NCBI RefSeq assembly: GCF_000384255.1
Contig: NZ_KB913035.1
Location: 1,711,362-1,775,361, forward strand
Length of the DNA: 64,000 nucleotides
Source of the DNA: Methylotenera mobilis 13
Lineage (GTDB): Bacteria; Pseudomonadota; Gammaproteobacteria; Burkholderiales; Methylophilaceae
Direction of reading: 5' to 3'
Shown: in pieces, positions 1-64,000 of the stretch
Numbering within the stretch: position 1 is the stretch's first letter
Layout: each line of letters opens with the position of its first letter
Made by a program: the position numbers and the translations under genes
The notes under the pieces: model-generated
Database searches by the model: none
What the model was told of the DNA's origin: nothing
Seen by the model: only the letters and a program-made list of their open reading frames with translations

Positions 1-1328
1 CCGAATAATTTCTGTCCGCCTCTAAATTCATCTTCATTTATAAAATTATGGAAAATACCGCTATTAAACTCATTCTGTTCTATGCTTAGCGCCCATTGGG
101 GAATTTCAAAGCTTTTTATGTCTACAATTCTTTCTATTTTATCTAATATCATAAAAAATCTAGCCAAGCAACAATGAGCAAATGTAGCTATATCAACTTG
201 ATCAGAAGGTCCATGAGTTTTGCCAATGAGGAACATATTCAAATCTAAACGGCAATTAGAGCTTTCATTATTTGTGAAGTACTCTAACCTTCTAAATCTC
301 TCCATATACATGCGCCATGTGATGTATGCGATAACTACGCTGCATATTGAGGAAGAACTTAAATACTGTTCTTGATATTGACCTAAGTGTAAAACATCAT
401 TCAGGCAACCTTTATGTTGTCGTATATACTGATTGTAAATATACCTTCGTACTGATTTATATACGTGAGTGCATAGGCTACCTCTAAACCCTGATCGCTC
501 GTAATCCTCAGTGACGTTTGATATCCAATATGCGCAATGAAATGATGCCGGTTCAACTTGAAGTTCCCATGGACATGGCCCGGCAATCGTATTTGCAATT
601 GATAGATATTTTTCAAGTTTTAATACTGGTATATGTTTAGAAAATATTTGTTTCGCAAAAAATGCCAAATGATGATTGCTTTTATTTATTTCATACCACC
701 AGAGCAGAAATTGATTGCATCTAAATTCAATTTCATTTTTTTCTGAATCATTGACAAAGACCAGATTCTTTAGAAGTTTCTCTGAAAAGACTATATGTCC
801 ACAAAGTGATTCATAAGTTAGATTAATGCCGTTTTCATCAAACTCATCATTAAAGTTTTCACTGTAAATAATGTCTTGAGGTGACAGCCCTTTAACAAAT
901 ACAGTTTCTGCACATGTTTTACATGGAAATCCAAGTTTGCATCCATGCCAGGGACATGACTTGATTAAGGGTAAACAAAAAAGCGTACAGTGATAACCTT
1001 TAGCTAGGCATTCATTGCATACGCGAATGTCTTTTACATATGCTATATCTTTTAGAGAGAAACCAAGTTGATCAAGAAAGCATGTTTTAAGTTGATTAGC
1101 TTTAACATTCAATGCGTGAGAAAATCGATCAAAGTCTACCCAGCTACTATCAAGAGTTGAAAGCACTTTTTTTGATTCTTTGCTTTGGTTATTGCAAATA
1201 ACATCAAAAATTACCCTGGGTTTGGTATGGTTTAATGCCAAAATTTTAGCAAATACTGACCATGCCGATTCAAATGGAGCCGGTGAATGTTTATGCCAAG
1301 TAAATCGGCGATTAAATTCACTATCCAC
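1..1328 (-). CDS. tniQ: TniQ/TnsD-family target-selection protein, C-terminus beyond window
   Basis: An open frame of 442 codons without a stop runs off the left edge. I read it by reverse translation. It begins with GTG, with a weak TGGGG upstream, and overlaps the end of tnsC by 8 bases, so it is probably translationally coupled. The N-terminus (FTWHKHSPAPFESAWSVFAK) matches the opening of TniQ proteins. A zinc-binding set follows: CNEC near residue 104, then CPWHGC near 125 and CKTC shortly after, the typical CxxC / CxxHxxC / CxxC pattern of TniQ. TniQ/TnsD proteins choose the insertion site and recruit TnsC. Length already exceeds short CRISPR-linked TniQ, so a TnsD-like sequence-specific targeter is more likely. 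The target site cannot be told. Confidence 0.85.
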   Translation of the reverse strand, partial: MDSEFNRRFTWHKHSPAPFESAWSVFAKILALNHTKPRVIFDVICNNQSKESKKVLSTLDSSWVDFDRFSHALNVKANQLKTCFLDQLGFSLKDIAYVKDIRVCNECLAKGYHCTLFCLPLIKSCPWHGCKLGFPCKTCAETVFVKGLSPQDIIYSENFNDEFDENGINLTYESLCGHIVFSEKLLKNLVFVNDSEKNEIEFRCNQFLLWWYEINKSNHHLAFFAKQIFSKHIPVLKLEKYLSIANTIAGPCPWELQVEPASFHCAYWISNVTEDYERSGFRGSLCTHVYKSVRRYIYNQYIRQHKGCLNDVLHLGQYQEQYLSSSSICSVVIAYITWRMYMERFRRLEYFTNNESSNCRLDLNMFLIGKTHGPSDQVDIATFAHCCLARFFMILDKIERIVDIKSFEIPQWALSIEQNEFNSGIFHNFINEDEFRGGQKLF

Positions 1329-2277
1329 TAGACCCCAGAATCCCGCAGTATTCTTTTAAATTGCTTGCTTCAATTGCTTCATCTATATCTTTTTCACTTA
1401 TTTTATAGTTTTCACTATCTTTTACTCTGCCAGCTAAAAGTAAATATTCAACTGTTCGAAAAAGATGTTGTACTGGCACAGATTGCTCCTCTAGTGGTTT
1501 CGATGCCTTTTTAAGTGCAGTCCATATAGGAGCAGCATATTCATTCATTCGAAACCCATTGCTGTATGCTATGGGAAGAAAAAATCTTGTATACGTGAAT
1601 TCCGTGTCGTCAGGATAAATCAATGAGTAATCATATTCATTCAATATTTCTTCTAAATCTTTTTTATTTGCGCATCCATCGAATGGTATAGGTTCACTTA
1701 AAAATCGGGCGAGTAAGTTCAGTGCTTTTGTTGCATGTAATGCACTTCTTAAATGTTGAATATCTGATTGAGCAAAACCAATCGTTGTCATTTTAATTTT
1801 ATCTAGCTCTAATCTATTATGAAGAACCAATAAAACATTTAAATCTAATTCAGACAAGAGCTGCATTTCATCAATAAGCAAAATAAATTGTGCTCCACCC
1901 CGCTCAGAAATGTTCACTTTAATATGAGTTATTAAATGATTAAACAAGTCCTTATAGGGTGTTCTTGAATGAACCGGCAATTTATCGGCCCTCAAGATAT
2001 CGATCAACAAGCCAGAGTCCGATTGCTTTCGCTTTTCCGCTGTAAAAAGTATAGTAAAGATTTTGGGGAATTCTGCTTCCAGGATATCTTGCACAGCTTC
2101 GGCACAGGTACTTTTACCCATTCGTGGCATTGCAAATAGGAATGTTCCTGTTCTTCGCATCCAAACTCGCTCTCTAATCAGAGAATAGACTCGTTTAATT
2201 GTAGGAGTTACCACCAAGTATTTTTTTGTGACTATGGGGTGGTCATCAAGCAGCAATTCCCGCTCTTCATAGTTCAT
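1321..2277 (-). CDS. tnsC: TnsC-like AAA+ transposition regulator
   Basis: AAA+ ATPase of 318 residues. A Walker A-like loop lies at about residues 50-57 (MPRMGKST, with Met-Pro-Arg in place of the usual Gly-rich start) and a Walker B at 132-137 (LLIDE). In Tn7-like systems TnsC polymerises on DNA, reads the TniQ/TnsD signal and activates the TnsAB transposase. It lies 22 bases downstream of tnsB and its stop overlaps the GTG start of tniQ. The length is shorter than Tn7 TnsC (555 aa) and closer to the compact TniB/TnsC type. Function is inferred from motifs plus gene order. Confidence 0.85.
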   Translation of the reverse strand: MNYEERELLLDDHPIVTKKYLVVTPTIKRVYSLIRERVWMRRTGTFLFAMPRMGKSTCAEAVQDILEAEFPKIFTILFTAEKRKQSDSGLLIDILRADKLPVHSRTPYKDLFNHLITHIKVNISERGGAQFILLIDEMQLLSELDLNVLLVLHNRLELDKIKMTTIGFAQSDIQHLRSALHATKALNLLARFLSEPIPFDGCANKKDLEEILNEYDYSLIYPDDTEFTYTRFFLPIAYSNGFRMNEYAAPIWTALKKASKPLEEQSVPVQHLFRTVEYLLLAGRVKDSENYKISEKDIDEAIEASNLKEYCGILGSSG

Positions 2278-2299
2278 ACCGCCTCCTTTAACCAGAGTT

Positions 2300-4291
2300 T
2301 TAGCGCTTGTCTTTTAATACTTTGGCTATATCTGGCATAGGTTTATTCATTAAGGATGGCTTCGTGTCATCATATTTAGCCAAAGTACTTGCTGATGGCA
2401 ATTTACTAAAATCTGGCAGCATGATCTTAGGTAATCCCGATTCTTTTGAAACTCGGGTCGCCTCTGTAGCATTACTTGGTAAAATCGGTTTTTGTTTTTT
2501 ACTTTTTGATTTGTTTTGCGTAGATAGATAATTCATATATATTTGAATGGGGTCGTCGAATTTGCTAAGTACAAGTATTTTTTTTGTAATCAGACTATTT
2601 ATAATTTTTCTTGTTTTTCGACTGTGTTTTGTTAAGCCCCATCTTGAGCCGGCTTTCAAGAACCCTAGTTCTGCGCCATTATTTAAATACGCATTAACGA
2701 AGCGCATATCTTCTTCGTTAATCTCCACTATTAGCTTCTGACCCACTAAAGCACTGCATTGGGCTAGTACAGAGTTTGTATACCTAGCCCCATCGATCTC
2801 AACATAAGGGCGCCTGCCCGAGCGTCTACCTCCTCGAATAATACATTCTTTACGTAAAGGAATAATGATCGAATTCGAACCTAATTTCGCCGGCAAATGT
2901 CTGAGTAAAAAATGATTTGATTTGTCATTAATATAATAATTTAGTACTTGCAAAGGTGAGTTGTATGAGGTGCCTTCATTAGGCGTGCCATTATGCTGTG
3001 CTGTATAAACTGCTATAAGTTGCTCTGCCTCATCTGCTAAAAGTCTGTAAATAACGGCATTCTCTTCTGCATTCTTAGCGCGCCCATTACCGGGATTAGA
3101 TCCTGTAGTAGATGGATATCGCATAAAAACATCATCTGATATTTTTTTAAAATATCGTTCTATATTAGGACGTCTTTCAAAATGCCCTACTGGCCCCCAA
3201 TTAATGATAAAACCAAGTTCATTTCTAGCTCTTTCACGAACAGCATTTGATAAGTGAACTAGCGCGCCATCTAGCAGCATGGCACTCCATAAGGCTCCTT
3301 TACATTGAGGAAAAACTTCATGTGGGAACCCCATATTTTCTGGATACTTAAGCCCATGTATCGTTAGTGGTATTGGCGATGCTGGATTTAATGCCTTTCT
3401 AATGACACCCAGTACGTCATCTGCTCCAACTTCGCTTCTGTAGACAATTGAGTATGAAAGAATTGCTGACGAGATTTGTTCAATGAGAGCAATTAACCAA
3501 AGTCGATCTAGTTGAACATGCACAGTAGTGCCTTCAACAGTTTCAAACTCTGCTGAAAAAAATGCATTTATTGAATATGCATCAAGTTGCACAGCATCAT
3601 ATGGCTCTTCGAACGTTAAGAATTTCTCATGCCCCGTCCCCACAGCCATATGAGCAGCTGCGTCACTCTCGTCCAAATTTTTTACGGATTTACTGTAATT
3701 CTCATTTAACAAATCAACCATATATTTTTCGATTGTTCGTAAACCAAGATGCTTAGTATTAAAAGGCCACTCATTTTCTTGAACACCAACTTTCTTTAAA
3801 CTAGCTAAAAAGAAAGCATGTAAGTCTCTAGGCCTTATCTTTTTTTCGTGTACATTATAATTAGCTGAATTTATTTTATTAATAAGCTGATCCATGCCCT
3901 GCTTAATTTTTGGATACTTTTGTAGAACATTACGGAACAGCCCTGATTGACCACCTTGAGCTTCCTGAAACTTCTCCTTAACTTCTGCTGTGCGCTCATA
4001 TTCTTTTTTACGAATATACGGGATTAAAGCTCTATAGCCATAAACATTGCCATCGTTAGCTATATCCAAACACTTTTGTGTTAAAAGTTGAACTGATTTA
4101 CATTTAACCCCAGTAGCTTTTTCAATATCCTTTAGTGAATATTGATCTAAATACATTTCTACAGCTTTGCACTGATTCTGAAATGATTCACGAAAACATT
4201 CATCAATTTGCGTATCAAGAACTTTTGGCCATAAAGAAATTGGCGGTTTGCCATTTATAACTTCCTTTCGGCTCCAACGTTGTTTATCCAT
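2300..4291 (-). CDS. tnsB: TnsB-like DDE transposase
   Basis: Transposase of 663 residues in the Mu/TniA/TnsB retroviral-integrase superfamily. The probable catalytic triad is D237 (QLDAYS), D341 (LLDGALVHLSN) and E378 (PNIERYF), with 36 residues between the second Asp and the Glu as expected for a D,D-35-E fold. The N-terminal 200 residues carry helix-turn-helix-like DNA-binding segments, and the C-terminus is Lys/Pro-rich, where TnsB usually contacts TnsC. TnsB cuts and joins the 3' transposon ends. The ATG overlaps tnsA's end by 8 bases. Confidence 0.88.
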   Translation of the reverse strand: MDKQRWSRKEVINGKPPISLWPKVLDTQIDECFRESFQNQCKAVEMYLDQYSLKDIEKATGVKCKSVQLLTQKCLDIANDGNVYGYRALIPYIRKKEYERTAEVKEKFQEAQGGQSGLFRNVLQKYPKIKQGMDQLINKINSANYNVHEKKIRPRDLHAFFLASLKKVGVQENEWPFNTKHLGLRTIEKYMVDLLNENYSKSVKNLDESDAAAHMAVGTGHEKFLTFEEPYDAVQLDAYSINAFFSAEFETVEGTTVHVQLDRLWLIALIEQISSAILSYSIVYRSEVGADDVLGVIRKALNPASPIPLTIHGLKYPENMGFPHEVFPQCKGALWSAMLLDGALVHLSNAVRERARNELGFIINWGPVGHFERRPNIERYFKKISDDVFMRYPSTTGSNPGNGRAKNAEENAVIYRLLADEAEQLIAVYTAQHNGTPNEGTSYNSPLQVLNYYINDKSNHFLLRHLPAKLGSNSIIIPLRKECIIRGGRRSGRRPYVEIDGARYTNSVLAQCSALVGQKLIVEINEEDMRFVNAYLNNGAELGFLKAGSRWGLTKHSRKTRKIINSLITKKILVLSKFDDPIQIYMNYLSTQNKSKSKKQKPILPSNATEATRVSKESGLPKIMLPDFSKLPSASTLAKYDDTKPSLMNKPMPDIAKVLKDKR

Positions 4292-4976
4292 GATATTTCC
4301 ATGGCGACAATAGTCCGAAAGTACATTTATTCAAGTCAACGTTGAGAATACCTTCGATTGCTAAACGTGAGATTAGTCCAATAACAACATCTGAATCATA
4401 TTCAGTCATTAAATCTAAAATTTGTCGAATATTTCCAGATTTGAGATTTTTCAGATGCATTACAAGTACTGTACGACATTGAAGATGCTCCTGTCCTTTT
4501 ATGACACTAGCAAATGATATTGGCTTTAGCCATCTCATAGAAACTTTTACTTTTGATTTTAAATCATCGTCATCAAATCTAAGATATGAGGCTTGATTCT
4601 TTGATGAGGCAGCTGCTTGAGCCAGGAATTGTGATCTATTAGTAGCGCCATCCTTTCCCTTACCTGCTTTAACTTCGTGCCATTCTTGATGTTTATTTTT
4701 TAAGTTAACAATAGCATCGAGTTCTGTAGAACGGACTTCGTTATCGTCATGAGACAGAATCGGCTCTGGTGCAAGATCAAAATCGATTACATCTTGATTT
4801 GTTTCTAAATAATAGATCCAGTGTACAAGTTGGCGGTCACTTGGAAGTATCCAATCCTGGTTAGTTTTTATGCTAGTTACCAGCCAAAGATTGCTCTTCC
4901 CTTTGCCTCGGGCTCTATAAGCTCCGATGACTGTTTTTCGGAGGCTAGATTTTAATGATGCTTTAGGTTTGGTCAT
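4284..4976 (-). CDS. tnsA: TnsA-like endonuclease
   Basis: TnsA makes the 5'-strand cuts at the transposon ends, so its presence predicts cut-and-paste rather than copy-in transposition. The restriction-enzyme-like active site is visible as E58 (YLETNQDV), D87 (TELDAIV) and E101-V-K103 (HEVKAGK), the E/D/(E,Q)xK pattern of the family. I chose the ATG preceded by GAGG six bases upstream (230 aa). An in-frame TTG four codons earlier has no such site. First gene of the tns transcription unit. Slightly shorter than Tn7 TnsA (273 aa). Confidence 0.85.
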   Translation of the reverse strand: MTKPKASLKSSLRKTVIGAYRARGKGKSNLWLVTSIKTNQDWILPSDRQLVHWIYYLETNQDVIDFDLAPEPILSHDDNEVRSTELDAIVNLKNKHQEWHEVKAGKGKDGATNRSQFLAQAAASSKNQASYLRFDDDDLKSKVKVSMRWLKPISFASVIKGQEHLQCRTVLVMHLKNLKSGNIRQILDLMTEYDSDVVIGLISRLAIEGILNVDLNKCTFGLLSPWKYHG

Positions 4977-5019
4977 ACCATACCTCAAAACATTTTAGAT
5001 AAGACAATGTTTACAGCAG

Positions 5020-5108
5020 AGTTCGTCTCTATTCGCAGATATTAGTTCGAAAAACAGAAAAGTCAATGAATTAGTTCGTATTTTACGAACTAATTCATTG
5101 ACTTAACA
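5020..5108. repeat. Candidate Tn7-like transposon end / TnsB-site array
   Basis: Upstream of tnsA the hexamer AGTTCG occurs at 5020, 5044 and 5073, and its inverse CGAACT at 5086. The longer shared core TTAGTTCG is at 5042, 5071 and inverted at 5086. The segment ends in AACA, which read inward gives TGTTAAGTCAATGAATTAG. Tn7-like ends start TGT and carry several TnsB-binding repeats next to tnsA, and TnsB commonly represses its own operon there. Repeats and termini are seen in the sequence. Their role as end and operator is inferred. The opposite end is needed to confirm. Confidence 0.45.
5060..5104. repeat. Perfect 21-bp inverted repeat, 3-base spacer
   Basis: The left arm (5060-5080) and right arm (5084-5104) are exact reverse complements around TTT. 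Arms begin AAGTCAATG and end TTCGTA. It lies about 85-130 bases upstream of tnsA. It could be two head-to-head TnsB sites in the transposon end, an operator, or a strong transcript hairpin insulating the tns operon. No T-run follows on either strand, so a simple terminator is unlikely. Confidence 0.85.
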
Positions 5109-5372
5109 TCATCATTTACCTTAAATTTAATATTTAATTAATTGATAATTTTTAACTAATTTAATTATATTAATACCTAAGATTCAATTCGCCGCACTAG
5201 AATTGGGGCTCTACACTTATGTAAACTAAATCTGATTAATCACCCACTAGCATGCATACAAATAAACTGCTTAGTTTGAACTTAGATTTGGAAACTAAAA
5301 ACACTCATTAGATATGCGGACAACAAAATTGATTTATAACTTTTGGCTGAATGCAATTATTTTAATTAAAGC
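5109..5372. other. Gene-free AT-rich interval right of the tns operon
   Basis: Very AT-rich DNA with no convincing open frame or RNA. If the transposon end is at 5108, this is chromosomal flank. If the end is further right, it would be left/right-end DNA of the element. Nothing else was recognised. Confidence 0.4.
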
Positions 5373-5621
5373 TCAAGCATGATTTTGAAGCTGAGATGAT
5401 TCACGCTGAGCTTTATTTTTTAAATAATTTTTTAGCTCACTATTTTCTTTATGTATTCTATAAACAATAAATGCACAAATGACTAATAGCAGAAAGCTGG
5501 ATGATAAATAAAAGAAAGCCCAGAATTTGGTGCAACCACCCAAGTAATGGTGCTGAGATGCACAGTGATATGAGTAATCGAATATACTTTTTAGTTGGTT
5601 GATCAGCGCTGTAAACTTCAT
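5373..5621 (-). CDS. Small single-pass membrane protein, hypothetical
   Basis: An 82-residue frame with one clear hydrophobic segment at about residues 34-56 (FWAFFYLSSSFLLLVICAF), followed by a basic, then charged coiled-coil-like tail (HKENSELKNYLKNKAQRESS). No family is recognised. There is no good ribosome-binding site before the ATG, so it may be a chance frame. The membrane segment with a charged cytoplasmic tail speaks mildly for a real gene. It stands alone between the transposon region and the GGDEF/EAL gene. Confidence 0.35.
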   Translation of the reverse strand: MKFTALINQLKSIFDYSYHCASQHHYLGGCTKFWAFFYLSSSFLLLVICAFIVYRIHKENSELKNYLKNKAQRESSQLQNHA

Positions 5622-5985
5622 TTTTATAGATATTATTATATTTTGTTACATATTATTTACAATTCTTAACAATATTATATGAAAATCTCTGCAGGACAAA
5701 GCGTTTAAGTACTAATTTTTGGTGTGGAAGTTTAAAAAATAGAGGTAAGCATATGAGGTAAGCATGTTAAGTCGATTGCTGCTAAAAGAATTAATGCTGT
5801 CAGTTATTCATCGATAGCAACTTAAGTATCGAAGAAGCAAATCTATTGATAATATTTGTAGCATCGATAAAGTAGATGATTAATGCCAATCAATAGATTT
5901 AAGTGCCAATTAATCTTTGTAATTAAATAAGCTATTTAATTAGGCTGACCAATAGATTGAAATATCTATTGAATTTGAATGGTGA
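5622..5985. other. Gene-free interval with an AT-rich hairpin
   Basis: No gene is seen. There is a perfect 10-bp stem with an AGC loop (arms 5920-5929 and 5933-5942), just past the stop of the leftward GGDEF/EAL gene. It lacks a T-run, so it is at most a weak terminator. The word CAATAGATT recurs several times between 5889 and 5960. Confidence 0.4.
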
Positions 5986-8340
5986 TTATGTCCACTGCTG
6001 GTGCCAAGCCTCGAAGTCACTGACTGGAATTGGCTTAGACATATAATATCCCTGACCATAGTCGCAATTCATTTCTTGTAAAAACTTCCAGACTTTAATG
6101 TTTTCAATACCTTCAGCAACGACATGCAAGCCCATGTTATGCGCAAGCTCAATAGTTGAACTGACGATAATTCGATCATTTAAATTGTCTTCAATATGCA
6201 TCACAAATGATTTATCAATTTTAAGCTCGCTAACCGGCAGTTCTTTTAAATATGATAAGGATGAGTAACCTGTACCAAAATCATCAATTGCTAGCTTGAT
6301 ACCCATTTCAGACAAATGTAGTAAAGTTTGTTTTGCACGATGTGGATCATCCATGATGCTGCTTTCAGTCACCTCAAGAGAAATGAGTGAGGTATTTGAG
6401 CCCATGGATTTTAGAATTTCACTGACTTTATTCGGAAAATCAGAGTCGATTAAATCTCTTGCAGAAATATTCACTGCAATTGGGATTGAAATCCCCTTCT
6501 CTAACCATTGAGCACTCACGTTAGATGCCTCAGCAATCATCCAAAGTGTTATCTCTCTAATTAGCCCAGTTTGCTCTGCAAACGGGATAAACTGATCAGG
6601 AAAAACCATTCCCCTCGTGGGGTGCTTCCATCTAATTAGTGCTTCGACCGAAGTGACCACCCTACTTTTGAGGTCAATTTTTGGTTGGACAAATAACATT
6701 AGTTCATTATTTTGTATCGAATTTTTCAGCTCAGAGGCTAACGTTAAGTTAACATTACTGCCAGCATCGAAACTCGGATCAAATACCACAGGTCCACACT
6801 TCTTTGCTTTTGAAACTTGCATAGCAATCTCAGCAAAGCTCAATAGTTGCTCTATTTGGTTACTATGAGCTGGATAATTGGCGATACCGATGCCTGCAGT
6901 AATGTCAACAAAGTTATCGTCTAATTGAATGGGCTTTTCAAAGGCCTGCAAGAGCTTTTGTGCAATATTCATTGCCACGTCGGCATTCGTTGCTGGGAGT
7001 AATACGGCAAACTCATCCCCAGAAATCCTTGCAACAACATCATTGTCTTTACGAAACACTTGTGAAATTCGAATAGATACTGCGTGCAGTAACTCATTAC
7101 CAAAATCATGTCCAAGCACATTGTTAATTTGTTTAAATCGATCTAGATTCATCACTAGAACAGAAAGTGGCTCTCGATTGGTTTCAGATTGATATATGGC
7201 GCTATTAAGCTCTTTCATGAATGAGGCGCGGTTAGGTAGTCCCGTCATCTCATCGAGGTAAGCTAATTTAAGAATACTTTTCTCTCTATCAGCAATTGCA
7301 GTACGCATGCTACTGAATGCACTACTGAGCTTCCCTAACTCATCTTTCCTGGAGGTATCAACTTTAAACGTATAGTCGCCCTCCTCTAACTTTTTAGCAG
7401 TATCGGCTAGTTCTACTATTGGCTGAGCAACTATTCTTGAAACATACAAGATACTGACAATAAAAATCAGCATTCCAACAATACTTAAAATTAAAAGATT
7501 GAGTAAGAGCACCTTAAATGGCGCGGTTGCTTCATCAATGGAGCGCTGCAACACAACATATAGAGAATCGTTAATGTTTTTGAATATCGTCACATAGCGA
7601 GTACCAAAAGCGACGTCTCCAATGGTGAGCTCCAAATTACGGTTAGTACTCAAAGCTGGTTGTATAGAAGTATATTTCACAATCTGATCACTTGAGCTCA
7701 TACTCATGGTTCCCGCCGTGGAGCGCCAAGGACTAGCGCCAGATTGACTGATGAAAGTCACCTCTAGGTTACTTAGTTTATGGAGTGTATTTGCCAAACT
7801 GTTATTAATTTCAAACCCCATCACTACCCAGCCAATCGTCAAAGGAGCTTTTACTGGCACAGCGACTAGTTGATAGGGTTGATTATTGAAAATAGTAAAA
7901 TTATTCTTCTGAATATCATTTTTTGCCGCGTAAATAACTTCAGCTATTTTTTCACTGACCTCTGTTTCGGATAAGTTTTCAGATATCACTAAACTGTTTT
8001 GATCTGCAGAGTAAAATATGGCGATATCTGCATTAATCCTAGACTGGTGGTTAACTAGGGCTGAAAGTATCGTCTCATGATCATTACTTGCAATGGCTGC
8101 TTTAAAGCCGAAGTCTGCGGCCAAAATGCGGGCACCAACACTTAAGCTATCACCGTTGTGTTGTAGTAGATTTAGAAATACACGTTCACCCACTTCAAGT
8201 TGCTGATTCACAGAACGTCTAGCGTTTTTATCAATACTTAACTTAATGGCAATTGAGCTTAAAACCTGGATGACCAATATCAATGATAGAAAAATAACTG
8301 AAATTCGACTTTTTAAGCTTGTAAATTGCATATTGATCAT
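5986..8340 (-). CDS. Membrane sensor with HAMP, GGDEF and EAL domains
   Basis: Cyclic-di-GMP turnover protein of 784 residues. It has a transmembrane helix at about 10-30, a periplasmic sensor region of roughly 250 residues, a second helix near 277-300 and a HAMP linker. Its GGDEF domain has the motif SGDEF near residue 439, which is often still active. A full EAL domain follows, with EALIRW near 564 and DDFGTGYSSLSYL. Both synthesis and breakdown are possible; the EAL motifs are the better preserved. It is 12 bases downstream of the cupredoxin-like gene and in line with the truncated haemoglobin, so the sensor may respond to a redox or NO/O2 signal handled by these neighbours. That link is inference. 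Confidence 0.9.
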   Translation of the reverse strand: MINMQFTSLKSRISVIFLSLILVIQVLSSIAIKLSIDKNARRSVNQQLEVGERVFLNLLQHNGDSLSVGARILAADFGFKAAIASNDHETILSALVNHQSRINADIAIFYSADQNSLVISENLSETEVSEKIAEVIYAAKNDIQKNNFTIFNNQPYQLVAVPVKAPLTIGWVVMGFEINNSLANTLHKLSNLEVTFISQSGASPWRSTAGTMSMSSSDQIVKYTSIQPALSTNRNLELTIGDVAFGTRYVTIFKNINDSLYVVLQRSIDEATAPFKVLLLNLLILSIVGMLIFIVSILYVSRIVAQPIVELADTAKKLEEGDYTFKVDTSRKDELGKLSSAFSSMRTAIADREKSILKLAYLDEMTGLPNRASFMKELNSAIYQSETNREPLSVLVMNLDRFKQINNVLGHDFGNELLHAVSIRISQVFRKDNDVVARISGDEFAVLLPATNADVAMNIAQKLLQAFEKPIQLDDNFVDITAGIGIANYPAHSNQIEQLLSFAEIAMQVSKAKKCGPVVFDPSFDAGSNVNLTLASELKNSIQNNELMLFVQPKIDLKSRVVTSVEALIRWKHPTRGMVFPDQFIPFAEQTGLIREITLWMIAEASNVSAQWLEKGISIPIAVNISARDLIDSDFPNKVSEILKSMGSNTSLISLEVTESSIMDDPHRAKQTLLHLSEMGIKLAIDDFGTGYSSLSYLKELPVSELKIDKSFVMHIEDNLNDRIIVSSTIELAHNMGLHVVAEGIENIKVWKFLQEMNCDYGQGYYMSKPIPVSDFEAWHQQWT

Positions 8341-8352
8341 GGGGCTTAGTAA

Positions 8353-8961
8353 TTAATTGTGTGTTTCTAGCTTGATTGAAACGGTGTCATTGCTTTTTAC
8401 TGTTACTTTTTGTTCAGAAACAAAATTCTCTTTTACCGTTGCGTAATGCCATGCCTTAAGAGTGTGTTGCCCTGTTGGTAAGTCAGTCAATTTAACCATG
8501 CCATTCACATCAGTTTTCCCAAAATAAGGCGTGTCTACAATGTGAATATAAGCCAGCATATTATCGTGAATATTACAGCCAAGTATCACCGTGCCTGGCT
8601 TATCAAATACAACTGGCTTCGCAGGAACGCCAGAGTAAAGCTTTAATTCAAACGTTTTAGCAGGTGAAAACGAATAAACGTGATGTCGCACTGAATCTTT
8701 GTTTGGAAAATTAACACTAGTGCCTACTTGTACGACGCTGACTATCGGTGAAAATTGTTTATTCTTTTGATCAACATTCGCCTCTGTCGTTGATTTAACG
8801 GCTGATTTAACACTGGTTTCTAAGTAAACAACAGCATTACTAAGCGGGTTGCCAGCTTGATCTAATACTTGAACCGACAGATCTGCAGCTTGAGCGTGAA
8901 GCGATGTTACAAGTAATAATGCACTTAGGATGATGGTATTGCTCAGGATTTTGCTATTCAT
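8353..8961 (-). CDS. Secreted cupredoxin-like (methylamine-utilisation-type) protein
   Basis: Exported protein of 202 residues, with a signal peptide ending near AQAA (residue 26). The middle contains a type-1 copper pattern: H93/H94 (SVRHHVYSF), then C129-x2-H132-x2-M135 (GCNIHDNML). The C-terminal part resembles a carboxypeptidase-regulatory-like beta domain (GQHTLKAWHY). Such proteins are often annotated as methylamine-utilisation or plastocyanin-like. Here it sits between a truncated haemoglobin and a GGDEF/EAL sensor, so a role as periplasmic copper electron carrier or signal receiver is plausible but unproven. Confidence 0.7.
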   Translation of the reverse strand: MNSKILSNTIILSALLLVTSLHAQAADLSVQVLDQAGNPLSNAVVYLETSVKSAVKSTTEANVDQKNKQFSPIVSVVQVGTSVNFPNKDSVRHHVYSFSPAKTFELKLYSGVPAKPVVFDKPGTVILGCNIHDNMLAYIHIVDTPYFGKTDVNGMVKLTDLPTGQHTLKAWHYATVKENFVSEQKVTVKSNDTVSIKLETHN

Positions 8962-8999
8962 TAGTCGGCTCTAAAAAAGTTAACTCTAAAAATTAAAAG

Positions 9000-9437
9000 T
9001 TAGTTAGTCACAATATCACGCTTCATAGGCGCTAATATTTTTAAGAGCTCATTTTTCTCTCGTTCACCAACGTGCTTGTTGAGTGATGTTCTAAAAGCCT
9101 CTACAAACAGTTCAAATTCAGCAGTCGTTATTTTAAGATCTCGATGAGAGTTTTGCATGGTTTCACCCTCATAAACACAGCTCCCACCAGTTAAGACACA
9201 AAGTTGGTCAACTACACTTTGTTTTAATGTACTTAATTTAATACCATCGAACGAACGTTTAATTTTAGGGTCATTAACGGACTGATCTATCGTTTCAGAA
9301 ACAACAATATTCAGTACAGGTAGCCCACCAATTCGTTCAAAAAGAGTTGGAGCCACCGCTACTTTTGTGGAAGAGGATTGCATTTGAACACAAGAGCAAA
9401 GTAACAACATTAGCGCAATTAATACATGCTTATTCAT
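9000..9437 (-). CDS. Truncated haemoglobin (group 1-like) lipoprotein
   Basis: A 145-residue protein with a lipoprotein signal; lipobox LCSC puts the lipidated Cys at position 16. The rest matches the short 2-over-2 globin: the opening LFERIGGLPVL, and MQNSHRDLKIT where H98 is the probable proximal haem ligand. A membrane-anchored periplasmic globin could bind O2 or NO. It is in the same direction as the cupredoxin-like and GGDEF/EAL genes (gap 38 bases) and divergent from the outer-membrane protein. I see no enzyme partner that would define its ligand. Confidence 0.8.
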   Translation of the reverse strand: MNKHVLIALMLLLCSCVQMQSSSTKVAVAPTLFERIGGLPVLNIVVSETIDQSVNDPKIKRSFDGIKLSTLKQSVVDQLCVLTGGSCVYEGETMQNSHRDLKITTAEFELFVEAFRTSLNKHVGEREKNELLKILAPMKRDIVTN

Positions 9438-9544
9438 AAATATTTCTCGGTTTTAATCTATCCTTACTTTAATATAACTGATGTGATTAATCTACGTAAT
9501 TTAATTGTTTATTATTCTTTTAATAGTAAATATGAAAGACAAAT

Positions 9545-10435
9545 ATGAGTTTTACGCACCCCCCAAAAAAACAGCTAGCGATATGGACATTAAATACTGT
9601 AGCCATATTAATGTTAAGCCACTCCAACGGGCTATTTGCGGGTGATCGTTTATTAGCAACAGGTGGAGTGATGCAAATTGAAGGATCTGGTGGTGGTGGA
9701 TTAACTCCTTGGGCTTTAATTTCAGGCTATGGCACTGACAAACAAATTGGTGGCTCGGCTTTTTATACAGAAGCACGGACAAATGGTGATTTTGAGATCA
9801 GCTCTGGTGGAGTCAGTATTGGCTTGCATAATCGCTTAGAAATTTCACTCAGTCAGCAAAAATTGGGCTTAAGTGACACTGTACCTGGCGAAAGTATTCG
9901 AGTGAATACGATGGGGGTTAAGTTGCGTTTATTTGGTGATGCCATTTATGAGCAAGATACATGGCTGCCACAGGTGTCACTAGGTGTTCAAATTAAACAT
10001 AATGAGGACTTCCACAACGTGCCAAAAGCACTAGGTGCAAAGCATCAAACAGGTGTAGATGTCTATTTAGCAGCCACAAAACTGTACTTAGGGGCTGTTT
10101 TTGGTAGGAACCTATTGATTAACGGCACACTACAAGCAACAAAAGCGAACCAATTTGGATTTTTAGGCTTTGGTGGCGATAATCGAGATAATTACCAAAT
10201 CAAACCAGCAGCTTCAGTTGCCGTGATGCTAACAGATCAGGTGCTATTGGGCACTGAGTACCGTTACAAACCAGATAATTTGAGTGTTTTTAAAGAAGAA
10301 AACGCGCATGATGTATTTTTAGCATGGTTCCCTACTAAAAATATATCACTGACTGCCGCCTACTTGGATTTAGGCAATATTGCGAATAAAAGCAATCAAT
10401 CTGGCTGGTATTTGTCAGGGCAAATTGCTTACTAG
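9545..10435 (+). CDS. DUF3034-type outer-membrane beta-barrel protein
   Basis: A 296-residue protein with an N-terminal signal (cleavage near GLFAGD) followed by alternating amphipathic strands and a final aromatic residue (SGQIAY), typical of an outer-membrane barrel. Segments such as ATGGVMQIEGSGGGGLTPWA and FHNVPKALGA look like the DUF3034 family of uncharacterised proteobacterial proteins. It diverges from the haemoglobin gene, sharing about 107 bases of intergenic DNA. This association of DUF3034, globin, copper protein and EAL protein suggests a common pathway. Substrate unknown. Confidence 0.65.
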   Translation: MSFTHPPKKQLAIWTLNTVAILMLSHSNGLFAGDRLLATGGVMQIEGSGGGGLTPWALISGYGTDKQIGGSAFYTEARTNGDFEISSGGVSIGLHNRLEISLSQQKLGLSDTVPGESIRVNTMGVKLRLFGDAIYEQDTWLPQVSLGVQIKHNEDFHNVPKALGAKHQTGVDVYLAATKLYLGAVFGRNLLINGTLQATKANQFGFLGFGGDNRDNYQIKPAASVAVMLTDQVLLGTEYRYKPDNLSVFKEENAHDVFLAWFPTKNISLTAAYLDLGNIANKSNQSGWYLSGQIAY

Positions 10436-10468
10436 GCAGTGCTATTTGCTAGGTTAAAAGCCTAGTAG
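10430..10468. terminator. Possible convergent-gene hairpin
   Basis: TACTAGGC at the end of the DUF3034 gene pairs with GCCTAGTA about 23 bases later, between two convergent genes. The stem is 8 bp with a long loop and no strong T-run, so termination is only suggested. Confidence 0.3.
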
Positions 10469-10493
10469 GCGTTATGTTTATCATTTTTATCAT

Positions 10494-11030
10494 TTAATGA
10501 TTTGTGTAACGACTAGCGCATTTTCGTTTAATTAAATCATCTAAACTAAATTTACCGGCGCCACCAAATAGCAGTGGTAAAAACATCACGATATAAATTA
10601 AAGGTAATTTGTAATTGCCAAACCCATCACCTTTTTCATCGATAATACGATAACCAGTCCATAAGTCACTTAAACTATCCCATTGGTTTGGCCAATGCAC
10701 AGTGGCTATTGCCACAATCGTAAGAATGATAAGTGAAACAGAAAAAAACCTAGTGGCAAGCCCTAGAATTAACGCAACAGCTCCAAGTATTTCAAAATAG
10801 GTCGCTATTTGCCAGTTAATTTCTGGTGAAATTAAGCTAAACGGAAATGGGAAAGTAATATCAGCAAACCAATTTACCCCATGCAACTTTTCGTAACCAG
10901 CCTCCCCGAACTCATAGGCCAGTATAAGTCTTAGAAAAAGTGGAGGCACACTTTCAGAAATTTTGTTCAAATGGCAAATAACGCTGGTATAAATGTCGTT
11001 AACACAAGCTGCTAATTTATTGTAATACAT
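10494..11030 (-). CDS. DoxX-family membrane protein, HvfX-like
   Basis: A 178-residue integral membrane protein with four or five hydrophobic helices. The segment WFADITFPFPFSLI followed by ATYFEILGAVALILGLATRF, and the end LPLLFGGAGKFSLDDLI, resemble the DoxX subgroup now called HvfX. HvfX proteins accompany copper-binding RiPP precursors (HvfA) and their HvfBC maturation enzymes. No hvfA, hvfB or hvfC is visible within the window, so the gene is an orphan of that system or a plain DoxX protein. It is 80 bases downstream of msrQ in the same direction, so it may share a periplasmic oxidative or copper stress role. Subfamily call from memory of the family. Confidence 0.6.
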   Translation of the reverse strand: MYYNKLAACVNDIYTSVICHLNKISESVPPLFLRLILAYEFGEAGYEKLHGVNWFADITFPFPFSLISPEINWQIATYFEILGAVALILGLATRFFSVSLIILTIVAIATVHWPNQWDSLSDLWTGYRIIDEKGDGFGNYKLPLIYIVMFLPLLFGGAGKFSLDDLIKRKCASRYTNH

Positions 11031-11110
11031 AGACTTCTCCCTAAAAGTTATTAACTATTAATCTTATAGGATTAGTCGAAAAATGTTTTAAAAACTTACA
11101 TAAATGATTT

Positions 11111-11776
11111 CTAAACGGATAAGGAAAGCTTCATTTTTCTTATTTTTTCTGATTTTGATTTTATCTGGCGTAGTTTGTAAAACAAACGCACACCTAAAAG
11201 TAAGCCCAAGACAACCGCATAGAATAAGGGCTCACGAATATCCTTCTTGACCAACCACCAAAAATGTACGACTCCTAAAATTGCAATAAGGTAAACTGTT
11301 AGATGTAGCTGCTTCCAACGCTCACGCAACTTTTGCACCATGTATTGATTAGAAGTAAGTGCTAATGGCACAGTTAATAAGTACGCTAAAGCGCCGACCA
11401 ACACATAGGGATGCTTGATAATATCTTTAAGAATATCATTCCAATCAAAGCCATAATCAAGCCATAAGTAAATGGTGATATGTAGACTGGCATAAAAAAA
11501 CATCATTAATCCCAGCATACGCCTAAATTGAAGTGGCCAAACATAACCGAACAGCAGTCTGATTGGGCTTAAGCTTAATGTGAGCAGCAAAATAAATAAA
11601 GCCCAAAAGCCAGTTGAACGTTCAACAAACTCGATAGGATTTGCTGACAAACCATCATTGATGCCAAGCCATATTAAGCGCATAAAGGGCACCAAGCAAA
11701 GCACAAACAAAACGAACTTAATTCTGCCAATTTGTTTTTTATTGGGTGTGCGCCGCAGAAGTTGTTTAATTTGCAT
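11111..11776 (-). CDS. msrQ: MsrQ, haem-binding membrane subunit of methionine sulfoxide reductase
   Basis: Six-helix membrane cytochrome b of 221 residues in the ferric-reductase-like family. Histidines in predicted helices (FFYASLHITIYLW, LHLTVYLIAILGVVHFWW) fit haem ligation. MsrQ passes electrons from the quinone pool or flavin to periplasmic MsrP. The gene follows msrP by 17 bases, the usual operon order. The length is normal for the family (about 200-210), with a basic N-terminal extension. Confidence 0.92.
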   Translation of the reverse strand: MQIKQLLRRTPNKKQIGRIKFVLFVLCLVPFMRLIWLGINDGLSANPIEFVERSTGFWALFILLLTLSLSPIRLLFGYVWPLQFRRMLGLMMFFYASLHITIYLWLDYGFDWNDILKDIIKHPYVLVGALAYLLTVPLALTSNQYMVQKLRERWKQLHLTVYLIAILGVVHFWWLVKKDIREPLFYAVVLGLLLGVRLFYKLRQIKSKSEKIRKMKLSLSV

Positions 11777-11793
11777 GCCAAAAGACCTGTTAT

Positions 11794-12792
11794 TTAAAAG
11801 TATTTACGTAAATCTAAACCTGCATACATCTGTCCTACTTGCTCGGTATATCCGTTAAACATCTGTGTTTTAATGCGGCCAGCAAATAAACCAGCACCAA
11901 TTCTTTTTTCTGAAGATTGTGTCCAGCGCGGATGCTCCACCTGTGGATTTACATTGGCGTAAAAGCCATATTCTTTAGGCCCTGCTTTCATCCAAGTAGT
12001 GATTGGCATTTTTTCAGTAAAACGAATCTTGACGATTGATTTAGCCCCCTTGAAGCCATACTTCCAAGGCACTACTAAGCGCATTGGCGCACCATTCTGA
12101 TTTGGTAGTTTTTCACCGTATAAACCAACAGCCATTAGTGTCAGTGGATTCATTGCTTCATCCATTCGAAGGCCTTCTGTATACGGCCAGTCTAATATCG
12201 GCAAATTAACCCCTGGCATTTGTTGTGTGTCAGCCAGAGATACAAACTCAATATATTTGGCATTAGTATTGGGTTCTGCCCACTTTATTAGCTGCGCAAG
12301 GGGAAATCCTACCCATGGAATCACCATAGACCATCCTTCCACACAACGCATACGATAAATACGCTCCTCTAATGGCGCTAGCTTGACTATATCTTCAATG
12401 CTAATGGTTTTATTTTTCTTCACTTCACCCTCAATGCTGATTGTCCATGGATGGGGCTTAAACAACTTAGCATTGGTCGCTGGTTCACCTTTACCCGTGC
12501 CAAATTCGTAAAAATTATTGTAAGTTGTGACATCCTCGTAAGAGGTTAACTTTTCATCTTTACCGTAAGCTGTTTTAGTAAAGTTTGGTAGTGATAATAA
12601 GGACTTGGAAGTCTTGCCAATCGGTGCATTCGAGCGTGTAGCATCTGCTGCAAACAATAGATTGGTTTGTGCGAGCGCCGTGGTGGCAAGCAAGCCAAAA
12701 CCTGCTTGCTTAATAAAATGTCGCCGATTTTCAAACACCTCTTTTGGTGTGATTTCTGAGGGGAGAATGTCGGTTTTTTGTTGAATAATCAT
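11794..12792 (-). CDS. msrP: MsrP, periplasmic molybdenum methionine sulfoxide reductase
   Basis: Sulfite-oxidase-fold Mo-enzyme of 332 residues that repairs oxidised methionines in periplasmic proteins. The N-terminus has a twin-arginine signal ([14 protein letters not shown]). The molybdenum-ligand cysteine is in [15 protein letters not shown]. Other family landmarks are [23 protein letters not shown] and [15 protein letters not shown]. First gene of the msrPQ unit. It needs the Tat pathway and molybdopterin, neither encoded here. Confidence 0.95.
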
Positions 12793-12952
12793 GGGGTACC
12801 AATCAGCAAAGTATATATAAACATATTAAAACATCGTGCTTGATGCGTGATCTATCACTTAGCTGTGACCATGCAATTCACAATGAGTTTAATGAACAAC
12901 ACTTAGTCTGATTGCGTTACCTATCCTTACAAAAATAATACCAAGGGCGTGG

Positions 12953-13855
12953 CTAAATCAAACCCTGCGTTTCTTTCTCAATTTCTTCAGCCAGCCCCTG
13001 GTCATTAGTGTTTTTAGCGATGACCTTTGCTTGATTGATGAGTGTTTTTGCTGTTGCTAAGTCACCGTTAGCAGCTTTCACTTGGGCCAATATGCAGTAA
13101 CCATAAGCTTCGTAATAAGCACCGCCTTGGTCTTTCGCAAATTTAATAATCTTATTAAGTGTTCTTTCTGCATTAGCATAGTTCTTAACAGCGGCATAAT
13201 AACGGCCTAACTCAATACTTGAGTGCGCATATTGGTCTAATGTGCCTGACTTCTCATGCATTAAAAATGCCTTGATTTGATACTCTAGCGCAGCATCATG
13301 CTGATTCAACATGTGATACGCTAACGCAACAGACTCATAACTCTCACCTCGCTCATTATCATTTGCGACAAGCGTATTTGCAGTTAAATACGATTCAAGT
13401 GCTGATTGGTAACGCTTAGTAATAAGATGCACATTACCAATGCTTTGGTGCGCAACGCGCTCGAAAGCTTTACTGTTTGTTATTTTGGCTTGTTTCAAGC
13501 TTTCTTCGTAGCTCAAAACTGCCTGTTCATATTGATGTGCATCCTTGTAAGCGTGACCAGTCACCAGTGCAACGATTGTTTTATCAAATGCATCTTGAGA
13601 TTGCTTATCTGCTAATTTAAACGCAGACAAGGCATCTTCTAACTTACCTTGTGCACTGTATACACGACCTTGGCATATCAAAGCTTCCTTATCATTTTTA
13701 TCTGCACTAAGTGCTTTAGATGCAAACGCCAAAGCTGTGGGTAAATCCATTTGATCGTAAGCTTTGTTGCATGAAAATGCATCGTCACTCGCAGCGTAAA
13801 CCGTATTAAAAAACAAAGAAGTAAATAATATTGTTAAAGTTTTTTGTAGTTTCAT
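12953..13855 (-). CDS. Secreted TPR-repeat protein
   Basis: Tetratricopeptide-repeat protein. I start it at the ATG giving MKLQKTLTILFTSLFFNTVYA, a clean signal peptide; the frame extends 18 codons further upstream but that would bury the signal. After the signal there are six to seven degenerate 34-residue TPR units rich in A, Y and L (for example ALSAFKLADKQ, AVLSYEESLKQ, ALESYLTANTL, ALEYQIKAFLM). Probably a periplasmic scaffold. It lies after cysQ and may be the last gene of the smc-zipA-ligA-cysQ run. Partners unknown. Confidence 0.75.
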   Translation of the reverse strand: MKLQKTLTILFTSLFFNTVYAASDDAFSCNKAYDQMDLPTALAFASKALSADKNDKEALICQGRVYSAQGKLEDALSAFKLADKQSQDAFDKTIVALVTGHAYKDAHQYEQAVLSYEESLKQAKITNSKAFERVAHQSIGNVHLITKRYQSALESYLTANTLVANDNERGESYESVALAYHMLNQHDAALEYQIKAFLMHEKSGTLDQYAHSSIELGRYYAAVKNYANAERTLNKIIKFAKDQGGAYYEAYGYCILAQVKAANGDLATAKTLINQAKVIAKNTNDQGLAEEIEKETQGLI

Positions 13856-13890
13856 TTTTGACAGATACTCATGGATGATATAGACGTAAA

Positions 13891-14703
13891 TTATAAGAAA
13901 GTTGCCCATTGCTGGGACTTATCAGCGGTCGCAAAAAAATGTGGGTTCAGTAACGATGGTTTATTGTTGTAACTAAGTGTTACGGCATGCTCATCTACAA
14001 TATCACCACCAGCCTCCTGCAAAACGCAATGCGCAGCAGCCGTATCCCATTCGTAAGTTGGGCCTAAGCGCGGATATACGTCGGCCCCGCCCTCCGCTAC
14101 GAGACAAATTTTTAGAGAGCTGCCTAAACGAATAAGTTCAGGTTTCACTAAAGTTGTAGCTTCTACGCTATGCATAAATTTCTGAAACTTTTCATCTGAA
14201 TGTGATCGACTGCCTGCTACCGTAATCTGTTGCAGATTCAAGTTTTTTGTATGGATTCTTTGTATCGGTGCTGTACCGATTTTTTTATACGCACCCTGCC
14301 CCTTGCTTGCGTAATAAGTTAAGCCTGGCACAGGTGCATACACCACGCCCATAATCGACTGATGTTGGCTAACCAACGCGATATTAACGGTGAACTCACC
14401 GTTGCGTTTAAGAAACTCGCGCGTGCCGTCTAAGGGGTCGATTAGCCAGTATTTTTGCCAACTCAAACGTAAGCCAATATCTATTGCATCAGACTCTTCA
14501 GATAACACTGGAATATCAGGCGTAAGTTGGTGAAGCCTTGCAACGATAATGTCGTGTGCAGCAATATCAGCTTCAGTAAGTGGTGAGTTATCAGACTTCA
14601 TCTCAAAACCAAAATCAGTAGAATATATTTGCATAATCGCCTCGCCTGCTTCTTTTGCGATTGCAATCACCTCATCTTGAAATTGATAGCCTTCATTTAC
14701 CAT
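13891..14703 (-). CDS. cysQ: CysQ, 3'(2'),5'-bisphosphate nucleotidase
   Basis: Inositol-monophosphatase-fold enzyme (270 aa) that removes the 3'-phosphate from PAP/PAPS in sulfur assimilation. Metal-binding motifs are seen in order: PVLSEES, then WLIDPLDGTREF, and near the C-terminus YEWDTAAAHCVL. CysQ-specific features include KRNGEFTVNIAL. It starts three bases after ligA ends, so it is probably co-transcribed with the upstream housekeeping genes. Family assignment to CysQ rather than general SuhB rests on the DGTREF variant. Confidence 0.92.
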   Translation of the reverse strand: MVNEGYQFQDEVIAIAKEAGEAIMQIYSTDFGFEMKSDNSPLTEADIAAHDIIVARLHQLTPDIPVLSEESDAIDIGLRLSWQKYWLIDPLDGTREFLKRNGEFTVNIALVSQHQSIMGVVYAPVPGLTYYASKGQGAYKKIGTAPIQRIHTKNLNLQQITVAGSRSHSDEKFQKFMHSVEATTLVKPELIRLGSSLKICLVAEGGADVYPRLGPTYEWDTAAAHCVLQEAGGDIVDEHAVTLSYNNKPSLLNPHFFATADKSQQWATFL

Positions 14704-14706
14704 TTA

Positions 14707-16734
<2,028 letters not shown>

Positions 16735-16752
16735 TCAATCTAACCTTGAAAC

Positions 16753-18312
16753 TTATGAAAATAACCTACGTGCACTATCTGACCCAGGTACGATACCTCG
16801 CACCAACATCGTGGCGTAAATTACTTTGAGCTGCTGCCGAATTTTTTCGATTTGCATATCACCTAATGGCCTATTGTTATCATCAACCAGCACCGCATTT
16901 AAACCAATTTCCATTTGTCTTGCCACTTGTACCATTTGGTTAAATGCCTCAGTGCAATGCATGACATGTGGGATATCTAGCTGAAAAGTCACGGCTTTTA
17001 CTACGCTTGTCCGTAACATTTCTGGATTAAATAAATAGTTATCCCGATTAAACATGACAAAAGAAACAGACGGTGAAGCTATCGCCTGTGCTGATTGGTC
17101 ATCAGTGTTTTGATAATATTTGAATGTGCCGTCTGTATCCAGCACCATTCCTTGCGCCTCGCTTAAGCCTCTTAATTTAGTACCAGTAAAAGCACCGTTA
17201 TCACCATGAACTAAATGAAAACCCATCGTTTTATCTACATCAATACAAAAGGCATCTAATGCTGAAGCAGCCAATAATGGGTCACCATTACTTTGCCACT
17301 CAACATGCCCATCAATATCAAGGCCCAGTGTTTCCACAGCCAATTGAAAGCGATTTAATATGCTACGAGTTACAGCCCCTGCTCTATCCGCTAACTGTAA
17401 ACTACAGGTGATCTTACTTGTGCTTTGGTGCACTATATCAGGCTGTGCTTCCAAAGCTGTTAGCGAAATCCATTCACTTTCATTGACTAATGCATGCAAA
17501 TGAATTGGCTTATCGTAATCTTCGAAAAACCCACCAATGCTAGCGGTGATGTTTGAAATGCTAGTTTCGTTTGCCAAGTAAATAACAGCTATTAAATCCA
17601 TTTGTGATTGCAGCATTGGTGGCAAACTTGATCTCATTACATCATTAGCAATACCTGATTTTGATTGATCCGCAGGTTTCGTTTCTGCAGGCATAGTTTC
17701 TAAGGAACTGATATGACGAACATTAACGTTCTCTTCTACATGATTGATAGCATCATTGACAACAGGTGCTGCACTTAATGAACTACTAGCTTGGTTACTT
17801 GCTTGATTAAAAGCATCATTAAAGATTGCTTTAATTTCCTCATGCTGCGCTGGTTTTGTGTTCGAATTAACCGCACTCTGAATATTGGCATTTGTAGTAT
17901 TTAATGCTGTATCAACTTGGTCGCCAAAATCATCAGCAGGCAGTTGCGCGTGCTCATGCTCATGTCTTTCTACTAAAGTTGAATACGTCTCATCAATATC
18001 ATCTAAAACATCTTCTTCAATTTCAACGTGAATCGTATTAAGCGCCACAAATCGATCGTCACCTCGATCTAGATCAAAATGCTCTTTTAAGCGTGCAGTA
18101 TCAATAGAAAAGTTATCTTCTTCTAAGTCATTATCAAACTCATTGAGAGCATTCGTCTGCGAATCATTATTTAGTAGCGCGTCATTTTGTGGCTTTGAAA
18201 AGCCACTTTCTATTTGCTGGTTAAACTTTCGCTCCTGCCACCAATTAAATAAAAGTACGGCAGCAATGATTAAAGCACCAATAATGATTAATATTATTTG
18301 CAAATCGTTCAT
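16753..18312 (-). CDS. zipA: ZipA-like cell-division protein
   Basis: A 519-residue inner-membrane protein with a single N-terminal anchor (IILIIIGALIIAAVLLFNWWQERKF, about residues 5-29), a long acidic low-complexity linker from about 35 to 240, and a C-terminal ZipA/FtsZ-binding domain (about 240-510). ZipA tethers the FtsZ ring to the membrane. It is considerably longer than E. coli ZipA (328 aa), mainly through the linker. The smc-zipA-ligA arrangement supports the assignment. Confidence 0.85.
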   Translation of the reverse strand: MNDLQIILIIIGALIIAAVLLFNWWQERKFNQQIESGFSKPQNDALLNNDSQTNALNEFDNDLEEDNFSIDTARLKEHFDLDRGDDRFVALNTIHVEIEEDVLDDIDETYSTLVERHEHEHAQLPADDFGDQVDTALNTTNANIQSAVNSNTKPAQHEEIKAIFNDAFNQASNQASSSLSAAPVVNDAINHVEENVNVRHISSLETMPAETKPADQSKSGIANDVMRSSLPPMLQSQMDLIAVIYLANETSISNITASIGGFFEDYDKPIHLHALVNESEWISLTALEAQPDIVHQSTSKITCSLQLADRAGAVTRSILNRFQLAVETLGLDIDGHVEWQSNGDPLLAASALDAFCIDVDKTMGFHLVHGDNGAFTGTKLRGLSEAQGMVLDTDGTFKYYQNTDDQSAQAIASPSVSFVMFNRDNYLFNPEMLRTSVVKAVTFQLDIPHVMHCTEAFNQMVQVARQMEIGLNAVLVDDNNRPLGDMQIEKIRQQLKVIYATMLVRGIVPGSDSARRLFS

Positions 18313-18346
18313 TTACATTAAACTCTCAACTAAATTACAACAGCTT

Positions 18347-21300
18347 TTAAGATGCCGTTTCAACCATTTTTACAGCTGCTTCCATGTCTACATCCACTAT
18401 GCGTGAAACACCTGATTCCTGCATAGTAACACCGATTAATTGCTGCGCCATTTCCATCGTAATTTTATTATGACTCACGTATAAAAACTGTGTCCTTTCC
18501 GACATTTTTTTTACCATGGCACAGAATCTCTCAGTATTACTATCATCAAGCGGTGCGTCTACCTCATCCATCAAACAAAAAGGCGCAGGATTTAACCTAA
18601 ATAGCGCAAACACCAATGCCAATGCTGTCAGCGCTTTTTCGCCCCCTGACAACAAGTGAATCGTGCTATTTCTCTTACCAGGAGGTTGTGCAAACACCTG
18701 CATTCCTGTGTCAAGAATTTCGTCCCCTAATAACTCTAATCTCGCCTGCCCACCACCAAACAATGTGGTAAACAATTCATTAAAGTGTTTATTTGCCTCA
18801 TCATAAGTATGTTGCAGACGACTGCGGGTTTCACGGTCAATTTTAAGAATGGCATCTTCTAATGTTTTACTCGCGTCAGTTAAATCGCGGCACTGGCTAT
18901 CTATATATTGCTTACGTGTTTGCTCTGATGCTAATTCTTCTATTGCAGCCAAGTTTACAGCACCTAAAACCTCAATATCTGCGACTAACTGGGCTTTGTA
19001 CTTTTCAAGATCACTCACCTTGACCTCTAGGCTAGCATGTTGTTTTAAATGATTATCCAGTACGGCTTCTTCAATATTTAATGACGTAAGCTCAGTTTGA
19101 CATTGTTCAAAATAGATACGTGCTTGCTGCTCACTTAAACGGCTAGCCTCTAACTTATCTCTCAGCGGGTGTAACTGCTGCTCTAACTGCATCCTTAAAC
19201 GCTCTTGTTGTTGTAACACAGCCTCACTTTCAATCATGGCATTGCGGGCATTTACCAATACAAACTCTCGCTGGATTTTAGTGGTTAACGCCATCTCCAA
19301 GTTAGCTTTCAACGTCTCCATTTTGGTTGCAGTCAACGTAGCTTCAACGTCCTCAATACGTAGCTTTAACGAAAGCTCATCCTCATGTAATAACTCAATT
19401 TTAGCGTTTAATTCATTGATATTATTATTAATTAATTTTACATTGAAACTCTTTTCCTGATGCAATCGTTCAGCTGTTTGTAACTGCGAACGTGCTTCAT
19501 TTAACAGACTTTCCGCAGCCCGCCTCTTTACTTCCATCGTTTGCTTTTCAGACTGGAGCAATACAAGAGTATCCGAAACCTCAGTTAATAGCGCTTGTTT
19601 TTGAGCGCATTCAGATTGAAGATTGTTCAACTTTTCCTCAGCTTGTCCGCAATCAGATTGCAACATTTTTTGTCGCTGTATTGCGTTAGCTTGCTGCTGT
19701 TTAAGCTGTTGTAAATTTAGATTTAACTGGTGCGCCTGTTGAGTCACCAGCTTCAATTGCTGTTGCTGTGCATGCTGCATCGTGCGTAATTGCTGCAATT
19801 TAGTTTCCAGCATTGTTACTTGGTTGTTTTTTAACGACAACCTCTCCTGAGCTGCTGGCAACTCTGCTTCAAGGTTAGTTAAACGAGATTGTCGTTCAAG
19901 TACCCCATGCAATAACGATTGCTCACCAAAGTAAGTCACGCTATGTCGAGTATAGGTATCGCCATATTGATTTACTAAACACTCACCATGATTTAGCATG
20001 CGTGCTGCCTGCACTATATCCATATCATTATTGTGATGGATATAGACACCAGTAAGCCAATCTTGTAACACAGCTACATAATTAGGCTCCACATACTCGA
20101 TTAGCGAGAACATCTCAGTGTAAAGATGTGGTGTTTTGACTTGGGTATCAGCATCGGAAGTAACAGCCAACGTCAATGCTAAAGGCGCTCTATTAAGCAA
20201 GCTGGCGTTAATGTTTGAGTAATTACATGAGATGGCATTGAGCTTTGCTCCTAAACAGGCCTCAAATGCAGTCTCCCAGCCAGTCTTAATACGAACAGCC
20301 TGCCATAGTCGAAGATTTTCATCTAGCTTATCACTGAGCCCAACGCTGCTAAGCCATACACCCAAGGCAGATGCATTATCTACCTGCCGCATGGACTTTT
20401 GTAGCTTTGTCAACGAGCTAATTTCAGCTTCTAGCACATGTAATGCTCGCTGATATTGATGTGCTTCATCTCGATTAGCTTTAATTTCGGCATGCAATGC
20501 CTGCTCTTGTTTCACTGCACTGGCATTTTTCTGCTCAAGTTCAGTCATTTCCAATTCTAGAGCGCTCAACTGAGATTGCTTTTCAAGCACTAAACTATCA
20601 GCAGGGATTTGCAACGAATCATAACTCTGTTGTAAGCGTGTTAACTGTTCGCGAGTTTCCAAAACTGCGCGAGATAAATGCGTCATATTCGCCTGCTCTA
20701 AACGCAAACGTTGCTCTGCATTTAGCCATGCTGACTGACTAGCATTAAAAGCTGAAAGTACCGCCTGATATTCGTGTGATTTGAGCGGCACAGCCTCGTT
20801 AGCGGATTTCACAGCACTATCAGTATCAAAAAAATCGGCATCAGCTTTGATTAAATCAGCCTGTGCTAATGCACGTGCCTCTTCTACTAAATGATGCTGA
20901 TGAGTGTTCTTTTCTAGCTGAGCAAGTAATTGTTGCAGTTGCAGTTGCAACCGATCTCTAGCATCGGTGGTATTTTTGACTTGATTCTCAAGATTAGAAA
21001 CATCTGCATTTGCTTCATAATATGCAGACTGCGCTATATTCACTGCCTCACTAGACGCACTGTGTTGCCGCCTCAATGTTTCCAATGTGCTTTCACTGCT
21101 TCGCAACCCTGCCATTTGTGCCTCGAGCTCATTTACGAGCTTTTCAACCATGCGCTGTGATTTTTCCCATTGCGCGCTTGCATCACGCTTTTTCAATAAC
21201 CAAATTTGTGCTTTGGTAATATTTAAAGCCTCTTGCATTTGATTATATTGTGCAGCAACAACGGCTTGCGATTGTAAACGTAAAATCTGCGAGTCAAGCT

Positions 21301-21898
21301 CACGCACAATGTCTTCTACACGCAATAGGTTTTCACGGGTATCTCGGAGTCGCTGCTCGGTTTCTTTACGCCGCTCTTTATACTTACTAACCCCAGCAGC
21401 CTCCTCAAGAAAAATACGCATTTCTTCAGGACGAGCTTCAACAATACGGTTGATTGTGTTTTGACCAATAATTGCATAAGCACGACCACCTAAGCCTGTA
21501 CCTAAGAACAAATCGGCCACGTCTCTGCGGCGCACAACGGTATTATTAATATAGTAAGTAGAACCCTTATCTCGCTCGATTACGCGCTTAACTGAAATTT
21601 CCGCATATTGGGACCAAGCCCCAGACGCACCGCCAAGGCTGTTATCAAACACCAGTTCGACACTAGCTCTTGAGATAGGCTTTCGGTTGCCAGAGCCGTT
21701 AAAAATAACTGCGTCCATCGCATCTGCACGCATCTCTTTTGCTGAAGATTCACCCAGCACCCAGCGCACAGACTCCATCACATTGGATTTACCGCAACCG
21801 TTAGGGCCAACCACGCCAACACGCTGCCCATGAATGTGCAATGTTGTCGGATCAACAAAAGATTTAAAACCAGAGAGTTTTAGGTGAGTTAAACGCAA
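18347..21898 (-). CDS. smc: Chromosome partition protein SMC
   Basis: Full-length SMC ATPase of 1183 residues. The head has Walker A at about 32-39 (GPNGCGKSN). Two long coiled coils flank a hinge near residues 500-650. The C-terminal half-head has the signature LSGGEKALTALAL and Walker B FCLMDEVDAPLDD. SMC dimers extrude DNA loops with ScpAB, whose genes are not in the window. First gene of the leftward smc-zipA-ligA-cysQ run and divergent from queF. Confidence 0.97.
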   Translation of the reverse strand: MRLTHLKLSGFKSFVDPTTLHIHGQRVGVVGPNGCGKSNVMESVRWVLGESSAKEMRADAMDAVIFNGSGNRKPISRASVELVFDNSLGGASGAWSQYAEISVKRVIERDKGSTYYINNTVVRRRDVADLFLGTGLGGRAYAIIGQNTINRIVEARPEEMRIFLEEAAGVSKYKERRKETEQRLRDTRENLLRVEDIVRELDSQILRLQSQAVVAAQYNQMQEALNITKAQIWLLKKRDASAQWEKSQRMVEKLVNELEAQMAGLRSSESTLETLRRQHSASSEAVNIAQSAYYEANADVSNLENQVKNTTDARDRLQLQLQQLLAQLEKNTHQHHLVEEARALAQADLIKADADFFDTDSAVKSANEAVPLKSHEYQAVLSAFNASQSAWLNAEQRLRLEQANMTHLSRAVLETREQLTRLQQSYDSLQIPADSLVLEKQSQLSALELEMTELEQKNASAVKQEQALHAEIKANRDEAHQYQRALHVLEAEISSLTKLQKSMRQVDNASALGVWLSSVGLSDKLDENLRLWQAVRIKTGWETAFEACLGAKLNAISCNYSNINASLLNRAPLALTLAVTSDADTQVKTPHLYTEMFSLIEYVEPNYVAVLQDWLTGVYIHHNNDMDIVQAARMLNHGECLVNQYGDTYTRHSVTYFGEQSLLHGVLERQSRLTNLEAELPAAQERLSLKNNQVTMLETKLQQLRTMQHAQQQQLKLVTQQAHQLNLNLQQLKQQQANAIQRQKMLQSDCGQAEEKLNNLQSECAQKQALLTEVSDTLVLLQSEKQTMEVKRRAAESLLNEARSQLQTAERLHQEKSFNVKLINNNINELNAKIELLHEDELSLKLRIEDVEATLTATKMETLKANLEMALTTKIQREFVLVNARNAMIESEAVLQQQERLRMQLEQQLHPLRDKLEASRLSEQQARIYFEQCQTELTSLNIEEAVLDNHLKQHASLEVKVSDLEKYKAQLVADIEVLGAVNLAAIEELASEQTRKQYIDSQCRDLTDASKTLEDAILKIDRETRSRLQHTYDEANKHFNELFTTLFGGGQARLELLGDEILDTGMQVFAQPPGKRNSTIHLLSGGEKALTALALVFALFRLNPAPFCLMDEVDAPLDDSNTERFCAMVKKMSERTQFLYVSHNKITMEMAQQLIGVTMQESGVSRIVDVDMEAAVKMVETAS

Positions 21899-21920
21899 AA
21901 TGAACTTTTACTAATTAGGT

Positions 21921-21950
21921 TTGACTTAGAACGTTATAATAACGTTTTTT
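21921..21950 (+). promoter_or_regulatory. Probable queF promoter with embedded palindrome
   Basis: A perfect -10 hexamer TATAAT (21935-21940) lies 34 bases before the queF start. It is embedded in a perfect palindrome AACGTTAT-A-ATAACGTT (21930-21946) followed by T residues. A good -35 at 17 bases is not evident. The palindrome could be an operator; a terminator reading is unlikely because no rightward gene precedes it. No preQ1 riboswitch structure was recognised. Confidence 0.4.
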
Positions 21951-21974
21951 AAGCTAAAAGCTCTACTATCTATC

Positions 21975-22421
21975 ATGACCGAACACTCACTAGGTGCAAA
22001 ACCAACCGCACAACCCTCTAAAACATTAGAGACATTTGAAAACCCGAACACGAAACGTGATTTTCATATTCATATGGAAATTCCAGAGTTTACTTGTTTA
22101 TGTCCAAAAACTGGCCAGCCAGATTTTGCTATTATTTATTTAGATTACATTCCTGATCAACTTTGTGTAGAACTTAAAAGCCTAAAACTTTACATGTGGT
22201 CATTCCGCGATGAAGGATGTTTCCATGAAGCTGTCACCAATAGCATTCTTGATGATTTAGTTGAAGCTACCCAACCTAAATTCATGAGAGTAACCGCCAA
22301 GTTCTATGTAAGAGGCGGAGTATTTACCAATGTGATCGCTGAACACCGTAAACAAGGCTGGCAGCCTCAACCTCGCGTGGAGTTAACGCAATTTGAAAGC
22401 CAATCTAACATTCGAGGTTAA
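21975..22421 (+). CDS. queF: QueF, NADPH-dependent 7-cyano-7-deazaguanine reductase
   Basis: Short (148 aa, YkvM-type) QueF that reduces preQ0 to preQ1 in queuosine synthesis. The catalytic cysteine is in [15 protein letters not shown], and the family motif [20 protein letters not shown] is intact (quoted in part: [11 protein letters not shown]). A conserved [11 protein letters not shown] segment follows. Cytoplasmic enzyme. Divergent from smc, apparently monocistronic. Confidence 0.95.
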
Positions 22422-22581
22422 TAGCAAAAATTAAGATGCACATCGTCAATCTGGCACATGTATTAATTTTTTGAGATTTTAAGCAAATTAGGATGAAAGT
22501 GATTGACAATGCCCGCGCCCATCTTTAATATTGCGCCTCGCTAACACTGCAACGCTTTGAAAGCAAAAGTACGTAGGTTTT

Positions 22582-22657
<76 letters not shown>

Positions 22658-22734
22658 AAATGTGAAAAATCACTTCGATTTATTAGCAAATTGTAGTAAA
22701 ATGCGGCACTTGTAGTAAAGCGGTAAATTCTTAG

Positions 22735-22810
22735 GTCCCCATCGTCTAGAGGCCTAGGACACCTCCCTTTCACGGAGGCGACCGGGGTTCGAATCCCCGT
22801 GGGGACGCCA
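22735..22810 (+). tRNA. tRNA-Glu (TTC), copy 1
   Basis: Acceptor GTCCCCA pairs with TGGGGAC, anticodon stem CCTCC/GGAGG around a loop with TTC, T-arm CGGGGTTCGAATCCCCG, encoded CCA. 76 bases. Identical to the next copy. Confidence 0.97.
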
Positions 22811-22900
22811 ATATAGATAGTTTTATTATATCTTAGTGGCAAAAATAAAAATTGCGTGTTAGAAATTTTGCGCACTGTTTTAAATAGTAATATTTCTTAG

Positions 22901-22976
22901 GTCCCCATCGTCTAGAGGCCTAGGACACCTCCCTTTCACGGAGGCGACCGGGGTTCGAATCCCCGTGGGGACGCCA
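22901..22976 (+). tRNA. tRNA-Glu (TTC), copy 2
   Basis: Base-for-base identical to the first tRNA-Glu, with identity continuing 7 bases upstream (TTCTTAG) and 5 downstream (ATATA). This points to a recent tandem duplication or gene conversion of an 88-base unit. Confidence 0.97.
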
Positions 22977-23023
22977 ATATATATAAAGGCTTACAGTAGT
23001 ATTAAAGTAGGCCTTTTGTGTTT

Positions 23024-23425
23024 TTAGCGCTTGACAATAAGCTGGTTTTCTACCTTTTTAACTTCTGATATTAGCATTGCAACATCAGTGGCTTTTTGGC
23101 TACTTTCCAACGAGTCTGCAATCCCTGTAAGCGTTACTACTCCATCCGTTGTGCTTACATTGATATCTAGACTTTTAATTGTAGATTCAGCAATAAAAGC
23201 GGCTTTTATCTTAGCTGTTATCGTAGCATCCTCTACCTCCACCACAGCCTGATCACTAGACTCTCCCATTTTTTCACTCGCCTGGTCTATCTTCTTTTCA
23301 GCTTTTTCAACAGCTATATCTATTTCTTTTCCTGCATTTTCTGCTGTATTTGGGTTGTCGCAAGCTGTTAGGCCAGCTAAACAAGCAATCATAAATGCTG
23401 ATAATTTAATTGATGTTACTTTCAT
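23024..23425 (-). CDS. BON-domain lipoprotein (OsmY-like)
   Basis: A 133-residue protein with a lipoprotein signal (lipobox LTAC, Cys near residue 22). A Lys/Glu-rich helical linker (AVEKAEKKIDQASEKM) is followed by one BON domain from about 65 to 132 (TAKIKAAFIAESTIKSLDIN, GVVTLTGIADS). BON domains bind phospholipid surfaces and are common in osmotic or envelope stress proteins such as OsmY. An AAAGGAG site lies before the ATG. It converges on the tRNA cluster. Confidence 0.85.
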   Translation of the reverse strand: MKVTSIKLSAFMIACLAGLTACDNPNTAENAGKEIDIAVEKAEKKIDQASEKMGESSDQAVVEVEDATITAKIKAAFIAESTIKSLDINVSTTDGVVTLTGIADSLESSQKATDVAMLISEVKKVENQLIVKR

Positions 23426-24329
23426 ACGTGACTCCTTTGTAAAACATAATGAATGGTGACTACTTCAAGTTAAATTCACATCTTGATAGTTATTAAAGAT
23501 TGTTTATTACTTTTATAATATGCTATTCCTATCGTCATAAGCTCTTTTAGCAGTTCAAGCTACTACTCTTTAAGCCACTCTAAGATAAATACTAAGTGCA
23601 TAGTCAATTAGCTACGTAACAAATGTTGGTTTAACCAATTTCATTAGTAACACATAAGATTAAAATGGTGTGTGCGGTATCGCACAGATTGCCTTTACAA
23701 ACATCTGCGAATATAGAACTCACCTAAAGCATCAAAATTTTAATCAAAACAAACAGGGGTGTGAATATGATTGAGGTGAATCGACTAGTCCTCATCAATA
23801 CAGCCTATTAATAATGAAAATCACTCTATGCTAAGAGCACGAATGTCTCAAAATAGAGCGAAGAGTTTAAGTACTTAAAACTAAGCAAAATAGTGCGGTG
23901 TCATTTTAATAAATAATAAGCTAGGTTAGTTCAACTAATTAGGTCATGATAGGTAACATCTTACCCACCAACATCACATCATTTCGCCGTGAGTTTTAAC
24001 AACAGCATGCTTTTGTCGATTATAGTAAAGCTTAACTACACGCTAAAACATCAGTCATGAATCATGTATGGCCAACTATAGGCTCGGTCGACTAATCTTG
24101 ACTAGCTTACCCTTCCTCAATCATCAATAAATTAATACCGTCATCTTAGGCTAGAAATTCAGTTCATAAATGCTGGTCTTACTCTAACACCCTAACAATG
24201 GGCACTCCATGGTGTGGAGAAAACGCTGGCTCAGTAAACGCATCAAAGGAAGCGAGATTCGATGATGACCTCACTTGTCACTACTAGCACTAGAAGTTAA
24301 TTGATAAGACATACTTTTTAAGGATAAAT
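23426..24329. other. Gene-free interval of about 0.9 kb
   Basis: No open frame above about 20 codons with coding character is seen on either strand, despite ordinary composition. There is a short perfect stem TGTGCG-GTAT-CGCACA near 23670-23687, and a 14-codon frame starting at 23767 preceded by AGGGGTG, too short to call. The stretch may hold an unrecognised small RNA or a decayed gene. A promoter for the gene at 24330 is expected near its right end. Confidence 0.5.
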
Positions 24330-25211
24330 ATGTATTGGATATCTGTATTAATGATTGTCAGCTTTTTCCTTGGTGCTCAAAGCTCTTTCGCAGCCGAGTC
24401 AGCTACACAGAACACGCGATTGAGAGACAAGTATACGGAGTTATCAAAACAGCTGAATAACAATCAATTTAAACGCCCTCTCCATATGAGCTCTATGGAG
24501 TCATCAGATAACTTGAAAGGTGAAATCTTTGCTGTGGTCAGTTATCCATTTGCTACAGTCAACAAAGCACTTACCAACCCTGAGAATTGGTGCGATTTGC
24601 TAATACTCCACATTAATGTCAAATATTGTCATGCTGCCAACAAACAAGAAAAGACAGTACTGAGTGTATATATCGGTAAAAAAGATGAACAGCCATTAGC
24701 TGACGCGCATCAAGTGGAGTTTAACTATCAAGAGATTAACTCCACACCTAATCACTTTGCCATAGAGCTTAATGCTGAAAAGGGCCCTTTAAGCACAAGT
24801 GATTACCGCATCTTAGTAGAAGCCATACCAATCAAAGGTGGACTCACTTTTTTGCATTTCACCTATGCGTATAAGTTTGGTTTAAGAGGTAACTTAGCCA
24901 TGCAAGGTTATTTGGCAACCATTGGCAGGAATAAAATTGGATTCACCATCATAGGTAAGTCAGCAGACGGGAAGCCTGAGTATATTAAGGGCGTACGTGG
25001 TGTCATTGAACGTAATACTATGCGCTACTACCTAGCGATTGATGCTTACCTGGCGGAGTTAAACACACCAGAGCAAGACATTTTGGAGCAACGTTTACTA
25101 CGCTGGTATAACTCAACTGACCAGTATGCGATCCAACTACAAGAAGTGGAAAAAGAAGACTATCTGGTAATGAAACATAAGGAGTATAAACGTCAGCAGG
25201 TAGCTCAATAA
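24330..25211 (+). CDS. Secreted protein of unknown function, possibly START/SRPBCC-like
   Basis: A 293-residue protein with a signal peptide (cleavage near SSFAAES) and an AAGGA ribosome site. No family is recognised with confidence. The order of features (a long helix, VVSYPFATVNKALTNPENWCDLL, several beta stretches, then a helical C-terminus) resembles a helix-grip START/SRPBCC lipid-binding fold, and the pair C/C in WCDLL...VKYCHA could form a disulfide. Stand-alone gene. Function unknown; the fold suggestion is weak. Confidence 0.7.
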   Translation: MYWISVLMIVSFFLGAQSSFAAESATQNTRLRDKYTELSKQLNNNQFKRPLHMSSMESSDNLKGEIFAVVSYPFATVNKALTNPENWCDLLILHINVKYCHAANKQEKTVLSVYIGKKDEQPLADAHQVEFNYQEINSTPNHFAIELNAEKGPLSTSDYRILVEAIPIKGGLTFLHFTYAYKFGLRGNLAMQGYLATIGRNKIGFTIIGKSADGKPEYIKGVRGVIERNTMRYYLAIDAYLAELNTPEQDILEQRLLRWYNSTDQYAIQLQEVEKEDYLVMKHKEYKRQQVAQ

Positions 25212-25680
25212 GGGAAAAAAAACTTGCTAGAAATTGAAGTCTGTCAAAATAATCGGCTATTACTGGCAAGGTGGAAGTGCAATACTAAACGCATAAGGTC
25301 ATCAACATGATGACCTTATGCGTTAATAAAAGATACTAATCACCGATATATGGTTTAGTCAAATTAGCTAAGCACACATTTAAGGACAGGCAGTTTAGTT
25401 AGGCTAAATCTGTCAGTGAACGTTAAAAAAATGGTTTCAAATGAGTTGCGACTTATCTTTCAATGCGTAAGATAAAAAATCTTTAAATCGCCCCCCATTG
25501 ACATATCACACTGACCAACTTAACGAAACAAGATAAATTTTAGAATGCGATACATAGCTCAAGCTTAATTGGCTGAAGCTATCGCCCGTGCAGCACACTA
25601 CGGCAATGGCTGATGCAATCAAAGCAAGAAATTTCTCACTTAATTGAGTCTAGGCATGATGCATAGGATATCAACTTTCA
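25212..25680. other. Intergenic interval between convergent genes
   Basis: No gene is seen. It contains the perfect hairpin described separately at 25288-25324 and otherwise featureless AT-rich DNA. Confidence 0.5.
25288..25324. terminator. Perfect 17-bp inverted repeat between convergent genes
   Basis: Arms AACGCATAAGGTCATCA and its exact complement surround ACA. The position between two convergent genes fits a bidirectional terminator. However, neither side has a T-run, so Rho-independent termination is not certain; it may protect 3' ends. Confidence 0.5.
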
Positions 25681-28089
25681 TCAACTCTTCTTATCTGTAG
25701 CTACAATGTTGCTACTCAGCATCGCCATTGCAGCAATACTGATGTCAGCAACAAGTATTGATTCCAACCCACCCATCTGATTTAGAATAGGTAACGATAC
25801 CGTCAAACAAAAATCCTCAGTCGCTGTTGATAGGTAAATGTTAGAGATATACGGTTGTAACGCTTTATGCGCTTCGTTGTAATAAGCTTGAAGGCTACGA
25901 TCAACCCCTGCCCCACCTGCTTTAATCTTGCCGTACATGTTTGGATTAATCCAATTTGGATATCTCTGCATCCCGTTGGAATTAAGCTCAAATACCACCT
26001 CAAAGAACGGATAATCAGTGAAACAACCATCCATGCAGTGTGAATCTTCCGAGCGACGATATTTAAGTAAAGATTGCAACGCTTCTAGCGCACGTGCCTG
26101 CCAATCGGAATGTACCTCATGTTCTGGCACCACAAGTCTAGGCGTAATATCTTCAACAACAATGATGCTACCTATGTTGGACTTACCAATTTTTTTCAGG
26201 TAAGCCGCACGCTCTGCAGCAGCTACACTATTGGACAGCACACCTTGACTACCATTGACGATGGCGATTGAGATGCTGGCAACTGGATGCTCACTACCAT
26301 CCTCAGTAGTAAAAAAACCACGCTCTAGGTCTGATGTGTCATATAAATGGCTGGCGAGGTCTTGGAAATGGTAGATTACATCCAGCAACTTGTCTTCAAG
26401 TTTTGTGTTGATATGATCTAGAATCAACACAAAGTCATCACCACCAATATGACCGACCAACGTCCCTGTAGCGCCAAGAAATTCCTGCCGAACAATTTCT
26501 GACAATAGGCGAATCATGGCATCGCCACGTATAAACCCATATCTGTCGTTGTAGGCCTTAAAGTGATCAAGATCAATATAGACTAATACCGTATTGGGAT
26601 TATTGCGTATGCTGACATCAAGTGATTGCCGTAATGTTGGTCCCGTGGTGAGCTGACTAAGTGGGTGTAGACTGCCAGTGCTCATCTTACGACTGATCAA
26701 CTGTGCCATAATTTCTAGCGGCTGTAGAATGCCGATGTAGACGCCATCATCGCCCACCATAATCCAGGGCTCGGCATCTCCACGCTCTAGATAGAGTCCT
26801 CGTGCTAATAATGATGAAGGAGTGCGACTGGTAATCAATTTTGGCAATGCATCACAATAAGCACCTAATGAACTGCTACGCTGAGTAAATACCTTTCCTC
26901 TCTTGAGCAAACCGATAGGCCGCAAATTATCCAACACCACAGCAATTTCAGTATCAGGGTTATCCCGGAAAATTTCTCTCGCCTTTTCAATGGAAGTATT
27001 CACCTCTATCGTTAACCCGCGCATCACAAACTCTCCAATCCGGAACTCATCTGGAATATGAGAGCGATGAGCTTCATCCTGCTTAGGTAAAGCCGCTACT
27101 GACTGGGTAGGCTTACTTTCTGGTTTTGCAAAATAGTATCCCTGCGCATAAGCAAGCCCAAGATCCAGGCAGAAGTTAATGTCTTCCACGCGTTCTAAGC
27201 CTTCTGCCACAACAGTGCAGCCTAGTCTTTGCGCCATTGAGATAATAGCCTCCAACAATACAGTACGCACACGACTGCCTTGTGCTTCATGAACAATCGC
27301 TCTATCAATTTTAATATAGTCCGCACGAACAGCAGCCAGTGTACGCAAGCCATTAAAGCCTGACCCCATATCGTCAAGTGCAATACGAAGGCCATGAGCA
27401 CGAATCTCATCACAACACTCTGATAAAAGCTCTGGGGATACTTTTTCACTTTCAACAATTTCAATCACAATTTCACGCTGCTCAATGCCATATTTGCTCA
27501 GTGCTTCCATCATTAAGGTCAGCCAGCGCTTTTTCATAATGGTTTGTGGCAGCACATTAATGAAGATAGGCGTACCTGGTGCAATTAAATTTGCTTTACC
27601 AACCAATGCGCTTTGTTGGCAAGCAATATCCAATTCTTCGCTACATTTAAGCTGGCTCGCCAACTTAAATGACTCCTCACCATTCAACAACTCTCCAGAG
27701 GGATCCTTGATGCGACACAGGGCCTCATAGGCAAAAATTTTTCCGTTCTGGGTAAAATCAACAATAGGCTGAAAATAAATCTGCACATGCAAACTAATAT
27801 CATCTAGCAACCATGAATGCAGACGCCTAGTATAAAAAATATTAAATGGGACAATGCCTGCAATCGTCTCTGCTGGATCCGTTGGATTAGCATCTTTTGC
27901 GATCATCACGTAGGAGTTTTCAAGGACCTGTTCTGGTAGCTTGTCCGCAAGCTGATTGAGGATATCTGTTAATGATTTCTCATCATCAAAGTCAAAAATA
28001 AACACTGACTTTTCTGAATGGTGTATATGAGGTAGATCAATATCGGCAAAATCAAAAGTCTGATTTGAGGTATTCAAATATAATTTCAT
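25681..28089 (-). CDS. EAL-CBS-GGDEF cyclic-di-GMP protein
   Basis: About 802 residues, starting at the ATG of MKLYLNTSNQ (an upstream in-frame TTG adds nine residues). The domain order is unusual for this window. An EAL domain comes first (EALCRI near residue 121; DDMGSGFNGL), then a CBS-type pair from about 345 to 470. A GGDEF domain follows with GGDDF near 548 in GHIGGDDFVLI. The C-terminus is a PAS/Cache-like domain (FTDYPFFEVVFELNSNG ... SILVADISI). No transmembrane segment is seen, so it is probably cytosolic, with CBS or the C-terminal domain as sensors. EAL looks catalytically complete; GGDDF may be active or a GTP sensor. Neighbour of hmp in the same direction. Confidence 0.88.
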   Translation of the reverse strand: MKLYLNTSNQTFDFADIDLPHIHHSEKSVFIFDFDDEKSLTDILNQLADKLPEQVLENSYVMIAKDANPTDPAETIAGIVPFNIFYTRRLHSWLLDDISLHVQIYFQPIVDFTQNGKIFAYEALCRIKDPSGELLNGEESFKLASQLKCSEELDIACQQSALVGKANLIAPGTPIFINVLPQTIMKKRWLTLMMEALSKYGIEQREIVIEIVESEKVSPELLSECCDEIRAHGLRIALDDMGSGFNGLRTLAAVRADYIKIDRAIVHEAQGSRVRTVLLEAIISMAQRLGCTVVAEGLERVEDINFCLDLGLAYAQGYYFAKPESKPTQSVAALPKQDEAHRSHIPDEFRIGEFVMRGLTIEVNTSIEKAREIFRDNPDTEIAVVLDNLRPIGLLKRGKVFTQRSSSLGAYCDALPKLITSRTPSSLLARGLYLERGDAEPWIMVGDDGVYIGILQPLEIMAQLISRKMSTGSLHPLSQLTTGPTLRQSLDVSIRNNPNTVLVYIDLDHFKAYNDRYGFIRGDAMIRLLSEIVRQEFLGATGTLVGHIGGDDFVLILDHINTKLEDKLLDVIYHFQDLASHLYDTSDLERGFFTTEDGSEHPVASISIAIVNGSQGVLSNSVAAAERAAYLKKIGKSNIGSIIVVEDITPRLVVPEHEVHSDWQARALEALQSLLKYRRSEDSHCMDGCFTDYPFFEVVFELNSNGMQRYPNWINPNMYGKIKAGGAGVDRSLQAYYNEAHKALQPYISNIYLSTATEDFCLTVSLPILNQMGGLESILVADISIAAMAMLSSNIVATDKKS

Positions 28090-28191
28090 ATGCTGGTTTT
28101 TCTTTTCTATGATCAAATAGTCTAAGAATGACCAAGCAATAACTACGCCAACACTAGCAACATAAAAGTCAAAAAAAATTATTCATCTAAG

Positions 28192-28219
28192 TGAATGGAT
28201 TATTTAAATAATCCATTCA
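28192..28219. repeat. 28-bp perfect palindrome between hmp and the EAL gene
   Basis: TGAATGGATTATTT is followed directly by its exact complement. It is 55 bases past the hmp stop and about 100 upstream of the EAL-CBS-GGDEF start. On the minus strand a run of eight T lies about 20 bases further on. It may act as the hmp terminator or as an operator for the next gene. Confidence 0.55.
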
Positions 28220-28273
28220 AAATCGGCAAGACATTTTTTTAATATCTCACCGAATTAATGCATTAACGCACCA

Positions 28274-29473
28274 TTAAATGATGTGGTTAAGACTTTCAGG
28301 GCCAAATACTTCTCTGTGAATATTGTTTGGATTTACACCAAGCGCTAACAACGCATCTCGCTGATCATCCATAAATGTTTGTGGTCCACAGATGTAATAG
28401 AAACCATCTTTAAACTCATTTGAAATATAATCAGTCAAATCCATACGCCCTTCTCGTTCATCTATATTTTCTTTTTTCGACTCATTCAAAAAGAAAACGG
28501 CTTTTAGATGATTCAACACACATTTAGCCTGCTGGACCTCGTCTATATGCGCAATGCTAGCTCTGTTTCTAGCAGCATGTGCAAACAACACTTTACGAGT
28601 AGGATTATTAGCAGAAATTTCTTTGATGATTGAAATCATTGGCGTGATACCAACACCAGCTGAGATTAACCCGATGGGTTGCTCATTTAAGATATCAGGA
28701 GTGAAGTTTCCACATGGATAACTAACGTCAATCACACTCCCCACTCTCACATGATGATGCAGCCAGTTTGATACGTTACCACGTGGCTTATACTCATCGC
28801 CCTTTTCACGTTTTACTGTAATTCTGTATGTATGATGTTGATTAGCGTCAGACAAGCTATATTGCCTAATCTGCCTTAAATTCAAGTCATCTAGATGCAC
28901 AGCCACACTGATGTATTGTCCAGGTTTGAATTTTGGTAAGGGTGACTGATCGTTCGCTTGTAATGTATAGGTCACCACATCATCTGATTGATGCGTTTTT
29001 TCTGATACTTTCAATTTTAGCCACTCATCTGGAAGTTGATTATTATCTTGATATAATCTATTTTCGGCATCAATGAGTGCCTCAGCCAAAAGACCATATG
29101 CCTCTTCCCAAGCTGCGAGTAACTCAGGCGTTGCTGCGTCACCCAACACACCTTTAATCGCACCAATTAAGTGATTACCAACAATTGGGTAATGCGCAGG
29201 TTTAATACCAACAGAAACATGCTTATGTACGATGCGCTCTATTACCGGTGCAAGTGCTGCGCTATTTTCAATATTTGCAGCATAAGCAAACACTGCTGCG
29301 GCTAAAGATTGCTGTTGCGACCCATTTGCCTGATTACCCATATTAAATAGATTTTTTAGTTCCGGATGTGATTCAAACATGTTTTTATAAAACATGGTGG
29401 TGATGGCTAAGCCATGCTGCCTTAAGACTGGAACACTTGCATCTATATATGGTTTTGCTTGCACTGATAACAT
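28274..29473 (-). CDS. hmp: Flavohaemoglobin (NO dioxygenase)
   Basis: Hmp converts NO and O2 to nitrate using NAD(P)H. I start it at the ATG of MLSVQAKPYIDASVPVL (399 aa, normal for Hmp), which has AAGGAG five bases upstream; the open frame extends further but without support. The globin domain is at 1-140, the proximal haem histidine in VHKHVS, and an FAD domain (KPGQYISVAV, RQYSLSD) and NAD domain (GVGITPMISI, YICGPQTFM) follow. It lies downstream of nsrR behind a terminator and has a TTGCAT palindrome directly before its start, so NsrR control is likely. Confidence 0.96.
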   Translation of the reverse strand: MLSVQAKPYIDASVPVLRQHGLAITTMFYKNMFESHPELKNLFNMGNQANGSQQQSLAAAVFAYAANIENSAALAPVIERIVHKHVSVGIKPAHYPIVGNHLIGAIKGVLGDAATPELLAAWEEAYGLLAEALIDAENRLYQDNNQLPDEWLKLKVSEKTHQSDDVVTYTLQANDQSPLPKFKPGQYISVAVHLDDLNLRQIRQYSLSDANQHHTYRITVKREKGDEYKPRGNVSNWLHHHVRVGSVIDVSYPCGNFTPDILNEQPIGLISAGVGITPMISIIKEISANNPTRKVLFAHAARNRASIAHIDEVQQAKCVLNHLKAVFFLNESKKENIDEREGRMDLTDYISNEFKDGFYYICGPQTFMDDQRDALLALGVNPNNIHREVFGPESLNHII

Positions 29474-29488
29474 CCCATCTCCTTTAAC

Positions 29489-29505
29489 TTGCATTTTAAA
29501 TGCAA
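29489..29505. promoter_or_regulatory. Probable NsrR operator at hmp
   Basis: The palindrome TTGCATTT-T-AAATGCAA lies 16 bases before the hmp start. It shares the half-site TTGCAT with the larger palindrome before nsrR and resembles known NsrR sites, which are AT-rich palindromes containing TGCAT. Seen directly; the regulator is inferred from the adjacent nsrR. Confidence 0.65.
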
Positions 29506-29516
29506 CATTTATGTTC

Positions 29517-29541
29517 AAAAAAAACACTCGCGTGAGTGTTT
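29517..29541 (-). terminator. Rho-independent terminator of nsrR
   Basis: On the minus strand an 8-bp stem (AAACACTC/GAGTGTTT) with a 4-base loop runs into eight T residues, three of them in the stem. It lies 54 bases past the nsrR stop and just before the hmp operator, so hmp should have its own promoter. Confidence 0.75.
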
Positions 29542-29594
29542 GGTAAAACTGATTTACAAATTTAATTAACTATTGATCTCAATACACTTAAACA

Positions 29595-30035
29595 CTATCC
29601 CACATAGCGCTGATGTAACTTAATAACCGCTTGTTGAGTTTTATGATCAACAATACTTTGCAAGCTGTACTTATTCATCTCTTCATAAAAGCTATTTAAG
29701 CCATGATCTAGTATTTCCTTTAAATTACATTGTCCACTCAAAACGCAAAGCGGCTCAGCGCAATTAATAAGCGAGGTTTTATTCTCAAGCTCACGTAACA
29801 CATTTCCTAACTTTAATTCGGATGGCAATACCCCAAGTTTCAAACCACCTGCTCTCCCACGCGTTGCAATTACCCAATTTAATTTATTTAATCTAGACAC
29901 TACTTTAATCAGATGATTTCTAGGGACATCAAACTGTTTTGCAATTTCATTGATCGTCACAGTAGATGGATTAACCTCTTGCGTGAGATACATCAGCACT
30001 CTTAAACCTAGATCAGTGAATTTTGTAATTTGCAT
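29595..30035 (-). CDS. nsrR: NsrR, Rrf2-family NO-sensing repressor
   Basis: A 146-residue Rrf2 protein. A winged helix-turn-helix lies at about 1-60, and the [Fe-S] cysteines C92, C97 and C103 (NCAEPLCVLSGQC) have the spacing of NsrR. NO destroys the cluster and releases target promoters, typically hmp. The neighbouring hmp and denitrification genes support this over IscR. A large palindrome lies just upstream, consistent with autoregulation. Confidence 0.92.
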   Translation of the reverse strand: MQITKFTDLGLRVLMYLTQEVNPSTVTINEIAKQFDVPRNHLIKVVSRLNKLNWVIATRGRAGGLKLGVLPSELKLGNVLRELENKTSLINCAEPLCVLSGQCNLKEILDHGLNSFYEEMNKYSLQSIVDHKTQQAVIKLHQRYVG

Positions 30036-30053
30036 AATAGTGATAGATTTTAT

Positions 30054-30080
30054 ATATGTTGCATATAATATGCAACATAT
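30054..30080. promoter_or_regulatory. Probable NsrR operator upstream of nsrR
   Basis: A perfect 27-base palindrome, ATATGTTGCATAT-A-ATATGCAACATAT, begins 18 bases upstream of the nsrR start. It contains the same TTGCAT half-site as the hmp site. It probably overlaps the nsrR promoter. Confidence 0.7.
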
Positions 30081-30227
30081 AATTCATTGATGAATATATA
30101 AAATTAAATGATGTATGAATCATCTACCACTAGGATAAGATGAACCAAGTGGGTTATCACTTAAAAATTGATTGTATTGTGATGCATATTCAAACACAGT
30201 CACTTTAAAAATTATAATTTCTAGATA

Positions 30228-30241
30228 TTGATATGCATCAA
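30228..30241 (+). promoter_or_regulatory. Dnr/FNR-type box of the nirK promoter
   Basis: TTGATATGCATCAA is a perfect TTGAT-N4-ATCAA box. If centred at -41.5, transcription would start near 30276, and TAAGAT at 30264-30269 falls at the right place for a -10. The rest of 30081-30356 shows no other element. The Crp/Fnr-family gene at 34768 is the likely regulator. Confidence 0.75.
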
Positions 30242-30356
30242 TTTATATTCTAAGTAACTTCAATAAGATGAGTAGCTAGAAGTCTTAATTCATCAATTTA
30301 TCCCGTTCATCGATCTTTTGTTTGGATGTTGTAAATTAAAAGGGGAAGAGGAAGCC

Positions 30357-31799
30357 ATGAAAAAGATTCAATTATTCATATTAGGCGTAGCATTATGTTT
30401 AGCCAATATAACAAATGCAGCGCAAATCGTAAAAAAATCAGACAATAAAGTCATCGGTAGTGAGGTTGCGACACTGACTGATGCCCCTGAAGTGCCACCA
30501 CGCATCACAAGAAAGCACGCCACAAAAGTAATTGTTAACTTAGAGGTTAAAGAGCTAGAAGGCAAGTTGGCTGATGGCGTGAGTTACACGTTTTGGACCT
30601 TTGGCGGCAAAGTTCCAGGCAAATTTATCCGCATCCGCGAGGGCGATGAGGTTGAGTTCCATCTCAATAACCACCCGGATAACAAAATGCCACACAATAT
30701 TGATCTGCATGCGGTCACAGGCCCTGGCGGCGGCGCAGCAGCTTCATTGACGGCACCAGGCCATAGCTCGGTATTTTCTTTTAAAGCTCTCAATTCAGGC
30801 CTATATGTTTACCATTGTGCAACAGCACCAGTAGCCATGCACGTAGCCAACGGCATGTACGGTCTAATTTTAGTAGAGCCTAAAGAAGGTATGTCTAAAG
30901 TTGACCATGAGTTCTATGTGATGCAGGGCGATTTTTACACTCAGGGTAAAAACGGTGAGCAAGGTTTACAAGCTTTCAGCATGACCAAAGCAATCGACGA
31001 GAAGCCAGATTATGTAGTTTTCAATGGCTCGGCAGGCTCATTGACCGGTGATAATGCGCTGAAAGCTAAGAAAGGCGACACCGTCAGATTATATGTTGGC
31101 GTTGGAGGCCCTAATCTGACTTCATCATTCCACGTCATTGGCGAAATTTTTGATAAAGTTAATCACGAAGGCAGTACTACCAATCCTGACAAAAACGTAC
31201 AAACCACTATGATTCCTGCTGGTGGCGCGGCTTATATGGAGTTTAAAGTCAATGTACCTGGCACATACATTATGGTGGACCACTCACTAACTAGGGCATT
31301 CAACAAAGGTGCGCTAGGTATGCTTAAAGTATCTGGTGATGAGGACAAAACGCTATACTCTGGGAAGATGACAGATGAAGTATATCTACCAGAAGGCACT
31401 AGCATGAGAAACACAGTTGCCACACAGTCACAGGCACCTACTGCTAAAACCAAAGCGGACCGTATCAAACTGGGTGAAGGCATTTATAACACGAACTGTG
31501 CGGCCTGCCACCAAACCACTGGTGTAGGCGTACCGCAGGCATTTCCTCCTTTAGCTAAAGCTGATTATCTTAAAGGTGCAAAACCAGCCGCAATCAAGGC
31601 TGTTACCGGTGGTCTGCAAGGTAAGCTGATTGTCAATGGCAGTGAATACAATGGTGTGATGCCTTCATGGAGCTTAAGTGATGAAGAAGTCGCTAATGTG
31701 CTAACTTATATCTACAACAGTTGGGATAATGACGGTGATGAAGTAACCCCTGATGATGTAAAAACACACCGCATCACCCCAGTAAAACATGAAGAGTAA
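30357..31799 (+). CDS. nirK: NirK, copper nitrite reductase with C-terminal cytochrome c
   Basis: Reduces nitrite to NO in the periplasm. Starts at [10 protein letters not shown] (480 aa) with GAGGA upstream and a signal peptide ending near TNAA. Two cupredoxin domains hold the type-1 and type-2 copper ligands: [24 protein letters not shown] and [10 protein letters not shown] linker leads to a fused class I cytochrome c with CAACH near residue 381 and axial Met in GVMPSWS. Such three-domain NirKs, as in Ralstonia, feed electrons to the copper site internally. Followed by nirV with an 11-base overlap. Confidence 0.96.
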
Positions 31800-32598
31800 T
31801 CAACTAACTTTCATATCAATACTGGTACTGTCTAACTGCTTATTCTTGGCAGCGTCAGTATCAGCAGAGGATATGGTGCGGGTTGACGATATGGTACTAG
31901 TGCCAAAAGGCGGCTTCACGCCGTTTTTTTTGAAGAAAGATGATACAAATAATAGCTCAGTACTAGCGACATCTCCAGCAACATCTGTAGATGCGTTCTG
32001 GCTAGATGCAACTCCGGTCACATACCGCAAGTTTTTGGCGTTTGTAAACAAACATCCAGAATGGCATCAATCGAATATCAAGAAGATATTCACTGATTCA
32101 CACTATCTAGAACATTGGAAAAATGCGCAAGGTTCAGCCGACTCCGCAGACCTTGATAAACCGGTAGTCAATGTGTCGTGGTTTGCGGCGGTGGCTTATT
32201 GTGAAGCGCAGGATAAACGTCTGCCTTCAACCGATGAATGGGAATACACGCTGACCGATAATGACCGCGATACAGACAATCTGCAAAAACAGATTATGGC
32301 CTGGTACTCGGTGCCTAATAAAGCATTACCTGTCGTCGGATCTAAACCAGCGAATGGCTTTGGCATCTTAGACATGGCCGGGCTCATATGGGAATGGACT
32401 GAAGACTTTAACAGTTACATGGCGCCACCTGACTCAAGAAACTCTGGGGACAAAACTCTGTTTTGCGGAAGTGGCAGTCTAAATGCCAGTAACCTTGGCG
32501 ACTATGCGGCATTTATGAGGTATTCATACCGTGAAAGTTTAAGAGGTAATTTTACGGGTAAAAATTTAGGGTTCCGCTGTGCAAAGGATACAAAATGA
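31789..32598 (+). CDS. nirV: NirV-like formylglycine-generating-enzyme-family protein
   Basis: A 269-residue exported protein (signal ending SVSAED) with an FGE/SUMF1-type sulfatase-modifying fold: [51 protein letters not shown] and LGFRCAKD. NirV is a long-known companion of nirK in denitrifiers, with an undefined role probably in maturation. The start overlaps nirK and the stop overlaps the next start (ATGA), so the genes are co-translated. Confidence 0.85.
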
Positions 32599-33230
32599 AA
32601 AACCATGTAATGAAAAAGCCTTTAAAAATTAATCTACTGCTTTCTCTCTTGTTCACATACACATTACCAGCTATCGCTGAAAATCATGAACATGAGCATC
32701 ACCATCAAAACAAGCAAGACAGCGTAATTTTCGCCCCAAGTTCGGATTCAGTATTCAATATCACAGACCAGTGGGTTTCAGCGGATGTCAAACCCTTTCA
32801 ACTTAGTCATCTAAGCGGCAAGCCCACTGTCGTCGCAATGGTTTACACTTCTTGCCAATATGTTTGCCCGCTCACCGTGCAAAACATTAAACGCATAGAG
32901 CGTGCGCTGCCCGCTAATCAGGTAGACAAAGTTAACTTTGCTATATTTTCATTTGATTCAGAACGGGATACCCCCGCAAAACTTGCTGAGTTTGCCAAGA
33001 AACATTCAATCACATCGTCGTCTTGGGTGTTAGCACAAGGTCATGCGAGCGCAGTTAGAAAGCTGGCTGTCACATTGGGAATCAAATACAAAAAAGTAAA
33101 GTCTGGCGATTATGAGCACGATGCCACAATTTCAATTTTAGATAGTCACGGTATTATCAAATATCAGAGTGATGCCATGAATAAAAATATAGACGGTGCA
33201 ACTGGTGCGCTAAAGACACTTTTACATTAA
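32595..33230 (+). CDS. SCO1/SenC-family copper chaperone
   Basis: A 211-residue thioredoxin-fold protein with a signal anchor and a His-rich stretch after it (HEHEHHHQNK). The copper motif CxxxC is in TSCQYVCPLT, and the third ligand histidine is in DYEHDATIS. In this operon it probably delivers copper to NirK rather than to cytochrome oxidase. It overlaps nirV by four bases. Confidence 0.88.
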   Translation: MKNHVMKKPLKINLLLSLLFTYTLPAIAENHEHEHHHQNKQDSVIFAPSSDSVFNITDQWVSADVKPFQLSHLSGKPTVVAMVYTSCQYVCPLTVQNIKRIERALPANQVDKVNFAIFSFDSERDTPAKLAEFAKKHSITSSSWVLAQGHASAVRKLAVTLGIKYKKVKSGDYEHDATISILDSHGIIKYQSDAMNKNIDGATGALKTLLH

Positions 33231-33235
33231 AGACC

Positions 33236-33565
33236 ATGTCACTTATTTTCAATCAACTAAATACAAAAGAACAAGTTATTTATCAGGCACTACAGTCTGT
33301 GATTGATCCAGAAATCGGTGAAAATCTAATAGATCTTGGTTTGATTTACGATATTAACGTCAATAACAGCATCGCTAAGGTAGCGTTCACCATGACCTCT
33401 CATGCTTGCCCTATGTCAGAAATTGTCATGGAAAGCATTCATGATGCAGTGAACAACACACTGGATAAAGACACTGCACTGGAGTTAGACCTCGTCTGGG
33501 AACCAGCATGGGATCCATCTATGATGTGCGAACAAGCAAAAAATAGACTGGGATGGGATGAATAG
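33236..33565 (+). CDS. MIP18/DUF59-family Fe-S assembly factor (SufT/PaaD-like)
   Basis: A 109-residue cytosolic protein with the DUF59 hallmarks VIDPEIGENLIDLGLIYDI and MTSHACPMSEIV, the conserved cysteine lying in HACPMS. Proteins of this family help load Fe-S clusters. Located 5 bases after the SCO gene. Homologues often accompany nitrite and NO reductase genes, perhaps to repair clusters damaged by NO; that role is inference. Confidence 0.82.
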   Translation: MSLIFNQLNTKEQVIYQALQSVIDPEIGENLIDLGLIYDINVNNSIAKVAFTMTSHACPMSEIVMESIHDAVNNTLDKDTALELDLVWEPAWDPSMMCEQAKNRLGWDE

Positions 33566-33585
33566 AATGGGATTCTATTCATCCC
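33555..33585 (+). terminator. Intercistronic hairpin after the DUF59 gene
   Basis: A perfect 14-bp stem (GGGATGAATAGAAT and its complement) with a GGG loop includes the stop codon. No T-run follows, so it probably attenuates or stabilises the nirK operon transcript before nnrS. Confidence 0.5.
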
Positions 33586-33624
33586 TGTAACAGTAATCGC
33601 AATCCTCTGGCTGAAACGCTTATT

Positions 33625-34704
33625 ATGATTAAAAATAACTTGGCTATAAGCTACCGCATCCCAATGTTAGTAGCAGGGCTTATCAGCCTGATATTTGGGA
33701 TGTATCTAGGTCTGACGCTACTTGGCTTAAATCTTCCATTTCAGTTAGAAACACAGACTCATCTTCATGGGCCGCTGATGGTATGTGGCTTTCTAGGCAC
33801 TATCATCTGTCTAGAGCGTGCCGTTGCCATTGGTGAGCGATGGGCATATATTGCTCCACTAGCATCAGCGACAGGAGCACTGTTGTTAATTGCAGGGCTA
33901 GATGCATCCATAGGCGCTACATTCACCACAATCGCCAGCCTCATACTATGCTCTGCCTCACTTAAGATATATTTCGTGCAACGTGAGTTATTCACCTTTG
34001 CATTAATAGTTGCGGCCATTTGCTGGCTAATCGGCTGTATTCTTTGGGTATTAGGATTTAATCTGCCACAGGTCACACCCTGGTGGATGGGATTTCTGAT
34101 TATTACCATCGTAGGCGAGCGGTTGGAGCTATCCAGATTCATACGCCCTATTCATCGTAGCAAAGTTCTTTTTATATTGGCGTTAATCATGTTTTTAGCA
34201 GGTGCTGGTGTTGCATCGCTTAACAACTGGCCAGACGTTCGTCTACTTTCGGCTTCATTGATCGTCATGACAGTATGGCTGATGAGAAACGACATCGTAC
34301 GATACACCATAAAACAGACGGGTTTAACACGCTATATTGCCATCGCGTTGATTTGCGGTTATGGCTGGCTATTACTAGCCGGCTTCATTGGCCTGTGTTT
34401 ACCTCAACTTAAGCCAGGGGCAAGTTATGACGCATTTACACATGCAATTTTTCTTGGGTTTGTCTTCTCAATGATATTTGGTCATGCTCCGATAATTTTT
34501 CCAGCTATCACCAAAGTAAAAATCCCTTATCACCCCAGCTTATATCTGTCGCTTATTTTGTTGCAAATATCCCTTATGCTGAGATTAAGTGGTGATTTCT
34601 TAACCATATTCACCCTACGTAAAGCTGGTGGCGTCATGCATGCCGTGACTATTATTATTTTTATATCAATTCTTGTAATGAGTGTTGTACGTGATAAAAA
34701 ATAA
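33625..34704 (+). CDS. NnrS-like polytopic membrane protein
   Basis: A 359-residue protein with about ten to twelve hydrophobic helices and intramembrane histidines in THLHGPLMVCGFLGTIICLE and FGHAPIIFPAIT. These are typical of NnrS, a haem- and copper-containing protein induced by NO that protects against nitrosative stress. Sequence identity to classical NnrS looks limited, hence the cautious name. Placed between the nirK operon and dnr. Confidence 0.65.
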   Translation: MIKNNLAISYRIPMLVAGLISLIFGMYLGLTLLGLNLPFQLETQTHLHGPLMVCGFLGTIICLERAVAIGERWAYIAPLASATGALLLIAGLDASIGATFTTIASLILCSASLKIYFVQRELFTFALIVAAICWLIGCILWVLGFNLPQVTPWWMGFLIITIVGERLELSRFIRPIHRSKVLFILALIMFLAGAGVASLNNWPDVRLLSASLIVMTVWLMRNDIVRYTIKQTGLTRYIAIALICGYGWLLLAGFIGLCLPQLKPGASYDAFTHAIFLGFVFSMIFGHAPIIFPAITKVKIPYHPSLYLSLILLQISLMLRLSGDFLTIFTLRKAGGVMHAVTIIIFISILVMSVVRDKK

Positions 34705-34767
34705 ATCGATGTAACTCATCGCAATTTCATTGCATAATCAAGCTCTCGAATTTTATGAGATATTAAA

Positions 34768-35451
34768 ATGAATAAAAACCTCATCTCACAAACACTTTCA
34801 AACTTCTTTATGTTCAAAGAGCTAGCCTCTGAACAAATTGAGACAATCGCCTTACACTCGCAGCTTATCCAATTTCCTAAAGGAACCTCCGTATTCAATC
34901 GGGGTGATGCAGCTGTTGGTCTTTATATTTTACTAGATGGTCAACTAAAACTAGGCGTCACCTCGCCACAGGGTAGTGAAAAAATCATCAGCATTGTCAC
35001 GCCAGGAGAAAGTTTTGGCGAAGCTATTTTGTTCTTGGAGCGGCAGTTTCCTGTGTACGCGCAAGCCACATTAGATTCTGATGTATTACTTGTTCCTAAG
35101 AGCCTGATATTTTCTATGTTGGACAATGATCCCCTATTTTCACGCAAGATGCTGGCCGGCTTATCGATTAGAATGCATCAGCTGGTGCAAGATATAGAAA
35201 TGCTGTCATTGCAGTCATGCACTCAGCGCTTTATCGGCTATCTATTACAAATCAGTGCAGATGCGCCCGATGCCAGCAACATTACACTACCTGCAAGCAA
35301 AAGCACCATCGCATCATTGTTGAACCTAACACCAGAAACACTTTCACGCACATTAGCAAAACTTCAGCAACTAGGTTTAATTGCAGTGAACGGTAAAGAT
35401 GTGATGATTACCGATGTTAAAAAGCTACATAGCTACGAGCTAAGCATTTAG
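34768..35451 (+). CDS. dnr: Crp/Fnr-family regulator, Dnr/NnrR-like
   Basis: A 227-residue transcription factor with a cyclic-nucleotide-like sensor domain (GDAAVGLYILLDGQLKLG, ESFGEAILF) and a C-terminal winged helix (ASKSTIASLLNLTPETLSRTL). It has no N-terminal cysteine cluster, so it is not an O2-sensing FNR. The Dnr group uses haem to sense NO. Boxes of the expected type precede nirK and norC. Its stop overlaps the norD stop tail to tail. Confidence 0.85.
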   Translation: MNKNLISQTLSNFFMFKELASEQIETIALHSQLIQFPKGTSVFNRGDAAVGLYILLDGQLKLGVTSPQGSEKIISIVTPGESFGEAILFLERQFPVYAQATLDSDVLLVPKSLIFSMLDNDPLFSRKMLAGLSIRMHQLVQDIEMLSLQSCTQRFIGYLLQISADAPDASNITLPASKSTIASLLNLTPETLSRTLAKLQQLGLIAVNGKDVMITDVKKLHSYELSI

Positions 35452-37280
35452 CGCGTCATTTGCGCATATAGTAGCGGCAGTTCTTTAGGTAAGTCTTCAG
35501 GATTACGGATCACCACATAGCCGCCGGCGCCGAATAAATGCGGCAGGTAATCACTGGCTTCGGTATCAATTGTCACACAGAATGGCCGCAGCCCCAGTTT
35601 TTTAGCCTCCAGTAATGCCACGCGCGTATCTTCGATACCGTAGCGTCCTTCGTACTGGTCAAGGTCATTCGGCTTGCCGTCTGTCAGTATCAATAACAAG
35701 CGCTGGCGCTTTTTCTGCTGCACCAATAAACTTGACGCCTGCCGGATAGCAGCGCCCATCCGTGTGTAATAGCCGGGCTTGATTGCTGTAATGCGACCAC
35801 GCACTAAACCGCTATATTTTTCTTCAAAACCTTTAATGTAATGAAAACGCACATTGCTGCGCTTGAGCGATGAAAAGCCATACAGGGCAAAACTATCGCC
35901 GGTTGCAGTCAGCGCTTCTGAAAACAATAACAGGCTATCGCGAATCACATCAATGATACGGGTGTGGTTTGAAACATAAGCATCGGTAGACAGCGACAGA
36001 TCCGCCAATAGCAGACACGCCAGATCGCGCTCCTGATTGACCTGTGCGCGATAGAGCCCATGCTCCGAAGTTGGCATCGTACTGTTTCTTTCAGAAACCA
36101 GCTGCACCCATGCATCCATATCCAGCTCATCACCATCCTGCTGGCCTTTGAGCCAATGCCGTGTTGGCGTGAGTGCCTGAAACTGGCGTCGCAGCTGGTT
36201 AGCAGTATTTTTTAAGGATTGCGGCAGCTCGCACGGTTTTGCATCCGCCGCAATCAACTGCTGCAAACTACAATAGTCCGGTTGCATCACCTGTTTTTTC
36301 CAGTTCCATTCCGGCAATAAAACACCTTCACCCAGCGGGGTATCATCAGCAGCACCGGACGGCAGGTCAAGATCAAACCTGACATTGGCAGCACTAGTTT
36401 TACCATCACTCGCAATCGTAAGATTATCCATATCTTCAGCCGCCAGCTGCGCAGTTTCCGCATCGTCTTCCTCATCCTGCGGACGGTTCACTTTCACGAA
36501 CTCAGACCATGAAAACAGGCTCTCGGCACGAAACATCATGAGAAAGCCGTTTTTATCTTCTTTCACATCAGTGCGTTGTGCCAGATGTTTACGCCGACTT
36601 TTTTTAGTGGCGGCCCTACCAGCTTGCTCAGGAGAACCAGCACCTGTGGCACCAGATACCGCAGCGCTCACAGGTGGGTGCGGATGCGGCCACAGCGGAA
36701 CTGGCTGGAATGGTCGCGCTGCCAGCGTCATGGCATCCACGGTACCGGGGTGTTGCAAGGCCTGACGGATTGTATTTTCTTGCGCACCTTCATCTGCCGG
36801 CAGTTTTTCCGGCGGAATACGCAGCGCTATGACAGCCTCTACCAACCTGTCATAGCGGCTCTGCAAGCCGGGGAAGCGCTCAAGCGTGGCTAAGGTGGCT
36901 AACTGGTTTCTGATAATCCATGGCTGACTATTATCTGACGCTACTGCGGCTAAAGCCACCAGCCAAAAATACAGATCGCGGTTCAGTGCCTGCTCTGCAA
37001 ACAGGTCTATCTGTGACGGCAGGCGCAACACTTCGCCATCACGCCATGACAGCTCTACTTTTTCACCACTACCTGCCACGCGCTGCAGCAAACGCCGGCG
37101 CGCACCATGACGTACTGCCGGCGCTGCCGAAATACCCAGCCCCGGGTCACCGCCTAATGCTCTGAAAAATATCGCCGCGGATTTGGCAATATCATCCAGC
37201 TTAACGGCAACTGCGGCATGACGCTTCTCTGCCGCACCGGTAATCAGCCGATCCCACAGCTCTCCGACGTATTCTTCCAT
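35448..37280 (-). CDS. norD: NorD, von Willebrand A protein for NO reductase activation
   Basis: A 610-residue protein with a C-terminal VWA domain (MIDAS motif DLSLSTD, then LLILTDGKPND). NorD works with the AAA+ protein NorQ to insert the non-haem iron into NorB. The start abuts norQ (one base shared). Base composition is unlike its neighbours: row 36601-36660 has 35 of 60 G+C and row 37081-37140 has 41 of 60, while row 34561-34620 has about 23 of 60. This suggests separate acquisition. Confidence 0.93.
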   Translation of the reverse strand: MEEYVGELWDRLITGAAEKRHAAVAVKLDDIAKSAAIFFRALGGDPGLGISAAPAVRHGARRRLLQRVAGSGEKVELSWRDGEVLRLPSQIDLFAEQALNRDLYFWLVALAAVASDNSQPWIIRNQLATLATLERFPGLQSRYDRLVEAVIALRIPPEKLPADEGAQENTIRQALQHPGTVDAMTLAARPFQPVPLWPHPHPPVSAAVSGATGAGSPEQAGRAATKKSRRKHLAQRTDVKEDKNGFLMMFRAESLFSWSEFVKVNRPQDEEDDAETAQLAAEDMDNLTIASDGKTSAANVRFDLDLPSGAADDTPLGEGVLLPEWNWKKQVMQPDYCSLQQLIAADAKPCELPQSLKNTANQLRRQFQALTPTRHWLKGQQDGDELDMDAWVQLVSERNSTMPTSEHGLYRAQVNQERDLACLLLADLSLSTDAYVSNHTRIIDVIRDSLLLFSEALTATGDSFALYGFSSLKRSNVRFHYIKGFEEKYSGLVRGRITAIKPGYYTRMGAAIRQASSLLVQQKKRQRLLLILTDGKPNDLDQYEGRYGIEDTRVALLEAKKLGLRPFCVTIDTEASDYLPHLFGAGGYVVIRNPEDLPKELPLLYAQMTR

Positions 37281-38074
37281 TAGCGTCCGAAGGTGGCGCT
37301 GACCACCTCATTCAAAGCAACGGCTGTTTCTGCATCATCAGTCAGGGTTTCCACCAACGCCGCACGGCAAGCGCGTACCGGATCATAACCATCTTTAATC
37401 AAGGTAGCCGCATAGACCAGCAGACGGGTACTGGCGACCTCTTCCAAATCATGGTCACGCAAGGCACGGAATGCGCCGGCGATAGAAACCAGACGCTTGG
37501 CTGTCATCGTATCAATGCCGGTTTCACCGATCAGCACTGCTTCCTCCTGCGCAGCAGTCGGGAAATCAAACGTCAGTGACACAAAACGCTGCCGCGTAGA
37601 AGGTTTCATACCTTTTAAAAAGTTCTGATAGCCCGGGTTGTAAGAAACTACCAGCATGAAAGACGGCGGCGCCTGCAGCAACTCACCGGTACGGTCAATC
37701 GGCAGCATGCGCCTGTCATCTGCCAGCGGGTGCAGCACTACGGTGGTATCTTTACGTGCTTCAACCACTTCATCCAGATAGCAAATGCCGCCTTCACGCA
37801 CTGCACGTGTCAGCGGGCCATCGTTCCAGATGGTTTCGCCGTCGCCAATCAGATGGCGCCCAACCAAGTCCGCTGCAGTCAAGTCATCATGGCAGGCCAC
37901 GGTATGCAACGGCAAGTTCAAACGTGCTGCCATATGTGACACAAAACGCGTTTTTCCGCAGCCGGTAGGACCTTTTATCAGCAGTGGCAGGCGATTTTTC
38001 CAAGCGCGCTCGAACAATTCGCACTCATCACCGCTAGGTTCATAAAACGGGGTATTACTTGTTTTTGTATCCAT
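37280..38074 (-). CDS. norQ: NorQ, MoxR-type AAA+ ATPase
   Basis: A 264-residue AAA+ chaperone: Walker A KGPTGCGKTRFV near residue 34, Walker B CYLDEVVEAR, sensor region VVSYNPGYQNFLKGMKPSTR. It drives metal insertion into cNor together with NorD, with which it is co-translated. GC-rich like norD. Confidence 0.95.
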   Translation of the reverse strand: MDTKTSNTPFYEPSGDECELFERAWKNRLPLLIKGPTGCGKTRFVSHMAARLNLPLHTVACHDDLTAADLVGRHLIGDGETIWNDGPLTRAVREGGICYLDEVVEARKDTTVVLHPLADDRRMLPIDRTGELLQAPPSFMLVVSYNPGYQNFLKGMKPSTRQRFVSLTFDFPTAAQEEAVLIGETGIDTMTAKRLVSIAGAFRALRDHDLEEVASTRLLVYAATLIKDGYDPVRACRAALVETLTDDAETAVALNEVVSATFGR

Positions 38075-38110
38075 ATAAATACTTTCAATTCAGCCTGCAA
38101 ACAGGCGATG

Positions 38111-38371
38111 CTAGTTCAGGTAAGCAATGGCAATCATGCCGCCAACAATCACAAAATAACCGAGAATAATGCCGCGCCATAACCAGCTGACGTGGCGCAA
38201 GCCCATAAAATAATTAGCAATGAGCTGCCCTTTAATCAGGGAAATCAACAGCACACTCAGCATCACGGTTTTTCCGGCGGTCACCTCCTCGCCGATTAAA
38301 AATGTACCAATGGTGAGTATCACTAGCGCCAGCCAGATGATTGTAGCAAAACGGTTTAATTGTTTATTCAT
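38111..38371 (-). CDS. norF: NorF-like small membrane subunit
   Basis: An 86-residue protein starting at MNKQLNRFATI, two bases after the norE stop. Three hydrophobic helices resemble cytochrome oxidase subunit IV (FLIGEEVTAGKTVMLSVLLI, GQLIANYFMGLRHV). NorEF are accessory to cNor activity. A longer frame would run into norE and is not needed. Confidence 0.8.
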   Translation of the reverse strand: MNKQLNRFATIIWLALVILTIGTFLIGEEVTAGKTVMLSVLLISLIKGQLIANYFMGLRHVSWLWRGIILGYFVIVGGMIAIAYLN

Positions 38372-38373
38372 CG

Positions 38374-38958
38374 TTAGCGAATAATATAAATGAGAGGGAA
38401 CAGGATAATCCACAGCAGGTCTACCATGTGCCAGAAGGAGGCACCAGTCTCGACACCAAAATGCTCTTTTGCACTGTAGTCGCCGTTTTTTAATTTGTAC
38501 ACGATACAGGCCAGAATAATCATGCCCATCAGCACATGCATGAGGTGGAAAAAAGTGAGTGTCAGGTAGAACATGTAAAAATCATTGGTCTCGAGTGTAA
38601 TGCCGGCTGAGAATTTCTCGTTGAATTCCCATAACTTTACCGCTACGAACATGCCACCTAGAAAAATCGTACCGAGTAGCCAATGTGCAGATTGCCTCGA
38701 ATTGCCGGATTTGATCGCAGACACTGCACGCACCACAAAATAACTGCTGGTAATCAAAATAATCGTATTGAGCGTGCCCATGGCACGGCTCAAGGTCAGT
38801 TGTGATTCATTAAACACTTCAATCTGGTTGGATCGTGCAAAGGCGTACACGATAAACATCACGCCAAACACTAGCATCTCTGCCAGAATAAATATCCAGA
38901 TGGCAAAGTCACCTGGTAGATCTTCTGTTTCATTCACCAACATTGTCTTTGTATTCAT
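38374..38958 (-). CDS. norE: NorE, cytochrome-oxidase-subunit-III-like protein
   Basis: I start at MNTKTMLVNETEDLPGDFAIW, with TAGGTA eight bases before the ATG (194 aa); the frame extends upstream through the norB-norE hairpin. Five or more helices with COX3 features: WIFILAEMLVFGVMFIVYAF, and FYLTLTFFHLMHVLMGMIIL. Accessory to NO reductase. First gene of the norEFQD run. Confidence 0.88.
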   Translation of the reverse strand: MNTKTMLVNETEDLPGDFAIWIFILAEMLVFGVMFIVYAFARSNQIEVFNESQLTLSRAMGTLNTIILITSSYFVVRAVSAIKSGNSRQSAHWLLGTIFLGGMFVAVKLWEFNEKFSAGITLETNDFYMFYLTLTFFHLMHVLMGMIILACIVYKLKNGDYSAKEHFGVETGASFWHMVDLLWIILFPLIYIIR

Positions 38959-39005
38959 TAAATTACCTAAAATGCCAGCTTCATCACAAGATTCATCAAT
39001 TGAAA

Positions 39006-39035
39006 CAAAAGAAGGAGGCAAGCCTCCTTCTTTTG
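39006..39035 (-). terminator. Hairpin between norB and norE
   Basis: A perfect 14-bp stem (CAAAAGAAGGAGGC and its complement) with a two-base loop. Read leftward it is followed by TTTC. It probably limits read-through from norCB into norEFQD, giving excess catalytic subunits over accessory proteins. Confidence 0.6.
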
Positions 39036-39059
39036 CTTTGCATGCACTATTACAAGAAA

Positions 39060-40457
<1,398 letters not shown>

Positions 40458-40883
40458 TTAACCTTCGATGTTAGGCGGCCAGTTGTTGGTGTTAATCTCT
40501 GAAGTGTATTTCAAGAACTCCACCAGATCATTCAACTCTTGCTCGGTAAAATTGAATTGCGGCATTTGTCTTCTGCCAGGTACTCCAGTAGGCTGCGACT
40601 TAATCCATGCTTTAATAAAATCTGGGCCGCGGCGTTTATATACATTACCTAACTCCGGTGCGAAATAAGCCCCCTCACCCAGCAAAGTATGGCAACCGAT
40701 ACAGTTATTGGTCTCCCACAGCTTTTTGCCATGAATCACCGAAGCTGTTAGGTTTTGACTATTATCTCGTTTAGGCAGCTTCTGATTGGTATCAAAAGTC
40801 AGCGCAAGAAAAAGCAGGAAAAAGAACAGTGACCCGCCGAAGAATATATTACGCGCCATGGATTTAGTAAATCTCGTAGCCAT
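40458..40883 (-). CDS. norC: NorC, cytochrome c subunit of NO reductase
   Basis: Membrane-anchored cytochrome c of 141 residues starting MATRFTKSMARNIFFGG, with GGGGAGG upstream. One N-terminal helix (NIFFGGSLFFFLLFLALTF), haem site CIGCH in NCIGCHTLLGEGAYFAPEL, and axial Met in RRQMPQFNF. It passes electrons to NorB. The longer upstream frame runs across the promoter and is rejected. Confidence 0.95.
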   Translation of the reverse strand: MATRFTKSMARNIFFGGSLFFFLLFLALTFDTNQKLPKRDNSQNLTASVIHGKKLWETNNCIGCHTLLGEGAYFAPELGNVYKRRGPDFIKAWIKSQPTGVPGRRQMPQFNFTEQELNDLVEFLKYTSEINTNNWPPNIEG

Positions 40884-40944
40884 TGCGACCTCCCCATTAA
40901 TGTTAACGACCTGCAGAATGTACAGTATCGTAGATACCATCTCC

Positions 40945-40958
40945 TTGACGTGGGTCAA
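40945..40958 (-). promoter_or_regulatory. Dnr/FNR-type box of the norC promoter
   Basis: TTGACGTGGGTCAA is a perfect TTGAC-N4-GTCAA box, 62-75 bases upstream of norC. Centring it at -41.5 places the start near 40910 and a TACATT -10 at 40921-40916. The matching box before nirK supports joint control. Confidence 0.75.
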
Positions 40959-40975
40959 TTTTAAAAATTGACCCA
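40951..40975. repeat. 25-bp perfect palindrome overlapping the norC Dnr box
   Basis: TGGGTCAATTTT-A-AAAATTGACCCA shares one GTCAA half-site with the Dnr box. The far side reads TTGACCCAGTCA, itself a second imperfect box. It may bind a second Dnr dimer or a different regulator. Confidence 0.7.
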
Positions 40976-41145
40976 GTCATAAAACCATGTTCAATCATGC
41001 ATTAATCAAACTACTGGCTAGTGTTGTTCAATGGTAACGTTGACTATTGATTTATAAGTAGTTTGAACATAGAGGTTTAAGAGTTTCATGTAGAACCATA
41101 ACAATAAAAAGCAAAAAACTCATTCAGCAATGCATAAATGCATAT

Positions 41146-41319
41146 ATGTTGACTATTGAATCAATTATTCAAATGGGACAAAGTTTAAACATGATATTAC
41201 TTGCTGAGGGAGTAGAAACTAGCGCAAAGCAAGATGCCACCATGATTCAGTCAGGTTGTACGCGTTTTCAAGGATATTTATTGAGCAAGCCAAAACCAAT
41301 CGATGAAAAAGATGACTAA
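41146..41319 (+). pseudogene. Remnant of an EAL-domain gene (C-terminal end)
   Basis: A 57-codon frame reads MLTIESIIQMGQSLNMILL..., then AEGVETSAKQDATMIQSGC and FQGYLLSKPKPIDE before TAA. This is the characteristic end of EAL phosphodiesterases (AEGVET ... GC...QGY..SKP). No EAL sequence is recognisable upstream to norC, so the rest is deleted or replaced. The intact 1321-aa gene downstream ends with the related AEGVETLEQLNFLIQ, so duplication or recombination at the locus is possible. Confidence 0.75.
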
Positions 41320-41437
41320 CGGCAGAAGATTAACTAATTTTTTTTAAATGCACATCAAGAAATATCTATTCATCACATTGACCAATGTTTCATGTACACT
41401 TAGATAAAAATAAATGAATTGGCACTTAATCACTTAA

Positions 41438-44400
41438 ATGCAAGTTAAAATTAAACCAACCAATTTAATCACATACAAAGTTATCCTGTGGTTGCTCACC
41501 GGCTCTATTCTGCTAACCGGTTTTTACATCACACATAAGCTATGGTCTAACGCACAGCAAGACAACATAGCAAAACTACACGCAGCTCTGGAAGATTCGG
41601 CAGACGTCACTGTTAGCAATTTACGTGCTCGATTCAATGCTATTCTGGTCATTATGCGTGGTGTTAAAGGCTTCATTGACGCATCTGATGCGATAGAACC
41701 AGATGAATTTCATACTTATATAAAATCCCTTAACTTAGGTGATAAATTTGGCGTTAGAGGCATTGCACTTGTAGAGTTGATTGATGATGTCGACAAAAAA
41801 AGCCATATCAGCCATATCAGTAAAAGAGACCTTTCTGATTTTCAGATAAAACCAGCAGGCAAAAGAACTCTTTATGCCCCAATAACGTTAATCGAACCCT
41901 TAGATGAACCGAATATTCGTGCACTAGGATTAGATGTACTTACTTTACCGACTGCACTCACAGCGCTTGAGCAAGCAAGAGATACCAACGAAGCACGCAT
42001 TTCTTCACGTTTAACGCTTGCACAAGATTTAGACAAGAAAGATCAGCATGCTTTTGTCATGTATCTGCCGATCTATAAAAAAAATACATTAGTCAATAGC
42101 CTAGAAGCCAGACGTAACGCCATTATTGGCTGGGTTGATGTACCCTTCCGCATGACAGACCTGATGAATGGGTTTAAAGGCGAAATAGATAATGATGTGG
42201 CAATAAAAATCCACCAAGGGCTTGAGGCAACTGCTGATTCTTTTTTATACAGTTCTTCACATACACAATTTTCAGAACAAAGTGTTTCAACAAAAAGAGT
42301 CATAGAAATAGGCAGTAGCAAATGGAGCCTATTCTTCCGCACAACCCCAGCATTTGAAGCCAAAACACTTCCTTATGGCAAACCAATGCTTGTTGGTCTA
42401 CTTGGCTCCACACTGACAATCTTATCAGCATTTTTAGCATGGTTTCTATTCAGCAGTCGCCAACGTGCTGAAAATCGCTATCAAAAACTTTTTGACCAAG
42501 CAACTGATGGTGTTTTAGTTTTAAATTATCAGCATCGTTTCATTTCAGCCAATTTGGCGGCCATGAACATGCTGGGGTACCAACGTAAATCGCTATTATC
42601 GATGAGACTAAAAGATATATTAGTCAGCAACATTACAGATCGATCAGAGTTTATTACTCAATTAATGTCTGACAAATCAATCAAAGATGAATGGCAATGC
42701 CTACGCAATGATGGCTCTCAGTTCATTGCCGAAGTGAGTTGCCGTAAGCTAGACAACAACTACTATTTTGCTATTTTCAGGGACCTCACTGAAAGAAAGA
42801 AAGCGGAATATCGCATCAGTCATCTCACCCAACTTTACCAAGCATTAAGTGAGGTAAATCAGGCTATTGTACGTATGGGTGATGACAATGACTTATTTTC
42901 AGTTGTTTGCCGATGTTCTGTGAATTTTGGCGGTATGAAAATGGCATGGGTAGGACAACTTGATGAAGATAGTCAACAAATTTTGCCTGTAGCAGTTTAT
43001 GGAGACGGTATTGATTATGTTGATGGTTTAGTAGTATCAGCAGACGCAAGGCTACCTGAAGGCCTAGGACCCACTGGCAGAGCCCTAAGGGATAATCAGA
43101 CAATCATTATCAACGATTTCTCAACTGACCCCATTACATCATTATGGCATGACAAGGCGAAAGCATTTGGGTGGGGCTCATCTGTTTCCATCCCCATTCA
43201 GCGCGATAAAAAACCCTTTGCTGTACTCAATGTGTACCACGAAAAAACTAATGCTTTTGATGAAGAAGCCATTGCATTACTCCTAGAAATGTCAGGAGAT
43301 ATCAGCTTTGCGCTAGATAATTTCGACAGAGAGTCAAAAAAACAAAAGCTTGCTTCAGCACTGGATCACGCACACAAACATATTAGTCAAATCATCAATC
43401 TCAGCCCTGCCGTTATTTACACACTAAAAGCCAATAAAAACGATGGATTTACCATTGATTTCATTAGTGAAAACGTCTACAAGATGACAGGTTACCCAAA
43501 AGAGGATTGGGTTGAGCACGACTTTTGGATCAACCATATTGATGCGGAAGACCTAGCAAAGGTAGTAGCAGCACAAGAGACCTTGTTCGAAACTGGCACA
43601 TTAAACCATCATTATCGCTTTAATCATGCTAACGGTAATCGCATATGGATTGAAGATCAGGTCATGTTGATTCGTGATGATCACGGCAAGCCAGTGGAGA
43701 TTATAGGTGCATGGCTTGATATTACAGAACGACTAGATGCTGAAGAAAAGTTACGCATTAACGCTAAAGTATTCGAATCCAGCCGTGAAGGTATTCTGAT
43801 TACCAATGAAAAAAATGAAATTATCTCAGTCAATAGAGCCTTTACTACGATTACAGGTCATGAGCCTGATGATGTGATTGGAAAAACACCCAACATTATT
43901 ATTTCAGGAAATATCACACCAGCCTTTAGCGACGCGATGTGGGAAAACATCAGCAGATTTGGCTATTGGCAAGGTGAAATTGCAAGCCGTAGAAAAAATG
44001 GCGAGCTATACCCTCAGTGGCTTTCTATTAGTACAATTAAAGGCTTGAATGGAAAAGTTTCTCAACATATCTGTATTATCACAGACATTTCAGAGCGCAA
44101 AATAGCTGAAGAACGCATACAGTTCTTAAGTAACTTTGACCCACTGACTAACCTGCCTAACCGAACGCTACTGAATGATAGAACGACGCTTGCCCTCGCC
44201 TCCGCTAAGCGGACAAAAAGTACCGCTGCATTAATGTACCTTGATCTTGACCGTTTCAAATTCATTAATGAGTCTTTAGGTCCAACTGCTGGTGACCGAG
44301 TGCTAAAAGAACTCGCAGAGCGTTTAGTCGCCAGCCTTTATCCAGAAGATACCGTATGTCGCCAAGGTGGTGATGAGTTTATTATTTTACTGCCCAATAC

Positions 44401-45403
44401 CGACGCTGAAGGTGCTGCACATGTGGCTAAAAAACTACTAGATGTCATTGCACAACCTTTCAACTTTAATGGGCAGCGAATCGTTTTAACAACTAGCATT
44501 GGTATAGCAGCCTATCCGCAAGATGGTCTTAACTTTGAGCAGTTGGCACAGTCTGCAGATGCTGCATTTTACCGCGCAAAACATGAGGGGCGTAATAATT
44601 TCCAATTTTTTGCTCGCCAAATGCATGAACAAGCCAACGATGTTCTGCAACTCGAAAATGAACTACGCAACGCCATAGAGCATGAACAGTTTTTGTTACA
44701 TTACCAACCACAATATGACAGTAAAACATCAAAAATTGTTGGTTTAGAAGCACTCATTCGCTGGCAACATCCAGAAAAAGGATTGGTTTCACCTGCCTTA
44801 TTTATTCCAATTGCTGAAGAAAGTGGTCTCATTACCGAAATTGGTGATTGGGTCTTACGTACAGCGGTTCAGCAAATCGCCACTTGGCAAAGTGCCGGCT
44901 TAAAAGCTGTGCCTGTTGCCGTTAACTTATCTGTGGTTCAGTTCCATCAAGACACCCTCTATGGGAGTGTTTGCCAGATTCTAAGAGACACCAAAGTTGA
45001 CCCCAATATGCTGGAGCTAGAACTCACTGAAGGCATTGCCATGGAAGACTCTGAACGCACACTGAATGTGTTGAACCAGTTAAATACACTAGGCGTCAGA
45101 CTCTCTATCGATGACTTCGGCACCGGCTACTCTTCACTTAGTTATTTAAAGAAATTTAAGATTGATAAACTAAAAATTGATCAATCTTTTGTAAGAGGCT
45201 TAGGCAGTCATCCTCAAGATGCAGCAATTATCACCGCCATTATCAGCATGGCAAAAAGCTTGGGATTTAAAACCATTGCAGAAGGTGTTGAAACACTAGA
45301 ACAATTAAACTTTTTAATTCAACATGAATGTGATGAAATTCAAGGATACTATTTCAGCAAACCACTTCCTAGCAACGAGGTTGCTAATCTACTGACTCAT
45401 TAA
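41438..45403 (+). CDS. CHASE-PAS-GAF-PAS-PAS-GGDEF-EAL sensor protein
   Basis: Very large (1321 aa) c-di-GMP signalling protein. N-terminal helix at about 13-33, periplasmic CHASE-like domain to about 310, second helix near 317-340, then PAS (350-450), GAF (465-620), PAS (650-770), PAS (775-890), GGDEF (RQGGDEF near 975) and EAL (EALIRWQHP near 1102; DDFGTGYSSLSYL near 1225). Both catalytic domains have intact motifs. It combines an outside signal with several cytosolic ones. Stands alone between the EAL remnant and tauE. Confidence 0.93.
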   Translation: MQVKIKPTNLITYKVILWLLTGSILLTGFYITHKLWSNAQQDNIAKLHAALEDSADVTVSNLRARFNAILVIMRGVKGFIDASDAIEPDEFHTYIKSLNLGDKFGVRGIALVELIDDVDKKSHISHISKRDLSDFQIKPAGKRTLYAPITLIEPLDEPNIRALGLDVLTLPTALTALEQARDTNEARISSRLTLAQDLDKKDQHAFVMYLPIYKKNTLVNSLEARRNAIIGWVDVPFRMTDLMNGFKGEIDNDVAIKIHQGLEATADSFLYSSSHTQFSEQSVSTKRVIEIGSSKWSLFFRTTPAFEAKTLPYGKPMLVGLLGSTLTILSAFLAWFLFSSRQRAENRYQKLFDQATDGVLVLNYQHRFISANLAAMNMLGYQRKSLLSMRLKDILVSNITDRSEFITQLMSDKSIKDEWQCLRNDGSQFIAEVSCRKLDNNYYFAIFRDLTERKKAEYRISHLTQLYQALSEVNQAIVRMGDDNDLFSVVCRCSVNFGGMKMAWVGQLDEDSQQILPVAVYGDGIDYVDGLVVSADARLPEGLGPTGRALRDNQTIIINDFSTDPITSLWHDKAKAFGWGSSVSIPIQRDKKPFAVLNVYHEKTNAFDEEAIALLLEMSGDISFALDNFDRESKKQKLASALDHAHKHISQIINLSPAVIYTLKANKNDGFTIDFISENVYKMTGYPKEDWVEHDFWINHIDAEDLAKVVAAQETLFETGTLNHHYRFNHANGNRIWIEDQVMLIRDDHGKPVEIIGAWLDITERLDAEEKLRINAKVFESSREGILITNEKNEIISVNRAFTTITGHEPDDVIGKTPNIIISGNITPAFSDAMWENISRFGYWQGEIASRRKNGELYPQWLSISTIKGLNGKVSQHICIITDISERKIAEERIQFLSNFDPLTNLPNRTLLNDRTTLALASAKRTKSTAALMYLDLDRFKFINESLGPTAGDRVLKELAERLVASLYPEDTVCRQGGDEFIILLPNTDAEGAAHVAKKLLDVIAQPFNFNGQRIVLTTSIGIAAYPQDGLNFEQLAQSADAAFYRAKHEGRNNFQFFARQMHEQANDVLQLENELRNAIEHEQFLLHYQPQYDSKTSKIVGLEALIRWQHPEKGLVSPALFIPIAEESGLITEIGDWVLRTAVQQIATWQSAGLKAVPVAVNLSVVQFHQDTLYGSVCQILRDTKVDPNMLELELTEGIAMEDSERTLNVLNQLNTLGVRLSIDDFGTGYSSLSYLKKFKIDKLKIDQSFVRGLGSHPQDAAIITAIISMAKSLGFKTIAEGVETLEQLNFLIQHECDEIQGYYFSKPLPSNEVANLLTH

Positions 45404-45456
45404 ACTCTACTGATTCATTAAACCAACGCCTTATTAGCACTATTAACAAACAGCAC

Positions 45457-46299
45457 ATGAACTTTGATTTAATTTTAACTTTTTTAGCACTTGGTGCTTT
45501 TGTTGGTTTAGCAGCAGGTCTACTGGGTATTGGCGGTGGTGGGGTATTAGTACCGATGCTGACAGCAATATTCTTAAGCCAAAACATCGCAGCCGACCAA
45601 GTCGTGCATTTAGCATTAGGTACATCAATGGCTTGTATTATGGTGACTTCACTCTCTAGCTTACGAGCTCACCATGCAAATGGTGCTGTGGTTTGGCCGC
45701 TAGTCAAGCTAATGGTCTTAGGGGTTGTTCTTGGTACCTTCTCAGCAACGTTTATTGCTTCAATGATCAGTTCAAAAGCGCTAGCCATATTCTTTGCATG
45801 CTTTATGGCTTACGTGGCGATTCAAATGTTCTTTAACTCAACATCAAAAAGCCTCCAGAACAATCAGCCCAGCACTCATCATGAGATTAACCGAGTTGAG
45901 CTCATGTTAGCGTCAATCGGAATAGGCTCAATTTCTGCCATCGTTTCCATCGGTGGTGGCTCAATTACCGTACCCTATTTAACTTGGCGCAAGATTGACA
46001 TTAGAAAAGCGATCGGTACTTCTGCAGCGATTGGCTTTCCATTATCAGTTGCCGGCAGTCTTGGCTATTTATTAAGCGGCTGGTCACATACTCCACCAAC
46101 TCCTTACACCTATGGATTTATTAACTTACCCGCTGTATTGGTCATTTCAATCACCAGCTTTTTGGCCGCACCGCTTGGGGCAAATCTTACGCAAAAGCTC
46201 CCTGTTGGTACACTTAAAAAGATATTCGCAATACTACTCGCGCTATTAAGTCTAAAAATGCTTTGGAACCTGCAATTATTGCCTTGCTGCAACTTTTAA
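45457..46299 (+). CDS. TauE/SafE-family (TSUP) exporter
   Basis: A 280-residue membrane protein with about eight helices and two inverted TSUP repeats, each with a glycine-rich motif: GLAAGLLGIGGGGVLVPML and ISAIVSIGGGSITVPYL. The family exports sulfite, sulfoacetate or related anions; the substrate here is unknown. It lies 67 bases before the FAD/CNB/Fe-S gene in the same direction and may belong to that unit. Confidence 0.85.
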   Translation: MNFDLILTFLALGAFVGLAAGLLGIGGGGVLVPMLTAIFLSQNIAADQVVHLALGTSMACIMVTSLSSLRAHHANGAVVWPLVKLMVLGVVLGTFSATFIASMISSKALAIFFACFMAYVAIQMFFNSTSKSLQNNQPSTHHEINRVELMLASIGIGSISAIVSIGGGSITVPYLTWRKIDIRKAIGTSAAIGFPLSVAGSLGYLLSGWSHTPPTPYTYGFINLPAVLVISITSFLAAPLGANLTQKLPVGTLKKIFAILLALLSLKMLWNLQLLPCCNF

Positions 46300-46366
46300 C
46301 GTCAATCTAAGCGCATGTTTTGGCATATAATCTAATTCTTACATAATCGCTTTTTCTAACGTTTTC

Positions 46367-48853
46367 ATGCGCAATCACTTTGATGTCATTATTATTGGTG
46401 CGGGGCCTAGCGGCTTATCAGCAGCCGCACGTGCATCTGAGCAAAAGCTTTCTTATCTGGTCTTAGAGGCTGCAGAAGCTGCTGCTAATACCATTCGTAA
46501 CTATCAACGCCGCAAACTGGTGATGGCGGAGCCTCGCGGCTTACCGTTAAGAAGCCCTCTACCCTTTGCTGCCTCACTCCGTGAATCTGTATTAGATGCT
46601 TGGGAAAGCTTGATTGAAAAATATCAAATTAATATACGATACCAAGCAAAAGTGGTTGCAATCTCGCGTAAGGGTGGTTCAGATAGTAAAACTGAGCCTT
46701 TAAAAGTAGAGTTAAGTGATGGTGACGCGTTCACTGCAGATAACGTGATATTAGCCATTGGCGTGCAAGGTAATTTGCGTAAACTAGAAATTCCTGGCGG
46801 TGACTTACCTCAAATCCAGTACCAATTAGATGATCCAGAAGCTTACCAAAATGAAACCATCGTAGTCATTGGTGGTGGTGATACTGGTGTTGAAAATGCG
46901 CTGGCTCTCACTGGCCGTAATCAGGTCATTGTGTTAAACCGTGCCGAAGACTTTAGTAATTGTAAGGAAAGCAACCTTACTCAATTAACAGAAGCGAGAC
47001 AAAGAGGCGCCCTAGACTGGTTGTTAGAAACACGTCCACAGTCTATTGAGCAAAACAGTAAAGGTGAGTTTCCAATCACATTGTTCGCTGATACCCCCAA
47101 AGGGGTTGAACGCATTCCATGCCATCGGATTATTGCACGTCTAGGTGCACTACCTTCTAGGCCTTTACTTGAAAGCTTCGGCGTAGCTTTTCCTACCGCA
47201 GACTTAGCTGCCCTGCCAGTGCTTTCATCCCGCTACGAATCTAACGTACCTGGCTTATATATTATTGGTGCACTTGCTGGTTACCCACTAATAAAACAAG
47301 GGATTAACCAAGGTTACGAAGTCATTGAGCATATTCTTGGTAACCCAGTTGAAGCCGCTGATACAGCATTACTAAGAGAAAAGTTTGCAACTTTTTGTTC
47401 TGACCGTGGCATTGAAGACGTACTTGATAAGATTCAGCGTAGCGTTCCATTGTTACGCCTGCTCAACTCGCTACAACTGAGAGAGTTAATTCTAGAAAGT
47501 AATATTTTACTACCAGCACCAGGCGACACCATCTTTGAACGTAATGACTATAGCACTTCGTTCTTTTTTGTGATCGAAGGTGAATTGGAAATGCTCATTG
47601 ATGAAGATGACATTCCTGATGACACCTTCAAAAGTGGCGAGTTCTTTGGTGAAATGGGCTTATTATCGGGTCGCCGCAGAATTGCAACAGTAAGAGCTAA
47701 AACACATTGTGCGCTGATTGAAACACCACGTCGTGTCATATTAAAACTCATTAATTCAGTGCAAGCCATGCGCAGAACACTGGATGAAGTCGCCATTAAA
47801 CGGATTGTACATGCATGCATTGGCCTCACTTTAAGTGAAGATGACCTCAATGACCTAGCATCACATGCTGTTATTAAGCAATATGCTGCTGGTGAAGAGC
47901 TGTTTCATGAAGGCGACGAAGCGGATGGTCTTTACTTAATCAGGCGTGGCTCTGTCACGGTTTCACGCATGATGACAGGTCGAGAGGTTGTTCTATTTTA
48001 TGTGGCCGCAGGTAATTACGTTGGTGAAATGTCTTTAATTTCTGGCGAACCCCGCTACGCCACAGTACGCGCAGCAATTGCGACTGAAGCTATTTTAATT
48101 GATGTGGCACGGATGCAAGGTATCATTGCGCGCAACCCTGAAGTTCGCGCATCACTAGATGCTCGTTATTTACAACATTTACAAGAACAAGAAAAAAGAC
48201 AGCAATCAGAAACCTCATCAGAAGGCGGTAGCAGTTTTTCCAGTCAAACCACTCAATCCAGCCTAATTTCCTTTTTAATACAACAAGGTGTAGGTGAAGC
48301 TACTGACGTTTTACTGATTGACGAGTCGTTATGTGTACGCTGTAACCATTGCGAACAAGCTTGTGCTGATACGCATGGCGGCGCTACACGGCTAGATCGC
48401 GATACTGGCCCCATATATGCCAACATTCGTGTACCTACGTCTTGCCGCCACTGTGAACACCCTCATTGCATGAAGGACTGCCCACCGGATGCCATCCATC
48501 GAGCACCGCATGGCGAAGTCTACATTGATGACAGTTGCATTGGCTGTGGTAATTGCCAACAAAACTGCCCATACGATGTGATTCAAATGGCAGTGATTCA
48601 GGATCAACCAGAACAAAGTTTATGGCAAATGCTTCTCGGTATTCAACCTAAACAAGTGGCATCGACTAACAATACAAAAGTTGCCGTCAAATGTGACATG
48701 TGTAAAGACATTGCCGATGGTCCAGTATGTGTTCGCGCTTGTCCAGTTGGTGCGGCTTTGCGGGTCAATCCTGAAGAACTTTTAGGCTATGCAAGCAATA
48801 ATGCCGCGAATAGTGCTGATGAACACAATCTACTCGGAATAGATGATGCTTAA
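46367..48853 (+). CDS. FAD/NAD(P) reductase with two cNMP-binding domains and a 4x[4Fe-4S] ferredoxin domain
   Basis: An 828-residue fusion. Residues 1-330 form a thioredoxin-reductase-like flavoprotein: FAD loop GAGPSG near 11, NAD(P) loop GGGDTG near 169, LYIIGALAGYPLIKQG at its end. No CxxC redox pair is seen. Two cyclic-nucleotide-binding domains follow, with intact phosphate cassettes GEMGLLSGRRRIATVRA (near 428) and GEMSLISGEPRYATVRA (near 553). From about 650 there is a DmsB/NrfC-type domain with four cysteine groups (CVRCNHCEQAC, CRHCEHPHCMKDC, CIGCGNCQQNC, CDMC...CVRAC). No signal peptide, so cytosolic. It should carry electrons between NAD(P)H and the membrane protein next to it, gated by cyclic nucleotide. 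Function is inference. Confidence 0.85.
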   Translation: MRNHFDVIIIGAGPSGLSAAARASEQKLSYLVLEAAEAAANTIRNYQRRKLVMAEPRGLPLRSPLPFAASLRESVLDAWESLIEKYQINIRYQAKVVAISRKGGSDSKTEPLKVELSDGDAFTADNVILAIGVQGNLRKLEIPGGDLPQIQYQLDDPEAYQNETIVVIGGGDTGVENALALTGRNQVIVLNRAEDFSNCKESNLTQLTEARQRGALDWLLETRPQSIEQNSKGEFPITLFADTPKGVERIPCHRIIARLGALPSRPLLESFGVAFPTADLAALPVLSSRYESNVPGLYIIGALAGYPLIKQGINQGYEVIEHILGNPVEAADTALLREKFATFCSDRGIEDVLDKIQRSVPLLRLLNSLQLRELILESNILLPAPGDTIFERNDYSTSFFFVIEGELEMLIDEDDIPDDTFKSGEFFGEMGLLSGRRRIATVRAKTHCALIETPRRVILKLINSVQAMRRTLDEVAIKRIVHACIGLTLSEDDLNDLASHAVIKQYAAGEELFHEGDEADGLYLIRRGSVTVSRMMTGREVVLFYVAAGNYVGEMSLISGEPRYATVRAAIATEAILIDVARMQGIIARNPEVRASLDARYLQHLQEQEKRQQSETSSEGGSSFSSQTTQSSLISFLIQQGVGEATDVLLIDESLCVRCNHCEQACADTHGGATRLDRDTGPIYANIRVPTSCRHCEHPHCMKDCPPDAIHRAPHGEVYIDDSCIGCGNCQQNCPYDVIQMAVIQDQPEQSLWQMLLGIQPKQVASTNNTKVAVKCDMCKDIADGPVCVRACPVGAALRVNPEELLGYASNNAANSADEHNLLGIDDA

Positions 48854-48865
48854 AGGGAATATTTA

Positions 48866-49696
48866 ATGCAACAAAGCAATATGTTCGACTATAAAAACTA
48901 TCGCTATTTCAAAATAGCGGTTGTGATTATTTTAATTGCATTCGCTGCTTTTTTGTTTTTTGAGCCTGCTGTGGGTCATTATGGTGGTAGCTGGCTTGGT
49001 TATACACTAGGCACAATATCAGCACTCATGGTGCTCTGGATGACTTGGTATGGCATCAGAAAACGTCGCTATCGTGGCACAGGCGCAACGCAAGGTTGGT
49101 TATCCGCCCATATTTACTTAGGCACAGCACTTACAGTTTTTGTCACATTACATAGCGGCTTTCATTTTGGGCTTAACATTCACACCCTAGCCTATGCTTT
49201 ATTGTTGATTGTCGTCATCAGTGGATTTTTTGGTAATTACACCTACATGATTTATCCACGTAAAATGACAGAAAACATGGGGGAAGATAGCCTGGATGGT
49301 CTTTTATTAAGAATTGCTGAGGCAGACAAACTGGCTCGCAAAATTGCTCTACTCATGCCAGATGAGATCAACAATACTGTGTTACGCGCATGCCGTGAAA
49401 CTTCGATTGGCTTAAGCTTAATTGACCAATTAAGTGGCTTTCAACCTAACTGTCCTTCAGCAAAAGCAGTGCAAGAGCTCACCGTACTTGGTCAAAACTT
49501 GGCCGTGGATCAACGCAAAGTGTATCGTGAGCTATATTCAATTATGGTGCGCCGAGAGTCTTTAGTTAAACGCGCTCGACAAGACCTGATGTACCGTGCA
49601 AGACTTGGCATCTGGCTATACTTACATGTGCCGTTTACCGTGGGCTTATTAGTAGCAATGCTGGCACATATTGTTGCCGTATTTGTTTATTGGTAA
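48866..49696 (+). CDS. Membrane cytochrome-b-like subunit with two His-x13-His pairs
   Basis: A 276-residue protein with about five helices (near 16-36, 44-61, 82-102, 106-128, 250-274) and a cytosolic helical insert at about 130-245. Histidines H82/H96 on the third helix and H254/H268 on the last helix are both exactly 14 residues apart, the spacing used to bind two stacked b-type haems in cytochrome b of the bc1 complex. No named family is recognised. It follows the Fe-S protein by 12 bases and precedes the decahaem gene, so it is the natural membrane link. Confidence 0.7.
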   Translation: MQQSNMFDYKNYRYFKIAVVIILIAFAAFLFFEPAVGHYGGSWLGYTLGTISALMVLWMTWYGIRKRRYRGTGATQGWLSAHIYLGTALTVFVTLHSGFHFGLNIHTLAYALLLIVVISGFFGNYTYMIYPRKMTENMGEDSLDGLLLRIAEADKLARKIALLMPDEINNTVLRACRETSIGLSLIDQLSGFQPNCPSAKAVQELTVLGQNLAVDQRKVYRELYSIMVRRESLVKRARQDLMYRARLGIWLYLHVPFTVGLLVAMLAHIVAVFVYW

Positions 49697-49812
49697 TGGC
49701 AAACTTAATTATTTATGTGTGAATAAAGCCAACACGCAGCATCTAATGCATTTGAAATAAAAACAACAATGCCAAATAAAGCACAAGCAAAAGCAGATGA
49801 ATAGAACTTTTT

Positions 49813-51459
49813 ATGATTAATTGTTTGTTAATAAAAATCACGAATAACTCACGCGGACTTCCTGTTCGCAACTACCGCACACTCAACGCCACAGAATTAA
49901 TGATTGGCCGCAGTGCAGAGTGCAATATTCATTTGGCTGACCCTCGTATTGCGATGCATCATGCAGTCATTAAAGAGTTAGAAGACGGCCATCTCTACGT
50001 TGTTAGTATAAACGGCGAAATTGAAGTCGATGGTGCAATGTTGCAAAACATTAAGCTGATTCCTGGCAAGCAAATCATGATTGGCCCCTATCAGCTCAAT
50101 GTCGAGCCTGCTCCGCCCGATGTCAACCTATCCGTTTCACTGACGCTAGTGAATCCACTTTCTGATGACTATCAAGATCTTAAAGCGCGCACACATGAAC
50201 CACTGCCAAACGCCTTTAAGTTTAAATGGCGTTTATCAATGTGGCTAATTGCCTTTATCTCACTTGTGTTTTTGGTGTTGCCATTAGCCCAAAATCTAAT
50301 TCCGCAACTACAGTCATCAATGTCAGAGCTACCTTTTGGTTTCGACCGTGTGTGGAGCTCTGGCCGAATGTCCACGGCTCACCGCCATTTCGGCTCTCAA
50401 TGTTTCAACTGTCATCAAGCGCCACTAAAAAAAGTATCAGACAAAGCCTGTGTGAACTGCCATCAAGATACAGCACCTCACATTGCTGATCCAGAACTAC
50501 AAAAACGATCATTAAAAGCCGCACACCGTTTTATTGGCAGTATGCGCTGTGCAGAGTGCCATCAAGAACACAAGGCTCCGCACCCACTTGCCCGTCAAGA
50601 TAACAATATGTGCATTAAATGTCACGGCGCAATTAGAACGATAGATCCAGAAACAAAGCTTCCCAATATCCGTGATTTTGAGAAAAAACACCCAGATTTT
50701 GAGTTAAGTTTTAAAACTGGACCTGGGCCTAAAGATATAGAGCGTATTCCTCAATCAAACCAATCCAAACTGATTGAAAAATCAGGTTTAAAATTCCCAC
50801 ATGATCAACATATTGGTAAAGTACAAGGGCCTAATGGCATTTGGGATGTGCGCGAGCTTGCATGCACTAGCTGCCACCAAGCTGAAGGAAAAGAAATGCG
50901 TTTTAAAGCGCTTTCTTACAAAAACAACTGTAGCACTTGCCATACAAGCGAACTTCAAATTGGTGCTAAAGATAATAAACTCACCTTACCGCATGGTGAA
51001 GAGCAAAACATGTTCAATGCTTTAAAGCTTTACGCGCCTAAAGAATTTGATCGTTACTCAGACCAGCTAAAAAATAATGGTTGCGCATATTGCCACGAAG
51101 TACAGCCAGCAAAAACCGGAGATAAATTACCTTGGAGTGTAATGCCATTGCGCCTAAACAATGATTGGCTGGCTAAGGCTCAATTTAACCATGCAGCACA
51201 CCGTACACAGCAATGTACTTCATGCCATAAGGTAGAAGCTTCGAAAAGCAGTGCTGATGTTGCAATCCCTAATCGACAATCATGTTTATTATGTCACTCT
51301 GGCAACACACCAAAGCATAAACGCATTGCAAGCAGTTGTATGTCTTGCCATACCTTCCATAATGCACATCAAGGCTATGATCTAATTACTGGTGCAAAAG
51401 TAGAGACTAAAGATGTAGATATATTAAGCACATTACCAACGGTTACTGAGAAAAAGTAA
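49813..51459 (+). CDS. FHA-domain protein with periplasmic decahaem cytochrome c
   Basis: A 548-residue protein. An N-terminal forkhead-associated domain at about 1-105 has GRS (32-34) and the final NG (67-68), but the usual S-R-x-H is changed to A-M-H-H (RIAMHH, 45-50), so phosphothreonine binding may be altered. A positively flanked helix at 141-159 puts FHA inside and the rest outside. The periplasmic part has ten CxxCH motifs: CFNCH, CVNCH, CAECH, CIKCH, CTSCH, CSTCH, CAYCH, CTSCH, CLLCH, CMSCH. A multihaem wire coupled to a cytosolic FHA sensor is not a combination I recognise. Confidence 0.85.
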   Translation: MINCLLIKITNNSRGLPVRNYRTLNATELMIGRSAECNIHLADPRIAMHHAVIKELEDGHLYVVSINGEIEVDGAMLQNIKLIPGKQIMIGPYQLNVEPAPPDVNLSVSLTLVNPLSDDYQDLKARTHEPLPNAFKFKWRLSMWLIAFISLVFLVLPLAQNLIPQLQSSMSELPFGFDRVWSSGRMSTAHRHFGSQCFNCHQAPLKKVSDKACVNCHQDTAPHIADPELQKRSLKAAHRFIGSMRCAECHQEHKAPHPLARQDNNMCIKCHGAIRTIDPETKLPNIRDFEKKHPDFELSFKTGPGPKDIERIPQSNQSKLIEKSGLKFPHDQHIGKVQGPNGIWDVRELACTSCHQAEGKEMRFKALSYKNNCSTCHTSELQIGAKDNKLTLPHGEEQNMFNALKLYAPKEFDRYSDQLKNNGCAYCHEVQPAKTGDKLPWSVMPLRLNNDWLAKAQFNHAAHRTQQCTSCHKVEASKSSADVAIPNRQSCLLCHSGNTPKHKRIASSCMSCHTFHNAHQGYDLITGAKVETKDVDILSTLPTVTEKK

Positions 51460-51503
51460 TTGTAAATATTTAATAAAATTCAAACATATCACCCTGAAAC
51501 AAT

Positions 51504-52985
51504 ATGACCGTTAAAAAAGTAGATGTACTCTTAGTAGGCAGTGGCGTGATGAGCACCACATTAGCAACCCTGTTAAATGAACTCGATCATTCAATGAGTA
51601 TGATGATGGTAGAACGCCTACCCTCTATTGCCTCAGAAAGTACAGATGCTTGGAACAACGCAGGCACTGGGCATGCAGGCTACTGTGAATTAAATTACAC
51701 GCCTGTCGATCATGCTGGTAACGTCAATATTAGTCGTGCCTTAGCAATCAATGCTTCTTTTGAAGTATCCTTGCAGTTATGGTCCAGCTTAGTCGAAAAA
51801 AAATCACTGCCAGCGCCTACAAAATTTATCAATCAAACACCACACCTGAGTTTTGTATGGGGCGAAGATAATGTTGAGTTCTTACGTCAACGCTATCACT
51901 TACTAAAAGCACACCCATTGTTCAAAGACATGGAGTTCTCTGATGATGTCACGCAACTAACACAGTGGATGCCACTCATCATGGCACAGCGAGATACTAA
52001 TGAAAAAGTAGCAGCAACGCGTGTCAGTTATGGCACTGACATTGATTTTGGCTCACTCACACGTGAGCTGATTAAACATTTAACTCACTCCGAAAACTTC
52101 ACGTTAAATGTAAGCACTGAAGTCACTAGCCTGAAGCAGTTGGACAATGGTCACTGGCGAGTCAATATCAAAGACCTTAACACTAAAAAACACACTAAAG
52201 TTGAAGCTAAATTTGTTTTCTTAGGTGCAGGTGGCGGCGCACTTAAATTACTTCAAAAATCAGGTATTCCAGAAAGCCAAGGTTATGGTGGTTTTCCTGT
52301 CAGTGGTCAATGGTTGGTATGCAACAATCCTGAGGTCGTTAAACAGCACAACAGTAAAGTCTACGGTAAAGCTGCGATTGGCGCACCACCGATGTCCGTC
52401 CCTCACTTAGATACGCGTATTATCAACGGTAAACCAGCACTATTATTTGGACCATATGCAGGATTTACTACCAAATTTCTTAAAAAAGGTTCATATCTAG
52501 ACTTATTTAAGTCCGTTAAACCAAGCAATCTAAAGTCTTTATTAGGTGCAGGTCGCCACAATATGGATTTAACTCGCTACCTAATTGGTGAGGCATTACA
52601 AAAACATGCTACTCGCGTCACGACGCTACGAGAATTTTACCCTCAGGCAACTGATGCTGACTGGCATTTAGAAAGTGCTGGAAAACGAGTACAAATCATT
52701 AAACAGTGCGATGAAAAAGGCGGAAAACTAGAATTCGGAACAGAAATCGTTGCTGCAAAAGATGGCAGCATTGCCGCATTACTGGGAGCATCCCCTGGCG
52801 CATCAGTTTCGGTACAAGCAATGATCAACGTTATTGAGCGTTGCTTTTCGAATCAAATTAAAACCGAACAATGGCACCGCAGAATCAAGTCACTCATCCC
52901 TAGTTATGGAGAGTCACTTGTGGATGATAGCCAGTTACTAGAACAAGTAAGAAGCCGAACCTTACAAGTATTGAATCTAAGATAA
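51504..52985 (+). CDS. mqo: Malate:quinone oxidoreductase
   Basis: A 493-residue FAD enzyme oxidising malate to oxaloacetate with quinone as acceptor. FAD loop LLVGSGVMSTTLATLL; family signatures DAWNNAGTGHAGYCELNYTP, YGTDIDFGSLTREL, VFLGAGGGALKLLQKSGI, and the end GASPGASVSVQAM. Peripheral inner-membrane protein of the citric acid cycle. Its terminator region was the landing place of the downstream TnpB element. Confidence 0.96.
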   Translation: MTVKKVDVLLVGSGVMSTTLATLLNELDHSMSMMMVERLPSIASESTDAWNNAGTGHAGYCELNYTPVDHAGNVNISRALAINASFEVSLQLWSSLVEKKSLPAPTKFINQTPHLSFVWGEDNVEFLRQRYHLLKAHPLFKDMEFSDDVTQLTQWMPLIMAQRDTNEKVAATRVSYGTDIDFGSLTRELIKHLTHSENFTLNVSTEVTSLKQLDNGHWRVNIKDLNTKKHTKVEAKFVFLGAGGGALKLLQKSGIPESQGYGGFPVSGQWLVCNNPEVVKQHNSKVYGKAAIGAPPMSVPHLDTRIINGKPALLFGPYAGFTTKFLKKGSYLDLFKSVKPSNLKSLLGAGRHNMDLTRYLIGEALQKHATRVTTLREFYPQATDADWHLESAGKRVQIIKQCDEKGGKLEFGTEIVAAKDGSIAALLGASPGASVSVQAMINVIERCFSNQIKTEQWHRRIKSLIPSYGESLVDDSQLLEQVRSRTLQVLNLR

Positions 52986-53108
52986 TTTGAAAACGAACCG
53001 ATGGAAATATGATTGTAAAATCACTGCGACACTGTATGACGACAATGCTCGCAGGACCTAACCATCGTTTCCAGCTTTATATAACGATGAAAAACATAGT
53101 GCCGCAAC

Positions 53109-53137
53109 TAATAAAGAGCATTAGCAATCCTCTTTAT
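53109..53137 (+). terminator. mqo terminator-like hairpin interrupted by the IS element
   Basis: TAATAAAGAG pairs with CTCTTTAT across an 11-base loop. Joining the sequence after the element (TA at 54504) extends the stem to 10 perfect base pairs, so the insertion cut the right arm. Confidence 0.55.
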
Positions 53138-54503
53138 CGGTTAGCACGTAAAACCTCGTCCTTCAGGGCGAGGATGTAAGCGTAACGGCGAAGACGTTTA
53201 GGTTGAATAAAGCAAAAATTTGACAACCAAACATTCCATGCTAACTTGTAATGATGAAACGCCTGCAAGCCTACCAATTTGAACTCATGCCAAATGGTGA
53301 ACAATCCCGCGCCATGCGTCAATATGCTGGCTGTTGTCGTGTGGTCTATAACAAGGCTTTGGTATGGCAGAACGAACAATATCAGGCTGACAATACTTTC
53401 AAGTTTGGTTATACCAAAATTGCTAATCTATTGCCTCTTTGGAAAAGTGAACTAGCTTGGCTAAAAGACGCACCTAGTCAAGCCCTGCAACAAACTCTCA
53501 AGAACCTTGAAACTAGTTTCAGAAACTTCTTTGCCAGACGCGCTGACTTTCCCAAGTTCAAGAAGAAAGGCGTAAGCGACAGTTTTCGATTCCCGCAAGG
53601 CTTCAAGATTGAGCAGCACAACAACCGTCTCTTTCTACCCAAGCTAGGCTGGATACGTTACCGCAACAGCCGTGAAATGTTGGGCGTAGCGAAAAACATC
53701 ACCGTTTCACAAAAATGCGGTAAGTGGTATGCGTCCATACAAACCGAACGAGAAGTAGCACAACCAGAACACGCCGCAACCAGTATCGTTGGTGTGGACG
53801 TAGGCATCGCCCGCTTTGCCACACTCAGCAATGGACAAGTGTTTGAGTCCGTGAATAGCTTCAAACAAAAACAAACAAGGTTGGCGCGGTATCAACGTGC
53901 GTTAAGCCGCAAAGTTAAATTCAGTAGTCATTGGAAAAAGCAGAAAGGCAAAATCACCCGGCTCCACAGCACCATTGCAAATATCAGAAAAGACTACCTG
54001 CACAAAACGACATCTACCATCAGCCAAAACCACGCCATGATAGTGATAGAAGATTTGCAGATTAGTCATATGAGCAAGAGTGCCAAAGGCACGATTGAAA
54101 CTAAAGGACGGAACGTTAAGCAGAAATCAGGTTTGAATCGTTCCATCCTAGACCAAGGCTGGTTTGAATTCAGGCGGCAGCTTGAATACAAGCAAGCATG
54201 GGCAGGCGGTCAGGTGTTAGCTGTGAATCCGCGCAACACCAGCCGCACCTGCCCGTGTTGTAAACACGTCGCCAAAGAAAACCGCCAAACACAAGCCAAG
54301 TTTGAATGTGTGGCATGCGGCTATGCAGAAAATGCCGATTTGGTCGGTGCAATCAATATATTAGCGGCAGGACATGCCGTCTTAGCGTGTGGAGTGACGG
54401 TGCAACAAGACCGAACAGTGAAGCATGAACCCGCCGAAGGTATCCGCAAGTCATCGCGTGAGCCCGTAGGAATCCCCGCTCTTTAGGGCGGGGAGGATGT
54501 CAA
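53138..54503 (+). mobile_element. IS200/IS605-type element with TnpB only
   Basis: The left end has a hairpin CCTCGTCC-TTCA-GGGCGAGG (53154-53173) preceded directly by AAAA. The right end has GAAT directly before CCCCGCTC-TTTA-GGGCGGGG (54474-54493) and ends TCAA. IS608 uses the same plan: a four-base guide next to each hairpin, with GAAT reading TCAA on the right. TTTAT on the left flank would be the target/TAM, and AAAA is what the IS608 pairing rule predicts for TTAT. No tnpA is present, so movement would need a TnpA in trans. The boundaries are inferred from these motifs and the rebuilt empty site. Confidence 0.75.
53251..54486 (+). CDS. tnpB: TnpB, RNA-guided nuclease of IS605-type element
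   Basis: A 411-residue TnpB (OrfB). Helix-turn-helix N-terminus (MPNGEQSRAMRQYAGCCRVVYN), RuvC acidic residues in VGVDVGIARFATL, IVIEDLQISHMS (E) and ENADLVGAINI (D), and a four-cysteine zinc finger (CPCCKH ... CVACGY). All catalytic positions look intact. The stop codon lies in the right-end hairpin loop. TnpB cuts DNA next to a TAM using an omega RNA made from the element's right end. Confidence 0.93.
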   Translation: MMKRLQAYQFELMPNGEQSRAMRQYAGCCRVVYNKALVWQNEQYQADNTFKFGYTKIANLLPLWKSELAWLKDAPSQALQQTLKNLETSFRNFFARRADFPKFKKKGVSDSFRFPQGFKIEQHNNRLFLPKLGWIRYRNSREMLGVAKNITVSQKCGKWYASIQTEREVAQPEHAATSIVGVDVGIARFATLSNGQVFESVNSFKQKQTRLARYQRALSRKVKFSSHWKKQKGKITRLHSTIANIRKDYLHKTTSTISQNHAMIVIEDLQISHMSKSAKGTIETKGRNVKQKSGLNRSILDQGWFEFRRQLEYKQAWAGGQVLAVNPRNTSRTCPCCKHVAKENRQTQAKFECVACGYAENADLVGAINILAAGHAVLACGVTVQQDRTVKHEPAEGIRKSSREPVGIPAL

Positions 54504-54520
54504 TAATCAACCTGGCTATA
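54380..54520 (+). ncRNA. Predicted omega RNA with guide
   Basis: In TnpB elements the omega RNA scaffold overlaps the 3' end of tnpB and the right-end hairpin, and the guide is the flank after the end. Here the scaffold should end in GGAGGATGTCAA and the guide begin TAATCAACCTGGCTAT, taken from the rlmB 3' border. The 5' limit is approximate; no direct evidence for transcription. Confidence 0.5.
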
Positions 54521-55268
54521 CTGTTAAACTTCTTTGACGCCTTACTTCATATAAGCAAATACCACTCGCCACACTCACGTTCAAACTCTCTACAGAGCCA
54601 AACATGGGAATCGTCATCAGCGCATCACAAGTTTCAGCCGTCAAACGACGCATTCCATCTCCCTCTGCACCTAAAACAATCGCAATTGGGCCACTAAGCT
54701 TTGTGTTTAACAATGTACTTGGCGCATCCATCGTCGTACCGACTACAAAGACACCAGCCTCTTTTAGTTCGCGAATCGTTCTAGCTAAGTTTGTCACAGC
54801 AATAAACGGTACTGTTTCTGCCGCACCGCAAGCTACTTTACGCACTGTGGCATTAAGTCCTGCTGCCCTATCTTTAGGTGCAATCACCGCATGCACACCC
54901 ATTGCATCTGCGACACGTAAACAAGCACCTAGATTATGTGGATCTTCTACGCCATCTAAAATTAAAAAGAATGCTGGTTCAGTTAAGTCTGACTCTAAAA
55001 TATCATGAATATCTTTGTACGGAATAGGTGTATCCACCACGCGCGCAATCACACCTTGGTGGCGACCGTTCATACCAGCCATACCATCTAAACGGCTACG
55101 CTCAACCTGCATAGTCCGCACACCGGATACTTCTGCCATATTAAGCAAATCTTTCATACGCGCATCAACACGGTCACGGTCAATTAAAATCTCTTGCACG
55201 CTAGCGCTGTGCTGGCGTAAACGGCTTAATACTGCATGAAAGCCAAATAAAATACGGGCGTCACTCAT
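54516..55268 (-). CDS. rlmB: 23S rRNA 2'-O-methyltransferase RlmB (G2251)
   Basis: A 250-residue SPOUT methyltransferase. N-terminal substrate-binding domain, then the knot domain motifs: [36 protein letters not shown] and [22 protein letters not shown]. It modifies G2251 of 23S rRNA. The start overlaps the rnr stop by four bases, the usual rnr-rlmB pairing. The IS right end is 12 bases beyond its stop. Confidence 0.95.
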
Positions 55269-57772
55269 TTTTTTACCTTACGTTTTGTGGTTACTTTACC
55301 TGTGGTTGCTTTACTGACCACTTTTTTGGATTTACTGGTTTTAGTCTTATTTTTTGATTTAGGTGCGGCTTTAGATCCATTCGCTGGTTTATCACCAAAG
55401 CTAGCATGAGACCCACGTTTTGGCTTTTTACCAAACGGCTCACCAAATTTCACATTATCTGCTTTTGTGCTTTGCGCACCTACCCCTTCGAATTTAGGGG
55501 TGGATTTTACAGCAGTTTGATCTTTAGCACTTGATTTATTAGCACCAAACGCCTTTACTGAGCTTACATTAGGTTCTGCACCTAACTCATTGCTTTTATT
55601 TGCTAAAGTAAAGTCAATTTTGGTTGTTTCTAGATCAACACGTACTAATTTAACGGTTAATCGATCACCAAGACGGTAACGTACTCCGGTGCGCTCACCA
55701 GCCATTTCATGGCGCGCCTTGTCATAAATGAAGTAATCATTGCCTAACTCAGTCACGTGTAATAAACCTTCAACATACACACCATCTAATGCCACAAACA
55801 AACCAAAACTAGTCACGCCGGCGACAGTACCTTCAAATACTTCGCCAATTTTATCCTGCATATAAAAACATTTCAGCCAATTGGTCACATCACGTGTCGC
55901 ATCGTCTGCACGTCGCTCAGTCATCGAGCACTGCTCACCTAAGCTATTCCAATCCCCTGCCTTGTATCGCTCACCATTGAGTACCGCTTTAATGGCACGA
56001 TGAATCAACAAATCAGGATAACGACGGATCGGCGAAGTAAAGTGCGCATAAGCCTCATAAGCTAAACCAAAGTGACCAACATTATCTGGACTATATACAG
56101 CTTGCTGCATTGAGCGTAACAGCACAGTTTGTAAAAGTTGAGCATCTGGACGGTCTTTAATACGCGCTAGCAACTTACCATAGTCTTTAGCATGTGGTGA
56201 ATCACCACCACCCACACCAAAGCCAAACTCGCCCATAAATGTGCGTAAAAGCTCTAATTTTTCAGGGGTTGGACCTTCGTGTATACGATATAACGCTGGA
56301 TGCTCATGTTTCTTAAGAAACTCAGCAGCACACACGTTTGCTGCTAGCATGCACTCTTCAATCAGCTTATGGGCTTCATTACGCGTACTTGGCTCAATGC
56401 GCTCAATTTTACCTTGATCATTAAAGATCATAATGGTTTCAGAGGACTCAAACTCAATCGCACCACGCTTTTCACGCTGCGTTTGTGATAGCTGATACAC
56501 ACTGTATAAATGTTGCAAATGGGGTACTAACCAAGCATATTCTTTGGCTAGCTCTCCTTCTGGGTTTTGCAATATTTCAAATACTTGGTTGTAAGTCATG
56601 CGTGCTTTTGAACGCATGACAGACGGGTAGAATTTATACTGTTTTACAATACCAGCCCCATCCAACTGCATATCACAGATCATACAAAGTCGCTCTACAT
56701 CAGGATTAAGTGAACATAATCCATTCGATAGCGCCTCTGGTAACATAGGAATCACACGACGAGGGAAGTAAACAGAGTTACCACGCTCTAGCGCACCTTT
56801 ATCTAATGCGTCATGTGGCTTCACATAGAAGCTCACATCGGCAATCGCCACTACTAAACGCCAACCTTTACCTTGTGGCTCAGCGTAAACCGCATCATCA
56901 AAGTCACGCGCTGTTTCGCCATCAATGGTAATTAATGGCATTTCACGACAGTCAACACGACCTTTGTAATCCTCAGGTTGCACTAGCTTAGGATAAGACT
57001 CAGCCAACTTTACTGCTTCAGCGGTAAACTGGTGTGGTAGATTATGCTTACGCAAAGCAATTTCAATTTCCATTCCACTATCAGCGTAGTTACCTAAAAT
57101 CTCAACCACTTTACCCATCGGCTGCGCATGAGACGAAGGCTGCTCAGTGAGTTCCACCATCACTACTTGGCCTGGCTTAGCTTGCATATCTAAATGATAT
57201 GGAATCAAAATATCTAGATTAATGCGCTTATCTTCTGCAGCCACAATGGTCACACCAGCTGTGCGAATAACGCGACCAACCAAGCGCTGTGTTCTACGCT
57301 CCAGCACTTCTACAATCTTACCTTCAGGACGGCCTCTTCTATCTAATCCACTCATGCGCACCATAGCACGGTCACCGTGCATCACTTGCGACATCTCTTT
57401 GGGACTCAAAAACAAGTCCTCACTCTTTGTTTTATCATCTGGAATCAAAAAGCCGAAACCGTCAGGATGACCTTGGATAACACCTGCGATTAAATCAAGC
57501 TTATCTGCAATACAAAGCGCACCTTTTCTGTTTTTAATAACCTGACCTTCTCGCTCCATGGCGTTAAGGCGCTTATTAAAAACCTCTCGCTCACTATCAC
57601 TAATATCTAGGAGCAAATACAGTTGCTCAATACTTAATGGCACACCCTGATCACTCATCGTAGTCAGAATTAGTTCACGGCTTGGTAATGGGGTTTCATA
57701 TCGGCTTGCCTCACGCGCTGCATGAGGGTCATTACTTCTTTTACTTTTGTGAGTATTTTTATGGTTTGTCAT
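55265..57772 (-). CDS. rnr: Ribonuclease R
   Basis: 3'-5' exoribonuclease of 835 residues, starting at the [13 protein letters not shown] (an upstream TTG adds two codons). An N-terminal helix-turn-helix, two cold-shock domains, RNB catalytic domain with [18 protein letters not shown], an S1 domain near 640-720 ([20 protein letters not shown]) and a long Lys/Ser-rich tail. Degrades structured RNA and rRNA. First gene of rnr-rlmB. Confidence 0.96.
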
Positions 57773-57836
57773 TGACAAAGCTTACCTTTAATATAAAATT
57801 CAACGCCTTGATTTGCTGAGCTTTATTGTAGCAAAT

Positions 57837-57921
57837 GCCCAGATGGCGGAATTGGTAGACGCGCTAGTTTCAGGTACTAGTATCGAAAGATGTGGAGGTT
57901 CGAGTCCTCTTCCGGGCACCA
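57837..57921 (+). tRNA. tRNA-Leu (CAG)
   Basis: An 85-base class II tRNA with encoded CCA. D-arm region GGCGGAATTGGTAGACGC, anticodon stem CTAGT/ACTAG around a loop containing CAG, variable arm TATCGAAAGATG, T-loop TTCGAGT. The acceptor stem GCCCAGA/TCCGGGC has an A-C mismatch at the fifth pair. Confidence 0.95.
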
Positions 57922-57955
57922 TCATGTTTATCCGGCTACAAAGCAAATGTCGATT

Positions 57956-57975
57956 ATGCAATCAGATGATTGCAT
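57956..57975 (+). terminator. Hairpin downstream of tRNA-Leu
   Basis: ATGCAATCA-GA-TGATTGCAT is a perfect 9-bp stem 35 bases after the tRNA. No T-run, so terminator function is only possible. Confidence 0.35.
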
Positions 57976-58092
57976 TCAAACCACATTGTAACGCTAACAA
58001 TGGCGATTAGGTGTGTGATCTCAATACACAATATCAATATAATCTATAAAGTCGCAAAAAGATTAAATCAATTTCGCTTGGATTGTGCTCTT

Positions 58093-58914
58093 TTAACTAA
58101 AAACTGAATGCTCTGCCTGTGGTAATTGTAGTTGCTTCAGTTTTACTGATGGTACATTTGCTAACAAAGCAACTGCTTGAGCTCTGCGCCCAATATTAAG
58201 TTTCTGAAAAATTCTCTTAAGGTGACTTTTGACTGTGTTTTGGCTAATACTTAATATCATACCAATTTCTTGATTAGTTTTGCCCGCTTTAATCCAGCTA
58301 ATTACTTCTATCTCGCGTTCACTTAATACTGACAAACTTAGCGCACTGTCAACAGTGTCAATCACATCTGACTGTAATGGTTTAATTTTTCTTAGCACAT
58401 GGTCTATATGCGGCATGATGAAATCCATCATTTGCTTTTTCATTTCCAAGGCATGCTCTTTGCTGAAAAATATGTACAAACACTCATCGCCACTTCGTTC
58501 GTCTGTCATTCCATAAACAAGCAATGAGTTAATCTCAATTAGTTGCTCAGGGAATATTGCCTTCACTCTTTGGCACATTTCAGTGTGTTGTAATTCATCA
58601 ACCACAAAACAAGGGTTGCGACAGGCTACCCACATTTCATATAAGTCATTTAAAAAGTGGCTTGTCTTATCTGAGGTGCTAATGATTAAAGAGGTTGTAA
58701 GGCCTTTTAAATTTGAGGCGGCATCATATTTTAATTGACCATCCTGCTGCTGCCTAAGATCACCCCAGACGGCTAGCAGCATATCGTGCGGAATTAACTC
58801 AGCAACACTATTTTGTAACCATACAAAATAATCTAAATGCGTTTTAATTTGGTACGACCGCTCGATAATAGCGCTCGCTGTATTCAAATATTGATTTGTA
58901 GATTCTTTTTTCAT
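58093..58914 (-). CDS. epsA: LuxR-family regulator, EpsA-like
   Basis: About 273 residues, starting at MKKESTNQYLN with an AGG eight to ten bases before the ATG. The N-terminal 200 residues are a sensor-like domain without a recognised ligand. The C-terminus is a LuxR helix-turn-helix (LSEREIEVISWIKAGKTNQEIG, ISQNTVKSHLKRIFQKL). It resembles EpsA regulators that sit beside exopolysaccharide/PEP-CTERM (XrtB) clusters in methylotrophs, and it is near such genes here. Subfamily from memory. Confidence 0.75.
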   Translation of the reverse strand: MKKESTNQYLNTASAIIERSYQIKTHLDYFVWLQNSVAELIPHDMLLAVWGDLRQQQDGQLKYDAASNLKGLTTSLIISTSDKTSHFLNDLYEMWVACRNPCFVVDELQHTEMCQRVKAIFPEQLIEINSLLVYGMTDERSGDECLYIFFSKEHALEMKKQMMDFIMPHIDHVLRKIKPLQSDVIDTVDSALSLSVLSEREIEVISWIKAGKTNQEIGMILSISQNTVKSHLKRIFQKLNIGRRAQAVALLANVPSVKLKQLQLPQAEHSVFS

Positions 58915-59130
58915 CTCTATGCACCTAATCCATGAACACTCTTGCTCATGTCTTAATACGTGCAAATTAGATGCCAAATATAAGTTATATATAAATCAAT
59001 AGGTTAGAATGAAAATATAACAAAATGTAGGAGAAATTGTTATAGCGCCAACTGTAGTGTCAGAATTACGACATATTCTGAATAGTAAACCACTACATCA
59101 TTTTAGAACGCATGTGTTTAAAATGTGACA

Positions 59131-59673
59131 CTAAGCTTGTAAAGCATAAATTGCAGGTAAATTTCGCCACCACCCATAAACATCCATACCATAGCCAAAA
59201 ACATACTCATTCGGCACTTCAAGACCAACGAAATCTGCTTTTATTGGTTTATCGTGACTCAGTTTCTTTTCTATCAGTACTGCCGTCAGTACCTTGACTG
59301 CACCCAATGACAGACACTTTTCTTGAATCTCTTTTAACGTAATACCTTCATCAAGAATATCATCCAGCAACAGCACAGTACGGCCAGTCAAATCTGATTT
59401 TGGCAATGCTTTCCACTCTAGCGTTTTTCCTATGGTCTTATTCTGATACCTACTAGCATGCACATAATCAAGTTCTAGAGGGAAGTGCAGCTGGGTCAGC
59501 AACTGTCCGGAGAAAACGACACCACCACCCATGACACAGATCACAACAGGTGATGTGGTTTCTAATGTGTTAGTAATTTCAGTGGCCATCTTTGAAATTG
59601 CACTAACCACCACTTCTGCTTGGTGAATGATATAGGATTGCTCAAGGAGCTTTTGTGGGGACGAAGTGTTCAA
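59131..59673 (-). CDS. hpt: Hypoxanthine-guanine phosphoribosyltransferase
   Basis: A 180-residue type I PRTase for purine salvage. The PRPP-binding loop is VLLLDDILDEGITL; other landmarks are VICVMGGGVVFSGQLL and the terminal PNEYVFGYGMDV. Some relatives are named hypoxanthine-guanine PRTase-like, so substrate preference is not fixed. Confidence 0.9.
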   Translation of the reverse strand: MNTSSPQKLLEQSYIIHQAEVVVSAISKMATEITNTLETTSPVVICVMGGGVVFSGQLLTQLHFPLELDYVHASRYQNKTIGKTLEWKALPKSDLTGRTVLLLDDILDEGITLKEIQEKCLSLGAVKVLTAVLIEKKLSHDKPIKADFVGLEVPNEYVFGYGMDVYGWWRNLPAIYALQA

Positions 59674-59824
59674 TTATTACCAATCCATTAAGTAAATCAT
59701 GAAAAAAAGAAAAACTGATACCTTACTATGCTCATATACCAACATAGCAACATGCCTTCATATCAATCAGAGTGCTACGTCTAACGACCCACACAAGCCT
59801 TGAGCTTACAATACTCTAAACCGG

Positions 59825-61717
59825 TTAGTGTAATGTTATATGTTGCTGCGAAATGCTCTGAGCATGACCATCAGTTACGTTTAGGATTTGTGGGCTATAC
59901 TCCTCCACCCAGCTAGATAGTTCTAACTTCATTTGGGTCTCGTGAGTTCCATGCAAACCTTCTATCCATAATAAAAGACTGTTTACCCAGCTAATATCTG
60001 CAGTTCTGGCCTGCGCAATGCGTAACTTTTCATGTGGTGTTGGCATGGTATGTTCATCATCTGCAAGTAACTCTTCATAAAGCTTTTCTCCAGGACGCAA
60101 TCCAACGTACTCAATTTTAATTTCATCTGTACTAAAACCAGACAATCGAACCATGTCAGCTGCCAAATCAGCAATCTTTACAGGTTCCCCCATATCGAGC
60201 ACAAAAATCTCGCCACCCTTGCCCATCAACCCCGCTTGCATCACTAACTGCGCAGCCTCTGGAATCGACATAAAGTAGCGTGTAATTTCAGGATGGGTAA
60301 TCGTAATGGGGCCGCCTTTAGCAATTTGTTCGCGGAATTTCGGAATCACGCTACCACTGCTACCCAGCACGTTACCAAAACGTACAATCACGAAACGTGT
60401 ACCATTATCGCTCTGCAAGCCTTGACACACCATTTCTGCCAAACGCTTACTTGCACCCATCACATTAGTTGGGTTCACCGCTTTATCTGTAGAAATTAAT
60501 ACAAACTTGCTCACGCCATTACTCTTACAAGCCTGTGCTAGCGTGTGGGTACCAATCACATTGTTAGAGAGCGCTTCCCACACATTACCGTTTTCCATCA
60601 TCGGCACATGTTTGTAGGCTGCAGCATGAAACACCACAGATGGCTGATACTGCGCCAATATGTGATTAATCCGTACTTTATTTTTTACATCACAAGTAAA
60701 ATAGACTAGTTTGGTTTCTAAATTCATCCCAGTTAACTCTTGCTCTAGTTGATAAAGAGAAAACTCAGAAATATCTAAACAAATCAAAGTGTCAGGGTGA
60801 TATTTAACAATCTGCCGACACAGCTCAGAACCAATAGAGCCACCTGCCCCACTCACAAGTACGGTCTGATGATCAATCAACATTTGCAAACCAGAGCTAT
60901 CAAGCTTCACGGCATCACGCCCTAGCAAATCCTCCACATCTACCTTACGAATTTGGGAAACACTCACCTTACCACTCATCAAATCGTCAATCGCCGGCAC
61001 AGTCATCACTTCAAGATTTAGCTGAGTCGCAAGATCAATTGCTTGCTTACGCTTTTGGTGATGTGCAGATGGCATAGCAACAATCACATAAGTAACACTT
61101 AGTCGATTTGATATTATCTCTAACTGATTAATTGCCCCTAATATCTTAACGCCAAAAATCTCACGTCCATGCATAGAAACATCATCATCCACCAACCCCA
61201 CAACTCGCCACTGAGCACTTAGTGCTAAGTCTTTTACCAATGCAACTGCAGCTTCCCCAGCGCCCAGTATAATCACAGGATTACCTTGCTTGAGCGTCAC
61301 TCCATATAGTTGATGGTCTTTCCAAGCCCGATAAACAAATCGACTACCTCCCATCATCATTAGCAGCAAAATGGGATCTAGAATCAGCACGGATCTAGGA
61401 ATAACTATCCCAGACTGCAACATAAATAACACCAAAGTTGCTAACGCGGTAGCAGATATCACTGCAAACATAATTCGCTTTAAATCATTAACACTCGCAA
61501 AACGCCAAACACCTCTATATAACCCAAAAAATACAAACAAACAGGCTTGTAGTGGAACCACTAGAATCAATGACTGTAGCATTTGATCCATATGCTCAGT
61601 AGAAAGTGAGAAATTAAAGCGCAATAGGTATGCAAAGCACCATGCTAAAGAAGCTACAACGATATCGTGTAGCAAAGCAACTGATGTTATTAAATTTATT
61701 TGGTTAATTTTCCGCAT
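59825..61717 (-). CDS. Polytopic nucleotide-sugar 4,6-dehydratase (CapD/WbpM-like)
   Basis: A 630-residue protein with four to five N-terminal helices (to about 140), a CoA/NAD-type Rossmann region (VIILGAGEAAVALVKDL) and a C-terminal SDR domain with VSGAGGSIGSELC and the FlaA1/CapD active-site segment TDKAVNPTNVMGASK (Met/Lys instead of Tyr/Lys). Such enzymes make UDP-4-keto-6-deoxy-GlcNAc for surface glycans. The next gene is two bases upstream, so the polysaccharide genes form one leftward unit. Confidence 0.92.
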   Translation of the reverse strand: MRKINQINLITSVALLHDIVVASLAWCFAYLLRFNFSLSTEHMDQMLQSLILVVPLQACLFVFFGLYRGVWRFASVNDLKRIMFAVISATALATLVLFMLQSGIVIPRSVLILDPILLLMMMGGSRFVYRAWKDHQLYGVTLKQGNPVIILGAGEAAVALVKDLALSAQWRVVGLVDDDVSMHGREIFGVKILGAINQLEIISNRLSVTYVIVAMPSAHHQKRKQAIDLATQLNLEVMTVPAIDDLMSGKVSVSQIRKVDVEDLLGRDAVKLDSSGLQMLIDHQTVLVSGAGGSIGSELCRQIVKYHPDTLICLDISEFSLYQLEQELTGMNLETKLVYFTCDVKNKVRINHILAQYQPSVVFHAAAYKHVPMMENGNVWEALSNNVIGTHTLAQACKSNGVSKFVLISTDKAVNPTNVMGASKRLAEMVCQGLQSDNGTRFVIVRFGNVLGSSGSVIPKFREQIAKGGPITITHPEITRYFMSIPEAAQLVMQAGLMGKGGEIFVLDMGEPVKIADLAADMVRLSGFSTDEIKIEYVGLRPGEKLYEELLADDEHTMPTPHEKLRIAQARTADISWVNSLLLWIEGLHGTHETQMKLELSSWVEEYSPQILNVTDGHAQSISQQHITLH

Positions 61718-61719
61718 TA

Positions 61720-62931
61720 TTATTTTGTATCTATTAAACTCTTTATTCTTGAAAGAACCACATTCATTTTACTAACAATAACAGTCATCTCTTGATCAGT
61801 AATCGTGTGATGCACTAAAAAACAAAGCGCTTGGTCAGTGTAGTAGCTTGCATTTGGCAAGCGTTGCTCTGGGGCCAACCCCTGCTCTTCAAATAATTTT
61901 TCTTTGTATATTTCTGAGCATGCTCCAGAGAAGCATGGTACTCCGTCTTCTTCCATCTGGCTTATAACAAAATCTCTTAATGACTTATTGTTAAACACAA
62001 GCTGATTAAACCCAGACTTTATTTTAATGTAAACCCGATAATATGCATTTAAATTACCTTCAACATCATCAAACGCTGGTACATCTAGAAATTTAAACTG
62101 ACTTAAAACGCTAATCAGAACATTCGCATGATGATTTCGTTTTGATATCCAATCAGGCAACTTTGCAAGTTGCTTTAAACCAATAGCAGCCTGAAACTCT
62201 GTCATTCTGAAATTTGAGCCGGCACTTTCGGTTAACCATCTAAACCCCGCTGGGTGATCTTTCTGAAACACAGCATCGTAGCTGCGTCCAATGTCTTTAT
62301 ACGCCCATGCACTTTTGTAGGCATCTGTGTCCTCTAATAGGAGCATGCCACCTTCGCCACCTGTGGAAATTATCTTATCCTGACAGAAACTGAATATTGA
62401 TGCATGTCCCCATGCACCAACCGGCTTGCCAGCAACAACAGCACCATGCGCTTGCGCGCAATCTTCAATCACCTTCAAATGATGTTGATTAGCAAGCGCC
62501 ATAATTGCCACCATATCGCAAGGACGTCCGCCAATATGTACCGGAATAATCGCTTTTGTTTTATCGGTAATTAATGACGCTATGGATTCAACAGATATAT
62601 TCCCACTATCAAAATCTACGTCGGCAAAAACCGGAGTTGCGCCAACGAGTAACACACAACTGGCAGAAGCTACATAACTCCGGCTGGTAACAATCACTTC
62701 ATCACCGGCTTTTATATCCAACACTCGCAAGGCAAGCTCTAAAGCCACGGTGCCGTTTGAAAGTGCAATACCATGCTTTTTACCCACGGATTTTGCATAT
62801 TCAACTTCAAACAACTTACCTAACTCACCGGTCCAATAGTTAACTCTTCCAGAGATTAAAGTCTGTGTCGCTGCGGCTACTTCGTCAGCCTCGTAAAATG
62901 GCCATGGTGATAATAAAGGGTGGTTTAACAC
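61720..62931 (-). CDS. DegT/DnrJ/EryC1-family PLP aminotransferase
   Basis: A 403-residue fold-type I aminotransferase. PLP lysine in SFCQDKIISTGGEGGML, plus IEDCAQAHGA and FRMTEFQAAIGL. It probably aminates the 4-keto sugar made by the neighbouring dehydratase, in the manner of PglE/WbpE. Substrate not provable from sequence. Confidence 0.92.
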   Translation of the reverse strand: MLNHPLLSPWPFYEADEVAAATQTLISGRVNYWTGELGKLFEVEYAKSVGKKHGIALSNGTVALELALRVLDIKAGDEVIVTSRSYVASASCVLLVGATPVFADVDFDSGNISVESIASLITDKTKAIIPVHIGGRPCDMVAIMALANQHHLKVIEDCAQAHGAVVAGKPVGAWGHASIFSFCQDKIISTGGEGGMLLLEDTDAYKSAWAYKDIGRSYDAVFQKDHPAGFRWLTESAGSNFRMTEFQAAIGLKQLAKLPDWISKRNHHANVLISVLSQFKFLDVPAFDDVEGNLNAYYRVYIKIKSGFNQLVFNNKSLRDFVISQMEEDGVPCFSGACSEIYKEKLFEEQGLAPEQRLPNASYYTDQALCFLVHHTITDQEMTVIVSKMNVVLSRIKSLIDTK

Positions 62932-62944
62932 GTAAATTCAACTC

Positions 62945-63547
62945 TTATAATTTATTTAAAATTCTTGCAGGATTACCGACAACGGTTGTACGAGCAGAAA
63001 CACTTTTGGTCACTACAGCACCTGCACCTACGATAGCATAATCGCCAATCTCCAACCCGGGCAATACAACGGCACCGGACCCAATTAGCACACCTTTCCC
63101 TACCCTTACTCCACCACCCAAGACAGCATGGGGCGCAATATGTACAAAATCTGCGACCAGACAATCATGATCAACCACAGCTGCATGATTAATAATACAG
63201 TGGGAGCCTACAGAAGCATCTGGAGCCACAATAGATAGCGCTGCTAAAAAAGTACCCTGGCGAATTTCAGATGTCTTGGCCACTACGGCTGCAGGATGGA
63301 TTACACTAAAAAAACCAAACTTATCCAGAGAATTAGCCAAATGTTCTCTTGTTTTGCAATTACCTATCGCAAAATGTAGACTAACGCCGACCTTATCAGG
63401 AATATCGGACGTACTGTAAATCTGCAAACCCGAGTTCACTCCAGCTGCCCTATCATCAACAAAACCTGAGCAATCCATCATGGCGCCTTGCATTGCATCC
63501 AATACAACTTTACCATGACCGCCAGCACCATAAATATATCGGTTCAT
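62945..63547 (-). CDS. Sugar O/N-acetyltransferase, PglD-like
   Basis: A 200-residue left-handed beta-helix acetyltransferase. The N-terminal Rossmann-like part begins YIYGAGGHGKVVLDAM, and hexapeptide repeats (IINHAAVVDHDCLVADFVHI, GVLIGSGAVVLPG, IVGAGAVVTKSV) fill the rest. It likely acetylates the aminosugar product, completing a bacillosamine-type pathway. The catalytic histidine is probably in VVDHD. It ends one base before the sugar transferase. Confidence 0.9.
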   Translation of the reverse strand: MNRYIYGAGGHGKVVLDAMQGAMMDCSGFVDDRAAGVNSGLQIYSTSDIPDKVGVSLHFAIGNCKTREHLANSLDKFGFFSVIHPAAVVAKTSEIRQGTFLAALSIVAPDASVGSHCIINHAAVVDHDCLVADFVHIAPHAVLGGGVRVGKGVLIGSGAVVLPGLEIGDYAIVGAGAVVTKSVSARTTVVGNPARILNKL

Positions 63548-64000
63548 CTATGTGTTGTTTCCTGTAAATCGTGACATAGTCGCCTCACCTTCAGCACTAA
63601 TACCTTCACTTAAAAAAACCTTCTTAACAGTCAGTAGCAGTATTTTAACATCAAGCCAAAAGGACTGATGATCAACGTACCACACGTCTAATTTAAACTT
63701 ATCTTCCCAACTAATAGCATTACGTCCATTTACCTGAGCCAGTCCTGTCACACCAGGACGTACTTGATGCCGTCTAGCTTGCTCAACTGAATATAAAGGC
63801 AAATACTCCATCAATAGCGGTCTTGGGCCAACTAAACTCAAATCACCTTTGAGCACATTAAATAACTGAGGGAGCTCATCTAAACTATATTTTCTTAAGA
63901 AATTACCAAGTGAAGTCATCCTATATTCATCAGCAAGCAACTGATTACTGTTATCTCTAGTGGATAACATAGTTCTAAATTTATAGATATAAAATGGCTT
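63548..64000 (-). CDS. Initiating sugar-phosphate transferase (PglC/WcaJ-like), N-terminus beyond window
   Basis: The frame is open to the window's right edge, reading [13 protein letters not shown], so the true start lies outside. Motifs of the bacterial sugar transferase family: [55 protein letters not shown]. It transfers a sugar-phosphate to undecaprenyl phosphate at the start of repeat-unit assembly. With the next three genes it suggests a bacillosamine-like first sugar. Confidence 0.92.

Follow-up and report, generated by a model that had tools for sequence, protein, structure and literature searches.

A three-gene unit of Methylotenera mobilis 13 probably encodes a transmembrane NAD(P)H oxidoreductase of three subunits, a conduit to the periplasm that would be gated by cyclic nucleotide. 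The genes lie in a stretch of 64,000 nt (the window; GCF_000384255.1, NZ_KB913035.1, positions 1,711,362-1,775,361, forward strand) and encode a reductase of 828 amino acids (aa; 46367-48853), an inner membrane protein of 276 aa (IMP, 48866-49696) and an FHA-TM-decahaem cytochrome c of 548 aa (49813-51459), with exact frames and coordinates. All are on the plus strand, as are the other features given below, and the gaps between them are 12 nt and 116 nt, in agreement with an earlier note on this DNA that had called them tightly spaced and co-directional. A weak promoter-like site (46320-46347) precedes the reductase gene by 20 nt; across the region 8 such sites were observed, compared with a mean of 13.9 after shuffling. 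The three genes are intact and conserved as one unit, and sequence is the basis for the identity of the parts, their conservation and their linkage.

The reductase matches Pyr_redox_2/3, two cNMP_binding stretches (128.6 bits in total) and Fer4_11 with its relatives in Pfam, and it also matches the regulatory tandem of PKA/PKG and HycB3/formate hydrogenlyase subunit 2. The FAD/NAD(P)-binding domain (46382-47314, residues about 6-316; Pfam and a match to 7a7b) is of the YpdA/thioredoxin-reductase type without the CXXC, and the glycines of both GxG motifs are kept in 82-83 of 83 aligned rows. Either NADH or NADPH may be the donor, since the window protein lacks the second arginine of the NADPH motif. 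The first cNMP-binding domain (47480-47776, approximate, inferred bounds) carries the cassette residues E429 and R438, and the second (47876-48136, residues 504-590; Pfam) carries E554 and R563. In cNMP-binding domains (PF00027), the glutamate and arginine of the phosphate-binding cassette are the ligand residues. They are conserved in 83 (E429), 83 (R438), 82 (E554) and 81 (R563) of the 83 rows; both domains keep intact ligand residues and are predicted to bind cyclic nucleotide. The protein also has a four-cluster ferredoxin domain of the DmsB/HydN type (48311-48781, residues about 649-805; Pfam and conservation), whose 16 cluster cysteines are each present in 83/83 rows. The fusion of a reductase with two intact cNMP domains and a four-cluster Fe-S domain, as the earlier note had read it, is thus confirmed by Pfam and by conservation over 83 rows.

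The reading of the third protein as an FHA-TM-decahaem cytochrome also holds. It has an FHA domain (49903-50085, residues 31-91; PF00498, 29.9 bits, cut-off 20.7), a single transmembrane helix by hydropathy (50233-50289, residues 141-159) and ten CXXCH haem sites by motif count (50401-51351), and it matches cytochrome c3/c7 families. FHA domains that bind phosphothreonine make their contacts through a conserved Arg, Ser and Asn. Over 104 rows, the Arg is kept in 96, the Asn in 30 and the Ser, a phosphopeptide contact, in 16; against the PDB, the FHA sequence gave only one weak match, to an engineered protein. Some homologues have no FHA domain. The idea that the FHA domain comes and goes with the reductase was rejected, given that FHA occurs in loci without an adjacent reductase and that one locus (L062) has the reductase without FHA.

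The protein encoded between these two had been noted simply as a membrane protein. Its presence stands, but its anonymity does not, because its motifs are those that He et al. 2017 described for the "conserved inner membrane protein" of the predicted porin-cytochrome complexes PCC3 and PCC4, with five helices, SGXXG and two WX3HX13H (PMC5566968). The window IMP has two WX3HX13H and one SGXXG (SGFFG, 119-123). Its four histidines (His82, 96, 254 and 268) are invariant among 64 aligned proteins; a wider set of 72 keeps them in 72, 72, 71 and 71, and the one that departs (L222) is a short frame. An AF2 model (pLDDT 88) places SGXXG on helix 4 and the WX3HX13H motifs on helices 3 and 5; a plain hydropathy scan recovers only part of the five helices. 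Nothing in Pfam or NCBIfam comes near a cut-off, Foldseek finds no match in the PDB at E 0.001 and a profile search of solved PDB chains gives nothing meaningful, so it is the histidine pattern that suggests a cytochrome b. The IMP is probably a two-haem cytochrome b.

The three proteins co-occur in genome neighbourhoods, a check that the earlier note had proposed. When 369 class genomes were compared, an identical set of 17 contained the reductase and this IMP form, also where the two are unlinked. In the best 80 of 587 confirmed matches, a set biased to close relatives (32 of the 80 loci are Methylotenera-like), the reductase is directly upstream of the IMP in 61 loci and the decahaem protein directly downstream in 78; both counts keep the computed tally, in which two loci (L155 and L191) that are adjacent by eye are non-adjacent due to over-extended start codons. 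Seventeen genomes have an IMP with no adjacent reductase, and 16 of these have a reductase match elsewhere (in three, a fragment only). The loci and genome samples overlap (e.g., L154 and L059), and rows are therefore not independent. Gene order is retained in 16/16 relatives within the genus, where contig ends cut L014 on one or more sides and L019 on both, and many loci beyond the genus retain it too, which goes beyond coincidence. Reductase and IMP are fused in a single ORF in two loci of one genus. Based on database record names, the hosts are Alpha-, Beta- and Gammaproteobacteria; the unit is on 12 Sphingobium plasmid records, and in the one annotated record examined it has no functional name. 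No relatives were found in the viral contigs searched.

From these parts we infer an electron pathway, its direction, its gating and its ligand. Cytoplasmic NAD(P)H would reduce the FAD of the 828-aa protein, and its four [4Fe-4S] clusters would relay the electrons to the 276-aa protein, where two stacked b haems would take them across the inner membrane. From there they would reach the decahaem cytochrome, which is anchored in the membrane, and the periplasm. For the IMP we infer haem ligation, haem pairing and topology, with His82/His254 predicted to hold the haem on the inner side and His96/His268 that on the outer side. The cNMP domains, sited between flavin and clusters, would gate the flow directly upon binding of cAMP or cGMP, and the FHA domain may serve for docking on the cytoplasmic side. 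On balance electrons most likely flow outward, since NAD(P)H is of low potential and the membrane is negative on the inside, both of which favour this direction. The reverse, an inward feed from periplasmic or surface donors such as Fe(II) that would make NAD(P)H, is very unlikely: several hosts belong, by record title, to iron-oxidising groups (Gallionella, Ferrigenium), but others such as Sphingobium are, to our knowledge, not lithotrophic, and from general bioenergetics uptake without coupling would have to run against both the midpoint potential and the membrane potential. Uptake would be favored by the PCC3 inner membrane gene being higher in iron-oxidising cells of Sideroxydans CL21 (PMC12442390).

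The surroundings of the unit point to how far such a conduit might extend. TauE, which the earlier note had considered as a possible anion exporter, is near the unit in only 1 of 16 genus relatives and was rejected as a partner, as were the upstream GGDEF-EAL gene (3/16) and the downstream Mqo (6/16). Six of 17 strong class loci, from four genera, have a CHASE2-cyclase gene nearby, but none of the best 80 of 587 matches and none of 13 strong phylum loci does. Many relatives have a longer operon, with a probable outer-membrane barrel and a second, large decahaem cytochrome that together would carry electrons onward to the cell surface; some relatives carry the barrel with a tetrahaem cytochrome, and the barrel of one relative was modelled with 18 strands and best matches AlgE. 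The regulated NAD(P)H-periplasm conduit of the earlier note agrees with the evidence and its subunits co-occur, but it has to be amended as to the IMP, TauE and the length of the operon. Neither barrel nor second decahaem cytochrome is present at the Methylotenera loci, and the barrel profile A5 has no match in the own genome or among 18 genus genomes, nor has the MtrB family in the own genome. Since only the inner part is kept, the acceptor in Methylotenera is probably periplasmic. The same lack of barrel and MtrB matches would suit a non-respiratory reductase of the periplasm that serves in iron assimilation or in defence against peroxide or metals, as a functional bacterial equivalent of ferric reductases, and so would a paralogue set in the own genome (flavin reductase, IMP and 7-haem cytochrome) amid genes that by eye resemble copper-handling ones. 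We consider this somewhat unlikely, as operons of relatives that extend to a probable barrel and a second large decahaem cytochrome go beyond the needs of iron assimilation.

The IMP tree bears on the entry point of electrons. It has three clades, and the NAD(P)H/Fe-S partner differs from one to the next. The locus scans used profiles derived from one query each and from the scanned loci; in them, the PCC3-type partner was present in 22 of 26 loci (within 1.5 kb in 20); 14 genomes were scanned, G223 had no match, and 10 of the 13 genomes holding the partner had one match. When window-type loci were scanned for the other two reductase types, only L198 had one, a separate FNR-type gene beside a CNB/Fe-S protein without flavin domain, which makes it the one mixed case of the clade-partner rule. 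He et al. propose that the IMP exchanges electrons with quinone, arguing that related two-haem cytochromes b are quinone-active (PMC5566968). If this published model for PCC3 and PCC4 held here, the quinone pool would be the exchange partner of the cytochrome b, leaving another or a regulatory role for the flavin/Fe-S protein, as L198 with its missing flavin domain might suggest. This seems unlikely given the direct reductase-IMP fusion, and coupling to NAD(P)H is likelier because each of the three IMP clades is accompanied by an NAD(P)H/Fe-S module of its own. PCC3 and PCC4 are candidates for extracellular electron transfer in iron-cycling bacteria, and their link to the cell interior is hypothetical (PMC5566968); if NAD(P)H, and not quinone, is where electrons enter, both the energetics and the direction of these systems need rethinking.

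The open-access PMC literature searched yielded no characterised complex with the same three subunits, in line with the earlier note, which had recognised none of such make-up. Two papers were set aside, one on Methylobacter with an MtrAB-type cluster (PMC13322032) and one on Thioclava with nothing relevant (PMC9226611). PCC4 is a published prediction that looks like a close relative of the window unit, and it is predicted but not characterised in He et al. It comprises an outer-membrane porin and three periplasmic cytochromes of 4, 5 and 10 haems, and subgroup II has a PF13247 Fe-S gene upstream of the IMP (PMC5566968). Compared by motifs alone, the window IMP shares SGXXG and the two WX3HX13H; PF13247 (40.7 bits) is likewise upstream, but as a domain of a larger protein, and a decahaem cytochrome is found in both. 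In contrast to PCC4, the window combines the Fe-S part with a flavin/NAD(P) domain and two cNMP domains in one protein and has an FHA domain on the decahaem protein; among the ORFs of the locus the only such cytochrome has 10 haems, those with 4 or 5 haems being absent, and no porin is seen. FAD, FHA and cNMP are absent from the main text of PMC5566968, and L198 resembles PCC4 in layout only. PCC3 has a homologous IMP (profile match and tree) and a flavin/NAD(P)/Fe-S reductase in most loci, as counted above. This reductase differs in having a small ferredoxin domain and no cNMP domains and in being divergently transcribed. PCC3 is described with a periplasmic multihaem cytochrome (MHC) of 21-24 or 21-27 haems, often a larger second, extracellular cytochrome, and a different porin (PMC5566968, PMC10734462, PMC12442390); none of these three hallmarks is found at the window locus. 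What is new here, judged from sequence, are the clade-specific NAD(P)H/Fe-S modules and the two cNMP domains of the window branch. Direct gating of a transmembrane electron conduit by cyclic nucleotide would, if true, be a form of control for which we found no report in the literature searched.

Among solved structures, YpdA (7a7b) is the best match of the window flavin domain, which differs from YpdA in its TIGR04018 score (110.3 against a cut-off of 339.9) and from YpdA/TrxR-type proteins in being fused to regulatory and Fe-S domains. The membrane domain of NADPH oxidases and ferric reductases has two stacked b haems, with flavin and NAD(P)H on its inner side. Our tentative proposal is that the IMP superfamily (PCC3, PCC4 and the window unit) might be a modular bacterial counterpart of NADPH oxidases, in which a single cytochrome b core with two haems has come to work with NAD(P)H/Fe-S donor modules of three kinds and to drive electrons outward, the window branch being gated by cAMP or cGMP directly and not via expression. 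The NOX/ferric reductase domain (PF01794) has two HX13H pairs for two b haems (PMC5566968), and the window IMP has two such pairs on helices 3 and 5, although the PF01794 profile does not match it at E 0.1. The window unit differs from PF01794 systems in its Fe-S relay between flavin and haem and in its acceptor, a multihaem cytochrome.

The three genes at 46367-51459 have intact frames on the forward strand exactly where the earlier note had placed them, spaced 12 and 116 nt apart; the 64-kb window comes from a genome of 2.8 Mb assembled as a single contig. Pfam bears out the proposed make-up of the first and third proteins. In the 828-aa reductase (46367-48853), an FAD/NAD(P) domain is joined to a pair of cNMP-binding domains and a ferredoxin domain with four clusters. 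The 548-aa decahaem protein (49813-51459) combines FHA with haem repeats of the cytochrome c3/c7 type, and its sequence also shows ten CXXCH motifs and a single hydrophobic helix. A disulphide reductase of the thioredoxin type is an improbable reading of the flavin domain, since CXXC is absent from residues 100-330 in all 83 aligned reductases. The window also carries a TnpB/OrfB gene (IS605 family, 53251-54486, 411 aa, all three Pfam parts) located 3' of Mqo.

The 276-aa membrane protein (48866-49696) gave nothing close to any cut-off in Pfam and NCBIfam scans, and its model (pLDDT 88) found no significant Foldseek match. Of the nine helices in the model, five are taken to span the membrane (13-31, 43-68, 74-97, 105-138 and 214-275); by simple hydropathy, just the first, fourth and fifth of these five stand out. 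The protein has the motifs W78-H82-H96, S119-G120-G123 and W250-H254-H268. The four histidines are invariant across 64 aligned homologues. In a broader set of 72, no sequence departs from His82 or His96, and one alone, the short frame of locus L222, lacks His254 and His268 (71 of 72 for each). The same motifs have been described for the inner membrane protein (IMP) of the predicted porin-cytochrome complexes PCC3 and PCC4, for which the authors inferred a pair of b haems and a possible exchange of electrons with quinone (He et al. 2017, PMC5566968).

The membrane protein is matched in 22 of 41 searched genomes and is full-length in 17 of 25 Methylotenera genomes (host genome counted in both). 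All 16 Methylotenera loci examined (L009-L024) have the genes for reductase, membrane protein and decahaem protein in this order. TauE, which the earlier note had tentatively included, is close to the unit in just one of these 16 loci, the GGDEF-EAL gene is near in three and Mqo in six; all three are therefore placed outside the unit.

Beyond the genus, the membrane-protein profile matches 39 of 369 class genomes (E 1e-8), 17 strongly (184 bits or more) and the other 22 at ~51 bits or less. A reductase search of the same 369 genomes detected 48 at E 1e-50: 16 have full-length proteins, G254 has a fragment where a contig begins, and in the remainder the match covers the flavin domain alone (at most 206 bits). 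Both searches return the identical 17 strong genomes (hypergeometric probability ~1e-29, kinship ignored). In three of these genomes (G078, G269 and G152) the two genes lie on separate contigs or some kilobases apart. At the phylum level, 22 of 398 genomes match the membrane-protein profile (E 1e-6). Among the 80 named loci, the best of 587 confirmed hits, the reductase is directly upstream of the membrane protein in 61 (18 not, one out of view) and the decahaem protein directly downstream in 78 (two out of view). Unlinked reductases were sought in 17 genomes, namely those of 15 of the 17 named loci without an adjacent reductase (all except L120 and L138) plus G025 and G027. A match elsewhere in the genome (E 1e-40) was detected in 16 of the 17, comprising part of the protein only in G417 and G421 and 104 residues of the flavin part, of unsure type, in G408; none was found at this threshold in G027. 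The reductase and membrane-protein genes are merged into a single open frame in two genomes belonging to the same genus (L185:4850-8206, 1,118 aa; L186:3052 onward, 1,123 aa), a hint of a physical complex. The record titles of L127 (Mycobacteriaceae), L149 (Mesoflavibacter) and L098 (Sulfuritalea) seem mismatched to their sequences and perhaps denote mislabelled bins.

In a tree of 72 IMPs, the types of reductase partner fall in separate groups. The window-type group (43 IMPs, support 0.955) includes 31 with the cNMP reductase, L198 among them, and 12 with none adjacent. In the PCC3-type group (26 IMPs, support 1.0), 22 loci encode a flavin/NAD(P) reductase of ~435 aa that includes a ferredoxin domain (Pfam check on one, L076); its gene lies upstream on the opposite strand, within 1.5 kb of the IMP in 20 loci and ~4.5 kb away in L199 and L214. 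None was found in L215 (1.5 kb of upstream sequence visible) or in L201, L213 and L216, where the visible upstream sequence exceeds 7 kb; in L220 the reductase gene is split in two frames (L220:8407 onward). The PCC3-type reductase shares homology with the flavin domain of the window protein (35% over 227) and is present in 13 of 14 searched genomes, as a single match in 10. The third group (three IMPs: L027 of the host genome, L202 and L204) is paired with an FNR-type reductase (by profile; Pfam for L027). Cross-scans for other reductase types gave one mixed case, L198, which is basal in the window group and also has an FNR-type gene. Because each IMP group pairs with its own type of NAD(P)H reductase, we infer from these gene pairings that the cytoplasmic partner of the IMP cytochromes would be NAD(P)H, not quinone alone.

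The L027 set (L027:5617-9468; C1:1633616-1637467 of the host contig) encodes an FNR-type [2Fe-2S] reductase extended at its N-terminus, a 248-aa IMP and a 7-haem cytochrome. By eye, the surrounding genes resemble a multicopper oxidase and a CopA-type ATPase; an NAD(P)H conduit linked to copper or peroxide is possible. Giant multihaem genes occur in PCC3-type loci (L076:2204-5428, 43 CXXCH; L214:10522 onward, 60 CXXCH; L220:1 onward, 52 CXXCH, cut at the locus start).

For the window unit, the simplest path would run from NAD(P)H through FAD, the four clusters and two b haems to the ten c haems. On general bioenergetic grounds, redox potentials and the membrane potential favour outward electron flow. 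The acceptor is expected to be periplasmic in the host, whose genome yielded neither the outer-membrane barrel family of locus L118 nor MtrB, and where PF14522 matches only the window decahaem protein and the L027 cytochrome.

That barrel belongs to an extended operon. Outside Methylotenera, 31 named loci extend at least 8.5 kb downstream, and 21 of these combine the unit with an HbpS-like probable lipoprotein, a ~630-aa protein without a Pfam match and a second decahaem cytochrome, always as a set of three. None of the three was found in this interval in the remaining 10, mostly Gallionella-type, or in 19 Methylotenera-like loci with equal downstream sequence. The ~630-aa protein is probably an outer-membrane pore, as the L118 model is an 18-strand barrel (pLDDT 65, poor N-terminus) with AlgE as best PDB match (E 3e-16); its profile had no match in 18 Methylotenera genomes, host included. 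The second cytochrome is often ~1,250 aa and has LVIVD repeats in L146, the sole full-length example tested. In that locus (L146:16455-20411) the repeats are at the end, and similar-sized homologues lie beside the unit in many loci.

The cNMP domains are intact, as first read. Across the 83 aligned reductases (some genomes represented twice), Glu and Arg, presumably the ribose- and phosphate-binding residues, are kept in 83 and 83 for domain 1 and in 82 and 81 for domain 2. The tandem profile resembles PKA/PKG regulatory subunits. A CHASE2-cyclase gene (domains checked in L063) adjoins the unit or lies within ~3 kb in six of the 17 strong class loci, from four genera; it was found in none of the 80 named loci and none of 13 strong phylum loci. 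Near the unit in L060, L061, L063 and L072 there is a recurrent trio of CHASE2-cyclase, TPR protein and FecR-domain protein. The host can probably make a cyclic-nucleotide ligand, since its genome carries a class III cyclase gene away from the unit (209.6 bits). In the FHA domain, Arg is kept in 96 of 104 sequences and Ser in 16 of 104, which makes phosphopeptide binding doubtful.

The earlier note recognised no characterised system of this make-up, and searches of open-access PMC articles showed no characterised complex with this combination. On plasmid pMSHV of Sphingobium herbicidovorans the genes are annotated as 'cyclic nucleotide-binding domain-containing protein', 'hypothetical protein' and 'cytochrome c3 family protein'. 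FAD, FHA and cNMP are absent from the main text of He et al. (PMC5566968). Since the same authors list M. versatilis 301 for PCC3, this complex may also exist in other Methylotenera. The closest likeness is to PCC4 subgroup II, in which a PF13247 Fe-S gene lies upstream of the IMP (PMC5566968); the window reductase matches PF13247. L198 has a PCC4-II-like layout, with an NAD-binding/[2Fe-2S] reductase gene, a tetrahaem cytochrome, a cNMP and four-cluster protein without a flavin domain, an IMP and a decahaem cytochrome. The Fe-S protein of L198 and the window reductase are homologues (28% over 432, E 1e-39). Unlike PCC4, the window is missing the porin and the 4-haem and 5-haem cytochromes, and for this reason we file the unit as a variant of the PCC3/PCC4 kind and not as a PCC4 member.
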